Part shown: piece by piece, positions 1-64,000 of the stretch
How positions within the stretch are numbered: position 1 is the first letter of the stretch
Layout: every line of letters begins with the position of its first letter
Assembly (NCBI RefSeq): GCF_945980375.1
Contig: NZ_CAMFQO010000004.1
Span: forward strand, 1-64,000
Reading direction: 5' to 3'
Source: an uncultured Eubacterium sp.
GTDB taxonomy: Bacteria; Bacillota; Clostridia; Oscillospirales; Acutalibacteraceae
DNA length: 64,000 nt
The notes under the pieces: model-generated
What the model was told of the DNA's origin: nothing
The model's database searches: none
The model's input: only the letters and a program-made list of their open reading frames with translations
Position numbers and translations under genes: made by a program

Positions 1-40
1 CCGATTTTTATTTTTCGCTTTATTTAGGACAATGGTATTT

Positions 41-317
41 AGCCTAACAGTATCCTAACCTAATAGCCTAAAGTAAGGTAATTATGGTATCTGTCGCCAT
101 TTTTTGCCTTGATATACGGCAGTATAACTTCGTCAAAGAAATGACGACAGCTACACAAACTAACTCACTTTAGGTGCGTAGCAGTTTATATTAAACAAAT
201 TTTTAATTAGACAAGGCATATTTTTAATTGCATACTTGCGTATTCAATTAAAAATTAACGCAGTATAATCGTAAATTTGTTAATATAAACCTAATTATGT
301 TCGAATTCTGTTAGGCT
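41..317. repeat. Nested inverted-repeat element (MITE-like)
   Basis: Four pairs of inverted arms lie in this non-coding stretch: agcctaacag (41-50) with ctgttaggct (308-317); ctgtcgccattttttgcc (91-108) with an imperfect partner at 131-150; gtttatattaaacaaattt (184-202) with 273-290; and tttttaattgcatac (221-235) with 240-254. An outer stem enclosing two side-by-side hairpins is a MITE-like or structured-RNA-like layout. There is no ORF inside. It sits just upstream of the MATE gene promoter. Its identity as a mobile element is inference. Confidence 0.55.
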
Positions 318-341
318 AGGTAGAAAAATATAAAAAATCAC

Positions 342-369
342 TTGAATTATGAAAAAATGCTCCTATAAT
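342..369 (+). promoter_or_regulatory. SigA-type promoter of the MATE gene
   Basis: TTGAAT (342-347), a 16-bp spacer, then TATAAT (364-369). Transcription would begin near 376, downstream of the ORF-track start at 349. This supports the ATG at 403 as the real start. Confidence 0.6.
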
Positions 370-402
370 ATAATCAAGTTTTTGAAAACCGGGAGAAAGC
401 CA

Positions 403-1761
403 ATGAAACAAAACGATATGCTGAGCGGCAATCCGATAAAAAGAATAATTCTGTTTGCCTTGCCGATAATGATTTCAAGCATGCTTCAATACAACTACTC
501 ATTTATTGACAACATTATTGTCGGCAGATATGTGGGAACGGACGCACTTGCGGCTGTGGGTAATGTCGGCTCAATAGGCGGGTTTATTGTGGGTGCTTCG
601 CTCGGGCTTACAAGCGGATTTACAATTCCCGTTGCTCATGCATTCGGAGCCGGAGATAAAAAGAGAGTTTCCGCTTATGCCGGCAACAGCATTGCAGTTG
701 CTTTTTTGATAGGTGTAATCATTGTTATCGTTGCTCATATTATATCAAGGCCTCTGCTTCGTGCAATAGGCACACCAAGCGAAATCATTGATTTATCAGC
801 AAGATACATAAACATTTTATATTTCGGAATTCCTCTTCAAATGCTTTCAAACAATTTTACGGCAATTTCAAGAGCAGTCGGCGAAAGCAGAAAGCCTTTG
901 ATTTTTTACATAGTAAGCGTTATAGTAAATTTTGTTCTTGATATTATTTTTGTAAAGCATCTCGGCTGGGGTGTCGAGGGTGCGGCGGTTGCAACATTGT
1001 TTTCGTATTTTGTTGCTGCCTTACTTACGGGAATATACATCATATTCATTAACAATGATGTTGAAATCAAAAAGGAAGATTTAAGATTAAACATTAAAAT
1101 TGCTTGGGAGCAAATCAAGCTCGGCATTCCCGTTTCTCTTCAGTTTACCATTACATCAATAGGCTCAATGACAATGCAAAGTGCCATTAACTCTTTCGGT
1201 CCTACTAAAATGGCAGGCATTACCGCAGGAATGAGGGTTGAAAGCATAACAAATATTCCGATGAGTGGATTGGGTGTAGCAACACAAACCTTTGTAGGAC
1301 AAAACTACGGTGCTAAAAATTATGACAGAATCATCAAATCGGTTAACAAAATATTTTTGCTTGATTTAGGTGTTTCAGTTGCAATGAGCCTAACGCTTAT
1401 GGCTATTGCAGAGCCAATGGTATCACTGTTTATGACAGAGGTTAATGCCGAAATCCTTTCCGCTGCAAAGCAATACTTAACTGCAATAGCACAGTGCTAC
1501 AGCCTTGTTGCAGTGTTGTTTGTCCTCAGGAATACATTGCAGGGGTTGGGATTCACGTACTCAAACACCATAGCAGGCGCAGGAGAGCTCATAGGAAGGA
1601 TTGTTATTTCAATACTCGTATTAAGGCTCGGCTTCGGATTTGAGGCGGTATGCTACGCACCGCCTGCCGCATGGCTTCTTGCAGACATCCCACTTGCAAT
1701 CATCTACCTGTCAAAGCGCAAAAAGTTCAAGCAACTCGCAGACCAAAGCATATGTGCATAA
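403..1761 (+). CDS. MATE family multidrug/cation antiporter
   Basis: Polytopic inner-membrane protein of 452 aa with about 12 hydrophobic segments and the MATE family start 'NPIKRIILFALPIMISSMLQ', followed by 'DNIIVGRYVG'. The family couples Na+ or H+ influx to export of drugs or metabolites; the substrate here is unknown. I moved the start from 349 to ATG 403 because a GGGAGAAA ribosome site precedes it and the predicted promoter overlaps the longer start. The gene is monocistronic: its own promoter lies upstream and a hairpin terminator lies downstream. Confidence 0.9.
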   Translation: MKQNDMLSGNPIKRIILFALPIMISSMLQYNYSFIDNIIVGRYVGTDALAAVGNVGSIGGFIVGASLGLTSGFTIPVAHAFGAGDKKRVSAYAGNSIAVAFLIGVIIVIVAHIISRPLLRAIGTPSEIIDLSARYINILYFGIPLQMLSNNFTAISRAVGESRKPLIFYIVSVIVNFVLDIIFVKHLGWGVEGAAVATLFSYFVAALLTGIYIIFINNDVEIKKEDLRLNIKIAWEQIKLGIPVSLQFTITSIGSMTMQSAINSFGPTKMAGITAGMRVESITNIPMSGLGVATQTFVGQNYGAKNYDRIIKSVNKIFLLDLGVSVAMSLTLMAIAEPMVSLFMTEVNAEILSAAKQYLTAIAQCYSLVAVLFVLRNTLQGLGFTYSNTIAGAGELIGRIVISILVLRLGFGFEAVCYAPPAAWLLADIPLAIIYLSKRKKFKQLADQSICA

Positions 1762-1784
1762 TAAAGACAATGCTTAATATTCAC

Positions 1785-1812
1785 AAAAAAGACACCGCTT
1801 GGGTGTCTTTTC
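1785..1812 (+). terminator. Rho-independent terminator of the MATE gene
   Basis: AAAAAGACACC / GGTGTCTTTT stem with a short loop and a run of T, 24 nt past the stop codon. Confidence 0.85.
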
Positions 1813-1935
1813 CTTATGGGTCAAGTGTTAGCTTTTGATACAAAAAACTTTAATTCAAAAATAAAACTTTTCAATTATTGAAGGAATTATTATATTGTGA
1901 TATTATATATTTATCAATGTTATGAGGTGCTTTAA

Positions 1936-3579
1936 TTGGCTGAAAAGAAATACATAATAGATAGTGAAGAACTAATGGCTGAATGGGATTGGGAGAAGAA
2001 TAATGAACTTGGTTTAAATCCTAATCAAATTACTTATGGCAGCAATAAAAAGGCTTGGTGGAAATGTCGTAAAGGACATTCGTGGGAAACTTCTATTTCA
2101 GCGAGAGCAAAACAAGGACATCAATGTGTATACTGTTCTAATCAAAAAGCACTTAAAGGTTATAACGATTTTGAGACATTTTGTAAAAATAATGCGTTAC
2201 TATATTTACTACAAGAATGGGATTATGATAACAATGCTAACCAACCTGAAGAATATACTTGGTGTTCAGGTCAAAAGGTTTATTGGAGATGCAATAAAGG
2301 TCATTCTTGGAAAACATCAATTGCTCATAGAATAACCGAGAATACTGGATGTCCAGTATGTAGTAATAAAAAAGTATTGAAAGGATACAATGATTTAAAA
2401 ACTCTATGTCCCGTAATTGCTGGCGAATGGCATCCAACAAAAAATGGTGATTTAACACCTGATAATGTGTCCATCGGTAGTAGCAAAAGAGTCTGGTGGA
2501 TATGTAAGGAAGGTCATGAATGGCAAGCCGCAATTTATTCTAGAACGGGCAAAAACGGAACTGGTTGTGCTGTTTGTTCAGGAAAGAAATTATATCAAGG
2601 ATTAAATGATTTAGAAACATATTGTAAGAGCAACAAAGAGCTTTTATATTTGCTCGACGAATGGGATTATGATAAAAACAAATGTAATCCAAATGAAATA
2701 GCTAGAAGTTCATCAAAAAAAGTGTTTTGGAAATGTATACACGGACATAAGTGGGCTGCCTCTGTATCATCTAGAGTACGAGGAAATAATTGCAGAATTT
2801 GTAATTCTCAAACATCATTTCCAGAACAAGCCATATTCTACTATATCAGTTCACTTTTCCCAAACTCTGTTAATAGATATGTTTTTGATAAAACTGAATT
2901 AGATATTTTTATTCCCGAATTATCTATAGGTATTGAATACGATGGTTTTCATTTTCACAATAAAAAATCAAACAAAGAAGTTTTAAAAAATCAAAAATGT
3001 ATTGATAATGGCATAAAGTTAATTAGAATAAGAGAAAATGGATTAACTTCGTATAATGATTGCATATGCATTTTTAGGCAAGATAACTTTTCAAACGAAG
3101 CATTAAGTGATGTAATCAATGAATTATTGCGCCAATTAGGCAAGCCGGTAACGATCGATGTAAACAAGGATAAAGCTATAATCACAAAACAATATAAACA
3201 ATATGTACTCGATAATTCTATTACATCATTAAAGCCAGAACTACTACTTGATTGGGACGAAGATTCTAACGGTGGTTTAATGCTTGAAAATTTTACAAAA
3301 GGTTCTCATTACAAAGCACACTGGAAATGTCATATATGTGGATATGAATGGGATGCTGAAATAAAATCAAGATTTGCAGGAAGCGGATGCATTATGTGTA
3401 GTATGAAAAAATTTACACAAACTCGTTCGATAAAAGTATTGAACGTGGAAACAAATGTAGTTTATACATCACTAACAGATGCCGAAAGGAAAACTAACAT
3501 TGAGCGTCATAGTATATCTGATTGCTGTAAAGGGAAAAGAGACACTGCTGGTGGATATCATTGGAAATTCATTGATTAA
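1936..3579 (+). CDS. Five zinc ribbons + Vsr-like PD-(D/E)XK nuclease + NUMOD1 protein
   Basis: 547 aa. Four N-terminal repeats (about residues 10-290) each carry the pattern W-x-C-x2-GH-x-W ... C-x2-C, the DUF4379 zinc-ribbon signature. A nuclease-like block follows (about 295-385) with 'FPEQAIFYY', 'ELDIFIPELSIGIEYDG' and 'HFHNKKSNKE', resembling Vsr/DUF559 PD-(D/E)XK folds (E, D and E-x-DG visible). A fifth zinc ribbon follows (about 430-490). The C-terminus ('KVLNVETNVVYTSLTDAER', 'SISDCCKGK', 'GGYHWKF') fits NUMOD1, a DNA-binding motif of homing endonucleases. The start is TTG at 1936, with GAGGTG six bases upstream. The gene looks AT-richer than its neighbours and sits alone between terminators beside tRNA sequence, so horizontal arrival is likely. 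Target and biological role are unknown. Confidence 0.8.
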   Translation: MAEKKYIIDSEELMAEWDWEKNNELGLNPNQITYGSNKKAWWKCRKGHSWETSISARAKQGHQCVYCSNQKALKGYNDFETFCKNNALLYLLQEWDYDNNANQPEEYTWCSGQKVYWRCNKGHSWKTSIAHRITENTGCPVCSNKKVLKGYNDLKTLCPVIAGEWHPTKNGDLTPDNVSIGSSKRVWWICKEGHEWQAAIYSRTGKNGTGCAVCSGKKLYQGLNDLETYCKSNKELLYLLDEWDYDKNKCNPNEIARSSSKKVFWKCIHGHKWAASVSSRVRGNNCRICNSQTSFPEQAIFYYISSLFPNSVNRYVFDKTELDIFIPELSIGIEYDGFHFHNKKSNKEVLKNQKCIDNGIKLIRIRENGLTSYNDCICIFRQDNFSNEALSDVINELLRQLGKPVTIDVNKDKAIITKQYKQYVLDNSITSLKPELLLDWDEDSNGGLMLENFTKGSHYKAHWKCHICGYEWDAEIKSRFAGSGCIMCSMKKFTQTRSIKVLNVETNVVYTSLTDAERKTNIERHSISDCCKGKRDTAGGYHWKFID

Positions 3580-3584
3580 ATATT

Positions 3585-3615
3585 AAAGGTTTGGATTGAA
3601 ATCCAAACCTTTTTT
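3585..3615 (+). terminator. Rho-independent terminator
   Basis: AAAGGTTTGGAT-tgaa-ATCCAAACCTTTTTT hairpin immediately after the zinc-ribbon nuclease gene. Confidence 0.9.
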
Positions 3616-3653
3616 AGTTTTTACACGGAGTGCAAAAGGAAATCAAAATTGAG

Positions 3654-3681
3654 GTAGGTTTAAGTCCTACCCCCGCAACAA
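3654..3681 (+). pseudogene. tRNA 3'-end remnant (T-arm and acceptor strand)
   Basis: GTAGG-TTTAAGT-CCTAC forms a perfect 5-bp T-stem with a 7-base loop, followed by CCCCGCA, A and CAA where CCA is expected. The acceptor strand CCCCGCA equals that of the intact tRNA-fMet 120 bp away on the other strand. No matching 5' acceptor strand, D-arm or anticodon arm is present upstream, so this is a fragment rather than a gene. It may mark an old integration or duplication site next to the nuclease gene (inference). Confidence 0.55.
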
Positions 3682-3750
3682 GACTAAAAAGAGCATTTTA
3701 GCAAATAGACAAATAAAATATTAGTGTTTGTTTTCAAGTGTATTTTAAGC

Positions 3751-3788
3751 AAAAAATTAAGACACAACATTGTATCAAATGTTGTGTC
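3751..3788 (-). terminator. Terminator of tRNA-fMet
   Basis: On the minus strand GACACAACAT / ATGTTGTGTC forms a 10-bp stem followed by TTAATTTTTT, seven bases after the CCA end of the tRNA. Confidence 0.8.
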
Positions 3789-3794
3789 ATTTAG

Positions 3795-3870
<76 letters not shown>

Positions 3871-3900
3871 ATATATGTGTTTACTCAACTTGTATAGAAT

Positions 3901-3928
3901 ATTATATCACATAATTTTGAAATGTCAA
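3901..3928 (-). promoter_or_regulatory. Consensus SigA promoter of tRNA-fMet
   Basis: Minus strand TTGACA (3928-3923), 16-bp spacer, TATAAT (3906-3901), 30 bp ahead of the tRNA 5' end. Confidence 0.85.
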
Positions 3929-3955
3929 TACATATTTTGATTATTTTATAAAACA

Positions 3956-4091
3956 AAAACGGGTAGCCTAAGTGTCCGCTTAAACTACCCATCTTCGCTG
4001 TTTAATAAAAACAATCTCTTCGTGTTGTGAAGTTGCTGACAGACACAACACTTTAGCGCTATTACCATCACGCTACCACACAATAGTGGTT
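3956..4091 (-). ncRNA. Candidate structured small RNA of about 135 nt
   Basis: A non-coding transcript unit with a strong promoter at one end and a terminator at the other. Reading the minus strand 5' to 3' gives four successive hairpins: ACCAC/GTGGT (4090-4075), TAGCG/CGCTA (4075-4054), GTGTTGTG/CACAACAC with a 14-base loop (4051-4022), and GGGTAG-TT-TAAG-loop-CTTA-GG-CTACCC (3990-3961) followed by GTTTTTG. I see no start codon with a ribosome site. It lacks the SRP apical motif and the long central bubble of 6S RNA, so I could not assign it to a known class. It is divergent from the glycerate kinase gene and upstream of tRNA-fMet. Function unknown. Confidence 0.65.
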
Positions 4092-4097
4092 GTATAT

Positions 4098-4126
4098 ATA
4101 GTACAACAGCAAGCAAAAATTGTCAA
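4098..4126 (-). promoter_or_regulatory. Promoter of the candidate small RNA
   Basis: Minus strand TTGACA (4126-4121), 17-bp spacer, TACTAT (4103-4098). It predicts a start near 4091, at the base of the first hairpin. Confidence 0.75.
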
Positions 4127-4289
4127 GATATTTTATGAAAAATTATCATTTTGTAACTTTTCAAAAAAGTAAATCAAATTATTTGTATAAATAGTCAATT
4201 CGATCCACAACATATTGTTTTTTTCATTTTACAACCACTAAAAAATGTGTTACAATTCAGGTAACAAAATTATTACAGGGTGAATAGCA

Positions 4290-5360
4290 ATGAACATTTT
4301 GATAGCTCCGGATTCGTACAAGGGCACACTTACGGCAATGCAGGTTGCCGACACTATCAAGGCAGTAATTACAAAATGCACAAATCACAATGTTACGGCT
4401 CTACCCTTTTCCGACGGTGGAGAAGGCTTTGGCGACGCATTTGAGAGCATATGCGGTGCGAAAAAGCTTTTCACAAAATGTCACGATGTCTACGGCAGGC
4501 AAACAGATGGGTATATATTTGTATTTGATGACACCGCTGTAATTGAATGTGCGGTTGCAAGCGGTTTGCAAAAGCAAAAACGAATTATGCAAAGCACAAG
4601 CTACGGCACGGGAGAGCTTATAAAATTCGCATACGACAACGGCTTCAGAAAAATCATCCTTGGTCTTGGCGGTACAGGATGCTGTGACGGAGGTGCAGGA
4701 GCACTTGTAGCTCTCGGAGCAAAAATATATGACGAAAACCAAAGCATTATTAAAATGCCTAAAAGCAGTGACCTAAACTATATTTTCGGTTTAAGCACAA
4801 GAGATTGCCCAAAGGATATTGAGATAACATATGCCTGTGATGTTGAAAATGAATACTACGGAAAAAACGGTGCGGCTTATGTTTTTGCACCGCAAAAGGG
4901 TGCCAACAAAACACAGGTGGCAGAGCTTGACGAGGGCTTGCAAAGGCTAAATGCATTTTTCAAAAACGACATCAGCAAGGTTAAGGGGGCAGGAGCCGCA
5001 GGAGGAATATGCGGAGGACTTTACAGTGTTTTCGGCGGAGAGATTAAATCCGGATTTGATATTCTTGCACAGTACTGCAATCTTGAAGAAAAAATAAAAA
5101 ATGCCAACATCATAATCACAGGTGAAGGCAAAACAGACGGGCAAACCTTAATGGGCAAGCTGCCTTACAAAATATACGAGCTTTGCAAAAAGCACAACAA
5201 AAGGTGCGTTGTAATCAGCGGGTGCATTGAAACAGACAAGGTTGGCGATATTGCGATACCGCTTGCAGACAAGGAAACAACAGTTGACGAGGCCATCGGC
5301 AACGCAAGGACAGTCCTTGCTAAAAAAGTGGAAAATAGCCTTGAAAAAATATTAAAATAA
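4290..5360 (+). CDS. Glycerate kinase (type 1, GlxK/GarK family)
   Basis: 356 aa, the normal length for the family. The start 'MNILIAPDSYKGTLTA' and the blocks 'SDGGEGFGDAF', 'LGGTGCCDGGAG' and 'ITGEGKTDGQT' are characteristic. It phosphorylates D-glycerate with ATP, giving 2- or 3-phosphoglycerate for glycolysis or serine synthesis. The ATG follows a clear purine-rich site (acaggGTGAATAGCA). The next two genes lie close downstream in the same direction, so co-transcription with the 73-aa protein and GH38 enzyme is plausible, although a glycerate kinase and a mannosidase share no obvious pathway. Confidence 0.92.
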   Translation: MNILIAPDSYKGTLTAMQVADTIKAVITKCTNHNVTALPFSDGGEGFGDAFESICGAKKLFTKCHDVYGRQTDGYIFVFDDTAVIECAVASGLQKQKRIMQSTSYGTGELIKFAYDNGFRKIILGLGGTGCCDGGAGALVALGAKIYDENQSIIKMPKSSDLNYIFGLSTRDCPKDIEITYACDVENEYYGKNGAAYVFAPQKGANKTQVAELDEGLQRLNAFFKNDISKVKGAGAAGGICGGLYSVFGGEIKSGFDILAQYCNLEEKIKNANIIITGEGKTDGQTLMGKLPYKIYELCKKHNKRCVVISGCIETDKVGDIAIPLADKETTVDEAIGNARTVLAKKVENSLEKILK

Positions 5361-5402
5361 TTATATAATATTATACAATTAATTTACACAAGGAGAATAC
5401 TT

Positions 5403-5624
5403 ATGAAGGTAAGAATCCCTAAACACAGAGAATTTCAAATTAAATTTCCGGACAACTATCCGTTAGAGGCAGAGGCTTGGGAAAAGCTTAACCAAATTGT
5501 TAAGGATTATTCCGTTGACGGAAAGAGTGTTCGCAGTGCATCATTTATCGAGGACAACGAGGACAAGGTAAAGGCTCTGCAGGAGCAGTACGATTTTGAA
5601 TACGAAATTATTGAAGTAAAGTAA
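5403..5624 (+). CDS. Small uncharacterised acidic protein, 73 aa
   Basis: Real gene rather than shadow: AAGGAGAA lies before the ATG, spacing from the gene before (42 nt) and after (19 nt) is short, and codon choice matches the neighbours. No signal peptide, cysteine or membrane segment is visible. It is rich in Glu, Lys and Asp, with a predicted mixed alpha/beta composition. I do not recognise a family. Position directly before the alpha-mannosidase suggests it belongs to the same transcription unit. Confidence 0.75.
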   Translation: MKVRIPKHREFQIKFPDNYPLEAEAWEKLNQIVKDYSVDGKSVRSASFIEDNEDKVKALQEQYDFEYEIIEVK

Positions 5625-5643
5625 GTTAAAGCAGAGACATATA

Positions 5644-8600
5644 ATGGCTGAAAATAAAATTTTTACGGTTGCAACTGCACATCTTGACACGGTTTGGAGA
5701 TGGGAGCTGCCGAAAACCATTGATGAATTTATACCGGATACATTCAACAAAAACTTTGAATTAATTGAAAAATACCCTCATTACCGCTTTAATTTTGAGG
5801 GTAGCTTTCGTTATGAGCTTATTGAAGAATACTATCCTGATGCTTTTGCAAAAATCAGGCAATATGTTGACGAGGGTAAATGGTGTGTCAGCGGCTCTGC
5901 ATACGAAAACGGAGATGTTAACATTCCGTCACCCGAGGCATTATTCCGCAATTTTCTTTATGGCAATCACTACTTTAACAAAAAATTCGGCAAAACCTCC
6001 AAGGATGTATTTTTGCCGGACTGCTTTGGATTCGGATATGCGTTGCCGAGCATTGCAAAGCATGCCAATCTGCTTGGTGTTTCTTCTCAAAAGCTTAGCT
6101 GGGGCGGAGCATATGAGCTGCCGTTCGACATCGGAATATGGCAGGGCGTAAACGGCGACAGGGTTTACGCATCCCTTAATCCCCTATCATACCGTTACAA
6201 ATTTGACGGTGATGTCAGAGGAGATTTGCAAATAATAAACAAACTTGCAGAAAACGGACTCAAGCACGATTTGCCTTGGACCATGAATTATTATGGCACA
6301 GGTGATTGGGGCGGAGCTCCTACCGAAGAAAGTGCTAAGGCTGTAAACGACAGCGTTGAGGCTAACCAAAAAAACAAAGAAACCAAGGTATATTCTGCAT
6401 CATCAGATGAAATCTTTGTTGAAATGGACGGGCTTTCGCAAAAGCAAAAAAACGCGTTGCCGATATGGAATAACGAATTAGTTATGAAAAGCCACGGTGC
6501 AGGCGGTTATACATCAAGATGTATGAGCAAAAGGCTCAACGCACAAAACGAATGTCTTGCAGACAGCTGTGAAAAGGCTGCCGTTGCCGCAAGCCTGCTG
6601 ACATCATACAGGTATCCGCAGGAGATAATCGACAAGGCGTGGAAAAGAGTTATTCAGCATCAATTCCACGACGATATTCCGGGCACGTCGACAATGCTTC
6701 AGTACAACGACAGCTGGAACGATTACTTTGCATCCCTCAATCAATTCCAAGCCGAATACGAGGGTGCAATGGGAGCATTGGCTAACGAGATTGATACCTC
6801 ATGGTGTAAGGAATGTGCCGTTATTGTTAACAACCCCGTTGCAGTAAAACGCAAGGCGGCGGTTAAGGCACACATCAAGCTTACACGAAATGCAAAATAC
6901 ATCAAGGTGCTTGACAAAAACGGCAAGGAGGTTCCAAGCCAGATTGTAAAAAAATCGGGCAAGGAATTTGACATTATCTTCCTTGCAAGTGTAGGCTCCT
7001 GTGCAAGCAGAGTTTACGATGTTCAGGGTGCCGACAAAAAGTATGACGGCAAGACAGACCTCAAGGTAACCGAGCATACACTTGAAAATGACAAATACAG
7101 GCTTATGTTCAACAAAAACGGCGACATAGGCTCTATCGTTGACAAAAAACTAAAGGTTCAGTTACTTACCGCACCTATCAAGCTTGCATTACTGCACAAT
7201 ATCGGTGAGCTGAATTATCCGTCCTGGGAAATCAGAAAAGAGGATATCGACGGCGAGCCGTACTGCTATGCAAACACTCCGAACTTTGAGATAGTTGAAG
7301 ACGGTCCGGCAAGAATTGCAATCAAGGTGACACGAGAGGCCGAATACAGCAAAATCGAGCAGGTAGTCAGCCTTGAGGCATACGGTGAGGTTATAAGAGT
7401 TGACAACAACATTGATTGGCAGGAAAGAAGAGCTCTGCTTAAAGCACAGTTCCCTGTTACCTGCAGTAACGACGAAGCAAGCTACGACCTCGGCTTAGGC
7501 TACATAAAGCGTGGCAACAACACAGAAAATCTGTACGAGGTGCCTGCACAGAAATGGGCAGATATTACGGACAGATTCGGCAAATACGGTGTCAGCATTT
7601 TGTCAGACTGCAAATACGGATGGGACAAGCCGAACGATTACACACTGAGGCTTACCTGCATACACACCCCTGCCGGTGCTTTTACAAAGGATGCAAGGCA
7701 GGATTTGCAGGACATAGGACGAAACAGGTTTGCATTTGGAATAATGAGCCACAAGGGCAATGTAGGAGCAACTACTCAAATTGAGTCACAATGCTTTTGC
7801 CAAGGTCTTGTTGCGTTTTGCACATCGTCAAGGCGTGAGGGTGTACTCGGCGACAGCTTCAGCCTGCTTAACACATCATCAAACGCAGTTTTGGTCAGAG
7901 CCGTTAAAAAGGCTATTGACGACGACAGCATTATCGTGAGAATAAACGAGGGTGTCGGCAAGGCACACAAGAGTGCAGGTATTAAATTTTTCTGCGACAT
8001 AACCGAGGCAACAGAGGTTTGGGCAAGCGAGGAATACAAAAACGATGCAAAAATCGACAACGGTGCATTGGTGTTTGACCTAAAGCCGTTTGAGGTGAAA
8101 ACCTTTAAGCTAAAGCTAAATGCAGAAAGAAACAAGGCAAAGGAAAACTTTAAGAAGCTTGACCTTGAATACAATTCCGTTGGCATCACGGCAGATGAAT
8201 ACAAGGTTAACTGCATTATGCAGGGCAGCGGAATGAGCCTGCCGAACGAGCTGATACCAAGCTCGCTGACCGTTCACGGCATCACCTTTAAGATGCCTAA
8301 CGTGGAAATGGATAAAAACATATTTATTCCTCGAGGACAAGAAATCGAACTGCCAAAGGGTGTTACAAAGCTGTATATGATTGCAGGCTCGGTGCTTGAG
8401 CGCAGAGATACCGTTGTTATGGCTGACAGCAAGGAAAGGCACATTACGGTTTATCCTATGCGTGAGCCGGTTGGTCAATGGGATATGGCAGGCTTACAGC
8501 AAACTGCCAAAATCACAAATCAACCAATCGCTATCGAATTTACGCACACTCATCATCCGGAGGGCAACATTGCCAACGGCAAGGCATATTTTTACCTGTA

Positions 8601-8907
8601 TGAAATTGATGTGCGAGGCTGTAAAACAGTAACCATGCCTGAGGACAACAAAATTGTTATTTTGGCAATGACGGCTGTTAAAAAATTCTCTAACACTCAC
8701 CTTGCAACAAGGCTGATTGACGAGGTTGACGAGGGCTACGAATTTGGTGAAATACCGCCTATCAACAAGATTATCGATAAGGCAGATTTCATTACAATCC
8801 GTGCAGGAAAAATACAAGACCAAATCAAAGGCGGCAAGGGCAAGGGTATCAAACGAGACAACATTATCACAAACATTATTCGCTCCTACACCAAGAGCGA
8901 ATGGTAA
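5644..8907 (+). CDS. Glycoside hydrolase family 38 alpha-mannosidase
   Basis: 1087 aa, cytoplasmic (no signal peptide). The N-terminal GH38 catalytic domain shows the zinc-binding 'AHLDTVWRW' (H13, D15), the nucleophile region 'LPDCFGFG' (D126) and 'HQFHDDIPGTS' (H342, D343). The middle and C-terminal beta-rich regions correspond to the usual GH38 middle and C-terminal domains. GH38 enzymes release alpha-mannose from N-glycan cores or mannosides, so this one probably trims imported host or yeast mannooligosaccharides (inference). The start is supported by AGCAGAGACAT upstream. A hairpin terminator and one copy of a dispersed palindromic repeat follow the gene. Confidence 0.95.
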   Translation: MAENKIFTVATAHLDTVWRWELPKTIDEFIPDTFNKNFELIEKYPHYRFNFEGSFRYELIEEYYPDAFAKIRQYVDEGKWCVSGSAYENGDVNIPSPEALFRNFLYGNHYFNKKFGKTSKDVFLPDCFGFGYALPSIAKHANLLGVSSQKLSWGGAYELPFDIGIWQGVNGDRVYASLNPLSYRYKFDGDVRGDLQIINKLAENGLKHDLPWTMNYYGTGDWGGAPTEESAKAVNDSVEANQKNKETKVYSASSDEIFVEMDGLSQKQKNALPIWNNELVMKSHGAGGYTSRCMSKRLNAQNECLADSCEKAAVAASLLTSYRYPQEIIDKAWKRVIQHQFHDDIPGTSTMLQYNDSWNDYFASLNQFQAEYEGAMGALANEIDTSWCKECAVIVNNPVAVKRKAAVKAHIKLTRNAKYIKVLDKNGKEVPSQIVKKSGKEFDIIFLASVGSCASRVYDVQGADKKYDGKTDLKVTEHTLENDKYRLMFNKNGDIGSIVDKKLKVQLLTAPIKLALLHNIGELNYPSWEIRKEDIDGEPYCYANTPNFEIVEDGPARIAIKVTREAEYSKIEQVVSLEAYGEVIRVDNNIDWQERRALLKAQFPVTCSNDEASYDLGLGYIKRGNNTENLYEVPAQKWADITDRFGKYGVSILSDCKYGWDKPNDYTLRLTCIHTPAGAFTKDARQDLQDIGRNRFAFGIMSHKGNVGATTQIESQCFCQGLVAFCTSSRREGVLGDSFSLLNTSSNAVLVRAVKKAIDDDSIIVRINEGVGKAHKSAGIKFFCDITEATEVWASEEYKNDAKIDNGALVFDLKPFEVKTFKLKLNAERNKAKENFKKLDLEYNSVGITADEYKVNCIMQGSGMSLPNELIPSSLTVHGITFKMPNVEMDKNIFIPRGQEIELPKGVTKLYMIAGSVLERRDTVVMADSKERHITVYPMREPVGQWDMAGLQQTAKITNQPIAIEFTHTHHPEGNIANGKAYFYLYEIDVRGCKTVTMPEDNKIVILAMTAVKKFSNTHLATRLIDEVDEGYEFGEIPPINKIIDKADFITIRAGKIQDQIKGGKGKGIKRDNIITNIIRSYTKSEW

Positions 8908-9012
8908 AGCAAAGCACACGCTGGTAGACTGTTGAGAAATGGAGCTGAAATTCGCATTTTGCGAGGGAAGATGTACGAGGGTACCTCAACCGAGCAAAAG
9001 GCGAAAAACGCC

Positions 9013-9049
9013 AAAAAACAGATTGAACTCGATGTTCAATCTGTTTTTA
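9013..9049 (+). terminator. Rho-independent terminator after GH38 gene
   Basis: AAAACAGATTGAAC-tcgat-GTTCAATCTGTTTTTAT. The 105 bases between the GH38 stop and this hairpin hold an inverted pair TTTTGC...GCAAAA (8957-9001) but no convincing gene. Confidence 0.9.
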
Positions 9050-9050
9050 T

Positions 9051-9104
9051 ATCCCCTCAGTCACCTTCGGTGACAGCTCCCCTTTATTGCATAAAAGGGG
9101 CGCC
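9051..9104. repeat. Dispersed palindromic repeat, single copy
   Basis: ATCCCCTCAGTCACCTTCGGTGACAGCTCCCCTTT-loop-AAAAGGGGCGCC: two adjacent hairpins (GTCACC/GGTGAC and CCCCTTT/AAAAGGGG). It is the same family as the copies at 50.8-51.1, 54.8-55.2 and 55.6 kb. The hypervariable first hairpin arm differs between copies, but both flanks (ATCCCCTCAGTC, GACAGCTCCCCTT) are kept. Confidence 0.85.
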
Positions 9105-9151
9105 AAATATATTTTCTTTTGGCGTGGTTCAGCACACTTTATCGACAGTAT

Positions 9152-9180
9152 AACGCTGTGAGCATAATGCTCACAGCGTT
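9152..9180. terminator. Strong hairpin between convergent genes
   Basis: AACGCTGTGAGCAT/ATGCTCACAGCGTT forms a 14-bp perfect stem, followed by TTTT on the plus strand. It lies four bases past the end of the minus-strand DUF308 gene and probably acts as its terminator, or as a bidirectional one. Confidence 0.7.
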
Positions 9181-9183
9181 TTG

Positions 9184-9780
9184 TCATTCATCATTCTGTT
9201 GCTCGGTTGCTTCAACCTCTATGTCGGACGTGGAATCGATTGTTTGCTTTACCCTTTTGGCTGCCGTGTTGATTTGCAATAGTGTTATCAAATCAAGAAC
9301 TGCGTATACGATAAGCGCCGCACCGATAAATCGAACTATGCTATCCGTCAGGCTTGCCGATTTTGTAATGGCTACTATGCCGAAGATTATTGTGATAACC
9401 GACAGAAGCATGGTAAACCAACCGGAAACCCTTAACGTTATTATTGAGCGAATAGCAGCCGCCATATCGACAAGGCCGGAGGTCAGTATAAATATACCAA
9501 GCACCACAACTATAAACGAAATAATTGCACGGTACCTAACGCATATCACTATTCCGGCAACAAGCGACAGGCAACCAAGCACAAGGCTCGGCTTTTGCTC
9601 TCGCTTAACAATATAAGACACAACCGAGATTATTCCTGTTGCAACAAATGACAGACCGATTACAAGAGAAATATACTCTATACACTTTGACGGAAATGCT
9701 ATAAACAGCACACCCATAACGGCAGAAACAATTATCGTTGCAACGGAAAACCGTTTTAATCCTCTAAAAAATTCTATCAT
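9184..9780 (-). CDS. DUF308 (HdeD-like) membrane protein
   Basis: 198 aa with six hydrophobic helices in three similar pairs, the layout of the DUF308/HdeD short-repeat family. Typical segments are 'VMGVLFIAFP', 'GLSFVATGIISV' and 'VLGIFILTSGLVDM'. The C-terminus is a hydrophilic acidic tail (about residues 170-198). HdeD is linked to acid resistance in E. coli; the role in Firmicutes is not established. It starts four bases from the end of the EF-G-like gene and is probably in the same operon. Confidence 0.8.
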   Translation of the reverse strand: MIEFFRGLKRFSVATIIVSAVMGVLFIAFPSKCIEYISLVIGLSFVATGIISVVSYIVKREQKPSLVLGCLSLVAGIVICVRYRAIISFIVVVLGIFILTSGLVDMAAAIRSIITLRVSGWFTMLLSVITIIFGIVAITKSASLTDSIVRFIGAALIVYAVLDLITLLQINTAAKRVKQTIDSTSDIEVEATEQQNDE

Positions 9781-9783
9781 AAA

Positions 9784-11826
9784 TTATTCATTTACCGAGC
9801 TTTCTGCGATAACCTTTTGAGCAATATGCTCAGGGCATCTTTCGTATCTTGCAAAGGCTGTTGTAAATGATCCTCTGCCCTGTGTGATTTGGCGCATAGA
9901 TGTTGCAAAGGTTGTCATTTCAGATTCAGGCACCTCTGCAATAATCTCCTGCATACCGTCACCGGTAGGATTCATGCCGAGCACACGGCCTCTGCGCTTA
10001 TTAATATCACCGATAACATCACCCATTGCATCATCGTTGCAAAGAGCATTAAGGGTAACAATCGGCTCAAGCAAAACAGGAGAAGCATCTGCTATACCCG
10101 ACTTGAACGCAAGAGAAGCAGCCATCTTAAATGCCATTTCGGACGAGTCAACAGGATGGTATGAGCCGTCAAACAATGTTGCCTTTACGCCAACCATCGG
10201 ATATCCTGCAAGCACACCCTTTTCCATAGACTCCTGCAATCCCTTTTCTACTGCCGGGAAGAAGTTCTTTGGAACGGAGCCGCCGACAACTCTTTCTGCA
10301 AATACAAGCTCTTCTGAATCGCAAGGCTCAAATTCGATAAATACATCACCGAACTGACCGTGACCGCCTGATTGCTTTTTATGTCTGCCCTGTGCAGTAA
10401 CCTTGCGTGTAATAGTTTCTCTGTAAGCAACTCGAGGTTGTTCAAGAGAAGCGGTTACATTATATTTTGTACTCAATTTTGACAGACATACATCCAAATG
10501 CTGTTCTCCCAAGCCTGACAAAACTGTTTGTCTTGTTTCGTGGTTTACCTTATACGCGATTGACGGATCTTCCTCAATCATCTTTTGAATTGCGTTAGAC
10601 ACCTTTTCCTCCTCGCCCTTCTTATCAGCTGTAATAGCCATAGAATAGCAAGGTACGGGAACGGCAACGCCGTCAAGAGTTACAACCTTTGCCGATGTGC
10701 ACATTGTGTCCCCGGTCTTGAAGCTGTCAAGCTTTGCAACAGCACCGATTTCGCCGGCGATGATTTCCTTGGCATCTGTTTGCTTTGTGCCGAGCAGGTT
10801 AACAACCTTGCCCACTCTCTCCTCCTTACCGGTGCGAGAGTTAACAACTGTTATACCCTGTGTAAGCTTGCCGGAAACAACCTTGAAATAATTAAGCTTA
10901 CCGATAAACGGGTCTGCAACAGTCTTGAAGCATACAGCAGCCAACGGACCGTTTGCATCAACAGTAAGCTCGATAGGCTCACCGTTTGCATCAATAGCAT
11001 ATTCGGACTTCGGAGCAGGACAGCAATCCTTGATGAAATCAAGAAGCATATCCACGCCGACGCCGGTAAGACCCGAAAGTGCAAACACAGGGACTACCGT
11101 ACCATCTGCAACACCCTTTGCCAAGCCGTTAAGCTTATCCTGTGTGGTAAGAGACTCGCCTTCAAAATACTTTTCCATAAGTGCATCGTCTGTGCCTGCA
11201 ACAGCCTCTGCGAACACTTCCTTAATAGCGTCAAATCTTGCCTGATCATCGTGAGCAACATCGCTTGCCTTTTTATGAACTCCGTCGTATGTATAGGTTG
11301 TGTCGTCTATCATATTATAGTAGCCGACAACCTTGCCGCCGTTAAGAACAGGAACAACAACAGGACACATTGTTGTACCGAACTTTGCAACCAAGCCATT
11401 GAATGCCTTGTAAAAATCTGCCCTTTCATCATCCATCTTTGATGTAACGATAATGCGTGCCATACCCTTTTTACCGGCACCCTTAAATGCTTTTTCGGCG
11501 CCTGCTGCCAAGCCTGACCTTGCAGATACAACAACGATAGCACTATCGGCTGCTCTCAATCCCTCGGCAGAGCCCAAGGCAAAATCAAAAAGGCCCGGAG
11601 TATCTATAATATTAATTTTTGCATTATCATATGTAAACTGCAAAAGTGACGAAGATATACTAACTCCCCTCTTCTTCTCCTCTGCGTCACTGTCAGAAAC
11701 AGTATTTCCATCGGCAATTTTACCCATTCTTTCGGTAACGCCTGCCACATTAAGCATTGCCTCTGCAAGAGTTGTTTTACCCTTTGAAGCGTGACCGACA
11801 ATTGCCACATTTTTAACTATGCTCAT
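9784..11826 (-). CDS. EF-G-like translational GTPase (EF-G2 type paralogue)
   Basis: 680 aa. The G domain has 'GHASKGKTT' (P-loop), 'DTPG' and a modified G4 motif 'SKMD' in place of NKMD. Switch 1 reads 'DSDAEEKKRGVSIS', not the canonical EF-G 'EQERGITI' type, and together with the start 'VKNVAIVGHASKGKTT' this places it in the EF-G-like group distinct from FusA. Domains II to V follow (for example 'GSVPKNFFPAVEKGLQESM', 'GDVIGDINKRRGRVLGM'). The ATG at 11826 was chosen over GTG 11835 because GAAGGGG sits eight bases before it. These paralogues may act in ribosome recycling or under stress; the exact role is unknown. Confidence 0.88.
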   Translation of the reverse strand: MSIVKNVAIVGHASKGKTTLAEAMLNVAGVTERMGKIADGNTVSDSDAEEKKRGVSISSSLLQFTYDNAKINIIDTPGLFDFALGSAEGLRAADSAIVVVSARSGLAAGAEKAFKGAGKKGMARIIVTSKMDDERADFYKAFNGLVAKFGTTMCPVVVPVLNGGKVVGYYNMIDDTTYTYDGVHKKASDVAHDDQARFDAIKEVFAEAVAGTDDALMEKYFEGESLTTQDKLNGLAKGVADGTVVPVFALSGLTGVGVDMLLDFIKDCCPAPKSEYAIDANGEPIELTVDANGPLAAVCFKTVADPFIGKLNYFKVVSGKLTQGITVVNSRTGKEERVGKVVNLLGTKQTDAKEIIAGEIGAVAKLDSFKTGDTMCTSAKVVTLDGVAVPVPCYSMAITADKKGEEEKVSNAIQKMIEEDPSIAYKVNHETRQTVLSGLGEQHLDVCLSKLSTKYNVTASLEQPRVAYRETITRKVTAQGRHKKQSGGHGQFGDVFIEFEPCDSEELVFAERVVGGSVPKNFFPAVEKGLQESMEKGVLAGYPMVGVKATLFDGSYHPVDSSEMAFKMAASLAFKSGIADASPVLLEPIVTLNALCNDDAMGDVIGDINKRRGRVLGMNPTGDGMQEIIAEVPESEMTTFATSMRQITQGRGSFTTAFARYERCPEHIAQKVIAESSVNE

Positions 11827-11859
11827 TAAGAACACCCCTTCAATATATCATTTGTTAAA

Positions 11860-11888
11860 ATTGTACAGTATTTTTGCACATATGTCAA
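11860..11888 (-). promoter_or_regulatory. Promoter of the EF-G-like gene
   Basis: Minus strand TTGACA (11888-11883), 17-bp spacer, TACAAT (11865-11860), 34 bp before the chosen ATG. Confidence 0.8.
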
Positions 11889-12036
11889 TACTTTTTGGTA
11901 AATAGTGTGCATTGTTTATAAAAATGAAATAAACGCATTTACCAGATATAACCAAAAACACTATATATATTCTATGGCTCAATATAAGCATATATTAATG
12001 TTTTTGTACAAGTTATATGAATTTGACGATTTTGCC

Positions 12037-12065
12037 TTGATAAAATGCCGAAATTATAGTATATT
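12037..12065 (+). promoter_or_regulatory. Probable promoter of the NuoEF/NfnB-type operon
   Basis: TTGATA (12037-12042), 17-bp spacer, TATATT (12060-12065). An overlapping alternative is TTGCCT with TATAGT. The remaining 150 bases toward the EF-G promoter are AT-rich with no other clear signal. Confidence 0.5.
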
Positions 12066-12113
12066 TTAAGTAATATATTATAAAATATACACCGTATTGT
12101 TAGGAGGAAAAAT

Positions 12114-12587
12114 ATGTCTACTGTTGATTTGAAGCTTATTGAACCTGTGCTTGACGAATATGCAGGCATTAAGGGAAGCTTGATTACAATTTTACAGCAC
12201 ACACAGGATATTTACGGCTATCTTCCCAAGGAAGCAATAATAAAAATTTCCGAAGCAACGGGTATTGCTGAAAGTGAAATTATGGGTGTCGGCACATTTT
12301 ACACCCAATTTAGATTTCAGCCTGTGGGCAAATACCTTATTATGCTTTGCCAAGGTACAGCCTGCCACGTTAACTCATCCGAATTGATTTTGCAGACAAT
12401 CAAGGATGAGCTTGGCATAGACGACGGAGAAACCACAGATGACGGCTTGTTCTCATTAAAGTGCGTTGCCTGTCTCGGCTGTTGCTCATTGTCCCCTGTT
12501 ATGATGATTAATGACAATACATACGGCAGTCTTACACCTGACAAAACAAAGAAAATACTTAAGGAATTAAGGGAGGCAGCACAATGA
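12114..12587 (+). CDS. NuoE-like [2Fe-2S] subunit of a ferredoxin/NAD(P) oxidoreductase
   Basis: 157 aa, the size of the 24-kDa NuoE/HydC/StnC class. The thioredoxin-like domain has 'CQGTAC' (C-x4-C) and 'CLGCCSLSP' (C-x3-C), the four cysteines expected for the [2Fe-2S] cluster. The N-terminal helical region ('ITILQHTQDIYGYLPKEAI') is typical. TAGGAGGAAAAAT precedes the ATG. It overlaps the next gene by four bases (ATGA), showing translational coupling with the NuoF-like subunit. Confidence 0.93.
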   Translation: MSTVDLKLIEPVLDEYAGIKGSLITILQHTQDIYGYLPKEAIIKISEATGIAESEIMGVGTFYTQFRFQPVGKYLIMLCQGTACHVNSSELILQTIKDELGIDDGETTDDGLFSLKCVACLGCCSLSPVMMINDNTYGSLTPDKTKKILKELREAAQ

Positions 12588-14326
12588 GAATAGTTATCGG
12601 AGAGGGCTCATGCGGTATTGCTGCCGGAGCTGAAAAGGTGCGTGAGGCACTTTTGAATTGTGATTTAGGCGATGCAAGGGTAAGCATTACAGGCTGTATC
12701 GGTATGTGCTACCTTGAGCCTATTGTTGACATCTACGAGGGTGACAGGCTGACAAGGCTTGTTAAGGTTACTCCCGATGATGCCGATGCCATTGCCGAAT
12801 ATGCAAGAACAAAGGACATAAGCAAAATTGAAAAGCTTATTGTATCGGCTGAAGACAACGAATTTTTAACAAAGCAAACAAGAATTGCCTTGAGAAGATG
12901 CGGTATCATCAATCCTGATGAAATAAGCGAATTTATTGAAGCGGACGGCTACACAGCACTCAAAAAATGCTTGACAGAGCTTACACCCGAGGAGGTTATC
13001 GAAATCATCAAGGTGTCAGGCTTGGCAGGCAGAGGCGGTGCAGGCTTCCCAACCTGGTTCAAGTGGAATGCCGCAAGGCAGAGCGAGGGAGATGTTAAGT
13101 ACCTTATCTGCAACGCAGACGAGGGCGACCCCGGTGCATTTATGGACAGAGCGGTTATCGAATCCGACCCGCACACTCTTATTGAGGGTATGCTTATCGG
13201 TGCATATGCTATCGGTGCACAGCACTCAGTTGTTTACGTAAGAGCCGAGTATCCGCTTGCTATCAAGAGACTTGAAAGAGCTATTGCACAGGCAACGGAA
13301 AAGGGTATTATAGGCGACAGAATTTTCGGCACAGACTTTAGCTGTGACTTTACCATCAAGGCGGGTGCAGGAGCATTTGTTTGCGGTGAGGAGACTGCTC
13401 TTATTGAATCACTTGAGGGACACAGGGGTATGCCGAGGCTCAAGCCTCCGTTCCCTGCCGCTTCGGGATATTGGCAGCAGCCGTCAAACATAAACAATGT
13501 TGAAACCTTTGCAAACGTTTCCTGGATTATCAACAACGGCGGTGAGGCATTTGCCGCTATGGGTACGGAAAGCTCAAAAGGCACAAAGGTATTTGCCGTT
13601 ACCGGTAAGGTTAAGCGCTCGGGACTTGTTGAAATTCCAATGGGCAAAACTCTTAAGGATGTTATATTTGACATCGGCGGCGGAATGAAATCCGACAAAG
13701 AGTTTAAGGCCGTACAAATGGGAGGCCCGTCAGGCGGATGTATCCCGGCAGATATGATAGATACGGTTATTGACTACAAAGCTCTCGGTGCAACAGGTGC
13801 CATTATGGGCTCCGGCGGTATGGTTGTTATGGACGAGGGTACCTGTATGGTTGGCATGGCAAAGTTTTTCCTTGACTTTACCGCAAAGGAAAGCTGCGGC
13901 AAATGTATACACTGCCGTATAGGTACAAAGAGAATGCTTGAAATGCTTGAGCGTATCACAAAGGGCGAAGGCAAGGAGGGCGACATTGAGCTTCTTGAGG
14001 AGCTTTGCTATTCCATCAAGGACGGTGCTCTTTGCGGTCTCGGTCAAACTGCGCCAAACCCCGTGCTTACAACAATTAAATATTTCAGAGACGAATATGA
14101 GGCACACATTAACGAAAGAAAATGCCCTGCCGGCGAATGCAGTGACCTTGTTGAATACAAAATTATTGAGGACAAGTGCAAGGGTTGTACCCTTTGTGCA
14201 AGAAATTGCCCGGTTGAAGCAATCAGCGGCAGTGTGAAGAATCCTCATACAATAGACACCGAAAAATGTATCAAGTGCGGAAAATGCTATTCATCATGCA
14301 AATTCGGTGCGATAGTTAAAGAATAA
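12584..14326 (+). CDS. NuoF-like NADH/FMN/Fe-S subunit with C-terminal 2x[4Fe-4S] domain
   Basis: 580 aa, cytoplasmic. Domain order is: an N-terminal [2Fe-2S] thioredoxin-like segment (about 1-100, cysteines in 'GSCG' and 'GCIGMC'); the 51-kDa NADH/FMN core with 'GRGGAGFPTWFKW' and 'CNADEGDPGAFMDR'; the N3-type cluster motif 'ESCGKCIHCRIGTKRM'; and a C-terminal bacterial ferredoxin with 'CKGCTLCARNCP' and 'CIKCGKCYSSCKFG'. This arrangement is that of HydB/HndC/StnB/BfuB proteins, which bind NAD(H) and in several complexes are the flavin site of electron bifurcation. No H-cluster hydrogenase subunit lies beside it; the partner is the NfnB-like protein downstream. Confidence 0.93.
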   Translation: MRIVIGEGSCGIAAGAEKVREALLNCDLGDARVSITGCIGMCYLEPIVDIYEGDRLTRLVKVTPDDADAIAEYARTKDISKIEKLIVSAEDNEFLTKQTRIALRRCGIINPDEISEFIEADGYTALKKCLTELTPEEVIEIIKVSGLAGRGGAGFPTWFKWNAARQSEGDVKYLICNADEGDPGAFMDRAVIESDPHTLIEGMLIGAYAIGAQHSVVYVRAEYPLAIKRLERAIAQATEKGIIGDRIFGTDFSCDFTIKAGAGAFVCGEETALIESLEGHRGMPRLKPPFPAASGYWQQPSNINNVETFANVSWIINNGGEAFAAMGTESSKGTKVFAVTGKVKRSGLVEIPMGKTLKDVIFDIGGGMKSDKEFKAVQMGGPSGGCIPADMIDTVIDYKALGATGAIMGSGGMVVMDEGTCMVGMAKFFLDFTAKESCGKCIHCRIGTKRMLEMLERITKGEGKEGDIELLEELCYSIKDGALCGLGQTAPNPVLTTIKYFRDEYEAHINERKCPAGECSDLVEYKIIEDKCKGCTLCARNCPVEAISGSVKNPHTIDTEKCIKCGKCYSSCKFGAIVKE

Positions 14327-14342
14327 GAAGGGAGGAGTAACG

Positions 14343-16544
14343 ATGCTTAATATAACAATCAACAATAAAGCTATTCAGGTTGAAGAAGGAACAACAATTC
14401 TTCAGGCGGCAAGAGATAACGGCATATACATCCCTACCCTTTGCTATGACGAGGCTGTTAAGGTTTACGGTGCATGCGGACTTTGTGTTGTAGAGGCCGA
14501 GGGTATACCAAAGCTTCTGCGTTCCTGTTCCGCAAAATGCTCGGACGGTATGGTAATTAATACCGAAAGCGAAAGAGTTGTTCAATCAAGAAAAATTGCA
14601 ATGGAGCTTTTGATGTCTGCACACGACGGCGACTGTGTTGCCCCATGTCAGCTCAACTGCCCTGCAAGAACCGACTGTCAGGGATATGTAGGTCTTATTG
14701 CAAACGGCGAATTTGACGCAGCACTTAAACTAATTAAAAACAAAATTTCATTGCCTGCATCTATCGGCAGAGTTTGCCCTCATCCATGCGAATCTGCCTG
14801 CAGAAGAAAGAATGTTGAGGAGCCAATCAACATTGCACAGCTTAAGGCTTTTGCGGCGGATGTCGACCTTAACTCCAACAAATACATTCCGGAAAAGAAA
14901 GCTGCAACAGGCAAAAAAATCGCTGTTATCGGTGGCGGACCTGCAGGTCTTACGGCAGCATATCAGCTTGCTATAAAGGGACACGACGTAACAATTTACG
15001 ATATGATGGAAAAGATGGGAGGTATGCTGCGCTACGGTATTCCTCAATACAGATTGCCAAAGGAAGTTCTTGACAGCGAGATTGAAATCATTGAGAAGCT
15101 CGGTGTTAAGATGATTAACGGCAAAAAGCTCGGCAAGGACTTTACCATCGCACAGCTCAAGGCTGAAAACGATGCGGTTATTGTTGCAGTCGGTGCTTGG
15201 AAATCAAGCTCAATGAGAACTCCGGGCGAGGATCTTGACGGTGTATACGGAGGTATTGATTTCCTGCGCAGTGTTATCAAGGGTGAGCCTGTGGAAATCG
15301 GCGACAATGTTGTTATCTGCGGTGGCGGTAATACAGCTATGGACGCGTGCAGAACAGCAGTAAGGCTCGGTGCAAAAAATGTTTATGTTGTTTACAGAAG
15401 AACAAGAAACGAGATGCCTGCCGATGATCTTGAAATCCGTGAGGCAGAGGAGGAAGGAGTACAGTACAAATTCCTCACAAATCCTATTTCATTTAACGGT
15501 GAGAACGGAAAGGTCAAGAGCATTACACTTCAAATTATGGAGCTTGGCGAGCCTGATGCCTCCGGCAGAAGAAAGCCTGTTCCCGTTGAGGGCAAAACAG
15601 AGGAAATAGCAGTTGACAGTGTTATTATGGCAATCGGTCAAAAGCTTGTTACCGAGGACGTCAGCGAATTAAAGCTTACTGACAGAGGCAACATTGAGGC
15701 TGACATTGACACCTTTGAAACAAACCTTGACGGTGTATTTGCAATAGGTGATGCAACAAACAGGGGTGCATCAATCGCTATTGAGGCAATAGGCGAGGCA
15801 GACAGATGTGCCATTGCCGTTGACGCGTACCTGAACGGTGAGCAAATCGATACAAGAGTTCCCTATATCAGCCGCCGCGACGAAGAGCTTATTGACTATT
15901 CTGCCAAGGAAAAATGCTCAAGAATAAACCCAAGGGTACTTGATGCAGATTACAGAAGAAACAACTTTGACGAGGTAAGCCTTGGGTTTACCGAAGATGA
16001 GGCAAAGGCAGAGGCAAGCCGTTGCCTTGAATGCGGATGCAAGGAATACTTTAAGTGTAGGCTGCTTAATGTTGCACAGAGATACGACATCAATCCTGCA
16101 AGATTCAAGGGCGAGATGCCGCAAAAATACACGGCAAATTCCAACGAGTTTATTGAAAGAAACAGTGCAAAATGTATCCTTTGCGGTTTGTGCGTAAGAA
16201 GCTGTAAGGAGGTTATGAATATTTCGGCAATCGGTCTTATGGGCAGAGGCTTTAAGACAGAGGTTGCTCCTGCATTCAATCTTCCTCTTGACCAAACAAA
16301 GTGTACAAACTGCGGACTATGCGTTGAGCTTTGCCCGACAGGTGCATTAACGGAAAAATCAGCACTTAAAAAGCAGGTTCCGCTTGATGAGCAGTATTTT
16401 GAAAAGACTGTTAAAATCAACGGACAGGATGCAAAGGTGCTTGTTACAAAATACGACGGAAAAACAATCCGTGTTATTCCAAACGACGACGCTTCACGAA
16501 ACGCCGACATCAGCAGAGAAGAGTTGTTTGAACTCGGAAAATAA
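14343..16544 (+). CDS. NfnB/GltD-type FAD oxidoreductase fused to [2Fe-2S] and 2x[4Fe-4S] ferredoxin domains
   Basis: 733 aa. The N-terminus is a [2Fe-2S] domain with C34, C45, C48 and C62. Next come conserved cysteines 'CVAPCQLNCPAR' and 'CPHPCESACRR' typical of GltD. The FAD site is 'IGGGPAGLTAAYQL' and the NAD(P) site 'CGGGNTAMDAC'. The C-terminal ferredoxins are 'CILCGLCVRSCKE' and 'CTNCGLCVELCPTG'. NuoE + NuoF + this fusion, without an H-cluster subunit, matches Stn (Sporomusa-type Nfn) and Bfu-type complexes, which link ferredoxin, NAD(H) and NADP(H). I infer an electron-bifurcating transhydrogenase. GGGAGGAG precedes the ATG; a terminator follows, closing a three-gene operon. Confidence 0.92.
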   Translation: MLNITINNKAIQVEEGTTILQAARDNGIYIPTLCYDEAVKVYGACGLCVVEAEGIPKLLRSCSAKCSDGMVINTESERVVQSRKIAMELLMSAHDGDCVAPCQLNCPARTDCQGYVGLIANGEFDAALKLIKNKISLPASIGRVCPHPCESACRRKNVEEPINIAQLKAFAADVDLNSNKYIPEKKAATGKKIAVIGGGPAGLTAAYQLAIKGHDVTIYDMMEKMGGMLRYGIPQYRLPKEVLDSEIEIIEKLGVKMINGKKLGKDFTIAQLKAENDAVIVAVGAWKSSSMRTPGEDLDGVYGGIDFLRSVIKGEPVEIGDNVVICGGGNTAMDACRTAVRLGAKNVYVVYRRTRNEMPADDLEIREAEEEGVQYKFLTNPISFNGENGKVKSITLQIMELGEPDASGRRKPVPVEGKTEEIAVDSVIMAIGQKLVTEDVSELKLTDRGNIEADIDTFETNLDGVFAIGDATNRGASIAIEAIGEADRCAIAVDAYLNGEQIDTRVPYISRRDEELIDYSAKEKCSRINPRVLDADYRRNNFDEVSLGFTEDEAKAEASRCLECGCKEYFKCRLLNVAQRYDINPARFKGEMPQKYTANSNEFIERNSAKCILCGLCVRSCKEVMNISAIGLMGRGFKTEVAPAFNLPLDQTKCTNCGLCVELCPTGALTEKSALKKQVPLDEQYFEKTVKINGQDAKVLVTKYDGKTIRVIPNDDASRNADISREELFELGK

Positions 16545-16557
16545 GCAAAAACAAATT

Positions 16558-16603
16558 AAAACCGATTGGACTGCAATGAACAGTTCCAATCGGTTTGTTT
16601 TTT
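16558..16603. terminator. Bidirectional terminator
   Basis: AAACCGATTGGA / TCCAATCGGTTT stem with T-runs on both strands. It serves the oxidoreductase operon on plus and the sugar symporter on minus. Confidence 0.9.
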
Positions 16604-16688
16604 ACAATTTATTTATTTCATCAACAATGCCGAGCAGATTTTCTTCAAGCTCCTTGGCTTTCAAATCATTTTGGGCATTGAGCTCTTT
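16602..16688 (-). other. In-frame continuation of the symporter ORF after a TGA
   Basis: Directly after the TGA of the GPH symporter the same frame stays open for 28 codons (KELNAQNDLKAKELEENLLG ...) and ends in TAA at 16602-16604, at the edge of the terminator. The peptide is charged and helix-like, as a cytoplasmic tail of this family would be. It is best read as the former C-terminus cut off by a nonsense change (or by a sequencing error). Confidence 0.65.
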
Positions 16689-18230
16689 TCAATCCTCGTT
16701 TTCGGTTTTTTCTTCATTTCTCTTTGCAACAAGCTCTGCAAGAATTCTCTCATGCTCCTTATCAGACAAAGCATACTTTAATGTAGGCAATGCAGAAAGA
16801 ACCATACCGATTGCCGGTGGGATTGAAATAAGGAAGAACATTGCAGCAGCATACTTACCTACGCCTGAGCCTCCGTCATATGTGATGAAGCTTGCTCCGT
16901 TTTCGATTGCTTTATTGAGTCTATCAACATTTTCACCGCTATAACCTACATATGCAAATACACCTGATGAAATGAGAGTTGCGATACCTGCCGAAAGCTT
17001 TGTAATAAAACTTTGACCTGAGAAGAACACACCATCGGTACGAACGCCGTTTGTATATTCCTCATAGTCTACGCAGTCGGCAATCATAACAGATTGAAGA
17101 ACATTGATACCGCCGAATGACGCACTTGCAAAAAGCATGCACAAGCCCACCATAATTGACCAGAATGTTGAGGTCAAGTCACCGTTTGCAATCTTGAAGA
17201 ATACAAAGATAAGTGCAAACGGAACTGCACCTGCGATAGAATAGAAATTGTAAAGTGTTTTCTTTTCTACCTTTTTAATAATTACAGGAGTTATGCCCAT
17301 TGCTACAAACTGACCAACGAACAAGCCGAGAGCAACCGAAGCAACACCTATAAGAATCTTGAAGTCAATGCCTGTAATATTTCCTGCTTGGTCTTTAATT
17401 AAAACATTCATCAAATTACCGTTTGCATAATAATATGTAAACAATGTCATAGCAACAATCATAAGAAGCTGAATTGGGCTTCTTAAAATACCGGAAATAA
17501 GAATCTGTCTGAACGGCTTATTGCTGAACATAATCTTGAAGTTTTCCTTAAAGGTATAACTCTTTTCGGATTTTTCAACTCGCTCTCTTGTGAAAATACC
17601 GGCAAATTCAAAGCAGATTGTAGCAACAACTGTAAAGATTATTACAGTAACAATAAATCCCTTTTGCATATCGTCATCAAATGCACCTGCAAGTCCCTGT
17701 GCAACAGGAACAACAACTACACCGATACCGCCAACACCTGCTACCATACGGGCAAGACCGAGAAGCTTGCTTCTGTCATTTTCGTCCTCTGTCATAAGAG
17801 AGGTAATACCCCAAAGCGGAATATCACAAACAGTGAAGCACATACCCCATGCTATGTAGGAAACGGCTGCCCAGCCAACAATAAGCACCTTTTGTGCCTG
17901 TGATGAAGCCTCTGCATAATTACCATTGATGAATGTGAGAATTGTTATAACACCAATGATTGCAGGGAAGATGATAAGATACGGTCTGCACTTACCCCAC
18001 TTTGACCTTGTTTTGTCAACAATGGTACCCATCATAGGATCGTTAACAGCATCCCACACCCTTGCAATTGCCATAATCCAGCCAAGAGCCATTGCAGGCA
18101 AACAGATTACATTTTGAAAATAAAAGTAAAGACCTGTTGCAACAATGTTGTAAATAAGATTTTGGCCGAACATACCTGTTAAGAAACCGGCGGCTTCTTT
18201 TTTGGTATAAGTTTTTACCTGATTACTCAT
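16689..18230 (-). CDS. GPH-family sugar:cation symporter (MFS, MelB-like), C-terminally truncated by TGA
   Basis: 513 aa with about 12 membrane segments. The N-terminal 'ARVWDAVNDPMMGTIVDKTRSKWGKCRPY' region is the diagnostic GPH (glycoside-pentoside-hexuronide) signature, and 'GVRTDGVFFSGQSFITKL' is the matching block in the second half. It imports a sugar or glycoside with Na+ or H+; the substrate cannot be read from sequence, but the nearby GH43, GH2 and GH38 genes make a plant or host oligosaccharide likely. AGGGGTG precedes the ATG. The frame continues 28 codons past the TGA stop (see the separate entry). Confidence 0.9.
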   Translation of the reverse strand: MSNQVKTYTKKEAAGFLTGMFGQNLIYNIVATGLYFYFQNVICLPAMALGWIMAIARVWDAVNDPMMGTIVDKTRSKWGKCRPYLIIFPAIIGVITILTFINGNYAEASSQAQKVLIVGWAAVSYIAWGMCFTVCDIPLWGITSLMTEDENDRSKLLGLARMVAGVGGIGVVVVPVAQGLAGAFDDDMQKGFIVTVIIFTVVATICFEFAGIFTRERVEKSEKSYTFKENFKIMFSNKPFRQILISGILRSPIQLLMIVAMTLFTYYYANGNLMNVLIKDQAGNITGIDFKILIGVASVALGLFVGQFVAMGITPVIIKKVEKKTLYNFYSIAGAVPFALIFVFFKIANGDLTSTFWSIMVGLCMLFASASFGGINVLQSVMIADCVDYEEYTNGVRTDGVFFSGQSFITKLSAGIATLISSGVFAYVGYSGENVDRLNKAIENGASFITYDGGSGVGKYAAAMFFLISIPPAIGMVLSALPTLKYALSDKEHERILAELVAKRNEEKTENED

Positions 18231-18269
18231 TTTTACACCCCTTTGTTTTGATACATATATGATAACAGA

Positions 18270-18788
18270 TTATTTGCACTTTAACAAGACATTTTTGCCA
18301 CTTGTCAAAAATTCCTTAAATTTGGATAAAAAATTCACCTTCAATGTTATTACTGATTTTTTAATTGCGTAGCTTCCCGCACTGCTCGACGGTGTGTTTG
18401 AAACAAGATGAATTGCACCAAGAAGCCTGTTAAGCCCTCTTGTACCTCTTGTTGCAAAAACAACGGGACAGCCAAGAGAATAAGACAATGCCTGTTTGTT
18501 TATTTTTATTCCCATCCGCCTTGCCCGTTTAACATCGGTTATGTACAAAACTGCCCGTTGTCCCCTCACAAGCCGACACAAAGCATCAAAGCAGCAGAAG
18601 GTGTCCGTTGCCGAAAACACAACAACCCTCACAGCCGAATCATCAGGCTGTGCAATACGGTAAAGTGATGATTTGTAGCAGAAGCAATCCCTGCTTTCCT
18701 TACTGCAAAGCGGACAGGTCAGCTGACGAATCAAGCCGTCAGCCTCACCTACAAATCCAAGAGTTGTTACCGAATTAATCCTAAGCAT
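18270..18788 (-). CDS. Degenerate FeoB-like G-domain protein lacking the P-loop
   Basis: 172 aa from the ATG at 18788 (the track start at 18857 runs back into spoVAE). It aligns by eye with the N-terminal GTPase domain of FeoB: 'TTLGFVGEADGLIRQLTC' where FeoB has GNPNxGKTTLFNxLTG, 'VVVFSATDT' for VVDATNL, 'ITDVKRARRMGIKIN' for NMxDxAxxxGIxID, and 'LGCPVVFATRGTRGLNRLL' for LGCPVIPxxxxxGxGIxxL. The G1 lysine/serine and the G4 Asn are gone, so GTP binding is unlikely. No FeoB membrane part follows. It contains several cysteines (CPLC, DCFC). It is adjacent to and co-directional with spoVAE. Function unknown; a sporulation link is inference. Confidence 0.6.
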   Translation of the reverse strand: MLRINSVTTLGFVGEADGLIRQLTCPLCSKESRDCFCYKSSLYRIAQPDDSAVRVVVFSATDTFCCFDALCRLVRGQRAVLYITDVKRARRMGIKINKQALSYSLGCPVVFATRGTRGLNRLLGAIHLVSNTPSSSAGSYAIKKSVITLKVNFLSKFKEFLTSGKNVLLKCK

Positions 18789-18828
18789 AATAAAATCACA
18801 GCCCTTTCGCCAAAGTACATACAACATA

Positions 18829-19185
18829 CTATTGCTTATCCTTCGGTTTTGCCACAAGGGCTACCGCAAGAGCGCAAAGTATTGCGACCGTCACTCCTCC
18901 GGCAGATGCTGACAGAGGTCCTGTCAATATTCCCATGGCGCCTTTTTCCTTAATGGCTTCTCTGACACCCGATGCAAGTGCCGAGCCAAAGCCTGTGAGT
19001 GGCAATGTTGCGCCTGCGCCTGCAAAATCAATAAGCCAATCATACACGCCTATTCCGCCAAGCAACACTCCGAGACAAACAAACATTACAAGAATCTTTG
19101 CAGGTGTCAGATTTGTTAAATCAATAAGAAGCTGACCTACTACACAAATTAATCCGCCGATAATAAAAGCCTTTATAAGCATCAT
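18829..19185 (-). CDS. spoVAE: Stage V sporulation protein AE (SpoVAE)
   Basis: 118 aa, four hydrophobic segments, with the SpoVA family core 'GAGATLPLTGFGSALA' and 'GVREAIKEKG'. SpoVA proteins form the inner-membrane channel that moves Ca2+-dipicolinate into the forespore and out at germination. The expected spoVAC-spoVAD-spoVAE order is broken here: SpoVAC is 0.9 kb away on the opposite strand, a MacB-type ATPase lies between, and no spoVAD is present. The start is one of two adjacent ATGs; GGGTGAT, lying in the 3' arm of a hairpin, is the only nearby ribosome site. Confidence 0.9.
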   Translation of the reverse strand: MMLIKAFIIGGLICVVGQLLIDLTNLTPAKILVMFVCLGVLLGGIGVYDWLIDFAGAGATLPLTGFGSALASGVREAIKEKGAMGILTGPLSASAGGVTVAILCALAVALVAKPKDKQ

Positions 19186-19187
19186 AA

Positions 19188-19227
19188 AAAATCACCCGAT
19201 GTTAGCATTGCCAAATCAGGTGATTTT
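19188..19227 (-). terminator. Hairpin between the ABC ATPase gene and spoVAE, overlapping the spoVAE ribosome site
   Basis: AAAATCACC/GGTGATTTT with an outer T-run. On the minus strand its 3' arm (GGTGATTTTTT) ends directly at the spoVAE ATG. It can terminate the ATPase transcript and, in read-through RNA, would hide the spoVAE ribosome site. Confidence 0.6.
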
Positions 19228-19241
19228 ATTATCAATATTAA

Positions 19242-19991
19242 TTAACCAAGGTCAATAGGATTTGCGTTGTCGTACTTTGCCTTTCTGCCGTACTTTTCCT
19301 CGAATCCGGGATTTATGTAATCCTCAACAATTCTGCCGTCACGGATACGAACAACTCGCTCTGCTTCCATAGCAATCTCGTTATCATGGGTAATAACGAT
19401 AACCGTTCTGCCCTCGTCCTTTAGCTGATGCAAAATTTTCATAACATCCTTTGTTGATCGGGTATCAAGGTTACCTGTCGGCTCATCGGCAAGAATTACA
19501 GGCGGTGCCGCCGCAATAGCGCGTGCAACTGCCACTCTCTGCTGTTGACCGCCCGACAAGGCCTTTGGCAGATGGTCCATACGCTCGGACAATCCAACCT
19601 TTTCAAGAGCTGCAACGGAAATCGCCCTACGCTCATCCTTTTTCATACCTCTGTATACAAGAGGGAGCTCTACATTTTCAAGAGCTGTAAGTGACGGGAT
19701 AAGGTTAAATCCCTGGAAAATAAATCCTATTTCTTCATTACGGATAACAGACATCTCGTCATCGGTCAAATCGTCAACAAGTTTTCCGTTAATATAATAT
19801 TCACCCTCGGTAGGAGTATCAAGAAGACCAATCATATTCATAAATGTTGACTTACCGGAGCCTGACTGGCCGATAATAGCTACAAACTCACCACGGTCAA
19901 TAGTTAGGCTAACGCCGTCAAGAGCATTAACCTGATTTTCACCGGGATTATAAATTTTATATACATTTCTAACATCAACAAGATGCTCCAT
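19242..19991 (-). CDS. MacB/LolD-type ABC transporter ATPase
   Basis: 249 aa. Walker A 'GQSGSGKST', Q-loop '[20 protein letters not shown]', signature 'LSGGQQQR', Walker B '[12 protein letters not shown]' and the H-loop 'VITHD' are all intact. The Q-loop context and '[17 protein letters not shown]' are those of the MacB/LolD/YknY subgroup, which powers peptide or lipoprotein-type exporters with FtsX-like permeases. No permease gene is next to it, so it is an orphan subunit. It lies between two SpoVA genes by position only; the partner is elsewhere. Confidence 0.9.
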
Positions 19992-20063
19992 AAAAGCTCT
20001 CCTTTTACAATTAGTATAAACGAATTATACAATTATTAATACAAAAAGTCAACAATTCTCAAA

Positions 20064-20092
20064 GAATATTCACACAGGATTTACAAATAATA
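20064..20092 (+). promoter_or_regulatory. Possible SigG promoter of spoVAC
   Basis: GAATA (20064-20068), 17-bp spacer, AATAATA (20086-20092), compared with the SigG pattern GNATR-N17/18-CATNNTA (one mismatch). SpoVA genes are SigG targets in Bacillus; the assignment here rests on that and on this single match. Confidence 0.4.
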
Positions 20093-20135
20093 CTGATACA
20101 CATATGTTGTCTAAACAGCAGAAAGGAAAAATTGT

Positions 20136-20579
20136 ATGAGCATTTCAAACAACGAGTATTCAAAAATGACCGACAAAGCAAGTCCGAGCTCACCTGTATT
20201 GCCAAACTGCATAAGAGCATTTTTGTTTGGCGGAGGGATATGTATGTTTGGTCAGTTGCTCAACATACTATTTGAAAAAATCGGCTTGAATTCCGAAGAG
20301 GTTAAGCTTGCCACTCCGTCAACAGTAATTATAATCACTGCAATACTGACAGGAGTAGGTGTGTTTGATAACATTGCACGATACGCCGGTGCAGGAACAA
20401 TAGTGCCTATTTCGGGCTTTGCAAATTCGGTTGTATCCCCTGCTCTTGAATTTAAGCACGAGGGTTATATAACCGGCACCGCATTTCAAATGTTTACCAT
20501 TGCAGGACCTGTTATTGTATACGGCACTGCATCGGCATTTATTTATGGTTTAATCATTTATATATTTAAGTTGTATTAA
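20136..20579 (+). CDS. spoVAC: Stage V sporulation protein AC (SpoVAC)
   Basis: 147 aa with four to five membrane segments and the family blocks 'AFLFGGGICMFGQLL', 'GVGVFDNIARYAGAGTIVPI' and 'SGFANSVVSPALEFKHEG'. SpoVAC is the mechanosensitive-like channel subunit of the dipicolinate transporter. AAAGGAAAAATTGT precedes the ATG. It stands alone: the convergent GH43 gene ends six bases after its stop, and spoVAE is on the other strand. Confidence 0.93.
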   Translation: MSISNNEYSKMTDKASPSSPVLPNCIRAFLFGGGICMFGQLLNILFEKIGLNSEEVKLATPSTVIIITAILTGVGVFDNIARYAGAGTIVPISGFANSVVSPALEFKHEGYITGTAFQMFTIAGPVIVYGTASAFIYGLIIYIFKLY

Positions 20580-20585
20580 GCTTGA

Positions 20586-21533
20586 TTAAAGGTGATCCCT
20601 GTGCTGATATGCAGTGATGATGCCGTCCTTAACATCAAGTCTGCAAATACGTGCATTGCGGGCATCAAAGGCATTTGCTCCCAGACCGTCATCATAATCC
20701 CTTGCGTGATAAATTGCATACCACTGACCGTCCTCTTTTATCATGGAATGGTGCCCTGTTCCCTCCTCAAACTCATTTGCCTTCATAACAGGGCAATATG
20801 TGTTATCATCGGGATATTTTTCAAACTTGATTTTTCTAAGGTCGGTTTCATCGGTCTTTGCTCTTGCATAGCCTATGTAGTAGGTAGGCTGTTCAAAGCA
20901 GTTGCCCGAATACATAACATACTGCCAATCACCCTCCTTAAAATAGAAGGCACCCTCAATAGTATGCCAATGCTGACCTTTTTTATATCTATCTCTGCAA
21001 TAAATGTCCTCATCAAGAGTAGGTACAACAACAGGAACAGGATTTCCCTCAACAGTAAACGGGTCAATCATTTTATCAACAACGATATATGTACCTATTC
21101 TGTCACCCTCAAAGTTGTTGGTTGAATAAAAAATCCAAAGCCCTGCCTCGTTCTTAACAACATGTGAATCGATAGAAAACGCAGGGAGAAGCTGCTTTAC
21201 AACCTTGAACGGACCAAGCGGATTATCGGCAACGGAAACATGCATTGCTCCCCTGTGTCCACCCTTATCGGGAGTATAGCCCTCAATTTCAAAGGAATTG
21301 TACATATAAAACTTTCCGTCAAGCTCTATTACACTCGGAGCCCACCAGGAATCGTGCTTACCGTCTGTAAGCACCATGCCCTCAAATTTCCAACCGCGTG
21401 TAAGCTCATTGGACGAATAAGCATAAATTCCTTTGTGACCGGTTGTGTAGATATAATATCTTCCGCCCGATTTCAAAATAAACGGGTCAGCCTGACCCAA
21501 ATAATTTTCTTTATCAATTTCCAACAAATGCAT
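20586..21533 (-). CDS. Glycoside hydrolase family 43 enzyme
   Basis: 315 aa, no signal peptide, a single five-bladed beta-propeller domain. The three expected acidic residues are in place: the base D16 in 'QADPF', the pKa modulator Asp in 'AFSIDSHVV', and the acid Glu in 'HTIEGAF'. Family members are beta-xylosidases, alpha-arabinofuranosidases or arabinanases; the exact specificity cannot be read. An intracellular location suggests action on imported xylo- or arabino-oligosaccharides. The 168-aa gene upstream is 12 bases away and probably co-transcribed. Confidence 0.9.
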   Translation of the reverse strand: MHLLEIDKENYLGQADPFILKSGGRYYIYTTGHKGIYAYSSNELTRGWKFEGMVLTDGKHDSWWAPSVIELDGKFYMYNSFEIEGYTPDKGGHRGAMHVSVADNPLGPFKVVKQLLPAFSIDSHVVKNEAGLWIFYSTNNFEGDRIGTYIVVDKMIDPFTVEGNPVPVVVPTLDEDIYCRDRYKKGQHWHTIEGAFYFKEGDWQYVMYSGNCFEQPTYYIGYARAKTDETDLRKIKFEKYPDDNTYCPVMKANEFEEGTGHHSMIKEDGQWYAIYHARDYDDGLGANAFDARNARICRLDVKDGIITAYQHRDHL

Positions 21534-21545
21534 AACATTCTCCGA

Positions 21546-22052
21546 TTAATTGTTTTGTTTTTTCTCTTTTTCTGCCTCAAGCTCTGCCTTTTCTTTATAG
21601 AACATATTAGCCTTTAGGTAAACCTCGATAAAGCCTCGAATAACCTCTGCCATTTCACCCGGGTTATGATTCAAAAGCAGAATATGCTCGTCATCATCAA
21701 TAGCAAGAGGCCCCTTTTCGTAATCGTTAAAGGTAGGCATTAGGGAATAATTCGTTCTTGTTTTCACGATAGAAATCATTGTAAAATCCTTGGTGGCATT
21801 AACAAAACCCTTTTTCTTTGTATAACGCTCAATGGTTGAGGTTTCTACATTATCGTTATGCTTTTTGGTATAGCAGGCGTCAAGCACCTTGTTAATATAC
21901 TTTTCAAGTGCATCATCCGAATACGGTGCTTTAAGGAGCATAACCGTGTCAATATCGGCAATTCCGTATTTGTCACTGTCTCCGCAAGGAATACCTATCA
22001 AATTTTCATCCTTATCAACGTAAACGGAAATGGTATAAAATTCTCTGTCCAT
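21546..22052 (-). CDS. Uncharacterised cytoplasmic protein, 168 aa
   Basis: A convincing gene: it has its own near-consensus promoter upstream, GGAGGTTTGTT before the ATG, and neighbour-like codon use. The N-terminus has a 'YTISVYVDKDENLIGIPCGD' type beta-hairpin, the middle 'YTKKKGFVNATKDFTMISI' and the C-terminus is a charged coiled helix ending in Lys/Glu/Gln. I see no membrane segment, no metal motif and no family I can name. Its operon partner appears to be GH43. Confidence 0.7.
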   Translation of the reverse strand: MDREFYTISVYVDKDENLIGIPCGDSDKYGIADIDTVMLLKAPYSDDALEKYINKVLDACYTKKHNDNVETSTIERYTKKKGFVNATKDFTMISIVKTRTNYSLMPTFNDYEKGPLAIDDDEHILLLNHNPGEMAEVIRGFIEVYLKANMFYKEKAELEAEKEKKQNN

Positions 22053-22087
22053 AACAAACCTCCAAAATATATGGTATGTACCTTAAA

Positions 22088-22116
22088 ATTATATAATATA
22101 TAATTGAAAAATTCAA
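22088..22116 (-). promoter_or_regulatory. Promoter of the 168-aa gene (and GH43)
   Basis: Minus strand TTGAAT (22116-22111), 17-bp spacer, TATAAT (22093-22088). Confidence 0.75.
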
Positions 22117-22163
22117 CAATAAATGATAATATAGTATCAAATATACATTAACAGGTGCGTATT

Positions 22164-22832
22164 ATGAAAAAAGCATTAATTTCAGGCGGGGCAACAGGCA
22201 TAGGCAAGGCAACGGCTTTGTTACTTGCAAAAAACGGATATGACGTTTATATAACATATAACAGTACCGAGCCTAACTATGAAATAAAAAAAATCAAATG
22301 CAACCTTGAAAGCATTGATGAAATCCAAAGCACCGTTGAAGCTGTCGGCGGAGTTGATGTTTTGGTGAACAACGCAGGGGTATCGCTTATAAAAATGATA
22401 AACGATGTAACACCCAAGGATTACGAAAAAATCTGTGCAGTTAATGAACGTGCGGTATATTTTATGAGCAAATACTGTGCACTTGATATGATAAAAAAAC
22501 AAAGCGGTGCAATAATCAACATCAGCTCTATGTGGGGGCAGGTGGGTGCATCCTGTGAAACGCTGTACTCTATGACAAAGGCGGGAGTAATAGGATTTAC
22601 AAAGGCATTGGCACAGGAGCTTGCACCAAGCTCAATAACAGTAAACTGCATAGCACCCGGAATAATAGACACCCGAATGAACAGTATGTTTGATGCAGAC
22701 GAGCTTGCAAAAGAGGTACCTCTCGGCAGGCTCGGCACCCCGGAGGAAATTGCAAATGCTGTGTTGTTCCTTGCAGAAAACAAATACATCACCGGACAGG
22801 TGCTTGGAATAAACGGCGGTATTGTAATATAA
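22164..22832 (+). CDS. Short-chain dehydrogenase/reductase (FabG-like)
   Basis: 222 aa. The Rossmann cofactor loop 'SGGATGIGKATA', the structural 'NNAG', the catalytic Ser in 'INISSMWGQ', and the 'YSMTKAG' Tyr/Lys pair are all present, as is the C-terminal 'GQVLGINGGI'. These mark a classical SDR of the 3-oxoacyl-ACP reductase type. A stand-alone position away from fatty-acid genes makes a FabG role uncertain; a sugar or other alcohol dehydrogenase is equally possible. ATG 22164 was chosen over GTG 22155, which lies inside the AGGTG ribosome site. Confidence 0.88.
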   Translation: MKKALISGGATGIGKATALLLAKNGYDVYITYNSTEPNYEIKKIKCNLESIDEIQSTVEAVGGVDVLVNNAGVSLIKMINDVTPKDYEKICAVNERAVYFMSKYCALDMIKKQSGAIINISSMWGQVGASCETLYSMTKAGVIGFTKALAQELAPSSITVNCIAPGIIDTRMNSMFDADELAKEVPLGRLGTPEEIANAVLFLAENKYITGQVLGINGGIVI

Positions 22833-22833
22833 A

Positions 22834-22876
22834 CAAAAAGGCTGTAAACGGCATAAAATATGTCGCTTACAGTCTT
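22834..22876. terminator. Terminator between convergent SDR and GH2 genes
   Basis: Imperfect stem AAAGGCTGTAAACGG...TCGCTTACAGTCTTT with a T-rich end on the plus strand. Confidence 0.55.
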
Positions 22877-22881
22877 TGCTT

Positions 22882-25800
22882 TTATTCAACAGGTGTAACG
22901 AGAATTGAAACATTTTGTCCCTTTAGATTGTTACATTTATATTCCTTTGACGGAACAGGACCGCAGGCATTTGAGCCGGCTCCCAAATGATAGGAATCAA
23001 AGCCAAGGAAGGTTGTGTTGCAATCCTGAAGCTCCTCAATATGATTAGCCTTTGCACATTGTTGCGGAGTGTAATGATCTGCAGAAAAGGTCACTCTGCC
23101 GTCAACAGATGTGAACAAAAGACCGCAGCCGTCATCATCGGTAACCCTTGCCCAACGCACGCCCGTACGCATTGAGGATGCCTGTGGCTTAATATATTGC
23201 TCGTGCATATCGGCAACGGTTGAATTATAGATGCCCAAAAGCGTATGCTCAAGATAATCGGATACATTGGGTCCGTCACCCATACCGTAATACTCTACGT
23301 TGGAAAAAGCCCTTGGCATCTCAAGCGTTAAGCCAAAACGAGGAGCAAATCGAATGTTAATGCTGTCTGTGCATTTTGCATTAACAAGAACAGATCCGTC
23401 ACTGTAAATCTCATATGTAACAGTAACATCGCAAAGCTTCTTTTTAGCTATGGTTTTTACTGTGTACTCATTGGAAATGACAACCTTGTTTTCAACAATA
23501 CTGAAAGCCCTTGCAGGTGCCTTTGCTTTTTTGATAAAAGGTCTTGCAGTTTCAAGAGAAAGCTTGTTCCAATTATTTTTGAAATGCATATCATTATCGA
23601 TAGGTGCACGGTAAACACCGATGCCGAAGCCTGTTGTTGCACCGAAGGGTGCTGTATTGAAATATTCCCTGCCGTTCTTTTGATAGCTTACAGCCTCACC
23701 TGTTGCAGTATCAAAAACAAAACAACCGTTATCAAAATTAACGTACAGGCGTCTTTCGGAAATGTCAATGGTAGGAGGTGCAGTGCAATCGACAGGTGCG
23801 TTCTTGACATCGGCAAGCTCAACAACCTGCTCGCACGCAACCTCAAAATCACCGTCAAAATACCTAAGCGTTATTGCTTGGTCGCCCTCCATACGCTGAA
23901 TATCAAGCTCAAATCCTTGCGACTTTCGAGGTTCAATATCAAGCTGAATTTCACCGTTTTGAACAGACTTACCGTCAACAAGATAGCTCCAGCAAAGCTT
24001 GTAATCGGCATTTGTAAAATACTTGTAATTATACAGTTCAATACTGTTACCGTCATGCTTTATGCACCTTACGGGACGATAGCAGTTTTTCATTTGCAAT
24101 GCTCCCGAATGAGGCGTCCTGTCAGGGAAGAAAAGACCGTCAACACAGAAATTGCCGTCGTGCTTATTTTCGCCGTGGTCACCGCCATAGGTGTATTTAT
24201 ACGGTCCGTCCTCGTTGTAAATTTCGTGGTCGGCAAATTCCCAAATACAACCGCCAAGCATATTATCACTGTTCAAAAAGGCTTTAACATATGTTTCAAG
24301 CTCGCCCGCGCCAAGCCCCATTGCGTGCGCATACTCACACATAAAATACGGCTTTGTGTAAAATTTCTTAGGCAGTCCCGAGCCTCTTGCAATCCTTTCA
24401 ACAAGATAAAACCAAGGATACATCTGCGACACAACATCATATGCCCATCTTTTTGTACGGCAAACCCCCTCATAATGAATAGGAATGTCCGTATACTTCT
24501 TAAGCTCTTGATAGCAATAATCCTGATTTTTATATCCGTGCGCTTCGTTACCGAGCGACCACATTGTAATGCTTGGGTGGTTTTTATCCCTTTGGAACAT
24601 ACGGTAAACCCTGTCCCAATAACGAGGCTGCCAATCGGGATTATGCGAGCAAGCGCCCGGTCTGTGCAACTCTGTTTCGCATCCGTGGGTTTCTATGTCC
24701 GCCTCATCGACAACGTAAATGCCGTATTCATCGCACAAATCAAGGAACATAGGGTCGGGAGGATAATGTGAGGTACGCACGCAGTTTACGTTATATTCCT
24801 TAAACAGCCTCACATCCCTTTCCATATCCTCTGCGGTCATTGCATAGCCTGTTTTCGGATTTGTATCGTGATGATTTACACCCAAAAGCTTGATGTTTTT
24901 ATTATTAAACGTAAACACATTGCCTGTAATTTTGATATGCTTAAAGCCGATAGGACGACGAATAAGCTCTATCACCTCGCCGCCCTTTGACAAGGATACA
25001 ACAAGTGTGTAAAGCTTTGGATATTCGGCAGACCACTCCTCTACCTCCAATGAAGAAAAGGTAATTTTGTCTATTTGCTTTGAATCAACGTTAACCGACC
25101 TTGCACTGACAAGCTCGTTTCCGTCAAGCAATGTTGCCGAAAGCTCACATTCATCAACAAGCTTAAGTGCGGGAATAACATCAAGATTGTATGTATAATC
25201 GGTATTAAAGGTTATTTTTGCCTCAAAATCATAAACAGAATTTTTATCGGTTTTGTAAAGCAGTACATCACGGAAAATTCCGTTATCACGGAACATATCC
25301 TGACATTCAAGATATGTACCGTTTGTCCACTTATGATTAACAACCACAAGGTGATTTTCACCCTCGGTCAAGGTATTCGTAATTTCAAACTCTGCCGTAT
25401 TATGACTGCCCTCGCTGTAGCCGATATACTTACCGTTTACAAAAACGTCAAGGCCTCCGGATACACCTAAAAATGAAATGACATAGCACTTATCCAAATT
25501 GTCAACATCAAACACCCTATGATATACGCCGACCGGACAATCTACCGGGATTTCAGGCGGGTTGGGCTTAAAGGGATAACGGGAATTCAGATAGTACGGC
25601 TTTTCGTAGCCTGTATGCTGCCACACCGACGGAACAACAACCCTGTCAAAGCGGGCAGTATCCGTATCAAGCTCGCTCGGTAAATCAGACTCCCTCTTAT
25701 AGTAAATAAAATCCCACTCGCCCGAAAGGCAATCCACCATTGAAGATGAATAACGTTCGGTTCTTATATCGGTCTTTGCCATTTCTTCAGGCGAAGAAAA

Positions 25801-25887
25801 CGGAATAAAATACGAACGCGGAGTGAGTACATTATCCTTAAATACATCAAAGCTTTTGTAGTTATCGTTTTTAATCTTAAAAATCAT
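22882..25887 (-). CDS. Beta-galactosidase, glycoside hydrolase family 2 (LacZ type)
   Basis: 1001 aa, close to E. coli LacZ length, no signal peptide. The order is: jelly-roll sugar-binding domain ('VPSVWQHTGYEKPYYLN'), immunoglobulin-like domain, TIM barrel with acid/base E448 in 'WSLGNEAHG' and nucleophile E518 in 'CEYAHAMG', a second Ig domain, and the large C-terminal beta domain ('GDGPNVSDYLEHTLLGIY'). It hydrolyses lactose or other beta-galactosides. No lac permease is adjacent. It lies five bases downstream of mutS2 on the same strand, but functional linkage is not expected. Confidence 0.95.
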   Translation of the reverse strand: MIFKIKNDNYKSFDVFKDNVLTPRSYFIPFSSPEEMAKTDIRTERYSSSMVDCLSGEWDFIYYKRESDLPSELDTDTARFDRVVVPSVWQHTGYEKPYYLNSRYPFKPNPPEIPVDCPVGVYHRVFDVDNLDKCYVISFLGVSGGLDVFVNGKYIGYSEGSHNTAEFEITNTLTEGENHLVVVNHKWTNGTYLECQDMFRDNGIFRDVLLYKTDKNSVYDFEAKITFNTDYTYNLDVIPALKLVDECELSATLLDGNELVSARSVNVDSKQIDKITFSSLEVEEWSAEYPKLYTLVVSLSKGGEVIELIRRPIGFKHIKITGNVFTFNNKNIKLLGVNHHDTNPKTGYAMTAEDMERDVRLFKEYNVNCVRTSHYPPDPMFLDLCDEYGIYVVDEADIETHGCETELHRPGACSHNPDWQPRYWDRVYRMFQRDKNHPSITMWSLGNEAHGYKNQDYCYQELKKYTDIPIHYEGVCRTKRWAYDVVSQMYPWFYLVERIARGSGLPKKFYTKPYFMCEYAHAMGLGAGELETYVKAFLNSDNMLGGCIWEFADHEIYNEDGPYKYTYGGDHGENKHDGNFCVDGLFFPDRTPHSGALQMKNCYRPVRCIKHDGNSIELYNYKYFTNADYKLCWSYLVDGKSVQNGEIQLDIEPRKSQGFELDIQRMEGDQAITLRYFDGDFEVACEQVVELADVKNAPVDCTAPPTIDISERRLYVNFDNGCFVFDTATGEAVSYQKNGREYFNTAPFGATTGFGIGVYRAPIDNDMHFKNNWNKLSLETARPFIKKAKAPARAFSIVENKVVISNEYTVKTIAKKKLCDVTVTYEIYSDGSVLVNAKCTDSINIRFAPRFGLTLEMPRAFSNVEYYGMGDGPNVSDYLEHTLLGIYNSTVADMHEQYIKPQASSMRTGVRWARVTDDDGCGLLFTSVDGRVTFSADHYTPQQCAKANHIEELQDCNTTFLGFDSYHLGAGSNACGPVPSKEYKCNNLKGQNVSILVTPVE

Positions 25888-25892
25888 ATCAT

Positions 25893-28271
25893 TTATCCTA
25901 TCCTTGCAATAGTTACGCCATCCTCACCCTCGCCGTATCTGCCGAGCCTAAACTCGCTGATATTGGGGTGATGCTTTAGTTCATCGGCAACAACATTTCT
26001 CAATACACCTGTGCCCTTGCCGTGAATAATTCTAACCTCTTTAATACCGTTAAGAACACATTTATCAATAAAAATACCGAGATTACCGATTGCCTCCTCT
26101 GCCGTTTGTCCACGCAAATCAAGCTCGGTTTTTACATCGGCATCTGCTCGAGATGATGTACGGTACAAATTACGCTGTGGCTTTGTCGGTTGTTTCTTTT
26201 TCTTTTCGATAAGCATAAGGTCGGACATCTTTACCCTTGTTTTGAACAATCCCGACTTAACGGTAACGTTATTGTTCTTAACCTCAATTACTTCACCCTC
26301 GCCTATACCGCGAATAACAACGGCATCGCCTACAACAACATCCCTCGGGAGCTTATAATCCTCATCCCAATTTTCCGCAAGCTCCTGCGGATTAATAAGG
26401 TCGTCCATTTCTCCCATTTGGTTTTTGATTGCTCGCCTTGTCTTTTTGGCAAGCTCGGTTGCGTTTTCAGGTGATTTTTCTTTTTTCATTTTTTCAAGCT
26501 CAAGCAGAAAATCCGATGATTGACGCTTTGCCTGATTAATTAGTTTTTCAGCTTCTTTCTTTGCCTTATCAAGCTCCCTTGCCTTAAGGACCTCGATTTT
26601 GTCCTTTTCAGACTGTGCCCTTGACGCCATTTTTTTTGCAAGCTCGGTTGCCTTTTCGGCGGCAAGCTTTTCATTTTCAAGCTCAAGACGGGTTGCCTCA
26701 AGCTTATCAAGAATAGCCTCAAAGTCACGATTATCAGAGCCTACAATCTCTCTTGCTCTGTTTACAACATCCTCCTCAATGCCTATATGAAGCGATATTG
26801 CAAAAGCATTTGACCTGCCCGGAACACCTATCAGCAGTTTGTAGGTGGGTGATAGGGTGTTTACATCAAATTCACAGCAGCCGTTGATGACACCGTCTGT
26901 ATCAAGTGCGTATGCCTTTAACTCTGCATAGTGAGTTGTGGAGCATATTTTTGCACCCTTTTCCCTAAGGCGTTCTATAATTGCAACGGCAAGTGCCGCA
27001 CCCTCGGTTGGGTCTGTGCCGGCACCGAGCTCGTCAATCAAAACAAGTGAGCTGTCATCTGCAACCTTCAAAATGTTTGCCACATTTGTTATGTGTGACG
27101 AAAAGGTTGATAGGCTTTGCTGAATGCTTTGCTCATCACCTATATCAACCAAAATCTTATCAAACACAGATATTCGACTTGATTGGTACGCAGGTATAAG
27201 CATACCGCACATAGTCATAAGAGTAAGCAGACCAACAGTTTTGATTGATACTGTTTTACCGCCTGTGTTTGGACCTGTTATAACAAGAGTGTCGTATTTT
27301 TCACCAAGCGAAATATCAATAGGCACCACCTTATCTTTGTCTATAAGCGGATGCCTTGCCTGCTTCAAATCAATAATTCCGTCTGTGTTTATTATAGGCT
27401 TAACAGCCTTCATTTTATTTGCAAGATGAGCCTTTGCAAAAATCAAGTTAAGTTCAACCGCCGATTCGTAGCTGTTCTTAATGCTCTCGCCGAAATTGCC
27501 TGCCTCAACAGACAGCTCGTACAGGATACGGTTTATTTCCTCTCGTTCCTGTCCCTTGAGCACCTTAATATCATTGTTTGCCTCCACAACGGAAATAGGC
27601 TCAATAAAAACAGTTGCGCCTGATGATGAGGTATCGTGAACAAGTCCCTGCACATCACCTCTGTGCTCTGCCTTAACGGGAACAACAAATCTGCCGTCAC
27701 GCTGGGTAACTATTGCCTCCTGCAAAAATTTTGTATAATGTGCAGAATGAATCATAGAATCAAGCTTTTCGCGAATAGATGCGGATTTAGCCCTGATTTT
27801 TCTTCTTATTTCATAAAGCGTGTCGGATGCCTTGTCGGCAATTTCATCCTCACTGACAATGCAGGTAAAAATTCTGTCCTCAAGATATTTGTTAACGGTT
27901 ATGCTTTCAAACAAAAAGCTCAGTGAGGTTTTAACTCCACTGCAATGGCCGTACCATTCCTGCAAAATTCGCATGGAACGCAGAGTTGAGCCGATATTAA
28001 GAAGCTCTCTTGTATTAAGCTCACCACCGGCTGCGGCACGTGCAAGCGGGCCGTTAACATTATATAAGCCTCCAAACGACGGAGCACCAAAGCGAGCAAG
28101 AAGTGAGTAAGCATCCTCGGTTTGATTTATCATATTGCAAACCGTAATAAAGTCAGAGGACGGCCTAATCTGCAAAGCACGCTCGGCGGCATCGTCACAG
28201 GAGGTTTCATTTTTTAGCATTTCAAGAACCTTATCAAGCTCTAATGTTTCAAAATTCTTTTCCATAATCAT
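25893..28271 (-). CDS. mutS2: MutS2 endonuclease / ribosome-collision ATPase
   Basis: 792 aa, normal length. It lacks the mismatch-recognition domain of MutS. It has Walker A 'ITGPNTGGKTVSIKT', Walker B 'LVLIDELGAGTDPTEGAAL', a long coiled coil (about residues 510-620), a KOW-like region, and the C-terminal Smr nuclease domain 'LDLRGQTAEEA' with 'IHGKGTGVLR'. MutS2 suppresses recombination and, in Bacillus, splits collided ribosomes. The start overlaps the recO stop (TAATG); an in-frame ATG six bases later (28265) gives the more family-like 'MEKNFETLELDKVLEML'. Confidence 0.95.
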   Translation of the reverse strand: MIMEKNFETLELDKVLEMLKNETSCDDAAERALQIRPSSDFITVCNMINQTEDAYSLLARFGAPSFGGLYNVNGPLARAAAGGELNTRELLNIGSTLRSMRILQEWYGHCSGVKTSLSFLFESITVNKYLEDRIFTCIVSEDEIADKASDTLYEIRRKIRAKSASIREKLDSMIHSAHYTKFLQEAIVTQRDGRFVVPVKAEHRGDVQGLVHDTSSSGATVFIEPISVVEANNDIKVLKGQEREEINRILYELSVEAGNFGESIKNSYESAVELNLIFAKAHLANKMKAVKPIINTDGIIDLKQARHPLIDKDKVVPIDISLGEKYDTLVITGPNTGGKTVSIKTVGLLTLMTMCGMLIPAYQSSRISVFDKILVDIGDEQSIQQSLSTFSSHITNVANILKVADDSSLVLIDELGAGTDPTEGAALAVAIIERLREKGAKICSTTHYAELKAYALDTDGVINGCCEFDVNTLSPTYKLLIGVPGRSNAFAISLHIGIEEDVVNRAREIVGSDNRDFEAILDKLEATRLELENEKLAAEKATELAKKMASRAQSEKDKIEVLKARELDKAKKEAEKLINQAKRQSSDFLLELEKMKKEKSPENATELAKKTRRAIKNQMGEMDDLINPQELAENWDEDYKLPRDVVVGDAVVIRGIGEGEVIEVKNNNVTVKSGLFKTRVKMSDLMLIEKKKKQPTKPQRNLYRTSSRADADVKTELDLRGQTAEEAIGNLGIFIDKCVLNGIKEVRIIHGKGTGVLRNVVADELKHHPNISEFRLGRYGEGEDGVTIARIG

Positions 28272-29005
28272 TAAGTAATTGATTTATAAAATTCTAATGT
28301 TGTAAGCCTTCCGTCAATTCTGGAAAGCAAGTATTTTTCTGTTATTCTGCAAAGTGTTGACATATTTTCATCGCTGAGCGCAAACGAAAACACCTTGCCC
28401 ATATCGGCAAGACAAATATAGCGCATGGCACTGACAACTGCAAGCGGAAGCTCAACTGCGTTGTTTCGGTAGCAATCCTTACAGTAAACACATCCCTCCT
28501 CAATGTCAAGGTACATTATATCGCTTTCATATGTACCGCAACGGTAGCAGGCGGTTAAATCAGGCATATAGCCGCCGAGGGTGAGCATACGAAGCTCCAC
28601 GGTTGCTTTGATTTGGCTATGGCTTTTTTTACCCTGACAAAGCAAATACAACGAATTAAGCATCAGCCTTAGCATACTCGGTGACGGATGCTCCTCCTCG
28701 CCGAGAAATATACAAAGCTGTGCAAAATACTGTGCAAGCGAAAGGGTTTCAATATCTCTGCGCAAATCAAAAAAAACCTCAATAGCCGTTGCATTATCAA
28801 TAACAAAGGCATCCTTGCTTCTGTAAAGAGAAAGCTCGCTGTATGCAAAAAGAGAGGTTGCAGACAGATTTTGACTTTTGATAGTCTTTGCTCGTCTTAC
28901 AAAAGCCTTTATTAATCCAAAATCCTCGGTAAGAGCAGTAACAAGCTTATCACTCTCCCCTACTGTCTGTTCCCTGATTATAAGTCCCTTTGTCTTTGTC
29001 TGCAT
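28271..29005 (-). CDS. recO: DNA repair protein RecO
   Basis: 244 aa from ATG 29005, which matches the usual RecO start 'MQTKTKGLIIREQTVGESD'. The N-terminal OB-fold is followed by a helical domain and a four-cysteine zinc site 'CYRCG ... CVYCKDC'. RecO loads RecA on SSB-coated DNA together with RecR. The first 56 bases overlap yqzL in another frame, and the stop overlaps the mutS2 start, so era-yqzL-recO-mutS2 is tightly coupled. Confidence 0.93.
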   Translation of the reverse strand: MQTKTKGLIIREQTVGESDKLVTALTEDFGLIKAFVRRAKTIKSQNLSATSLFAYSELSLYRSKDAFVIDNATAIEVFFDLRRDIETLSLAQYFAQLCIFLGEEEHPSPSMLRLMLNSLYLLCQGKKSHSQIKATVELRMLTLGGYMPDLTACYRCGTYESDIMYLDIEEGCVYCKDCYRNNAVELPLAVVSAMRYICLADMGKVFSFALSDENMSTLCRITEKYLLSRIDGRLTTLEFYKSIT

Positions 29006-29102
29006 CAGTCTGCACAACCTCGTTTTGTTTTTCGTTTTGTTTATATTTCAAATAATCCGCAACGCTTCCGGAGGCAACAAAATTTTGCCATAAATCATTC
29101 AT
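28950..29102 (-). CDS. yqzL: YqzL-family small protein, 50 aa (missing from the ORF track)
   Basis: Reading the gap between era and recO on the minus strand gives a 50-codon ORF: 'MNDLWQNFVASGSVADYLKY' then a polar Gln/Asn/Asp-rich tail ending in GRG-like 'SRGE' and TGA (28950-28952). The pattern W-x2-F-x3-G-x4-YL-x-YK is that of YqzL, which occupies the same place between era and recO in Bacillus and many Clostridia. GGTGGTG lies upstream of the ATG. It overlaps the start of recO by 56 bases. Its function is not known. Confidence 0.75.
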   Translation of the reverse strand: MNDLWQNFVASGSVADYLKYKQNEKQNEVVQTDADKDKGTYNQGTDSRGE

Positions 29103-29158
29103 TTCAAGCACCACCGTTAATATTCTATCCTATGGTAGTTGCTATGATTTGTGCCAAA

Positions 29159-30046
29159 TTAATCCAAGCCGAAATTATGAATTAAGCCCTCGCGATTTCG
29201 CCAATCCTCCTTTACCTTTACCCAGGTTTGAAGATTGACCTTTATTCCGAAAAATGCCTCTAAATCCTGACGGGCATAGGTCGATATTTTTTTGAGCATT
29301 GCACCTTTTTTACCGATAACCATACCCTTATGGCTTTCTCGCTCGCAATAAATTATTGCTTCTATGTCAAGAATATCCTTATCGTCACGCTCTCGCATTT
29401 TTTCAATAGATACTGCAATGCCGTGAGGAATTTCCTTATCCATAAGTCTTAATATTTTTTCTCTGATAATCTCTGCGGCAAGCACTCTTTCAGGCTGATC
29501 GGTAAGAGTATCGTCAGGGAAAAAGTGAGGTGACTCAAATGCAAGACGTTTCATTTCGTCAACAAGCTCGTTGATATGCTCGCCGTTTGATGCACAAACA
29601 GGAACAACCGCCTCAAAATCAAAAAGCTCACTGAGCTGAACTATTCTTGCAAGAAGCTCCTCCTTATCCTTTATCATATCAATTTTATTGATAGCAAGAA
29701 TTACGGGTACCTTAAGCTTTTTGAATTTTTCAAGAAGCTCATATTCTCCCTTTTTTATGTCGCCCTTTGCCTCCACAACAAAAAGGCAGGCATCAACACC
29801 GCCTATGGAATCACCGACAGCCTGATTCATTTTTTCGCCAAGCTTATTGTGAGGCTTATGATAGCCGGGAGTGTCGGTAAAAACAAGCTGTGTTTCGCCC
29901 TCGGTGAGAACACCCATAATCTTTGTACGGGTGGTTTGAGGCTTTGAGGAAACGATAGCAATCTTTGTACCCAAAACCCTGTTAAGTATTGATGATTTGC
30001 CGACATTAGGGCAACCTACTATTGCAATAAATGCAGTTTTTGTCAT
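29159..30046 (-). CDS. era: GTPase Era
   Basis: 295 aa. All G motifs are present: 'GCPNVGKSS', 'DTPGYHKP' and 'NKID'. The C-terminal KH domain has 'GMVIGKKGAMLKKI'. Era binds the 3' end of 16S rRNA and helps 30S subunit assembly. It follows ybeY by three bases, another 16S-maturation factor, in the conserved phoH-ybeY-era-recO order. The dgkA and cdd genes that often lie between ybeY and era in Firmicutes are absent. Confidence 0.97.
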   Translation of the reverse strand: MTKTAFIAIVGCPNVGKSSILNRVLGTKIAIVSSKPQTTRTKIMGVLTEGETQLVFTDTPGYHKPHNKLGEKMNQAVGDSIGGVDACLFVVEAKGDIKKGEYELLEKFKKLKVPVILAINKIDMIKDKEELLARIVQLSELFDFEAVVPVCASNGEHINELVDEMKRLAFESPHFFPDDTLTDQPERVLAAEIIREKILRLMDKEIPHGIAVSIEKMRERDDKDILDIEAIIYCERESHKGMVIGKKGAMLKKISTYARQDLEAFFGIKVNLQTWVKVKEDWRNREGLIHNFGLD

Positions 30047-30049
30047 TAA

Positions 30050-30550
30050 TTATTCTCCCATATAATAGCTGTTATCACGCTTAAGACCGATTTTTGTGAG
30101 CACCTCTTCTTCCTTCTCACGCATATGAACCTGCTCGATTCCGCCGTTTTCATGGTCGTAGCCCAAAAGATGAAGCATAGAGTGAACGGTTAAAAATCCG
30201 ATTTCTCTTTGCAGTGAATGGTTATATGCCTTTGCCTGCTCCATTGCCTTGGGTACGCTGATAACAATATCACCCAAAAGCTTTGCACCGGTGTTCATAT
30301 TTGTATCGTACACACCGTTTTCGCCGAGAGGAAATGAGAGCACATCTGTTTCTCGGTCAACGTTTCTGTACGCCTTGTTCAGCTCGTGAATACGTTGATT
30401 ATCAACAAAGCAAACGCTAACCTCTGCGTCATCTCCAAAATGTTCCTCCTGCAGTACAGCAGTGCAGCAACGACGGATAAGGAGTCTTATTCCTCTTGGA
30501 ACGTCAATCTCCTTTTGCTCATCGGAGATTATAACCTTAACCTTGTTCAT
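30050..30550 (-). CDS. ybeY: Endoribonuclease YbeY (rRNA maturation factor)
   Basis: 166 aa. The zinc-binding motif H-x3-H-x5-H is seen in 'HSMLHLLGYDHE', and 'CFVDNQRIHELNKAYRNVDRETDVLSFP' is the family core. YbeY processes 16S rRNA 3' ends and takes part in 70S quality control. The start is ATG 30550, or GTG 30553, which fits the GGAG spacing better. It overlaps the phoH stop by one or a few bases. Confidence 0.95.
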   Translation of the reverse strand: MNKVKVIISDEQKEIDVPRGIRLLIRRCCTAVLQEEHFGDDAEVSVCFVDNQRIHELNKAYRNVDRETDVLSFPLGENGVYDTNMNTGAKLLGDIVISVPKAMEQAKAYNHSLQREIGFLTVHSMLHLLGYDHENGGIEQVHMREKEEEVLTKIGLKRDNSYYMGE

Positions 30551-31536
30551 CACTTTTCTTCTCCTTTTCTTTTCCTCGCAAGTTGTTTTTCATCATACCT
30601 TTCGTATGCCTTGATGATGTCCTGTACAAGTCTGTGGCGAACAACATCCTTTTGTGAAAACTTAATGATTTCGATATCATCAACATCCTTAAGTATATTC
30701 AAAACAGTTTTTAATCCTGACTTTTTTCCGTCAGGCAAATCAATCTGGGTAATATCACCGGTAACAACCATCTTTGACCTAAAGCCAAGACGGGTTAAAA
30801 ACATCTTCATTTGCTCCGGTGTTGTGTTTTGAGCCTCGTCAAGAATAATAAAGCTATCGTCGAGGGTTCTGCCTCTCATATAAGCAAGCGGAGCAACCTC
30901 AATTGCTCCCCGCTCCTGATAGTTTTGAAAATTCTCGGCGCCGAGCATATCAAACAATGCGTCATACAGTGGGCGTAAATAAGGGTCAACCTTGCTTTGC
31001 AAATCGCCCGGCAAAAAGCCAAGCTTTTCCCCTGCCTCAACAGCAGGACGGGTTAGGATAATTCGGTTGACCTGCTTTGCCCTAAATGCAGTAACGGCCA
31101 TTGCTACCGCAAGGTAGGTTTTGCCGGTGCCGGCAGGACCTACGCCAAAGGTAATTGTATGCTCGTCAATAGCCTGAGTGTACTTTTTTTGACCGAGGGT
31201 CTTTGGCTTTACCGGTCTGCCCTTTGCGGTTATGCAAATTGAATCATTAGTCATAGAGGACAGCTTATCCTCGTTGCCCTCGTTAACAAGCGACAGCACA
31301 TAACGAACATTTTGGTCGGTAAGAGCTTCGCCCTTATTTATAAGCACAAGCAACGAATTAATAGCTCTGACGGCACGCGCAACCGCCTCTGCCTCACCCA
31401 TAATTTTTAGGTCGGAGCCACGCGACACTATGCTCACTCCATACTCCCTTTCTATCATACGGATGTTTTCGTCAAACGAGCCAAACAGCGAAACCGCTGC
31501 CTCCATTGCCTCAATTGTTATTATTTGTTCTGTCAT
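30550..31536 (-). CDS. phoH: PhoH family ATPase
   Basis: 328 aa. N-terminal region about 1-120, then the PhoH P-loop domain with 'GPAGTGKTYLAVA' (Walker A), 'RPAVEAGEKLGFLPGDL' and 'FIILDEAQNTTPEQMKMFLTRLG' (Walker B). PhoH-like proteins are RNA helicase-like ATPases with ribosome or RNA-metabolism roles; its constant pairing with ybeY supports this. The start overlaps the CBS-protein gene by 26 bases. Confidence 0.94.
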   Translation of the reverse strand: MTEQIITIEAMEAAVSLFGSFDENIRMIEREYGVSIVSRGSDLKIMGEAEAVARAVRAINSLLVLINKGEALTDQNVRYVLSLVNEGNEDKLSSMTNDSICITAKGRPVKPKTLGQKKYTQAIDEHTITFGVGPAGTGKTYLAVAMAVTAFRAKQVNRIILTRPAVEAGEKLGFLPGDLQSKVDPYLRPLYDALFDMLGAENFQNYQERGAIEVAPLAYMRGRTLDDSFIILDEAQNTTPEQMKMFLTRLGFRSKMVVTGDITQIDLPDGKKSGLKTVLNILKDVDDIEIIKFSQKDVVRHRLVQDIIKAYERYDEKQLARKRKGEEK

Positions 31537-32332
31537 AAATCTCCGCCTTAACCGAATCTATTTTTCTTTCAGTAACCTCAAGCACGGAAAATTTCACTCC
31601 GCCGTACTCAACACTTTCGCCCTTACTTTGCTCGTTTGGTACAGTGCCCAAGCGATTGATAACAAAGCCTGCAATAGTATTATAATCACCCTCGGGCAGT
31701 TTAATGCCAAGAGCCTCCTGAGCGTCCTCTATGTCACAGGCGCCGTCAAAGATATAATTATTGTCATCGAGCTTTACCACCGACTGCTCCTCATCGTCGT
31801 ATTCGTCCTCAATTTCGCCGACAAGCTCCTCAATAATATCCTCCATAGTGACAAGACCTGCCGTTCCGCCGTATTCATCAACAACAATAGCAAGCTGAAT
31901 ATGTGTTTCGGTCATTTGAGCAAAAAGCTTACCGCAAGGAATAGTTTCCGGAACAAACAAAGGATTACGGATATAAGCATCTATTTTTTCCGTTTTGGGA
32001 ATTTCCTCACCAACGAACTTGAGCAAATCCTTAACATAAACGATACCCTTGATATTGTCCAAGTCCTCCTCGAAAACGGGGATACGGGAATATCCCTCCT
32101 CGATTGCGAGCTTTACAATATCAATTATTTCCCCGGTAATCTCAACAGCAGCAATATCAGTCCTATGAGTCATAATGTCACCGACATTAGTGTCATCAAA
32201 CTCAAACAGGTTATTGATAAAATCTCTGGTGGATTTTTTCAGCTCACCCTCGTCCTCGTCAACAAGCTGCTTTATTTCCTCCTCGGTTGAGCTTTCCTTC
32301 TTAAACAAATGTCTTAAACTGCCGATAGCCAT
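31511..32332 (-). CDS. HlyC/CorC-type CBS-domain protein (YbeX-like)
   Basis: 273 aa from ATG 32332, which follows GGAGGT; the track start at 32356 lies upstream of that site. Two CBS domains (about 60-190: 'VGDIMTHRTDIAAVEI', 'VVDEYGGTAGLVTMEDIIEELVG') precede a CorC_HlyC transporter-associated domain ('LDDNNYIFDGACDIEDAQEALG'). No membrane domain. Soluble CorC/YbeX homologues are linked with Mg2+/Co2+ efflux and, through their gene order with phoH and ybeY, with ribosome metabolism. Confidence 0.9.
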   Translation of the reverse strand: MAIGSLRHLFKKESSTEEEIKQLVDEDEGELKKSTRDFINNLFEFDDTNVGDIMTHRTDIAAVEITGEIIDIVKLAIEEGYSRIPVFEEDLDNIKGIVYVKDLLKFVGEEIPKTEKIDAYIRNPLFVPETIPCGKLFAQMTETHIQLAIVVDEYGGTAGLVTMEDIIEELVGEIEDEYDDEEQSVVKLDDNNYIFDGACDIEDAQEALGIKLPEGDYNTIAGFVINRLGTVPNEQSKGESVEYGGVKFSVLEVTERKIDSVKAEIYDRTNNNN

Positions 32333-32443
32333 GACGGCAAATACCTCCGATAACAAATTTGTCTATCAAGTTATTATTATAATATATAAATAATAATTTG
32401 TAAAGTGCAATCTAATATGTTATTATGTACAAGGTGATATACA

Positions 32444-33493
32444 ATGCTTGAACTGATAAACGAACAAAACATATGGGATAACCTTAAACAAAGCGACAAG
32501 CCGATAGTGCTTTACGGAATGGGCTTGGGTGCCGAAAAAATAATGGCAGAGCTTGAGCAACGCGGTATGAAGGCACACGATATTTTTGCAAGCGATGAGT
32601 TTGTAAGAGGTCACAGCTTTAAGGGATACAAGGTACTTAAATACAGCGAGGTTTGCAAAAAATACGATGATTTTAATGTTGTGCTTTGCTTTGCAAGCCA
32701 CATAGACAGTGTTATCGAAAACATAAAAAAAATCAACAACGAGCATACAGTTTTTGCCCCTGATGTTCCGGTAGCAGGCGGAGGACTGTTTACCAACGAA
32801 TACGTTGCCGAGCACGACAGCGAATTTGATTATGTATACAACAGGCTTGCCGATGAAGAAAGCAAAAGGGTGTACCTTGACATCATAAGATTTAAGGTGT
32901 CGGGAAAAATAGAATATCTGCTGTCGTCATTTTGCAATAAGGATGATGTTTACAACAAAATATTAAAGCTTTCGGACAACGAAAACATAATTGATCTCGG
33001 TGCATACGACGGTGACACGATAAGAGAATTTGTAAAATCAACAGGCGGAAAATACAGCCACATAACTGCACTTGAGCCTGATGCAAAAAGCTACAAAAAG
33101 CTGCTGAAAAACACAGACGGTATGCAAAATCTAACCACGTTAAATATGGGTGCCTGGAGCGAAAAGGATACTCTTATTTTCAGCGCCGACGCAGGACGAA
33201 ACAGCAAGATGTCATCAAGCGGAACAAGTGTTAAGGTGACGGATATTGACAGCCTGAATATCCCCGCAACGTTCATAAAAATGGACATTGAGGGCAGCGA
33301 AATGAGAGCGCTGAACGGTATGCAGGCTACCGTAAAAGGTCGACACCCGAAGCTGTACATCTGTGCGTACCACAGAAACGAGGATTTGTTTGCATTGCCG
33401 TTAAAGGTATGGGAGCTTGACGACAGCTACAAAATATACTTTAGGCACAGCAAATACATACCGGCGTGGGAAAGCAATTTTTATTGCATATAA
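32444..33493 (+). CDS. FkbM-family methyltransferase with N-terminal Rossmann-like domain
   Basis: 349 aa. Residues about 1-110 look like a nucleotide-binding fold ('KPIVLYGMGLGAEKIMAEL', 'VVLCFASH'). The C-terminal part is an FkbM-type SAM methyltransferase: 'ENIIDLGAYDGDTIREF' (SAM loop), 'ITALEPDAKSYKKL', and 'FIKMDIEGSEMRALNG'. Such fusions often sit in polysaccharide loci and probably O-methylate a sugar or lipid-linked glycan (inference). The gene has its own terminator and faces away from the CBS-phoH cluster. Confidence 0.85.
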   Translation: MLELINEQNIWDNLKQSDKPIVLYGMGLGAEKIMAELEQRGMKAHDIFASDEFVRGHSFKGYKVLKYSEVCKKYDDFNVVLCFASHIDSVIENIKKINNEHTVFAPDVPVAGGGLFTNEYVAEHDSEFDYVYNRLADEESKRVYLDIIRFKVSGKIEYLLSSFCNKDDVYNKILKLSDNENIIDLGAYDGDTIREFVKSTGGKYSHITALEPDAKSYKKLLKNTDGMQNLTTLNMGAWSEKDTLIFSADAGRNSKMSSSGTSVKVTDIDSLNIPATFIKMDIEGSEMRALNGMQATVKGRHPKLYICAYHRNEDLFALPLKVWELDDSYKIYFRHSKYIPAWESNFYCI

Positions 33494-33518
33494 AAACATA
33501 TTTCATAATACTGCATAC

Positions 33519-33553
33519 AAAAAAGAGATTGGCAAAAAACCAATCTCTTTTAT
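33519..33553. terminator. Bidirectional terminator
   Basis: AAAAGAGATTGG-caaaaaa-CCAATCTCTTTTA between the convergent FkbM and GtrA-like genes. Confidence 0.9.
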
Positions 33554-33567
33554 TTTGTGTATAAGAA

Positions 33568-34179
33568 TTATTCCTTGTCTTCCTTCTTTTCCTTGAGGAG
33601 AACGAACTTTTCCATCGGAAAGAGAACAACCATTTGGATGAAGCCTGCTGCCAAGCCTGCGATTGTTCTTGCAAGAGGCTGAAGCCAAGCCCAAGGAATC
33701 TTTGCCATAATGCCTACGAGCCAGCCCTGAAACCATGTTGAGAACAAGATAAGAGCAATCATAAGTACAATATAGATAGCAAAATTGTACCATGGTGCAT
33801 CTGACTTAAATGTTGTCTTCTTGTTCTGATAGAAGCCATAGATGTTTGCAATAAGGTTTGAAAGGAAGAATGGAAGCAGGTAACCCCATGTAACCACTCC
33901 GCCAACAACGTACTTTGCAATCTGCTCTGCGCCCTTTTGGGTTGTTGCATCAAAAATTACATCCGGCTTAAAGATACCCTGAAGGAATACAGGCAATGTT
34001 GCTGTAACGCTGTCAAATACAAGCGGAAGCAGGTTTGCCAACACAAGCTGGATAATTGTAACCAAGCCTGATACTACAAGGAACTTTACAAGCTGCCAAA
34101 CAGTTTTGATAAATGAACCCTTTTCCTCAGCGGCAGTATCAATGCCACCAAGACTAAACTTTTTCTTTTCGTCTGCCAT
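33568..34179 (-). CDS. GtrA-like membrane protein
   Basis: 203 aa with a short hydrophilic N-terminus and four membrane helices. 'FLVVSGLVTIIQLVLANLL' and 'FLSNLIANIYGFYQNKKTTFKS' match the GtrA/DPMS_TM pattern, including the N-x2-F-x-N-K/R-x-F-type motif before the third helix. GtrA proteins are thought to move or retain undecaprenyl-phosphate sugars for cell-surface glycans. The C-terminus is a charged Lys/Glu tail. The gene is monocistronic, with a good site (AGGAGTAAATT) ahead of ATG. Confidence 0.65.
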   Translation of the reverse strand: MADEKKKFSLGGIDTAAEEKGSFIKTVWQLVKFLVVSGLVTIIQLVLANLLPLVFDSVTATLPVFLQGIFKPDVIFDATTQKGAEQIAKYVVGGVVTWGYLLPFFLSNLIANIYGFYQNKKTTFKSDAPWYNFAIYIVLMIALILFSTWFQGWLVGIMAKIPWAWLQPLARTIAGLAAGFIQMVVLFPMEKFVLLKEKKEDKE

Positions 34180-34268
34180 AATTTACTCCTTAAAAACTAC
34201 TTTTTATGTAAACAAAAAAATTTACGAAAATATTATAACAACTATTTTTTGCTAATGCAATACTTATT

Positions 34269-35945
34269 TTAGAAAAGCAAGGCTAAAAACGCCGTGCCTG
34301 TGCAAGCGTGGATAATAGCAACGACAGCCCAAACAACAAGGGCAACCAGGCCTACAACCAATGCAAGTAAAAGCAATACAATAAGAATTAACAGCAAAAG
34401 CACCAACGGGCCTTTTTTGCTCTTTTTAACAGTATCGGTAAACTGCTTTTCCTCAAACGCACTTGCAGGTGCAGGGTTTTCGTCATCATAAATAGGATAA
34501 AGAGGTAATGTTGCCTTTGCATCACAATAACCGCTGTTCCACAAAAGAGGCTCGATAAGCGACCTTACGGATGTTGCACCCTTGAGCACCTTGCCGATTG
34601 AAAAATGAATTGTATCCAAAAAGGCATCAATTATGTTTAGAAAACCGCAGGTGAGCTTATATTCTCTTGTATCGGGGCCATAAGGAGAGTCGCCGCAATA
34701 TAGGTTCTGTACCAATTCAAGAATAAAATCGGTAACCTTATTATATGCAATATCGGCAATATCGGATTTTTTAAGTCCGCATTCCTTTTTGCAAAGCCTC
34801 CAAATCTTTTTGAAGGTAAGCTTGTTGAGGAACTTGCCCACAGGCTTAATAATCCATGCATATTTCTTTACCGTTTCGCCCGGAACGGAAAACGCAGGAG
34901 TCATTTCTGCAAGGCGGTCAATATCGTTGCCCATTGCCCAAATAACCTCGGCAATCATACCGAAGAAGAAATCCTTCATATAATCCGGAAAGCTCTTGCC
35001 CTTTGTATCAAGACCGTCAACGTTATCTACATATACGGTTTCAACGTCAATCTTTGCGTCTCTTGGGTCAAAGGTAACATTTCTGATTGCAGGAGGACAG
35101 CCGATAAAAGCACCGCAGGCAACATCGTAAAACTTATTGCCCTTCTTTGAGGTAACAACGCTGATATCGTGAACGTGGGTATGACCTGTTAACATACAGG
35201 AAAGACCTGCATCTGCAAAGATTTCTCTTGTGGTTTCGTAATTTCTCTGCATATTTCCGCCACCGATGATGTTATAAAACGGTGATGGAGAAATCATAGG
35301 ATGGTGAGTCATTGCGATAACATACTGATCATTATCGTGAGCATCCTTTAACTGCTCCAAAATCCATTTCATACAATCATCGGAGAAGCCCGAACCTCTT
35401 TCGCCCTCAGGCTTGTAGTTTGTATCATCATTTAATGCAAAAAGGCGATAACCCGGAGCAAGCTGAACTACATAACACATAGACTCCTTATGAGTTGCAA
35501 TAGCCTCACTCGGACCAAAATCATAGTACATATCCCACAGGTCATGTCTGTCCTTAACGGCAGGCACCTCGATTCTGTTATCTCCGTCATAGGCGTGCGC
35601 AATTCCATTGTCCTGAAAGTCGTGAGTTGCGGTAATTACGTACACTCTCTTTCCACGCTTTTTAAGGTCATGAAGCATTTCGATAAATTCGGTATGCGAC
35701 TCAATTTCGCCCTCGTGGGTAGTGTCTCCCGAAATAACGACTATATCGGTTGAATCGTCCTCGCAAAGCATATCAAAGCCTCTTTTTATAACAAGGGGAC
35801 TGTCCTTAATCACCATCTGTGATTTGGACTCCATTTTATCGTATGCCTTTCCCTCGGTACCTAATTTGCTTGAGTAATAATGAACATCGGTAATAAACTG
35901 AATTTTCAATGGTTCATTATTACTGCCATAAATTCTGTTTTCCAT
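34269..35945 (-). CDS. Calcineurin-like metallophosphoesterase with C-terminal membrane anchor
   Basis: 558 aa. The five metallophosphoesterase motifs are in order: 'FITDVHYY' (DxH), 'VISGDTTHEGE' (GDxxH-like), 'TATHDFQDNG' (GNHD-like, with Asn replaced by Thr/His), 'MTHHPMIS' and 'LTGHTHVHD' (GHxH). A helical domain of about 230 residues follows, then a strongly hydrophobic stretch near the C-terminus ('LVLLLLILIVLLLLALVVGL'), so it is probably tail-anchored with the enzyme in the cytoplasm. Substrate unknown. It ends close to the GH63-like gene (2 bases) and is in the same operon. Confidence 0.85.
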   Translation of the reverse strand: MENRIYGSNNEPLKIQFITDVHYYSSKLGTEGKAYDKMESKSQMVIKDSPLVIKRGFDMLCEDDSTDIVVISGDTTHEGEIESHTEFIEMLHDLKKRGKRVYVITATHDFQDNGIAHAYDGDNRIEVPAVKDRHDLWDMYYDFGPSEAIATHKESMCYVVQLAPGYRLFALNDDTNYKPEGERGSGFSDDCMKWILEQLKDAHDNDQYVIAMTHHPMISPSPFYNIIGGGNMQRNYETTREIFADAGLSCMLTGHTHVHDISVVTSKKGNKFYDVACGAFIGCPPAIRNVTFDPRDAKIDVETVYVDNVDGLDTKGKSFPDYMKDFFFGMIAEVIWAMGNDIDRLAEMTPAFSVPGETVKKYAWIIKPVGKFLNKLTFKKIWRLCKKECGLKKSDIADIAYNKVTDFILELVQNLYCGDSPYGPDTREYKLTCGFLNIIDAFLDTIHFSIGKVLKGATSVRSLIEPLLWNSGYCDAKATLPLYPIYDDENPAPASAFEEKQFTDTVKKSKKGPLVLLLLILIVLLLLALVVGLVALVVWAVVAIIHACTGTAFLALLF

Positions 35946-35947
35946 AT

Positions 35948-38644
35948 TTATTCCCCTTTTATTTCAAGGACACCTGATTTTACATTATTGTCAAATGTAA
36001 ACTCCAGACTGCCTTTATTTCTTTCAACAAAGTCGATTTCCTTTCCGTCAAGATAAGCCTTGTAGCTATGCTCATCACTCAGTGTAACAATCATACTGTA
36101 TTTTTCGTTATTACCGAAATACTTAAATGATATTTCGGCACTACGCTCTGTTACTTTTTGATAATCTGTCCACAAATCAAGACCTGTTGTAACCGTTCCC
36201 GGCTTGTAGTAGGCATTTGCCCAAATGCAAATAGGTGCAGACAGACCGCCGAAATTATGGAACCATCCGCCGCGACGAGTCTTAATACCAAAGCATTCAT
36301 AGGTAAAATATGAGAAGTCGGTTTCCTCTCTCCACATTTCAAGAGCACGGTTTGCAATTTCAAATGCAAAATCAGTGTCCGCATTATCAAGCATTGTTTT
36401 CCATACAAACCACTGATGGCTCATCCAAACATTTCCGTTCCAATAGCCGTCATCAAAGTAGTACGACGCCGACATATCAACAGCTGAAACACCTGCGTTT
36501 GACCACATTTCGTTTGAATTTTTGATGTGAGAAATAAGCCTTTGCTTTCGCTCGCCGTCAACGGCACCTGCGATAAGAGGATATACACCGTCAAAGCCCT
36601 TATCCCAATTTTCGCCGTCCTCGGTTTTCATAATATAAGGAGCATTTTTATCCCTATCGTACATTGTGTAGCCGAAATAGCCTGACTCCTCGTCCCAAGC
36701 AAGCATATTAAGTGCATTTGAAGAATACTCGATATCTGCATCGTAAACGGCAATATCATCAGCCTTGCCGAGATACGACGCAACCATTTTCATAATTTTA
36801 CCTGCACGAATAATTTGGCTTGTTGAAAGGCACGGACAGGAATATTCCTCTGCCTTGTCGGCAATCATTTTTACCTGAGCAGGATAATCGTCCATACCCG
36901 AGCAGGAATACCAATAATCGTAAGTAGTTAAAAGTCCGTTTCCAAACTTTGCACAGGTTGAATTATGTGTTCTTCCACGCAAAAATTCATAATATAGCTT
37001 CATTTTGTCATAAAGAAAATCGAGCCTTGATTTGTCATTTGTGCGTTTCAAAAGCTCAAGGTACTCTACAAACTGTGTAGGCACAAGGGAGCCGTGAAGC
37101 AAAAAGCAAAAGTCATCGTTGTCCTCATCACACAAATACATATCAAGTGCGTATTTGCAAAGCTCATTGCTGAATTCAAGCAAGCCCATACCGATAAATC
37201 CGCTGTCCCAGGTATAGAAGCTGTCCCAACGCTTGCCGGGAGTGTGATGAATAACATTTTCGCCGTGGCAGTAAACGGGATATACTGTGTTGGTTAAAAG
37301 AGTGGCACGCAAAATATCGGTTGAAAGCTTATATTTTTCGCCATTCTTATTGAACTGTGCCGTTTCACCGGCAACATTTCTTTCGTTATAAATTGCCTCG
37401 TATTCTACATCGGTTAAAGGCTCAAAATCGGATTTTGCAACAACTGCGTACTCGGTGTGAGTGCTGTGAGGCTCTATAAAAATAGACTTGATAAGTGTAT
37501 TTTGGAAGAAGCCGTCGTCGGAGGTTTTACGCTTAAATGAATTTGAAAATGTTTCCTTCAAATCATCATAGGTGTGGTCTCCGTTTGAAAGACGGTTGAT
37601 AAGCGCATCCTCAAGGCTACCGCTTTCAAGCACACGAAAGCGAGTGTTCGGATTTGATGTAATCACCTTGAACCTGCAATCGTCATAATCAAAATCCATA
37701 TCAACGGTATAGCCCTTGCCGTTTTTCTTTGCCTCAATTTGAGGCTCAAAGCTATGCTTCATTTCAACAACCTCAAGGCTGTTTCCCTTTTCGTACACAG
37801 CAATAAAATCAAGCTCAACGCCTGCTTTGCCGAGGCTTACAAGCTCAATGCTGTCTGCATAATCAAGCTCAATAACGCAAAGGCTGTCGCTGTGAGGGAA
37901 CACGGTATTGGCACCGTTTACGCAAAACTCCGCATCACCGTCGGTTACTGTCTTATATCTGACGGCAACAACAGGATTATTGATGCCCTGTGCATCAAGA
38001 TTGTACGACACCCTGTCTCCTTTTTCACAGCCAAACGGTTTCAGGTTTAGGTAATGAACATGGGCATGGTCGCATCTGTCACCAAGACCGTAGCCGAGAT
38101 AAAACTCCTCATCCCTGAACATACCTCTGAACATACCGTCGGGAGTTTCGTTTTCCCACGGGCGAACGGCAGCATAGGCAAATTTTGCATAATCATTTGC
38201 CTTAATAAGTTTATAATTACTGTCTTTTGCCTTTATGTAATATTCCTTAGAATTCGGAAATTCAAGAGATGAATAGAAATTAAGGACAGTATTTTGAGAA
38301 AGGTCGGTATTGTTTACAAATTTAACTCTTGCAAGATAAGCCTCATCGTTTATTTTTGAAAAGGACACATCGGCATAAACCTGATCCTTCCACATAAGCT
38401 CATATCTGTATGAATAGAATGAGTAATCTGTTGAACATTTCCACAAATGATAGCTTGACGGAACCGTAACATTGGGAACAGGAGTTGATGAGTTCCAAAT
38501 GGTTGGATGAACTGTAAAATCAAAGCGTACCGCATCTGCATTGGATTTGCCGTTTTTGTTGCTTATGTCACCCATAATTCTGGACAGTCCCATATATTTT
38601 TTAGAATATGGTCCCCAAACGGGCATACAGGTCTTTTCGGACAT
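35948..38644 (-). CDS. GH63-like (alpha/alpha)6-barrel glycosidase
   Basis: 898 aa from ATG 38644, preceded by AAGGAGAAAAGT; the longer track start lacks a site and overlaps the promoter. The N-terminal half is beta-rich. The C-terminal half has (alpha/alpha)6-barrel marks of GH63/GH37: 'WDSFYTWDSGFIGMGLLEF' (catalytic Asp), 'DYWYSCSGMDDYP', 'YWNGNVWMSHQWFVW' and 'TYECFGIKTRRGGWFHNFGG' (Glu). Family members cleave alpha-glucosides, mannosylglycerate or related substrates; the specificity here is not readable. No signal peptide, so probably cytoplasmic. Confidence 0.8.
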   Translation of the reverse strand: MSEKTCMPVWGPYSKKYMGLSRIMGDISNKNGKSNADAVRFDFTVHPTIWNSSTPVPNVTVPSSYHLWKCSTDYSFYSYRYELMWKDQVYADVSFSKINDEAYLARVKFVNNTDLSQNTVLNFYSSLEFPNSKEYYIKAKDSNYKLIKANDYAKFAYAAVRPWENETPDGMFRGMFRDEEFYLGYGLGDRCDHAHVHYLNLKPFGCEKGDRVSYNLDAQGINNPVVAVRYKTVTDGDAEFCVNGANTVFPHSDSLCVIELDYADSIELVSLGKAGVELDFIAVYEKGNSLEVVEMKHSFEPQIEAKKNGKGYTVDMDFDYDDCRFKVITSNPNTRFRVLESGSLEDALINRLSNGDHTYDDLKETFSNSFKRKTSDDGFFQNTLIKSIFIEPHSTHTEYAVVAKSDFEPLTDVEYEAIYNERNVAGETAQFNKNGEKYKLSTDILRATLLTNTVYPVYCHGENVIHHTPGKRWDSFYTWDSGFIGMGLLEFSNELCKYALDMYLCDEDNDDFCFLLHGSLVPTQFVEYLELLKRTNDKSRLDFLYDKMKLYYEFLRGRTHNSTCAKFGNGLLTTYDYWYSCSGMDDYPAQVKMIADKAEEYSCPCLSTSQIIRAGKIMKMVASYLGKADDIAVYDADIEYSSNALNMLAWDEESGYFGYTMYDRDKNAPYIMKTEDGENWDKGFDGVYPLIAGAVDGERKQRLISHIKNSNEMWSNAGVSAVDMSASYYFDDGYWNGNVWMSHQWFVWKTMLDNADTDFAFEIANRALEMWREETDFSYFTYECFGIKTRRGGWFHNFGGLSAPICIWANAYYKPGTVTTGLDLWTDYQKVTERSAEISFKYFGNNEKYSMIVTLSDEHSYKAYLDGKEIDFVERNKGSLEFTFDNNVKSGVLEIKGE

Positions 38645-38692
38645 ACTTTTCTCCTTATTTGAGTTAAATTTAACAATCAAAAGTTTACAAAT

Positions 38693-38721
38693 ATTATGAG
38701 TTAAAAAGCACAATTTGTCAA
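38693..38721 (-). promoter_or_regulatory. Promoter of the GH63-like/metallophosphoesterase unit
   Basis: Minus strand TTGACA (38721-38716), 17-bp spacer, CATAAT (38698-38693). Confidence 0.75.
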
Positions 38722-38760
38722 TACAATATATGGCAATACTCTCTTATTTTTTAACTTTTA

Positions 38761-38789
38761 TTGACAAAGATTGCCTAATAGATTATTAT
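38761..38789 (+). promoter_or_regulatory. Promoter of the Wzz/BY-kinase/CpsB operon
   Basis: TTGACA (38761-38766), 17-bp spacer, TATTAT (38784-38789). Confidence 0.75.
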
Positions 38790-38840
38790 ATTATTAATAT
38801 TAATTCTTTGCAGACAGTTTGAACGAAATGGAGCTTTTAT

Positions 38841-39632
38841 ATGAATATTGATGAAAATGTACGCAAGATACTTATTTCTCTGTTAAGGAAATGGAAGGTC
38901 TTGGTTGTATTTGCAATTATCGGTGCCCTGCTTGGATACTTTTACACGGCAAACATAACAAAGCTTACATACACATCAACGGTGGAATTTCTTGCCTCTA
39001 CTGTTGACACAAGCAGTGAGCTTAAGGAAGCATACCCAAATGTTGATGACGTCAGAATAAGCAACACCAGCAAAATGAATTACACAACAATGATGCTTGC
39101 AACATACATTGAAATTATGAACACAAACGAGTTTGCTACAAATGTTGCGCAAGGGCTGAACAATCGCCTTAATTCAAGCTACACCGGTGCTTACATCAAA
39201 AGTGTAATGAATATTGAAGCGGTTGAGGATACCGCCATGTTCAAAATCAGTGTAACAACCGAAAGCAACGAAAAATCATACGAAATTGCTCATCAGCTTG
39301 AAACAGAGGTTCCCAAGATGATGAAGAACACAAACAGCGGTCTTGTTCAAGCAACTGTACAGGACAAGCCTATTAAGGCCTCCACCGCAGGAAGCAAGGG
39401 CTATCCAAAGAAATGCCTTATCGGAGCAATAGGCGGATTACTTGTTGCGGCAGCATATGTTATTCTTCGCAACCTTCTTGATATTAGAATTCGCAGCAGT
39501 GAGGAGCTTATTGAGAGATACGATATCCCTGTTCTCGGTAACATACCTAATTACGAAATCAAAAACGCATCCACCCGTTCAAGAGAAATTGACGAGGCAT
39601 ACATAACAAAGGAAAAAGGAGATGAAAGATAA
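38841..39632 (+). CDS. Wzz/CapA-type polysaccharide co-polymerase (kinase activator)
   Basis: 263 aa. Two membrane helices (about 18-38 and 192-212) flank an extracellular loop, the layout of CpsC/CapA/YveK. The N-terminal helix is 'WKVLVVFAIIGALLGYFYTA'; the second, 'CLIGAIGGLLVAAAYVILRN', is followed by the cytoplasmic 'SEELIERYDIPVLGNIP' tail that activates the partner kinase. It sets polymer length and recruits the BY-kinase encoded directly downstream (start codons overlap by one base). Confidence 0.92.
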   Translation: MNIDENVRKILISLLRKWKVLVVFAIIGALLGYFYTANITKLTYTSTVEFLASTVDTSSELKEAYPNVDDVRISNTSKMNYTTMMLATYIEIMNTNEFATNVAQGLNNRLNSSYTGAYIKSVMNIEAVEDTAMFKISVTTESNEKSYEIAHQLETEVPKMMKNTNSGLVQATVQDKPIKASTAGSKGYPKKCLIGAIGGLLVAAAYVILRNLLDIRIRSSEELIERYDIPVLGNIPNYEIKNASTRSREIDEAYITKEKGDER

Positions 39633-40549
39633 TGGCTAAAAAGAAAGACAAAAAAAACAGCACAATCTCCTCCCGTCAGCTTCTCAAAAATATTGAAATG
39701 GACCCATCTCTCAAGTTTAGAGTTGAGGAAGCATACAAAAGCATAAGAACAAACATTATGTTTTCCGTAATGAAAAAGGGCTGTAAAACCATTGTTGTTT
39801 CTTCTTCAGTTCCAAACGAAGGCAAAACGACAACCACAATTAACATTGCCATCGCTCTTTCTCAGGCTAACCAAAGGGTGCTTCTCATTGACGGTGATTT
39901 GCGTAAACCAAAGATTCATCACTATTTTTCCGTGCCGAATTCTCCCGGTCTTACAAACTATCTCGGCAACAAAGTCGGCGCAACCGGTACAGGCCAAACC
40001 GATTTGTATTCGGTAATTCACCCAACAGAATACGAAAATCTTTCTGTTCTATGCTCAGGCTCTATTCCGCCGAATCCGGCAGAAATCCTTGGCAGTGAGC
40101 CTATGGCAGAATTTCTTGAGGAAATAGGCAGAGACTTTGACTACATTATTATCGACACTCCGCCGCTTAATGTTGTATCGGACGCTTTACCTGTTATAAG
40201 AGAAAGCGACGGTGTTGTTCTTGTTGTGCGTTCCAACCAATCAACTCATCCCGAAATTCAAAAGACAATTTCCGCGCTTGAGTTTATTGATGCAAAAATA
40301 CTTGGATTTGTTGTAAACTTTGCAGAGTCGAGCCGTTCAAAATACGGCTATAACAAATACGGCAGATACCGTTACGGCAAATACAGAGCAGGCTATGGTT
40401 ACGGTGCATACGGAGGATACGGTAATTACGGTTACGGCAATTACGGTTACGGTAATTACGGCTATGGAAATTATGGCTACGGCAATTACGGATACGGCTA
40501 TGGATACGATTACGGTATACCACGCAAAAACCAAGACGAAAGACAATAG
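39632..40549 (+). CDS. Bacterial tyrosine kinase (CpsD/CapB type) with long Gly/Tyr repeat tail
   Basis: 305 aa. Walker A 'SSVPNEGKTTTTINIA', Walker A' 'VLLIDGDLRKPKIH' and Walker B 'YIIIDTPPLNVVSD' identify a BY-kinase. The C-terminal 60 residues are a Tyr-rich tail: 'SKYGYNKYGRYRYGKYRAGYGYG' then about five direct copies of GNYGY. BY-kinases carry a C-terminal tyrosine cluster that is autophosphorylated, usually of 4-7 Tyr; more than 20 Tyr are visible here. It acts with the Wzz-like protein upstream and the CpsB phosphatase downstream. Confidence 0.92.
   Translation: MAKKKDKKNSTISSRQLLKNIEMDPSLKFRVEEAYKSIRTNIMFSVMKKGCKTIVVSSSVPNEGKTTTTINIAIALSQANQRVLLIDGDLRKPKIHHYFSVPNSPGLTNYLGNKVGATGTGQTDLYSVIHPTEYENLSVLCSGSIPPNPAEILGSEPMAEFLEEIGRDFDYIIIDTPPLNVVSDALPVIRESDGVVLVVRSNQSTHPEIQKTISALEFIDAKILGFVVNFAESSRSKYGYNKYGRYRYGKYRAGYGYGAYGGYGNYGYGNYGYGNYGYGNYGYGNYGYGYGYDYGIPRKNQDERQ
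40380..40519 (+). repeat. In-frame tandem repeat coding for GNYGY units
   Basis: Repeated 15-bp units of the form GGTTACGGCAATTAC (variants GGYTAYGGYAATTAY) inside the BY-kinase gene, giving GYGNY in protein. Synonymous differences between units show the array is not a very recent expansion. Confidence 0.9.
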
Positions 40550-40570
40550 CACAAAAGGAATTAAACGCAA

Positions 40571-41293
40571 ATGATTATTGAAAATCTTGTAGAAACCCAT
40601 TGCCACATTATTCCCGGAATTGACGACGGAGCAAAGGATATTGAAACAAGCCTCGCCATGATTAAGCATTTGCAGGAGCAGGGTGCAAAAAAGATTATTT
40701 TAACTCCGCATTACTATTCGGACACTATATCGCTTGATGATTTTTTAAGGCAACGCGACAAGGCATTTAACGAGCTTTACAAGGCTCTTCCGAGCGGAAG
40801 CCCTACCCTTATACCTGCCGCAGAGGTTTTTATAAGCAAATACCTTTTTAACAATCAAAGCATTGATGAGCTTAAGATCGCGGGTTCAAACTATATTTTA
40901 ATTGAGCATCCGTTTTCGTGCAGCTTTTCGGACAACAGCTACGACAGGCTTATGAATATGTACTGCGATTACGGTGCACGGCCTATTCTTGCTCATATTG
41001 AAAGATACCCTGCACTTATGGACGACATGTACAGGCTTGAGGATTACATTCAGATGGGATGCTTAACTCAGGTAAATGTTTCATCATTTTCAGAGGCTCA
41101 CAGAAGCATAAGAAAAAAACTGTTTAAGCTGCTCGACACAGGTCACATTCATCTTATCGGCTCTGACTGTCACAACCTGACATCAAGAATCCCCGACTAT
41201 GAGGACGGCGTTAAAGAGATTATCAAAAAGAGCGGTCAGGAGGCTGTTGACACTTTAATCAAAAACGCAAACATTTTAACATCAAACGTATAA
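40571..41293 (+). CDS. CpsB/YwqE-type tyrosine-protein phosphatase (PHP family)
   Basis: 240 aa. PHP metal ligands are seen in 'ETHCHIIPGIDDGAKD', 'LTPHYY', 'ILAHIERYP' and 'HLIGSDCHNL'. These manganese enzymes dephosphorylate the tyrosine tail of the cognate BY-kinase and thereby control polysaccharide output. It is the third gene of the Wzz-kinase-phosphatase operon. The start is the first of two in-frame possibilities, ATG 40571, 21 bases after the kinase stop. Confidence 0.93.
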   Translation: MIIENLVETHCHIIPGIDDGAKDIETSLAMIKHLQEQGAKKIILTPHYYSDTISLDDFLRQRDKAFNELYKALPSGSPTLIPAAEVFISKYLFNNQSIDELKIAGSNYILIEHPFSCSFSDNSYDRLMNMYCDYGARPILAHIERYPALMDDMYRLEDYIQMGCLTQVNVSSFSEAHRSIRKKLFKLLDTGHIHLIGSDCHNLTSRIPDYEDGVKEIIKKSGQEAVDTLIKNANILTSNV

Positions 41294-41302
41294 AGCATAC
41301 CA

Positions 41303-41345
41303 ATGCCCCGAATCTGTTTTTTAGAATCGGGGCATATTTTTTGTT
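41303..41345 (+). terminator. Rho-independent terminator of the BY-kinase operon
   Basis: ATGCCCCGA...TCGGGGCAT stem followed by ATTTTTTGTTTTTTG. Confidence 0.9.
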
Positions 41346-41405
41346 TTTTGACAATGGTTACCGAATACTGCCTAACCGATTCAAATATAATATACGGGTG
41401 ATGTT

Positions 41406-42434
41406 ATGAAAAAAGCACTCGAAGCGGCACAGTCGGTAGGGATTTTTGCATTAATAATTTGCTTCATTGTCTTTTCCGTTAGGGCAAAGGCACAGGCATT
41501 GGAGGGAATGAAGCTATGCCTCAATGTAATTGTGCCAACGCTTTTACCGATTTTAATACTAACCAACACGATTATAAAATCGAGTTCAAGAGCCTTTCTT
41601 GAAACGGTGTTTTCTCCCCTTGCACGACTTTTAAGGCTTCCGAAATGTGCCTGCTGTGCACTTATCTTAAGCTTGATAGGAGGATACCCGACAGGTGCAA
41701 TACTGTCCAATGAGCTTTTTAATCTGCATCTTATAGACAGTCAAACGGCAAAGAGGCTTTTGCGGTGCAGCTTTTGCGGAGGCGTGGCATTTATTATAAC
41801 TGCTGTTGGAACAATACATCTAAACAGTACAAAAACAGGAATAATAATTTATACCATAAATGTTTTGTCATCAATAATAATCTGTGTTGCAGACGGCATA
41901 ATACATCCGAACACTAACAAAAGCACACAAGAGTATTCCATAGGCTCGCAAAGCTTTTGCAATGCACTTATCAGCTCGATAGAGTGCAGTACAAAAAGTG
42001 TAGCTGTAATGTGCGGATGCATAGTATTTTTTTCTGCTATATGCGGATTGGTGAGCATACCGCCGTTTGCAATGCCGTTAATAGAAATAACAAACGGAAT
42101 ATTCAAGTTTAACGGCAGTATTTCCCTACCGTACTTATGCTTCTTTTTATCGTTTGGCGGATTATGTATACATCTGCAAATTCTTAATGTAATAAAAAGT
42201 ACGGGTATTGGATATATTGATTTTTTCGTTCACAGGGTTGTGGGCGGATTAATCTCATATTTCCTGGGAAAAGGATACATACTTTTATTTAATCCGGACA
42301 CGGAGGTTTTCAGCAACATATCTCAAATCACACCAAGGCTAAATCAAATCAACGGTAGCTTAAGCATAATTCTTCTTGCAAGCTGTATTGTTATTGTTGT
42401 TGACCTAAATAACAAAAAATCAAAATTGATATAA
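41406..42434 (+). CDS. YlbJ-like sporulation integral membrane protein
   Basis: 342 aa with about eight membrane segments. The start 'GMKLCLNVIVPTLLPILILTNTI' and 'LILSLIGGYPTGAILSNEL' are the nucleoside-recognition/YlbJ pattern (family of SpoIIIA-associated and SpmA/B-type proteins, COG3314). In Bacillus, YlbJ is a SigE-controlled membrane protein needed for normal spore cortex. A single gene here, lying after a terminator and 37 bases from the nuclease gene. Confidence 0.8.
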   Translation: MKKALEAAQSVGIFALIICFIVFSVRAKAQALEGMKLCLNVIVPTLLPILILTNTIIKSSSRAFLETVFSPLARLLRLPKCACCALILSLIGGYPTGAILSNELFNLHLIDSQTAKRLLRCSFCGGVAFIITAVGTIHLNSTKTGIIIYTINVLSSIIICVADGIIHPNTNKSTQEYSIGSQSFCNALISSIECSTKSVAVMCGCIVFFSAICGLVSIPPFAMPLIEITNGIFKFNGSISLPYLCFFLSFGGLCIHLQILNVIKSTGIGYIDFFVHRVVGGLISYFLGKGYILLFNPDTEVFSNISQITPRLNQINGSLSIILLASCIVIVVDLNNKKSKLI

Positions 42435-42470
42435 GTAACGGAATATGGTATTATTGTATTGGTGATTAAA

Positions 42471-43388
42471 ATGTACAGGAATACTATAAAGCTTATTTGC
42501 ACAATTCTTGCACTGATAATGCTTTGCTCGTGCAGTGATATAGGTGCAATAAGCCAAAGAATTGATGAAGAAAAGCAAACTACAACGCAATACACCGAGA
42601 TTGAACAATTCTCCTCTGTAAACGATGTTGAGGAATATACCTTTTTTCCGTATGTTCAAATAAACAACAATGTTCCCGAATTTGACGACACAAGCTATAC
42701 AGAATCATTTGAGCAGTACGGCGAGCTTGACAGCTTGGGAAGATGCACCTCCTGCATTGCAAACATAGGCACAGACCTAATGCCGACCGAGGAGCGCGGA
42801 GCAATAGGCTCAATAAAGCCTACCGGCTGGCAGGTGGCAAAATACGACTGTGTAGACGGCAAATATCTATACAACCGTTGTCACCTTATCGGCTATCAGC
42901 TAACAGCGGAAAATGCCAACCCAAAAAACCTTATTACAGGCACGCGCTACCTTAATGTTGACGGTATGCTTGAATTTGAAAGCATGGTTGCCGATTATGT
43001 AAAATCAACAGGCAACCACGTGCTTTACAGGGTTACGCCGATATTTAAGGGTGATGAGCTTGTTGCAAGAGGTGTGCAAATGGAGGCATACAGCATTGAG
43101 GACAACGGCAAGGGTGTTCAGTTTAATGTTTACTGCTACAATGTTCAGCCTAATATAGAAATAGACTACAAAACCGGCAACAGCAGATACGTAGGTGATG
43201 AATCGACAACGCAATACAACACAGGCGAAAGGCAGGAATATATAGTTAACACAAGCTCACGAAAATTTCACCTGCCCTCCTGCTCTGCTGTCAGCAAAAT
43301 AAAGCAGGAAAACAAAAAGGCATATATAGGATACAGAGATAATCTTGTCAAGAACGGATATGAGCCCTGCGGTCAATGCAAGCCTTGA
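42471..43388 (+). CDS. Lipoprotein DNA/RNA non-specific endonuclease (DNA-entry nuclease type)
   Basis: 305 aa from ATG 42471 (GGTGAT upstream; the track start is a TTG before that site). The signal peptide ends in lipobox 'LIMLCSC', so the protein is probably anchored outside. The nuclease core has 'GWQVAKYDCVDGKYLYNRCHLIGYQL', where 'NRCHLIG' corresponds to the DRGH-type catalytic histidine region of NucA/EndA relatives, and 'ANPKNLITGTRYLN' the Asn metal ligand. The C-terminus carries a cysteine-containing motif ('HLPSC', 'CGQC') as in the Ada-like/DUF cap of many secreted Clostridia nucleases. Likely DNA scavenging or uptake. Confidence 0.85.
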   Translation: MYRNTIKLICTILALIMLCSCSDIGAISQRIDEEKQTTTQYTEIEQFSSVNDVEEYTFFPYVQINNNVPEFDDTSYTESFEQYGELDSLGRCTSCIANIGTDLMPTEERGAIGSIKPTGWQVAKYDCVDGKYLYNRCHLIGYQLTAENANPKNLITGTRYLNVDGMLEFESMVADYVKSTGNHVLYRVTPIFKGDELVARGVQMEAYSIEDNGKGVQFNVYCYNVQPNIEIDYKTGNSRYVGDESTTQYNTGERQEYIVNTSSRKFHLPSCSAVSKIKQENKKAYIGYRDNLVKNGYEPCGQCKP

Positions 43389-43433
43389 AATTTCATTAGT
43401 TTATAAAGAGTTAATCAAATATTAATTTATTAT

Positions 43434-43462
43434 TTGATTTTTTGTGTTTATATAAGTATAAT
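43434..43462 (+). promoter_or_regulatory. Promoter of the RING-like/galU operon
   Basis: TTGATT (43434-43439), 17-bp spacer, TATAAT (43457-43462). It overlaps the 3' arm of a small hairpin (AATCAAATA/TATTTGATT, from 43413) with a T-run that may terminate the nuclease transcript. Confidence 0.7.
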
Positions 43463-43495
43463 AAAAATGATACTTAATTTTTATGGGAGAATCAT

Positions 43496-44476
43496 ATGCC
43501 TAATTACGAAAAATATAAATGTCCCGTATGCAATCAGCAATTTTCACGAGACGATGACATAGTTACCTGCCCTGAATGCGGTACGCCTCACCACAGAGAA
43601 TGCTATGGCTTAACAGGTCATTGCGTTAACCGTGGCTTACATTCAACAGGCTACAGCTTTTTGGAGGAGCACAAGCCCATTATTCCCGAAAAGCCACAGC
43701 CCGCAATCACAGGCGAATACTATACTCCACAGGGTGACAGCGTCAAAGCGGATAGCAACAATACAGAAAATGACGAGGAGCAATCCCCTATTCCGAGCTT
43801 TCAGCCTATTCAGTTCAACGCACCTCAATACAAGGAGGAGGGCGAAATTGACGGAGTGAGCATAAACGATATTGCGGCAACAGTAAGGACAAATCAAAAA
43901 AGATTTGTTGATGTATTCAAAAAGCAATCACAAGGCAGGAAAAAGCTTGGCTGGAACTGGGGTGCATTCTTTTTCGGTGCTTACTACTATCTTTTCAGAA
44001 AAATGTACAAGCAGGGCTTTGCGTTTTTCTGTATTCAGTTTTCTATCATTATGCTTGGCGATACGGCATTGTTCAAGCTTGCACCAAAGTATATGGCAGA
44101 GCTTCAACGCATAGTAACAACCTTTGACCCAACAGCAGGAACGTTGCCGGATGTCAGCTCACTTATCGGCATTTCCGATGCACAAACCGCAACAACTATC
44201 GCGTATGCAATGTTGGGTGCGCTACTGCTTTTTAGAATTATCATCACAGTATTTGCAGATTACTTTTACAAGGGCACTGTTTTTGACATAATCAAAAAGG
44301 TATCAGCGCAAATTGAAGACGGTGCAAGCTTTATTTCCTCCCCGTTTTTCACACAGGAAACAGGGCTTAACCAGGATCAAATGAGAAGAATGTATCTTGG
44401 CAATCGCGGCGGAGTGTCATTGTTTGCACCTATGTTGGCGTACTTTTTATTCTACATCGTAACATCATTTATTTAG
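43496..44476 (+). CDS. RING-like zinc-finger (Prok-RING type) DUF2628 membrane protein
   Basis: 326 aa. The N-terminus 'CPVCNQQFSRDDDIVTCPECGTPHHRECY ... GHC' (split here) gives a C-x2-C ... C-x2-C-x2-HH-x2-C cross-brace matching Prokaryotic RING finger family 1. After a low-complexity linker (about 55-145), 'KKLGWNWGAFFFGAYYYLFRKMYKQG' begins a DUF2628 membrane domain with about four helices. Such proteins are common in Firmicutes; no ubiquitin-like system is known for them, so the finger probably mediates protein contacts. It is co-directional with galU (24-base gap). Confidence 0.8.
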   Translation: MPNYEKYKCPVCNQQFSRDDDIVTCPECGTPHHRECYGLTGHCVNRGLHSTGYSFLEEHKPIIPEKPQPAITGEYYTPQGDSVKADSNNTENDEEQSPIPSFQPIQFNAPQYKEEGEIDGVSINDIAATVRTNQKRFVDVFKKQSQGRKKLGWNWGAFFFGAYYYLFRKMYKQGFAFFCIQFSIIMLGDTALFKLAPKYMAELQRIVTTFDPTAGTLPDVSSLIGISDAQTATTIAYAMLGALLLFRIIITVFADYFYKGTVFDIIKKVSAQIEDGASFISSPFFTQETGLNQDQMRRMYLGNRGGVSLFAPMLAYFLFYIVTSFI

Positions 44477-44500
44477 GGTATCACCCGGGAGAAACAATTT

Positions 44501-45376
44501 ATGAAAAAAATAAGAAAGGCTATTATTCCTGCTGCCGGACTCGGCACAAGAGTTTTGCCTGCATCAAAGGCAATTCCAAAGGAAATGCTTAATATTGTTG
44601 ACAAGCCTGCAATTCAGTACATTGTTGAAGAGGCTTTTAACAGCGGTATCGAGGAGGTACTGATTATCACTAACAGGGGTAAGGGCGCAATTGAGGATCA
44701 CTTTGACCACGCGTTTGAGCTTGAGTCAAAGCTTGAAGGAAATCCTGACAAGGCTGACCTTCTTGACTCTGTAAAGGCTTGTGCAAGCCTTGGCAACATA
44801 TACTTTTTGCGTCAAAAGGAAACAGGGGGCTTGGGCCATGCCGTACTGTGTGCAAAGTCTTTTGTAGGTGATGAGCCGTTTGCCATTTTGTACGGCGACG
44901 ATGTCATAATAGCCGACAATCCCGTTACAAAGCAGCTCATAGATGCATACGAAAAATACGGCAAGGGTGCAGTAGGTGTTAAGGAGGTTGACACGGAGTC
45001 AATCAAAAAATACTGCTCGCTTGCAGTGGAGCATCTTGAGGGCAACTGCTACAGCTGTAATGATATGATAGAAAAGCCAAAGACAGAGGAAATTATGTCT
45101 AATTACTCTATACTTGGCAGAGTGGTTATGCCACCGGAAATTTTTGAAATTTTGGAAAACACACCAAAGGGTGCAGGAAACGAGCTCCAGCTGACCGACG
45201 CTATGCGTACGCTTGCAAAGACTAAAGGCGTTATTGCCGTTGACTATGACGGAACAAGATACGATATGGGCAACAAGCTTGGTATATTGCAGGCCAATAT
45301 TGAGGTTGGCTTAAAGCATCCGGAGCTTTCAGAGCAGCTTAAGAATTACATAAAGGAGCTAACAAAAAATCTGTAA
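44501..45376 (+). CDS. galU: UTP-glucose-1-phosphate uridylyltransferase
   Basis: 291 aa, normal length. The nucleotide-binding start 'AIIPAAGLGTRVLPASKAIPKEML', 'KPAIQYIVEEA', the metal-binding 'ILYGDDVI' and 'DAMRTLAKTKGV' are diagnostic. It makes UDP-glucose for surface polysaccharides and glycolipids, fitting the neighbouring export and BY-kinase genes. A CCCGGGAGAAAC site precedes the ATG. Confidence 0.95.
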   Translation: MKKIRKAIIPAAGLGTRVLPASKAIPKEMLNIVDKPAIQYIVEEAFNSGIEEVLIITNRGKGAIEDHFDHAFELESKLEGNPDKADLLDSVKACASLGNIYFLRQKETGGLGHAVLCAKSFVGDEPFAILYGDDVIIADNPVTKQLIDAYEKYGKGAVGVKEVDTESIKKYCSLAVEHLEGNCYSCNDMIEKPKTEEIMSNYSILGRVVMPPEIFEILENTPKGAGNELQLTDAMRTLAKTKGVIAVDYDGTRYDMGNKLGILQANIEVGLKHPELSEQLKNYIKELTKNL

Positions 45377-45393
45377 TCCCGAAAGGAACAACA

Positions 45394-46404
45394 ATGAATC
45401 AGTTTAATCAACAAAATCAAGAATATATGCAGGCTATGATGTTTCAAAGGCAGGTAAGCTATATGAAGAAAAAGCAACGCGCCGAAATCCTAAAGGCAGG
45501 ATTTATTCTCGGCGGTGCAATCATTGCTTACATTGTTTTGCAAAGTGTTTGGGCTTTATCTATGCACGCCTTTGGATTAACACAGGTATATGAAGATTCC
45601 GTAATGTTCAAATATGCCTTTAATATTATTGCGGTTGATTTGCTTGCAATGCTTCCTGCGTTCGGTATTGCCGCACTTATGCTAAAGAAAAATTTTGTCG
45701 GTGAATTGCTACCGTCAAAAAAGGTTGGCAAGGCAAAGTTTACTGCTTGGGTTTTGCTTGGAATGGGTGGCGCAATGCTTGCAAACCTGCTTGTATCGTG
45801 GCTTATCACATTTACCAAAGAGGTACTTGGATATGAGCTTACACAAAACGATTACGGCACTGCAAGTGACCCTTTATCACTGTTTGTTATGTTTTTTGCA
45901 ATCGCGGTTGCTCCTGCAATATTTGAAGAGTTTGCGTTCAGGTGCTGTGCGCTCGGCGCGTTAAAAAAGTTCGGCAAGGGCTTTGCAGTATTCTCCGTAA
46001 GCATAATTTTCGGTTTAATCCACGGCAATGTTATTCAGTTTGTTTTTGCATTCTTTGTAGGCTTAATTTTGGCATACATTACGGTACAAACAGACAATGT
46101 ATTGATAGCCATGGTTATTCACGGCATCAATAACGGTCGCTCGGTTATAAACGATATGGTTGAGGCAATGGCAAACGAGGACGTTGCAAACAAGGTTACA
46201 TCTGTCTTGTTTATTGTATTCCTTGTGCTTGGCGTTATCTCGTTAATCTATTTGCTGATAAAAAAATCGTTTAAGAGAGAAAAAAAGCAAATTAACATTT
46301 ACGACAACAACTTTTTTGTAAAGATTGCCTGTATGGCACCGGGTATGATTGTTCCGTTTGCAATACTTATAAAGATGACACAGTCATACGTAACAAAGAT
46401 ATGA
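45394..46404 (+). CDS. CPBP (CAAX/Abi-type) intramembrane metalloprotease
   Basis: 336 aa, eight or so membrane helices. The active-site motifs are 'APAIFEEFAFRCCALGAL' (EExxxR) and 'FGLIHGNVIQFVFAFFVGLIL' (H-x-N..., second histidine region 'HGINNG'). CPBP proteases process prenylated or bacteriocin-related substrates; many act as self-immunity proteins, but no bacteriocin gene is next to it here. It sits 17 bases after galU and overlaps tadA by four bases, so the three are one transcription unit. Confidence 0.88.
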   Translation: MNQFNQQNQEYMQAMMFQRQVSYMKKKQRAEILKAGFILGGAIIAYIVLQSVWALSMHAFGLTQVYEDSVMFKYAFNIIAVDLLAMLPAFGIAALMLKKNFVGELLPSKKVGKAKFTAWVLLGMGGAMLANLLVSWLITFTKEVLGYELTQNDYGTASDPLSLFVMFFAIAVAPAIFEEFAFRCCALGALKKFGKGFAVFSVSIIFGLIHGNVIQFVFAFFVGLILAYITVQTDNVLIAMVIHGINNGRSVINDMVEAMANEDVANKVTSVLFIVFLVLGVISLIYLLIKKSFKREKKQINIYDNNFFVKIACMAPGMIVPFAILIKMTQSYVTKI

Positions 46405-46868
46405 TGAAAAATGCTTTCATGGAAAAGGCGCTTGAGCTTGCAAGGCAAAGTGCCAATGAAGGAGAAGTGCCTGTCGGTGCGGTAATAGTTAAGGATAACA
46501 GAATAATTGCCTGTGGCAGAAACAGACGGGAGCTTGGCAAAAACGCCCTGTATCACGCAGAGATTGAGGCTATCGACAATGCCTGCAAGGCTCTCGGCGG
46601 TTGGAGGCTGTGGCAATGCGAGATGTACGTTACCCTTGAGCCTTGCCCGATGTGTGCAGGTGCAATAATTAATTCTCGAATAAAAGCCGTTTACTACGGT
46701 GCTTCGGACAACAAGGCAGGCAGCTTTGGCTCTGTTGCAGATTTTAATCGACTGCCGTACAATCACAAGCCTGAAATTTATGCGGGCATTATGGCAGACG
46801 AGGCACAGAATCTGCTGACAGAATTCTTTTATAATTTAAGGCAAAATAAAAAATCACGAACCGATTAG
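46401..46868 (+). CDS. tadA: tRNA-specific adenosine deaminase TadA
   Basis: 155 aa. The zinc site is HAE in 'YHAEIEAID' plus 'PCPMCAGAI'; 'NEGEVPVGAVIVKDN' is the usual N-terminal core. TadA converts A34 to inosine in tRNA-Arg(ACG), essential in most bacteria. The start ATG overlaps the CPBP stop (ATGATG). A bidirectional terminator follows. Confidence 0.95.
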   Translation: MMKNAFMEKALELARQSANEGEVPVGAVIVKDNRIIACGRNRRELGKNALYHAEIEAIDNACKALGGWRLWQCEMYVTLEPCPMCAGAIINSRIKAVYYGASDNKAGSFGSVADFNRLPYNHKPEIYAGIMADEAQNLLTEFFYNLRQNKKSRTD

Positions 46869-46897
46869 AGATTTAATCTGTTCGTGATTTTGTTTTT
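46849..46897. terminator. Bidirectional terminator between tadA and leuB
   Basis: AAATCACGAA-ccGATTA...AATCtg-TTCGTGATTT with a T-run on plus and A-run giving U-run on minus. Confidence 0.9.
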
Positions 46898-46914
46898 TAA
46901 TCGTAATTCAATTT

Positions 46915-47985
46915 TTATAGTAAGGATGCAACCCTGTCGCCCATCTGCTGTGTATTAACAGCCTCGAAGCCCTCCTCGTAAATATCGGGAGTTCTAACCT
47001 GAGTGAGCGCAATATCTACTGCCTTTTCTATTGCATCGGCGGCCTCTGCCTGACCGAAGGTATAGCGAAGCATCATAGCTGCCGAAAGAATGGTTGCAAG
47101 CGGGTTTGCCTTGCCCTGACCTGCTATATCCGGAGCAGAGCCGTGAATAGGCTCATACAAACCAAACGTGCCCTCTGCAAGAGAAGCAGAAGCAAGCATA
47201 CCGATTGAGCCTGAAATCATCGAAGCCTCGTCGGAAAGAATATCACCAAAAATGTTTGATGTTACGATGGTATCAAACTGATTTGGGTTACGAACAAGCT
47301 GCATTGCGCAGTTGTCAACATACATATACGAAACCTCAACCTCAGGGTAATCCTTAGCCGTTTCTTCCATAACCTTTCTCCAAAGGCGAGAGCTGTCAAG
47401 AACATTTGCCTTGTCAACGCAGGTAAGTCTCTTTTCACGCTTCATTGCGTATTCAAAGCCAGCCTTAACAATCCTCTTAATTTCGGGATAGGTGTAGCGT
47501 TCGGTATCATATGCGCCTACAACGCCGTTTTCCTCATATGTTCCTCTGTCGCCAAAATAGATACCGCCTGTAAGCTCTCTGACAATAAGGATATCAAGTC
47601 CGTCGCCGATAATTTCCTCCTTAATAGGAGATGCACTTTTAAGCGGTGCAAAAATCTTTGCCGGACGAAGATTTGCAAACAAGCCCAAATCCTCACGAAT
47701 AGCAAGCAATCCCTTTTCGGGACGGTTATTGCCGGGCTGGCTATCCCACTTAGGTCCGCCGACAGCACCCAAAAGCACAGCATCCGACGCCTTGCAGGCA
47801 TCTGCCGTTTCCTGCGGGTAAGGCACACCTGTTGCGTCAATTGCACATCCGCCCAAAAGCTGATAGTTGTAATTGCACTTAAAGCCGAATTTTTCTCCTG
47901 CCTTATCCAAAACCTTTATTGCTTCATCAACGATTTCGGGGCCTATTCCGTCACCCTTCAATACTGTAATATTATAATTGTTCAT
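46915..47985 (-). CDS. leuB: 3-isopropylmalate dehydrogenase
   Basis: 356 aa from ATG 47985, which follows GGAGGAGAACAT; the longer track start has no site. Recognisable blocks are '[19 protein letters not shown]', 'RENTGG'-equivalent '[14 protein letters not shown]' (LeuB-type, not isocitrate dehydrogenase), '[14 protein letters not shown]' and '[14 protein letters not shown]'-like '[18 protein letters not shown]'. It performs the oxidative decarboxylation step of leucine synthesis. It is downstream of leuA in one transcription unit; leuC and leuD are not in the window. Confidence 0.95.
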
Positions 47986-47999
47986 ATGTTCTCCTCCAA

Positions 48000-49736
48000 T
48001 CAGCAAACATCAAAAATTCCGGGCATGGTGTCATCACGCATTGTATCAGGCTGATCACGGTTGATTGCACAGATAACACCCTTCATACAAGCATAGCCGA
48101 TGTTGTGGCTGACGCCGATACCAAAGATTGTTTTGCCCTGTGGGTTCTTAAGCTGAATGTAGCTGATAGCCTTTGAATCGGAGCCAACAGAAATTGCATG
48201 CTCGTCGTAATCGATAAACTCATATTTGCAAAGCGGGGTTTTGTTCATAGCGTCACAGAATGCGCCTACCGGTCCGTTTCCGTAGCCCTCTATTTGAATA
48301 GGTGCCTCGTCCTTGTACTTAAGAGTGCCTGTAAAATGAACGGTTGTAAGAGTGTCCTCTTCGTTCTTTTCCTCCGCAATCTTATAATTGGCAAGTCTGT
48401 AAGGGCCGTTTACATTTCTGTATTCCTTTTGGAACAGGTCAAATACCTCTTCACTTGTAAGCTCCTTGCCCTTTTCGTCGCAAGCCTTTTGAACAACCGC
48501 ACCAAACTCGGGATGCATAGGCTTTGGCATCTTTATACCGTAATTGTTTGCAAGGATAAATGCTGTACCGCCCTTGCCCGATTGCGAATTGATGCGAATA
48601 ATAGGCTCGTACTCTCTGCCGACATCGGCAGGGTCAATAGGAAGATAAGGAACCTCCCACATATCTGAATGGGTGTCGTCCATATAAATTTTGCCCTTGT
48701 TGATAGCATCCTGATGAGAGCCTGAAAATGCAGTAAACACAAGCTCACCTGCATACGGATGACGTGGCGGAACCTTCATTTTTGTACAACGCTCGTATAC
48801 ATCCTTAATCTTGTTAATATCGTGAAAATCAAGCTGTGGGTCAACGCCCTGGGTCCACATATTAAGTGCAAGGGTTACGATGTCAACATTACCGGTACGC
48901 TCACCGTTACCGAAAAGTGTGCCCTCTATTCTGTCTGCACCTGCAAGCAAGCCGAGCTCTGCGGCTGCAACGCCTGTGCCACGGTCATTGTGTGGATGAA
49001 GAGAAATGATTGCGGCTTCTCTGTTTGGTAAGTGACGGCAAAAATATTCAATTTGGTCTGCGTAGCCGTTTGGAGTTGAGCCCTCAACAGTTGACGGCAA
49101 ATTAAGAATAATCGGATTTTCCTTGGTGATATGAAGCTCCTCCATAACTCGCTTGCATATCTCTACTGCATTATCCATCTCTGTTCCGGAGAATGATTCA
49201 GGTGAATACTCAAAGCGAATGTTAATGTCGGGATTCTTTTTCTTTTCTTCCTCTGTCAATTCGTAAATAAGCTGTGCACCCTTAACGGCAATGTCAATTA
49301 CACCGTCCATATCGGTCTTAAATACGACCTTTCTTTGCAGGGCTGATGTAGAATTGTAAAAGTGAACAATAACGTTCTTTGCGCCGTGGATAGCCTCAAA
49401 TGTCTTTTTGATAAGGTGAGGTCTTGCCTGAACAAGAACCTGAATTGTAACATCATCGGGAATGTATCCACCGTCAATAAGAGTTCTTAAAATTTCGTAC
49501 TCGGTTTCGCTTGCTGACGGAAAGCCAACCTCAATTTCCTTAATTCCGACATCTACAATAGTCTTAAAAAACTCAAGTTTTTCCTGCAAATTCATTGGGT
49601 CAACAAGAGCCTGATTGCCGTCACGCATATCAACAGAGCACCAAACAGGCGCCTTTGTAATTTGCTTTGACGGCCATGTTCTGTCCGGGATGTCTATCGG
49701 CTTAAAGCCAAAATATTTTTTGCAACCTTTGTTCAT
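48000..49736 (-). CDS. leuA: 2-isopropylmalate synthase (LeuA type 2, long form)
   Basis: 578 aa from ATG 49736, preceded by GGAAGGAGATTTTTC. The 90 upstream codons of the track ORF run into the T-box terminator and are not coding. '[16 protein letters not shown]', '[16 protein letters not shown]' (metal ligands) and '[18 protein letters not shown]' mark the catalytic barrel; the C-terminal regulatory domain ('[17 protein letters not shown]') carries leucine feedback inhibition. It condenses acetyl-CoA with 2-oxoisovalerate. Transcription is controlled by the T-box leader upstream. Confidence 0.96.
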
Positions 49737-49772
49737 AATGAAAAATCTCCTTCCTTTTAGTGCAAAGGGATA

Positions 49773-50046
49773 TAAAAAATCCCCTACACTCATTAAAGTA
49801 TAGGGGCGTAAAATACGCGGTACCACCCTATTTCAGCAGTAGGTTGAACTGCCCTTTAGCATCTATCAATGCCTTAGCCTGTAACGCGGCCAAACGGACG
49901 GACCTATTGATTACTTTTCAGACCGTCGACTCCACAGAGAGCTATACATTATTTACTGTCCGTCGATTCGCACCAACCACCGACTCTCTGAAGTAAGCAA
50001 ATAATCTTTTTCTGCTTCAACATCTTTAAGGGTACTGTTAAATTTT
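49773..50046 (-). promoter_or_regulatory. T-box riboswitch leader of leuAB
   Basis: The T-box core AGGGTGGTACCGCG is at 49829-49816. Just downstream on the minus strand, CCCCTATACTTTAATGAGTGTAGGGG-ATTTTTT (49806-49773) is the terminator, which competes with the antiterminator formed by the T-box. Upstream is a stem I region with 'AGAGAG...GGTTGGTGCGAA' and closing arms TTACTTCAGA/TCTGAAAAGTAA. Uncharged tRNA pairs with the specifier codon and T-box bulge, allowing read-through. The gene context predicts a leucine codon; a CTC lies in the 3' half of stem I, but I could not fix the specifier loop unambiguously. Confidence 0.92.
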
Positions 50047-50056
50047 CAGTAAATAT

Positions 50057-50084
50057 ATTATACCAAATTTTTATGATTTGTCAA
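50057..50084 (-). promoter_or_regulatory. Consensus promoter of the T-box/leuAB transcript
   Basis: Minus strand TTGACA (50084-50079), 16-bp spacer, TATAAT (50062-50057), immediately before the T-box leader and directly after the phosphoribosyltransferase stop codon. Confidence 0.85.
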
Positions 50085-50090
50085 GACCTT

Positions 50091-50732
50091 TTATATTTTT
50101 GAATATCCGTAGCCGTTGCTGATTGCATCAACAGGAATACCCTTTTGGCAGAGAGGGCAATCGTGCGACGGATAAGAAATATAGCCGGGAATATCCTTTT
50201 CGGTGAACAATGAATTTACAGGAACGCCTGCAATACGGCTTTGCATAGAGAATGCGGATGAAATACCTGCAACCTTGCCGCCGTAGTATGTAACACTTTC
50301 TACTGCCCTTTCGATAGTTCTGCCCGATGTGATACAGGAAATCAAAAGCAAAACATTTTTACCGTAAATCATTCGGCGAAGATTATCTCTGAAAATCAAA
50401 TTGCCTGCGGCATCGTATTCGCTGCCGACAACAAAAACAGTTTGGTCAGGATTTGGTGCCATCATAGACGGATTGGCAAGCTCCATTGCCAAATATGCAC
50501 CGAGAGCCTGAGTTTCGTACAGGCAAAGAACGGTGTCTACATCTATGCCGTTAGTGTTGTAATACTCTGCCAAAAGCTTTGCGGCATCAATGGAATTATT
50601 AAGGTTATGCTTGATGTCGGACGTACCTACATAATAATTGATGTGATTGTTGGCAGAAATAAAGTGCCCGGGCATAACATGAATAAAAACATTTTCGTTT
50701 TTTGGATGCGTAATAGTGTAAACGTTGCTCAT
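50091..50732 (-). CDS. Phosphoribosyltransferase-like protein (orotate PRTase fold)
   Basis: 213 aa. 'VLLLISCITSGRTIERAVESVTYYGG' has the shape of the PRPP-binding loop (four hydrophobics, then xxxTSGRT), although the usual two acidic residues before it are Ser/Cys here. An N-terminal 'VYTITHPKNENVFIHVMPGHF' segment and a cysteine pair 'CPLCQKGIP' near the C-terminus are further features. Substrate unknown; loss of the acidic pair argues for a regulatory or degenerate PRTase. It lies upstream of, and separate from, the leuAB promoter. Confidence 0.65.
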   Translation of the reverse strand: MSNVYTITHPKNENVFIHVMPGHFISANNHINYYVGTSDIKHNLNNSIDAAKLLAEYYNTNGIDVDTVLCLYETQALGAYLAMELANPSMMAPNPDQTVFVVGSEYDAAGNLIFRDNLRRMIYGKNVLLLISCITSGRTIERAVESVTYYGGKVAGISSAFSMQSRIAGVPVNSLFTEKDIPGYISYPSHDCPLCQKGIPVDAISNGYGYSKI

Positions 50733-50833
50733 AAAAAAGCCCCCTTTTTATTTAATATTACACTAAAGCGATAGCTATTGCAAGGAAAAATTTATAAACA
50801 TTATACAAAACTGCTTAAAATGTATACCTTTTA

Positions 50834-51147
50834 TCCCCAAGATTGTTTTTATCCCCTCAGTCGTCATAAATGACGACAGCTCCCCTTACAATAAGGGGAG
50901 CCTTAATTCGTTATAGGATCGTTCGCGTGGCTCCCCTTGAAGCAAGGGGAGCTGTTGAGCACAGCGAAACTGAGGGGATTTACTTATTTACCTTTTATCC
51001 CCTCCGAGTGCTTCGCACTCACCGTCTCGCCTGCCGGCTCGGTCGGTGCTTCTGCATATTCGTGCAGAGGTCTCCACCGGAGACCCACACCCTTAATTAC
51101 ATTATAAGGGGAGGCAAAAAATGCTCCCCTTGTAATAAGGGGAGCCG
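50834..51147. repeat. Palindromic repeat array 1
   Basis: Starts with TTATCCCCAAGATTGTTTTT, then a unit ATCCCCTCAGTC-GTCATAAATGAC-GACAGCTCCCCTTACAATAAGGGGAGCC (50851-50902), an inverted unit GGCTCCCCTTGAAGCAAGGGGAGCTGTTGAGCACAGCGAAACTGAGGGGAT (50929-50979), a third unit from 50998 that is interrupted by a 65-bp nested palindrome (GTCTCGCC...GGAGACCC, 51023-51087), and a final ...GCTCCCCTTGTAATAAGGGGAGCC hairpin. The ORF-track protein at 50870-51196 is a translation of this array. Confidence 0.9.
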
Positions 51148-51166
51148 TAGTAAATTTGATATTGCG

Positions 51167-51325
51167 TTAGAACGGGATTTCCGATGCAGGCTGTGAAGCA
51201 GAAGCTTGTGAGCCGATACCGACCTCGTCAGGACTACCCTCGTAGCCTTCACCCGATGAGGTGGAAATTACATCATTTGTCTGGAACATTACAACCTTAA
51301 TCTCAGGTGTCTCAAATTTCTTCAT
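51167..51325 (-). CDS. 52-aa peptide of the 'MKKFETPEIKVVMF' type (missing from the ORF track)
   Basis: Minus-strand ORF with a strong AAGGAGG ribosome site 10 bases before the ATG and a TAA at 51167. The N-terminus 'MKKFETPEIKVVMFQTNDVI' is followed by 'STSSGEGYEG' and a Gly/Ser/Ala-rich acidic tail. The KKxExPEIxVxxFxxxDVIxTS pattern recurs in short proteins of Firmicutes whose role is unclear. No signal peptide, Cys or Lys-rich end. It starts 14 bases after the stop of the secreted protein gene, so it is probably co-transcribed. It resembles a ribosomal-peptide precursor in size, but no modifying enzyme is nearby. Confidence 0.75.
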   Translation of the reverse strand: MKKFETPEIKVVMFQTNDVISTSSGEGYEGSPDEVGIGSQASASQPASEIPF

Positions 51326-51339
51326 TAACTTGTACCTCC

Positions 51340-54300
51340 TTAATTAAAGTTGATAGCAACCTCATTGTTGCTCAACAATGTTATTCTGTCGCCGTTAGCG
51401 TCAAAGTATATAATGTAAGCCTTTGCCGATACGGAGCTGATGTTTGCAGCTTTTTCAACATTAACCTTGAATGTATACTCATTTCTTGATGTCTTGTTGT
51501 TAGACTTAAAGTTGTATACTGTACCGCCGGCAGTGGCCTTGATACCCCACTCAACAATTTGTGCATTGTCCGGAACAAAGAACTTGCAGTTGAATGCGGC
51601 AATATCCTTTGTATCGTTACTGTCATGATACGAGCCTGTTACACCAACACTTGCTGTTGGGGTAAAGTCATTAGGAAGCTCGTATACATAAATGTCAGAG
51701 TTGTGAGGAGCATAGAACTCGTCGGTCTTGAAATAGGTGAGAAGCTTGGTCTTTGCCTCGTCCTGAGTAACATCGGTAACTGCCCCTGAATACATTCCGT
51801 AGTATGTGCTCGAGCCGTAAAGCTTTACAAAACTGTCGTAGTTGTACTTTCTTACACCGCCGTCGCCAAAGTTCTTAAAGTGGATTCCGCACTTATGTGC
51901 ATCTGCATCTTCAACATTGAAATTGTACTGTGCACGAACGGTGATTTCACCGCCGTTTGCAAGACCTTTAACCTCTGTCTTGTCCCAAGCAATTGCTGTG
52001 TAGAACGGAATTGCAGGGATTGCAACATCACTTGTTGCAAATGAAATACCGGGCTCAAGATATTTTATGGCAACGAGGTTATTGTTTCTGCCCATAAATA
52101 CAACCTTGGTTATATTCTTCTGTGATGTGCTGTTTTCTGCAAGGTGAGCAATAACCGATATATTCTCTGTAACTACAAGTGAAAGTGTATTTTCGCCTGT
52201 TCTTACATAAGATATAACCTCGTTATCGTTGCCTACTCTATTTTTGATTTCCCACTTTTCAACATCGCCGTCGGAAACGGTGAGTTCGACAGTATCTCCG
52301 TATTTTTTATCGATTACTTGTGCATCGCCTACTGGCGTACCGTTCTGTGATTTGGTAAAGGTAATTGTAACACTTGATGAAATAAGCGAGCTGATTGCTG
52401 TAAGGAGCTCTGCTGCAAGTGAGTTAACGTCGTCTTCTGTTGTTGGAACAACATTCTTTATTCTGTTATATTCATCAGAAAGATTTTGATACGTGTCTGC
52501 AACATATTTGCCATCAGCATTGCCGACGTTGAGTATATTTTCAGCCTGTGTCTTTGCAGAATCAAGTGCCGATGTATCAAGGAGAACATGACCGCAGTAC
52601 TGACAATGACCTGTGCCGTCGTCGGTGTGAGCCTCTTCAACATTCAATTTGTCACATCTTGAACAGGTCTTAATATGCTTTGTGTAATCCTTAAATGCGT
52701 ATTTAGGATCGTGGTTATCCGGGTCAATTGCACCGAATTCCAAACCGCAGACAGTACATACAGCCTTGGCAGTACAAGTAGCAGTACCTGTACACGATTC
52801 AGCATTACTTACCTCTTTTATAATTATATCAGAGGTTACAACATCATCTGCTGTATATGTTGTTGGCCAAGAGAATCTAACATGCTTGCCCTCATCAATA
52901 AAGATTGGATCATCGTTATGAGTTTGGGGTGCACTGTTGCTTGGAAATGCACCTATTTTTGAACCGTACTCAATAACCCTATTTTCAATTACATTATTTG
53001 TTTGTGTGCGGAAAGACACAGTTACTTTCTTAAGTTTAAGATTATTGTAAGCTGTATCAACTGCAGCTATCAAGCTATCCATATCGTTTGCAGCATCTAT
53101 TACTGCTTGCTCCGTGTTAGCATCATAATCATACAATGATGGATCAAAAGCGAACATCTTATAAATAGCATTGTAGTATGCATTTAATGTGGTAGTATCA
53201 TAAATTGAATCATCAAATGTAGACAAGAAACTGTTTACTGAATTAACCTTATCAATTATTTTCTTGTAATTAAGAACATAAATTGATTTACCACTAACAG
53301 AACCTGTTGTATGAACTTGAGGTGTGCCCTCGTCGGTACCAACCTTATATTCAAAAGTTGGGTTTATTTTCTTATAGCTTTCAGAAAAATCTCCGCCTTT
53401 ATACTGCATTATGTTAGCATAGTAGCCTGTTTCACCTTGCTTATAGTAGGAACCTACACTTGAATTGTCCGAATAAACTTCCTGCGTTCCTCTTTCATTA
53501 AGTATATACTGAACGTTATTTCTGCCGTCAGTACCCTGCCATTTTGTATTTTTAATTGCTAATACGTTTGCACCATCGACAATTCTGCAATAGTATGAAC
53601 GAACATTGCTCCAACCGTAGTTCCATGGTTTATCATAACCTGTAATAGCGAAGCCAATTGGAAATTGAGGCACTGTATTTCCATTGTATAAAAGTACAGT
53701 ATTACCATAAAAAATATGAGATTTAAGATAAATCTTATCTTTACCTTCTGCACTTACTGGTGTGGATAAATACGCCTCTTGCATGTTGTTAGGAGCATAC
53801 AACACATTCTTGTACGAATTATTGTAGTAATTCTCTTCAATGTAATCACTATCATCTGAGAATGAGCCGTACTTTGTGGCTTCATATGCAGTAAAATTAC
53901 GGTCGGAAAAATCATAAATTGTAACTGAAGCTGTAGTATTTGAACACGTTATGGTTGTATCTGACCAGCCGTTTGTACCTCCTGATTCGCCTGCTTTTGA
54001 AAGCATAAATACAATTGTTGCTGTTGATTTACCTGCTTTTTTTGCTGCAACAATCGCAGGTCCCAAATCCACAGTCCTGTCAGAATTATCATTTTTTATT
54101 GTAGGATATGATGCTATGTGCTTTAATCCCCAATAGGTTTTTGCACGAGAAATATGAGCACCATCATCTTTTGACCATATATCTGCAAAAGTTGCACGAC
54201 GACCACCTGCAGCGAAAGAATCCACGTTTGCCGTAGGATAATATACAGATACACCCAATGATTCTGTTTCTTTAAGGTTAATTTTGAACGTATATGTAGC

Positions 54301-54567
54301 ACTTATTCTTTTAGCCTCTGTATAGTTTATACCACTAATGTTAAATGTAACGTATCCAACAGAGAAGTTACTATTTTGTGAGTCATTAACCAAGTCAAAA
54401 GTATTTGTTCCTGTTCTGTTGCTAGAAGCATACAAGCCGTAATAGCTCCTGTTTATAGTAGTATTTGACGTTGCTGCGCCTACAGTTATTGCGGAAAACG
54501 GCAATGATGTTGCTATCATTACTACGGCAATTATGCATGCAAGTGATCTTCTAAAAAACTTTTTCAT
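51340..54567 (-). CDS. Large secreted/surface protein with FIVAR-like and Cys-pair domains
   Basis: 1075 aa from ATG 54567 (GGAGGAAGG site upstream). A clear signal peptide 'MKKFFRRSLACIIAVVMIAT ... VGAATS' is present. Residues about 30-450 are beta-rich without a motif I recognise. 'ALDSAKTQAENILNVGNADG' with 'YQNLSDEYNRIKNVVPTTED' is a FIVAR-type helical domain. Two CxxC-rich segments (about 615-670: 'CTAKAVCTVCG', 'CSRCDK', 'CQYCG') look like bacterial Ig-associated zinc-binding or 'Cys-pair' repeats of gut Clostridia surface proteins. No LPXTG, dockerin or SLH is visible, so attachment is unexplained. It is flanked by palindromic repeat arrays on both sides. Confidence 0.85.
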   Translation of the reverse strand: MKKFFRRSLACIIAVVMIATSLPFSAITVGAATSNTTINRSYYGLYASSNRTGTNTFDLVNDSQNSNFSVGYVTFNISGINYTEAKRISATYTFKINLKETESLGVSVYYPTANVDSFAAGGRRATFADIWSKDDGAHISRAKTYWGLKHIASYPTIKNDNSDRTVDLGPAIVAAKKAGKSTATIVFMLSKAGESGGTNGWSDTTITCSNTTASVTIYDFSDRNFTAYEATKYGSFSDDSDYIEENYYNNSYKNVLYAPNNMQEAYLSTPVSAEGKDKIYLKSHIFYGNTVLLYNGNTVPQFPIGFAITGYDKPWNYGWSNVRSYYCRIVDGANVLAIKNTKWQGTDGRNNVQYILNERGTQEVYSDNSSVGSYYKQGETGYYANIMQYKGGDFSESYKKINPTFEYKVGTDEGTPQVHTTGSVSGKSIYVLNYKKIIDKVNSVNSFLSTFDDSIYDTTTLNAYYNAIYKMFAFDPSLYDYDANTEQAVIDAANDMDSLIAAVDTAYNNLKLKKVTVSFRTQTNNVIENRVIEYGSKIGAFPSNSAPQTHNDDPIFIDEGKHVRFSWPTTYTADDVVTSDIIIKEVSNAESCTGTATCTAKAVCTVCGLEFGAIDPDNHDPKYAFKDYTKHIKTCSRCDKLNVEEAHTDDGTGHCQYCGHVLLDTSALDSAKTQAENILNVGNADGKYVADTYQNLSDEYNRIKNVVPTTEDDVNSLAAELLTAISSLISSSVTITFTKSQNGTPVGDAQVIDKKYGDTVELTVSDGDVEKWEIKNRVGNDNEVISYVRTGENTLSLVVTENISVIAHLAENSTSQKNITKVVFMGRNNNLVAIKYLEPGISFATSDVAIPAIPFYTAIAWDKTEVKGLANGGEITVRAQYNFNVEDADAHKCGIHFKNFGDGGVRKYNYDSFVKLYGSSTYYGMYSGAVTDVTQDEAKTKLLTYFKTDEFYAPHNSDIYVYELPNDFTPTASVGVTGSYHDSNDTKDIAAFNCKFFVPDNAQIVEWGIKATAGGTVYNFKSNNKTSRNEYTFKVNVEKAANISSVSAKAYIIYFDANGDRITLLSNNEVAINFN

Positions 54568-54793
54568 AAAAACCTTCCTCCAAAAATTTATTTGAAGCAA
54601 ACCACAGCTATGGTGCAAATGGGTATAGTTATAGCATAGGTTTCCATATACTGTAATTTTATCATAATATGCAAGTTATAGCAACAAAATTTTTTCAAAA
54701 AAGTGACTATTTATTAACAAAAAATTTATAATTTATTGTGCAAAATAACAATAGTTTAACAAAGAATTAAGTTGAGCAGTTGTGTTGTTGGTT

Positions 54794-55210
54794 TATCCCC
54801 AAGGTTGTTTTATCCCCTCCGAGTGCTTCGCACCCACCTCCCCTTACAATAAGGGGAGGCAAAATTCGTTACAGGAACGTTCACGTGGCTCCCCTTGAAG
54901 CAAGGGGAGCTGTTGAGCACAGCGAAACTGAGGGGATTTACCTTTTATCCCCTCAGTCGTCATAAATGACGACAGCGTCTCGCCTCCCGGCTCGGTCGGT
55001 GCTTCTGCACTTTCGTGCAGAGGTCTCCACCGGAGACCCGCACCCCTTACAATAAGGGGAGGCAGAATTTGTTGCAGGATCGTTCGTGTGGCTCCCCTTG
55101 AAGCAAGGGGAGCTGTTGAGCACAGCGAAACTGAGGGGATTTACCTATTTACCTTTTATCCCCTCAGTCGTCATAAATGACGACAGCTCCCCTTACAATA
55201 ATGGGAGCCG
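54794..55210. repeat. Palindromic repeat array 2
   Basis: Opens with TTATCCCCAAGGTTGTTTT, the same left edge as array 1, and is in the same orientation. It contains about five units of the ATCCCCTC(AGTC)...GACAGCTCCCC/GGGGAGCC family in alternating orientation, including a second copy of the 65-bp nested palindrome (54976-55040) and two copies of the inverted unit GGCTCCCCTTGAAGC...CTGAGGGGAT. The last unit ends at the 3' end of the DUF559 gene. The ORFs at 54780-54965 and 55086-55274 are translations of the repeat. Confidence 0.9.
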
Positions 55211-55222
55211 ATATAGTATGGA

Positions 55223-55582
55223 TTATTTCATTCTTTGTTTAACGAGTGAATCGATTTTGTCGCAAACACCGTAAAAGTTTGAATTGATTTCGTAATTACT
55301 TACACGCAAAACAAGCAAACCGAACTGCTGCAAATACACTGTTCTGGCATCATCATACATTTTGCCCGACAGTTCATAGTGCTGTGAGCCGTCGATTTCC
55401 ACAACGAGCTTTGCTGATGAACAATAAAAATCAACAATATATTTTCCCAAAACCTTTTGTCTTGAGAACTTAACAGGATAGTCCCTAAGAAAATCGTACC
55501 ACAAATGACGTTCCTCATTTGTCATATTCTTTCGCAATTCCCGTGCGTTTTGCACGAGGGAAGGATTATACTTTCTATCCAT
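55223..55582 (-). CDS. DUF559 PD-(D/E)XK nuclease-like protein
   Basis: 119 aa, full length for DUF559. 'NARELRKNMTNEERHLWYDFLRDYPVKFSRQ' precedes the nuclease motif 'GKYIVDFYCSSAKLVVEIDGSQHYE', with the catalytic D (IVDFYC) and E-x-DG of the Vsr-like fold. It stands between two same-orientation copies of the palindromic repeat. Its ribosome site (AAAAGG of GGGGATAAAAGGTACAAAACTATG) lies inside the upstream copy. Homologues of Vsr cut DNA; the role of DUF559 is not established. The tight embedding suggests the gene and repeat move or act together (inference). Confidence 0.85.
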   Translation of the reverse strand: MDRKYNPSLVQNARELRKNMTNEERHLWYDFLRDYPVKFSRQKVLGKYIVDFYCSSAKLVVEIDGSQHYELSGKMYDDARTVYLQQFGLLVLRVSNYEINSNFYGVCDKIDSLVKQRMK

Positions 55583-55589
55583 AGTTTTG

Positions 55590-55646
55590 TACCTTTTATC
55601 CCCTCAGTCACCTGCGGTGACAGCTCCCCTTACAATAAGGGGAGGC
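55590..55646. repeat. Dispersed palindromic repeat, single copy upstream of DUF559 gene
   Basis: ACCTTTTATCCCCTCAGTCACCTGCGGTGACAGCTCCCCTTACAATAAGGGGAGGC. Direct orientation relative to the last unit of array 2, on the other side of the DUF559 gene. On the minus strand it follows gpmI by 9 bases, where its hairpins could end that transcript. Confidence 0.88.
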
Positions 55647-55654
55647 AGAACGGT

Positions 55655-57187
55655 TTACTTTATTATTGATGTGCCGGTCATTTCTGCAGGTTGCGGCATA
55701 CCCATTGCCTTGAGCATTGTAGGAACGATGTCGGAAAGCTTGCCGCCCTCACGGAGTTCAACATCACCGCAATTACAAACGATGAACGGTACCTCGTTTG
55801 TTGTGTGTGCAGTAAACGGTGAGCCGTCGGGCTCTTTCATTTGGTCGGCATTGCCGTGGTCTGCTGTAATGAACAATGTGCCGCCGTTATCCATAACTGC
55901 CTGATAGAGTGAGCCGACGCAATCGTCAACCGCCTCAACAGCCTTTACTGCGGCATCAAACACACCTGTATGGCCAACCATATCGCAGTTTGCAAAGTTT
56001 ACGATAACAACATCATACTTACCGGAGCGCACTGCTTCATTAAGCTTTTCGGACACAAGATATGCAGACATTTCAGGCTGAAGGTCGTATGTTGCAACCT
56101 TTGGTGACGGAATCAAAATTCTATCCTCGCCCTCATTAACTGCCTCAACACCGCCGTTAAAGAAGAAGGTTACGTGAGCATACTTTTCGGTTTCTGCAAT
56201 ACGAAGCTGAGTCATACCGTTATTTGCGAGGTATTCGCCAAAGGTATTTTTAAGTGACTGCGGCTTAAATGCAACATCCACGTTAGGCATTGTTGCGTCG
56301 TACTGAGTCATACATACATAATTTACAGGGAAATACTCTCTTTCAAATCCTGCAAAGTCAGGATCAACAAAGGTACGTGTAATCTCTCTTGCTCTGTCAG
56401 GGCGGAAATTAAAGAACACAACAGAGTCGCCCGCGCTGATTCTACCCTCGTTTTCAAGAGTAACGGTAGGCAAAATAAACTCGTCGGTAAGGTTTTTGCC
56501 GTCGCCGTCAACGGTTTGATAGCTTTCCTCAATAGCGGCAACAGGATTTATATTTTGAATACCCTTGCCGAACACAACTGCATCATATGCCTTTTGAACT
56601 CTGTCCCAATTATTATCTCTATCCATTGCGTAGTATCTGCCCATAACTGTAGCAACCTTGCCTACGCCGATTTGTGCCATTTTTTCTATTGCATCGGCAA
56701 CGAAATCCTTGCCCGATGTAGGCGGAACATCTCTGCCGTCCATTATGCAGTGAAGGTAAACCTTATCCTGTCCCATTCTTTTTGCAAGCTCTACAAGTGC
56801 AAAGATGTGACTGTTGTGGCTGTGAACACCGCCGTCTGACATCAAGCCCATAAGGTGAAGCGACTTGCCGGTATCAATTGATTTTTGCACTGCGTTTTTA
56901 AGGGCTTCGTTTTCAAAAAAGTCTCCGTCCTCGATAGACTTGGTAATTCTTGTAAGCTCCTGATACACAACTCGGCCGGCACCCATATTTGTGTGACCAA
57001 CCTCCGAATTACCCATCTGACCGTCAGGCAGGCCTACATCCATACCCGACGCACCGATATATGTGAACGGATACTTTTGCATAAGCATATCAAGATTTGG
57101 CTTTTTTGCGGCCGCAACAGCATTGCCGAAATCGTTTGCGTTATGTCCGAAGCCATCCATTATACAAAGAACATTTGTCTTTTTCAT
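55655..57187 (-). CDS. gpmI: 2,3-bisphosphoglycerate-independent phosphoglycerate mutase
   Basis: 510 aa from ATG 57187 (GAAGGAGACAGAAAGT upstream); the track start adds nine residues before the site. The alkaline-phosphatase-type metal and Ser motifs are 'CIMDGFGHN', 'GNSEVGHTNMGAGR' (phospho-Ser), 'TADHGNADQM' and 'GVGKVATVMGRYYAMDRDNNW'. It interconverts 3- and 2-phosphoglycerate with Mn2+. Last gene of pgk-tpiA-gpmI. Confidence 0.96.
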   Translation of the reverse strand: MKKTNVLCIMDGFGHNANDFGNAVAAAKKPNLDMLMQKYPFTYIGASGMDVGLPDGQMGNSEVGHTNMGAGRVVYQELTRITKSIEDGDFFENEALKNAVQKSIDTGKSLHLMGLMSDGGVHSHNSHIFALVELAKRMGQDKVYLHCIMDGRDVPPTSGKDFVADAIEKMAQIGVGKVATVMGRYYAMDRDNNWDRVQKAYDAVVFGKGIQNINPVAAIEESYQTVDGDGKNLTDEFILPTVTLENEGRISAGDSVVFFNFRPDRAREITRTFVDPDFAGFEREYFPVNYVCMTQYDATMPNVDVAFKPQSLKNTFGEYLANNGMTQLRIAETEKYAHVTFFFNGGVEAVNEGEDRILIPSPKVATYDLQPEMSAYLVSEKLNEAVRSGKYDVVIVNFANCDMVGHTGVFDAAVKAVEAVDDCVGSLYQAVMDNGGTLFITADHGNADQMKEPDGSPFTAHTTNEVPFIVCNCGDVELREGGKLSDIVPTMLKAMGMPQPAEMTGTSIIK

Positions 57188-57223
57188 ACTTTCTGTCTCC
57201 TTCTTATTATCCATTTATCCTTA

Positions 57224-57254
57224 AAAATGGGCAGGTAACAACCCACCCATTTTA
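57224..57254 (-). terminator. Attenuator-like hairpin between tpiA and gpmI
   Basis: AAAATGGGTGGGT/ACCTGCCCATTTT (two mismatches) followed by TTTTTAAGG on the minus strand, four bases or so past the tpiA stop. It may reduce read-through into gpmI. Confidence 0.65.
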
Positions 57255-57260
57255 CTTTTA

Positions 57261-58028
57261 TTATTTTGAAGCTGCCTTTACGATTACAGAGAAATCGTTT
57301 GCCTTGAGTGATGCACCGCCGATAAGACCGCCGTCTACATTTTCCTTTGATGTAAGCTCGTCTGCATTGCCTGCGTTCATTGAGCCACCGTACTGAATTG
57401 TAACACCTTGTGCGGCATCCTCGCCGTATGCCTCTGCAATAGCGGCACGTACAAAGCCGTTGCCCTCGTCAGCCTGATCGGCAGTAGCTGTAACGCCTGT
57501 GCCGATTGCCCATACAGGCTCATATGCGATAACAACATTCTTAAGCTGATCTGCTGTTACATTTGTAAGAGCCATTTTTGTTTGGAATTTCAAAAGAGTT
57601 TCTGTATAGCCGAGCTCTCTTTGCTCCAATGTTTCACCAACGCAAACGATTGGCTTCAAGCCCTTTTCAAGTGCCTTAAGTGTGCGAAGGTTAACTGTTT
57701 GGTCTGTCTCGCCGAAATATGTTCTTCTTTCACTATGGCCGATTACTACATATTCAACACCAAGCTCGTTGAGCATATCTGCAGAAACCTCACCTGTGAA
57801 AGCACCGCTGTCCTTAAAGTGAACATTCTCTGCACCGATTTTGATGTTTGAGCCCTTTGCAGCCTCAACCGCTGCAGGAATATCTACGAACGGTACGCAA
57901 AGTACAACCTCACAATCCGCATCTGCAACAAGCGGCTTCATTTCGTTAATCAAAGCTGTTGTCTGTGCAGGTGTGTTATTCATTTTCCAGTTGCCTGCAA
58001 TAATGGCTTTTCTTTTTGCTTTATTCAT
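57261..58028 (-). CDS. tpiA: Triosephosphate isomerase
   Basis: 255 aa. 'AGNWKMNNT' (N and K of the active site), 'YVVIGHSERRTYF' (catalytic His), 'VIAYEPVWAIGTG' (catalytic Glu), and 'YGGSMNAGNADEL' (phosphate loop) are intact. It interconverts DHAP and glyceraldehyde 3-phosphate. 24 bases downstream of pgk in the same operon. Confidence 0.97.
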   Translation of the reverse strand: MNKAKRKAIIAGNWKMNNTPAQTTALINEMKPLVADADCEVVLCVPFVDIPAAVEAAKGSNIKIGAENVHFKDSGAFTGEVSADMLNELGVEYVVIGHSERRTYFGETDQTVNLRTLKALEKGLKPIVCVGETLEQRELGYTETLLKFQTKMALTNVTADQLKNVVIAYEPVWAIGTGVTATADQADEGNGFVRAAIAEAYGEDAAQGVTIQYGGSMNAGNADELTSKENVDGGLIGGASLKANDFSVIVKAASK

Positions 58029-58052
58029 TACTGTATACCTCTTTTGTAAAAA

Positions 58053-59252
58053 TTAATCTTTATCCTGAAGTGCTGCGATACCCGGAAGCTCCTTGCCCTC
58101 AAGGAACTCAAGCGATGCACCGCCGCCTGTTGAAATGTGGCTCATCTTATCTGCAAAGCCAAGCTTTGTTACAGCTGCAACCGAATCACCGCCGCCGATG
58201 ATTGATACTGCGCCTGATTCTGCAACTGCATTTGCAACTGCGATTGTACCTGCTGCAAAGTTCTCCCACTCTGAAACGCCCATAGGACCGTTCCAGATAA
58301 CTGTGCCTGCACCTTTAACTGCGTCAACAAACAATTCCATCGACTTTGGTCCGATATCAAGGCCCATCCAGCCGTCAGGAATTTCGTCTGAATTAACTAT
58401 CATTGCTTCTGTGTTGGCATCGTATTCCTTGCCAACCTTGTTGTCAACAGGAATAAGGAAGTTTACGCCCTTTTCCTTAGCATCAGCCATCATCTGACCT
58501 GCCTTTTCAACCCAATCAGCCTCAAGAAGAGAATCACCGATTGAATGACCAAGGTACTTCATAAATGTGTAAGCCATACCACCGCCGATGATGATAGTGT
58601 CGCACTTATCAATCAAGTTTGAAATAACACCGATTTTATCCGACACCTTGGCACCGCCGAGAATAGCAACGAGAGGTCTCTTTGGATTAGCAAGAGCTCC
58701 GCCCATAAATTTAATTTCCTTTTGGATAAGGTATCCGCAAACTGCAGGAAGATATGCAGCAACGCCTGTTGTTGAGCAGTGTGCTCTGTGTGCTGTGCCG
58801 AAAGCGTCATTTACAAATACATCTGCAAGTGAAGCAAGCTCCTTGGAGAAATTCTCCTCGTTCTTTGTTTCTTCTTTTCTGTATCTAACGTTTTCAAGAA
58901 GCATAACCTCGCCGTCCTTAAGCTCGGCTGCAAGCTTCTTTGCGTTTTCGCCTACTACCTCAGGATCTTCTGCGAGCTTAACCTCTGTGCCGAGGTATTC
59001 GGAAAGCTTCTTTGCAACAGGAGCAAGACTGAATTCAGGCTTGTATTCTCCCTTTGGTCTGCCAAGATGTGAGCAAAGAATAACCTTTGCGCCCTGCTCC
59101 ATCAAATACTTTATTGTAGGCAATGCCGCAACAATTCTTTTATCGTTTGTGATTTCACCGTCCATAAGAGGAACGTTAAAATCGCATCGAGCAAGAACTC
59201 TTTTGCCCTTAACATCAATATCTTCTATTGTCTTTTTATTGAGTGCTTCCAT
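58053..59252 (-). CDS. pgk: Phosphoglycerate kinase
   Basis: 399 aa from ATG 59252 (AAGGAGAAAAAAT); the track start 19 residues earlier is in the promoter region. The family start '[20 protein letters not shown]', the substrate site '[10 protein letters not shown]' and the C-terminal nucleotide loop '[20 protein letters not shown]' are all present. It makes ATP from 1,3-bisphosphoglycerate. First gene of the glycolytic operon; gapA and eno are not in this window. Confidence 0.97.
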
Positions 59253-59288
59253 ATTTTTTCTCCTTGTTATGAAAATTTTAACATTAAT

Positions 59289-59317
59289 ATTATACAGTAT
59301 ATTAATCAATAAATCAA
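59289..59317 (-). promoter_or_regulatory. Promoter of pgk-tpiA-gpmI
   Basis: Minus strand TTGATT (59317-59312), 17-bp spacer, TATAAT (59294-59289), 37 bp upstream of the pgk ATG. Confidence 0.8.
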
Positions 59318-59329
59318 CAAAAATGTTAA

Positions 59330-60271
59330 TTATTTAACGAATTCGGTTGTAACCTTTACAATATTCTCTGCCGAAAGGCCAAACTGCTTAAGCAAATCCT
59401 TTGCAGGACCTGAATGGCCAAACTCGTCATTTACACCTATACGCTTTACGGGAGTAGGGCAATTTTCTGCAAGGCAGGAGCAAACTGCTTCGCCCAAGCC
59501 ACCGATAACATTATGCTCTTCAACCGTAACAACCTTACCTGTTTTCTTTGCAGATGCGATAACAAGCTCCTCGTCAAGAGGCTTGATGGTTGCAATATTG
59601 ATAATCTCTGCATCAATTCCGTTTTCCGCAAGAGTCTTGCCTGCCTCGATAGCCTCTGCAACCATAAGGCCGTTGGCAATAATTGTAACATCATTACCTT
59701 CCCTGACAACCTCGCCCTTACCGATTTCAAACTTATAATCATCACTGTGAAAAACAGGAACTGCAAGTCTGCCGAATCTTAAATATACAGGACCTTCATA
59801 AGCATATGCTGCCTTTACAGCCTGCTTTGCCTCAACATCATCCGCCGGACAGATAACGACCATACCCGGAATGGAGCGCATTAACGCAAAATCCTCACAG
59901 CACTGATGGCTGGCGCCGTCCTCACCGACAGAAATACCTGCGTGAGTTGCGCCGATTTTTACGTTAAGGTGTGGATATCCGATTGAATTACGTACCTGTT
60001 CAAATGCTCTGCCTGCCGCAAACATTGCAAATGATGATGCAAAAGGAACAAGTCCCATAGTGCTCATACCTGCTGCAGCACAAATCATATTTGACTCTGC
60101 AATACCACAGTTAAAGTGTCTGTTAGGATATTCCTTTTTGAAAATACCCGTTTTTGTCGCAGCCGCAAGGTCGGCATCAAGAACGACAAGGTTATCTGCG
60201 CCGCCTGCCGCAAGCTCCTTAAGAGCATTACCGTAGCTGTCACGTGTAGCTATACATTTTACTTCACTCAT
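59330..60271 (-). CDS. Transketolase C-terminal half (subunit B)
   Basis: 313 aa. It holds the pyrimidine-binding domain ('[22 protein letters not shown]') and the C-terminal transketolase domain ('[21 protein letters not shown]'). 'HCGIAE'-equivalent Glu for TPP activation lies in 'NCGIAESNM'. With the partner upstream (3-base gap) it forms the two-subunit transketolase typical of many Clostridia. Likely role: pentose phosphate shuffling; a DXS-type synthase is less likely because of the '[11 protein letters not shown]'-type region and the subunit split. Confidence 0.93.
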
Positions 60272-60273
60272 AC

Positions 60274-61113
60274 TTATGCCTCCAATTCTGCAAGCCTTGC
60301 ACCAAGCTCTGCCATTGCGATATTATATTCTTCCTCGTTTGGTGCCTTACCGTGCCAGCCAACCTGATTTTCCATATACGAAACGCCCTTGCCCTTTACG
60401 GTTTTCATTATAATTGCAAAAGGCTTATCTGACTTATGGAAGGCATCAAACGCACCCTCAAGAGCATCAAAATCGTTGCCGTCAATAACAGTAACATCAA
60501 AGCCGAATGATTTGATTTTTTCATCAACAGGCTCTGCCGACATAACCTCGGAGCATGGACCGTCAATTTGCAAGCCATTGCAGTCTACAATAGCACAGAA
60601 ATTATCAAGCTTATATTGGTTGGCAAACATCATTGCCTCCCAAACCTGACCTTCCTCAATTTCGCCGTCGCCCAAAACAGCATACACATTAATGTCCTTG
60701 TTCAGATACTTTGCACCCTTTGCCATACCTACGGCAACACTAATGCCCTGACCTAATGAGCCGGTGCTCATATCAATTCCGGGAACAGTATTCATATTAG
60801 GATGTCCCTGAAGATATGAATCAATATGGCGAAGTGTTTTCAAGTCCTCAACAGGAAAGAAGCCCTTATATGCAAGTGCCGCATACAAGCCCGGTGCACA
60901 ATGTCCCTTTGAAAGAACAAGTCTGTCCCTGTCTTCCCATTTTGGCTCTGAAGGATTGACTCTCATTTCCTTTGCATAAAGATAAGCAAAAGCATCTGCA
61001 GCTGAAAGTGAGCCACCGGGATGTCCTGCCTTTGCATTATAAGTGCCTTCAATTATGCCCATACGGATTTTGGTGGCATAAATTTCAAGCTCTTTTTTAC
61101 ATAATGAATCCAT
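60274..61113 (-). CDS. Transketolase N-terminal half (subunit A)
   Basis: 279 aa. The TPP diphosphate site is 'VLGDGEIEEGQVWEAMMFA' with 'CNGLQIDG'; 'LVLSKGHCAPGLYAALA' and 'GHPNMNTVPGIDMSTGSLGQG' are substrate/cofactor residues. It pairs with the C-terminal half to form one active transketolase. First gene of the pair; the upstream stretch 61114-61210 holds GGAGTT and AT-rich sequence and shares the divergent region with the membrane protein promoter. Confidence 0.94.
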   Translation of the reverse strand: MDSLCKKELEIYATKIRMGIIEGTYNAKAGHPGGSLSAADAFAYLYAKEMRVNPSEPKWEDRDRLVLSKGHCAPGLYAALAYKGFFPVEDLKTLRHIDSYLQGHPNMNTVPGIDMSTGSLGQGISVAVGMAKGAKYLNKDINVYAVLGDGEIEEGQVWEAMMFANQYKLDNFCAIVDCNGLQIDGPCSEVMSAEPVDEKIKSFGFDVTVIDGNDFDALEGAFDAFHKSDKPFAIIMKTVKGKGVSYMENQVGWHGKAPNEEEYNIAMAELGARLAELEA

Positions 61114-61210
61114 AAAAAAACTCCTTTGTTTTATTATCCATTTTATTTTACCAAATTATTAGGGAATGTGCAAGGATAAATATTAATGTGTCGCTATATT
61201 ATTCTATGTA

Positions 61211-61239
61211 TTGATTTAACCGTGCATAATGTGTATAAT
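61211..61239 (+). promoter_or_regulatory. Promoter of the membrane protein/GT2 operon
   Basis: TTGATT (61211-61216), 17-bp spacer, TATAAT (61234-61239), 35 bp ahead of the chosen ATG. Confidence 0.8.
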
Positions 61240-61273
61240 AAGTATATATTCTTGTCTGATTAAGGAGAAAAAA

Positions 61274-62848
61274 ATGGAAGCAACATCAACAGCTGTTCGC
61301 GCAAGGGAAGATGCAATATCTAAAAAGATTTTAAGCATTATTACCGCTATCATAGGCTTTTTGCCGTTTATATCGCTGATGATGGCAAAATGGCGAATAG
61401 ACAACGATACATATTGGATTATCAAAACAGGAGAATACATCTGCAACAACGGTATTCCCACCAAGGATTTTTTGACAATGCACAAAACGATGGACCTTGT
61501 TGTTCAGCAATGGGCGGCAGATGTCATATTCTACAAGCTGTACAGCCTTATGGGATTTATCGGTCCTATGCTTCTTGTGCTGGTAATGTACAGTGTGTTT
61601 CTTGTTTTGATGAAAAAGCTTTGCCTGCAAATATCAAACAAGCCTATAATGGCAAGCATTGCAACCTTTATTGCAGGCATTTCGATGACACAGTTTTTTG
61701 TTACAAGGCCTCAAATTTTTACTTACTCAATTATCATCATTGAGCTTTTGTGCCTTGAAAGATTTGTTAAGGACGGCAAATACAGACACCTTGCCGTGCT
61801 GCCTGTTTTGTCGGTGCTTGAGGTTAATTTGCATGCTTCTATGTGGACCATGCTTTTCATTATACTTCTTCCTTATTTTGTAAATGCTCTTCCGCTTAAA
61901 ATCAAGGGTAAATCCTTTGCCTGCTGCAAGCTTCTTCCGCTTGTTGTAACAGCGGTTGCAATGGGTGTTGCAGGATTGATTACACCGTACGGGATAAAAG
62001 GACTTTCGTTCCTGTTTACAACATCAATCGGCAACAAGGTTAACAGCTCAATTATGGAGCTTAATCCGTTAACATTTGAGCTTTCGCTCAGTGCCATGTC
62101 CGATTATGTAGTGTTGGCAATAGTGTTGTGCACCTACCTTTTTTACAAAAAAGGCAAGACCACAATTCGCTACGTTTTGCTCACGGCAGGCACCTGTGCA
62201 ATGATGTTAACCTACATAAAGCTCATTCCGTACTTTGTTATCTGTGCAACGGCAACCCTGCTTGCATACATTGACAATGTTGATTTTGTCGGCACATTCA
62301 AAAGGCTTGTTGAAGAGGACAAAAGAAAGAACGAAGGAAAGAAGCAATCAAAGCTTCTTGTACCTCTTACGGTTACATTGATTGCCGTGTTCTCTATATT
62401 CATTGTTGGATTTATAGGTCAAAGCATATATTCCGAAGCATCAAATTTCATCAAAAATGACGGCGGGAACAAAAGCATTGTTGCCCTTGACGAAGCAATC
62501 GATGCAATGCAAGCGGACATTGACAGCAATAATGTTGATGAATTAATACTTTTCAACGGATTTAATGCAGGTGCTTATCTTGAATTCAAGGGATATACAA
62601 CATATATTGACCCACGAGCAGACTCGTTTGTTAAGGAAGCTAATCACGAATTTGATTACCTGACGGAATACAGCAAAATTGCAAAGGGCGAAAAGAACTA
62701 CAAGAAGGTATTTGACAAATACGGCTTTAACTACGCACTTGTATGCAGAGGCTCCGAAAAGCCTTTATACATAAATCTTAAAAACGACAAAGATTACGAA
62801 TTAATATTTAAGAACAAAAACTATGCTGTATTTAAGAAAACAGCATAA
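61274..62848 (+). CDS. Polytopic membrane protein, possible GT-C-type glycosyltransferase
   Basis: 524 aa from ATG 61274 (AAGGAGAAAAAA before it; the track start lies before the site and overlaps the promoter). About ten membrane helices are followed by a C-terminal soluble domain (about 390-524). The first loop has 'NDTYWIIKTGEYI' with an acidic residue after the first helix, then 'VVQQWAADVIFYKLY', a layout of GT-C lipid-linked sugar transferases, but no strict family motif was found. Its pairing with a GT2 enzyme (21-base gap) supports a surface-glycan role (inference). Confidence 0.65.
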   Translation: MEATSTAVRAREDAISKKILSIITAIIGFLPFISLMMAKWRIDNDTYWIIKTGEYICNNGIPTKDFLTMHKTMDLVVQQWAADVIFYKLYSLMGFIGPMLLVLVMYSVFLVLMKKLCLQISNKPIMASIATFIAGISMTQFFVTRPQIFTYSIIIIELLCLERFVKDGKYRHLAVLPVLSVLEVNLHASMWTMLFIILLPYFVNALPLKIKGKSFACCKLLPLVVTAVAMGVAGLITPYGIKGLSFLFTTSIGNKVNSSIMELNPLTFELSLSAMSDYVVLAIVLCTYLFYKKGKTTIRYVLLTAGTCAMMLTYIKLIPYFVICATATLLAYIDNVDFVGTFKRLVEEDKRKNEGKKQSKLLVPLTVTLIAVFSIFIVGFIGQSIYSEASNFIKNDGGNKSIVALDEAIDAMQADIDSNNVDELILFNGFNAGAYLEFKGYTTYIDPRADSFVKEANHEFDYLTEYSKIAKGEKNYKKVFDKYGFNYALVCRGSEKPLYINLKNDKDYELIFKNKNYAVFKKTA

Positions 62849-62869
62849 AACAAAGGAAATATAAACAAT

Positions 62870-63802
62870 ATGAAAACAGCAGTTTTAATTCCATGCTACA
62901 ACGAGGCCGCTACAATTGAAAAGGTTATCAGGGATTTTCAGGAGAATATGCCACACGCTGACATATATGTGTATGACAACAACTCTACCGACGACACATA
63001 CAACATTGCAAAAAACGCAGGTGCTATCGTAAGACGGGAGGTGCGTCAGGGCAAGGGCAACGTTGTACGCTCTATGTTCAGGGATATTGAGGCCGATTGC
63101 TACATTATGGCAGACGGTGACAACACGTATCCTGCAAAATTTGGGCCTATTCTTGAAAAAGAGGTGCTTGAGGGCAGAGCCGATATGGCGGTCGGCGACA
63201 GACTAAGCTCCACATATTTTGAAATGAACAAGCGCAGATTTCACAATTTCGGTAATGTACTTGTGCAAAAAATGATCAATTTGCTTTTTCACTCAAGCAT
63301 AAATGACGTTATGACAGGAGCCAGAGCATTCAGCAGAGATTTTGTTAAATCCTTCCCCGTGCTTTGCAAGGGCTTTGAGATTGAAACAGAAATGACCATA
63401 TTTGCACTTGATAATAATTTTAAGATTGTTGAAATACCAATCGAATATCAAGACCGAGAGGAAGGCAGCGAAAGCAAGCTTAATACTTACTCAGACGGCT
63501 TAAAGGTTTTGAAAACCATAGGTATGCTTTTTAGGGATACAAAGCCGTTATCGTTCTTTTCCGTAATAGCAGCCGTGTTTATGGGGCTTGCAGTGGGCTT
63601 CTTTGTTCCCGTTTTTGCAGAATATATCGAAACGGGATTTGTGCCGAAAATGCCAACCTTTGTTGCGGCAATCACCTTTGGCATTATTTCGGTTACTACC
63701 TTCTTTACAGGCGTTATGCTGTCGGTGCTAAGAAAGCAGCACAGGCAGGTCTTTGAGGTAAATCTTAACATAATAAGAATGCTAAACAGGGACGATAAAT
63801 AA
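62870..63802 (+). CDS. GT2 polyprenyl-phosphate sugar transferase with C-terminal membrane helices
   Basis: 310 aa. The GT-A core 'LIPCYNEAATIEKVI', 'YDNNSTDDTYNIAKNAGA', 'REVRQGKGNVVRSMF' and the DxD-like 'MADGDNTYPA' are of the dolichol-/undecaprenyl-phosphate mannose or glucose synthase group. Two C-terminal helices ('FFSVIAAVFMGLAVGFFVPVF', 'VAAITFGIISVTTFFTGVML') anchor it. It likely charges undecaprenyl phosphate with a sugar for the membrane protein encoded upstream. AAAGGAAATATAAACAAT precedes the ATG. Confidence 0.88.
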   Translation: MKTAVLIPCYNEAATIEKVIRDFQENMPHADIYVYDNNSTDDTYNIAKNAGAIVRREVRQGKGNVVRSMFRDIEADCYIMADGDNTYPAKFGPILEKEVLEGRADMAVGDRLSSTYFEMNKRRFHNFGNVLVQKMINLLFHSSINDVMTGARAFSRDFVKSFPVLCKGFEIETEMTIFALDNNFKIVEIPIEYQDREEGSESKLNTYSDGLKVLKTIGMLFRDTKPLSFFSVIAAVFMGLAVGFFVPVFAEYIETGFVPKMPTFVAAITFGIISVTTFFTGVMLSVLRKQHRQVFEVNLNIIRMLNRDDK

Positions 63803-63818
63803 AAGATTATATAAAAGC

Positions 63819-63859
63819 AAAAAAGTGAGGTGCTCAATACCGGAGCTCCTCACTTTTTA
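63819..63859. terminator. Bidirectional terminator
   Basis: AAAAAGTGAGG-tGCTC...GAGC-tCCTCACTTTTT between the GT2 gene and the convergent gene at the window edge. Confidence 0.92.
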
Positions 63860-63867
63860 TTATTAAA

Positions 63868-64000
63868 TTATTCTTTAAGCGCAGCCTTTACAGATGCAAG
63901 CTCGTCAGCAAGCTCCTTTGGAAGCTTGTCGCCAAACTTTGCGTAAAGCTCGTCAACGCCCTTAAGCTCTTCTTCCCAAGCAGCCTTGTCAACATCAAGA
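63868..64000 (-). CDS. pckG: 3' end of a gene, probably GTP-type phosphoenolpyruvate carboxykinase
   Basis: Only the last 43 codons are in the window: '...DVDKAAWEEELKGVDELYAK' then 'FGDKLPKELADELASVKAAL' and TAA (63870-63868). The ending W-x4-(L/V)-x7-KFGD-x-LP-x-EL-x2-EL-x-(A/S)-(L/V)-K is what I remember of PckG C-termini; the catalytic part is outside the window, so the call is tentative. Confidence 0.55.
   Translation of the reverse strand, partial: LDVDKAAWEEELKGVDELYAKFGDKLPKELADELASVKAALKE

Follow-up and report, generated by a model that had tools for sequence, protein, structure and literature searches.

Genes of DUF559, a widespread nuclease family lacking an assigned function, were found beside dispersed mirror-hairpin repeats in many bacterial phyla, and gene and repeats almost certainly form one genetic unit, which is probably mobile. 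We favour, with some reserve, the view that the two constitute one genetic system in which the DUF559 nuclease would cut its own repeat class and repair would carry out the copying; our best reading is of a RAYT/REP-like pair that appears to be built on an unrelated nuclease. The chance seems about even that the system represents a pan-bacterial class of mobile element, with a lone Vsr-like DUF559 nuclease as the helper that spreads triplex-forming mirror-hairpin repeats. Repeat class and protein family were each known already, and their pairing is new within the literature searched; a search outside bioRxiv and most subscription journals found no publication tying DUF559, PF04480, ycjD, or COG2852 to such repeats.

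Association of DUF559 Genes with Mirror-Hairpin Repeats

Each repeat copy consists, in this order, of a pyrimidine arm, a loop, a purine arm, a spacer, and a mirror of the purine arm (e.g., CTCCCC..GGGGAG..GAGGGG). This purine-motif architecture was termed the intrastrand triplex motif (TM, or PIT) by Holder et al. (2015; PMC4666352), who described mirror-hairpin repeats in >260 prokaryotic genomes, with E. coli and cyanobacteria among the examples, as dispersed, intergenic, and either single or in inverted pairs; a mobility gene was sought near TMs in that study and none was found, and DUF559 or ycjD is unmentioned there.

TMs were located with a consensus-free detector that used architecture only (pyrimidine arm, loop, purine arm, spacer, and a purine-arm mirror of at least 6 nt), with a distance limit of 100 bp in the window's family and 150 bp in the multi-phylum set; the window is the whole stretch of 64,000 nucleotides that was analysed. 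The family sample comprised 120 genomes, among which DUF559 was patchy (42 genomes), and provided 53 testable DUF559 genes. A TM adjoined 44 of these genes, as compared to 23 of 347 other ORFs from the same loci (Fisher p = 1e-32; control ORFs were called mechanically and DUF559 genes are mutually related, so that this p-value, like that for the multi-phylum set below, overstates the independent evidence), and TMs were present on both sides of 22 of the 53 DUF559 genes, as compared to 2 of the 347 other ORFs. Within the window's genus, a TM was found beside 19/19 DUF559 genes and 7/109 controls. The same pattern was obtained from a further, independent sample of 80 loci, taken from named genomes that span Cyanobacteria, Chloroflexi, Bacteroidota, Pseudomonadota, Nitrospirota, Patescibacteria-type lineages, and other groups (66/75 DUF559 genes vs. 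24/448 controls, p = 5e-53), and palindromes can be read directly beside E. coli ycjD and beside DUF559 copies of Neisseria, Synechocystis, Sinorhizobium, and Deinococcus. A reading of the window made from the sequence alone (hereafter, the sequence-only reading) had raised, as a check, whether DUF559 genes lie close to the repeat more often than other genes do; they do so by a large margin, also far outside the window's family.

The control ORFs of the family, the genus, and the multi-phylum set rule out chance juxtaposition, and a general habit of small accessory genes is ruled out by two such controls in the window's family, ParE (TM beside 1/29) and GIY-YIG (0/14). Intrinsic terminators were rejected as the cause, since they would flank control genes too and the mirror arm is no terminator feature. 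By genome, DUF559 and the repeats also co-occurred (p = 2e-5). Two genomes carried repeats and no detected DUF559 (G034, with seven copies and 98% complete; G150, with 11 class-C copies and 96% complete), in a sample consisting mostly of drafts whose contigs often stop at these repeats. Two records labelled human-faecal bacteriophage (L119 and L120; MT835749 and MT835756) contain DUF559 with flanking repeats; the labels are unverified, and the DNA may be bacterial.

The DUF559 Gene and Repeat Cluster of the Window

The window DUF559 gene, the sole copy found in a search of its 1.77-Mb genome, sits in a six-copy cluster of one repeat (Table 1). As the sequence-only reading had described, two repeats in the same orientation bracket the gene, an arrangement unlike the usual inverted pair, and the Shine-Dalgarno-like AAAAGG (CCTTTT on the plus strand) belongs to the upstream copy, being inside a conserved extension, ACCTTTTATCCCCTCAGTC, common to three repeat copies. 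The two bracketing copies were thus correctly recognised, but the repeats around the gene had been undercounted, with four more at 54811–55140 and a full-length pair at 50851–50979. Within the cluster, 54947–55063 and 55090–55140 make up a tails-out pair, and 54887–54937 makes up a second one with 54811–54862, which is full-length, MITE-like, and ~127 bp long; in the downstream bracketing copy, the mutated arm reads CTCCCA vs. GGGGAG. The insert of ~67 nt (GTGCGGGTCTCCGGTGGAGACCTCTGC...GCACCGACCGAGCCGG..GGCGAGAC) in copies 54947–55063 and 50998–51116 recurs in two congeners (L197 and L305).

Table 1. The DUF559 gene and the repeat copies of the window, with positions counted from the first nucleotide of the window.
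Feature	Positions	Strand	Evidence
DUF559 gene, 119 aa, Vsr-like PD-(D/E)XK / EDxHD-type nuclease	55223..55582	-	Pfam PF04480
Upstream mirror-hairpin repeat (TM), tail toward the DUF559 start codon	55598..55646	-	Sequence; TM detector; DNA fold z = -3.4
AAAAGG, Shine-Dalgarno-like, in conserved repeat-end extension (ACCTTTTATCCCC on the plus strand)	55592..55597	-	Extension in three copies
Downstream repeat, oriented like the upstream copy, with a mutation in one hairpin arm	55158..55209	-	Sequence; DNA fold z = -6.6
Repeat copy, inverted relative to both bracketing copies	55090..55140	+	Sequence; TM detector; DNA fold z = -3.3
Repeat copy with ~67-nt hairpin-rich insert between the two stem-loops	54947..55063	-	Sequence
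Repeat copy	54887..54937	+	Sequence; two 107-nt copies 93% identical
Repeat copy, CCGAG/CCACC subtype, left half of full-length pair	54811..54862	-	Sequence
Dispersed full-length tails-out pair of the window repeat; distance to the DUF559 cluster, 3.8 kb	50851..50979	.	Sequence; TM detector
Repeat copy with similar long insert, beside the full-length pair	50998..51116	-	Sequence
Solitary repeat copy in another part of the window	9053..9104	-	Strict pattern; TM detector

Window copies were recognised by the TM detector. In the window version of the repeat, the spacer holds a second stem-loop, and folding of single-strand DNA agrees with two stem-loops (z = -3.3 to -6.6 in three window copies). 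The published search rule admits loops of 1–6 nt (PMC4666352), whereas the second loop of the window repeat measures ~15–20 nt and has its own stem-loop; the window repeat works like a TM, yet lies outside the TM class by the published loop rule. Several copies from other phyla (e.g., E. coli and Sinorhizobium) have a 3-nt spacer. A strict repeat pattern found 20 copies in the window's genome (reversed-pattern control, 0), and a hairpin pattern found 33 (control, 0). The ends of the window repeat read GGGGATAAAAGG or similar, without the GTAG-type foot of REP sequences. A known RNA family was ruled out as the identity of the repeat, as an Rfam search with it returned zero families at the gathering level.

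The window ORF matched Pfam PF04480 (DUF559; YcjD-like, PD-(D/E)XK superfamily) with E = 7.1e-31 and 106.8 bits, against a cut-off of 20.6, and DUF559 was the only Pfam match on it. Five putative catalytic residues (E24, D51, E62, D64, and H68) show no variation among 48 sequences, that of the window being one of them, and a profile match to a solved DUF559 structure, PDB 3hrl of the NGO0050 protein, was obtained at 3.5e-30. The nearest solved relative outside DUF559 is PDB 3r3p (E = 6e-6 over 91 residues), deposited as a mobile intron protein, which we take to be the catalytic domain of I-Bth0305I. I-Bth0305I is an EDxHD homing endonuclease with extra DNA-binding regions, which homes with a group I intron (PMC3943268). 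YcjD had previously been placed in the PD-(D/E)XK superfamily, near Vsr (PMC1189080). A Caulobacter DUF559 protein, VsrA, has been tied to DNA damage in cells without cytosine methyltransferase, and a role in mismatch repair has been proposed for it (PMC12907096). Between relatives where it was measurable, dN/dS of DUF559 was about 0.05–0.23, with some synonymous distances saturated; this purifying selection indicates that the gene is kept functional. Matches to toxin B subunits in the structure-sequence search (E about 0.5–1) were attributed to chance.

Boundaries and Gene-Less Derivatives of the Unit

In pairwise comparisons of DUF559 loci, homology between genera often extends from ~54–57 bp 5′ of the ATG to ~24 bp beyond the stop codon; the outer edges of the flanking TMs thus bound the shared DNA and delimit a TM-ORF-TM unit of ~460 bp. 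The typical unit consists of a repeat, the ORF, and an inverted repeat, with heads out and tails toward the gene in 37/59 cases, as compared to 1/4 by chance. Dispersed pairs that contain no gene present the opposite arrangement, with tails outward; these tails-out pairs may be junctions of tandem or circular units. In many members (e.g., L089, L098, L099, and L110), the DUF559 reading frame runs on through the downstream repeat, which thus encodes the C-terminus (...SLPQSASLTAPSSEGA) and gives the protein an added tail.

Gene-less MITE-like elements of ~130–210 bp with inverted ends are dispersed in the genome beside the coding form. Congener G132 has such elements of ~200 bp, with inverted ends CTTTTATCCCCTCAGTC ... 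GACTGAGGGGATAAAAG, at several sites, as well as a complete gene-less pair directly 3′ of both of its DUF559 copies; the flanks of its gene-less elements, compared with the other loci of the DUF559 study, provided no informative empty site.

Three loci (L106 from G002, L107 from G003, and L108 from G018) contain DUF559 genes broken by frameshifts or stops and still flanked by repeats, which appear to be decaying units. Contigs end within or beside DUF559 units at L083, L089, L105, L109, L110, and other loci; DUF559 counts from drafts are therefore probably too low. In the E. coli sapF–fabI region (L112, L123, and L126), ycjD is followed by a second, partial copy of its 3′ end and then by a triplex-type repeat.

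Duplicate Units and One Empty Site

The two DUF559 copies of G132 have ORFs that are 99.4% identical, with two differences, both synonymous, and are located inside a repeat-bounded block of ~700 bp at unrelated sites. At the argF–bmp site of one of these copies, the sister species G124 has neither repeat nor gene; this is one site in a between-species comparison, and loss of the unit in G124 is the alternative. At argF, G136 presents repeats 3′, no DUF559, and a different downstream gene region. Neither a target-site duplication nor an exact target was definable from the one empty site, which was inspected by eye in a comparison of species whose divergence is too great for an exact join.

No clean empty site was found for the window unit or for ycjD. 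In a comparison of 24 loci for synteny at gpmI, the site of the window unit, DUF559 is present there only in G000 and the closest species, G124, and the downstream genes are too different for a clean join. Most of the queried ycjD region is held by 3365 of 5426 complete E. coli genomes, which puts the presence of ycjD at about 62%, and E. coli Nissle 1917, which has no ycjD, instead carries efflux-pump genes upstream of fabI.

Matching of Repeat Class and DUF559 Subtype

For 45 of 61 DUF559 proteins, the nearest protein relative in another genome was matched in repeat class, as compared to 31% expected (p < 1e-4), and in the genus set this held for 16/21, as compared to 6.6 expected (p = 1e-4); the class labels, here and below, were assigned from the repeat nearest to the gene by a simple rule picked after the data were seen, and the statistics ignore phylogeny. 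Such a match in cis is expected of any co-inherited unit, and a test in trans is more telling. Hairpins of three classes were counted genome-wide in 41 congeners. Class-B hairpins numbered 33, 16, and 37 in genomes with class-B DUF559 and ≤6 in genomes without a class-B gene; the fourth class-B genome, G141, where the loop differs, had 0 by this pattern. With four cis copies per gene subtracted, one-sided Mann-Whitney tests gave p = 0.008 for class A, 0.002 for class B, and 0.046 for class C, and permutation of classes among DUF559-bearing genomes gave p = 5e-5 for the trans match, values that share the labelling and the disregard of phylogeny just described. Two genomes, G121 and G157, presented 32 and 28 class-C copies, yet carry only class-A DUF559 genes.

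Proposed Mechanism and Alternative Explanations

The autonomous form of the proposed element would be a hairpin repeat, the DUF559 gene, and an inverted hairpin repeat, measuring ~460 bp in the commonest clostridial-type version, and solitary repeats and tails-out pairs would be its gene-less derivatives. DUF559 most likely recognises its own repeat class, as a hairpin or a triplex and probably on the single-stranded repeat at replication forks, and would then cut or nick at or beside the recognised repeat; host recombination or synthesis would copy the repeat, or the whole repeat-ORF-repeat unit, into the broken site. As PD-(D/E)XK nucleases alone join no strands, either host repair or some unseen partner would be required for movement. 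It is rather likely that DUF559 is a trans-acting helper of the repeats; that break-and-copy, over another chemistry, moves the unit is a more tentative proposal. Repeats in genomes without DUF559 (G034 and G150) and the surplus of repeats over the matching gene in G121 and G157 speak against a helper.

DUF559 could instead be a free-standing homing gene, which would cut older, independent repeats and spread only itself into them, leaving the repeats unmoved. Such a history would fit the homing endonuclease that is the closest solved relative outside DUF559, the location of units within clusters of repeats, as seen in the window, the many repeats that have no DUF559, and the argF site of G136, which has repeats and lacks the gene; however, dispersed repeats are more numerous where DUF559 of the same class is present, and the flanking repeats co-vary with DUF559 and are shared between genera to their outer edges, and we consider this explanation unlikely. 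A role in repair or policing, in which DUF559 would resolve repeat hairpins or triplexes and adjoin its substrate for co-inheritance, not for spread, seems improbable: while the Vsr-like fold, the strong purifying selection, and the link of Caulobacter VsrA to DNA damage and its proposed role in mismatch repair (PMC12907096) are consistent with it, the patchy presence of the gene, the duplicate units, and the empty site are typical of a mobile element rather than of housekeeping, and the larger numbers of matching repeats in genomes with the gene are the opposite of what policing would produce, unless DUF559 gives tolerance. Least probable and disfavoured is that the repeats are fragile, recombination-prone sites that gather DUF559 as an accessory gene inert on them, since this idea, to which the raised variability around E. 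coli triplex motifs (PMC4666352) lends itself, is at odds with the missing association of ParE and GIY-YIG genes in the window's family and leaves the fixed orientation and the trans class match unexplained.

Under the preferred reading, DUF559 as helper of its own repeats, the family provides a candidate helper, and the first, for a very common bacterial repeat family. DUF559 would then be the missing mobility gene of very widespread intergenic repeats, with a fold not known to move DNA alone, and a nuclease-only route of DNA spread would join the known transposase-based ones. If DUF559 and the repeats explain each other, two open questions merge into a single system that can be tested; as gene (ycjD) and repeat are both present in E. 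coli, a laboratory strain of this species would allow its study.

Comparison with Known Systems

The window repeat shares with TM or PIT sequences (PMC4666352) the purine-motif architecture and the dispersed, intergenic occurrence, singly or in inverted pairs, but differs in the second stem-loop within its second loop, where published loops have 1–6 nt. DUF559 has a detectable sequence relationship to I-Bth0305I (3r3p), as given above; in contrast to that enzyme with its extra DNA-binding regions, it consists here of the catalytic domain alone and is associated with no intron. The dispersed elements of ~130–210 bp, with inverted ends and beside a coding form, resemble MITEs and their autonomous parents; unlike in MITEs, the coding form is a lone nuclease with no DDE transposase, and the ends face the gene in the opposite way to those of the gene-less pairs.

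RAYTs (TnpA-REP) are HUH Y1 transposases, and REP hairpins have a GTAG-type tetranucleotide at their foot. DUF559, by comparison, is a Vsr-like nuclease in which Pfam recognised no Y1 motif, and the hairpins of its repeats are of the mirror type and differ from those of REP; the likeness to REP and RAYT drawn in the sequence-only reading therefore does not extend to the gene, which is not a Y1 transposase. As an analogy it stands, with one gene, dispersed palindromes, and a class match in cis and in trans: as in REP/REPIN and RAYT systems, short palindromes occur singly or in inverted pairs, the gene is flanked by repeats, and repeat class tracks gene subtype.
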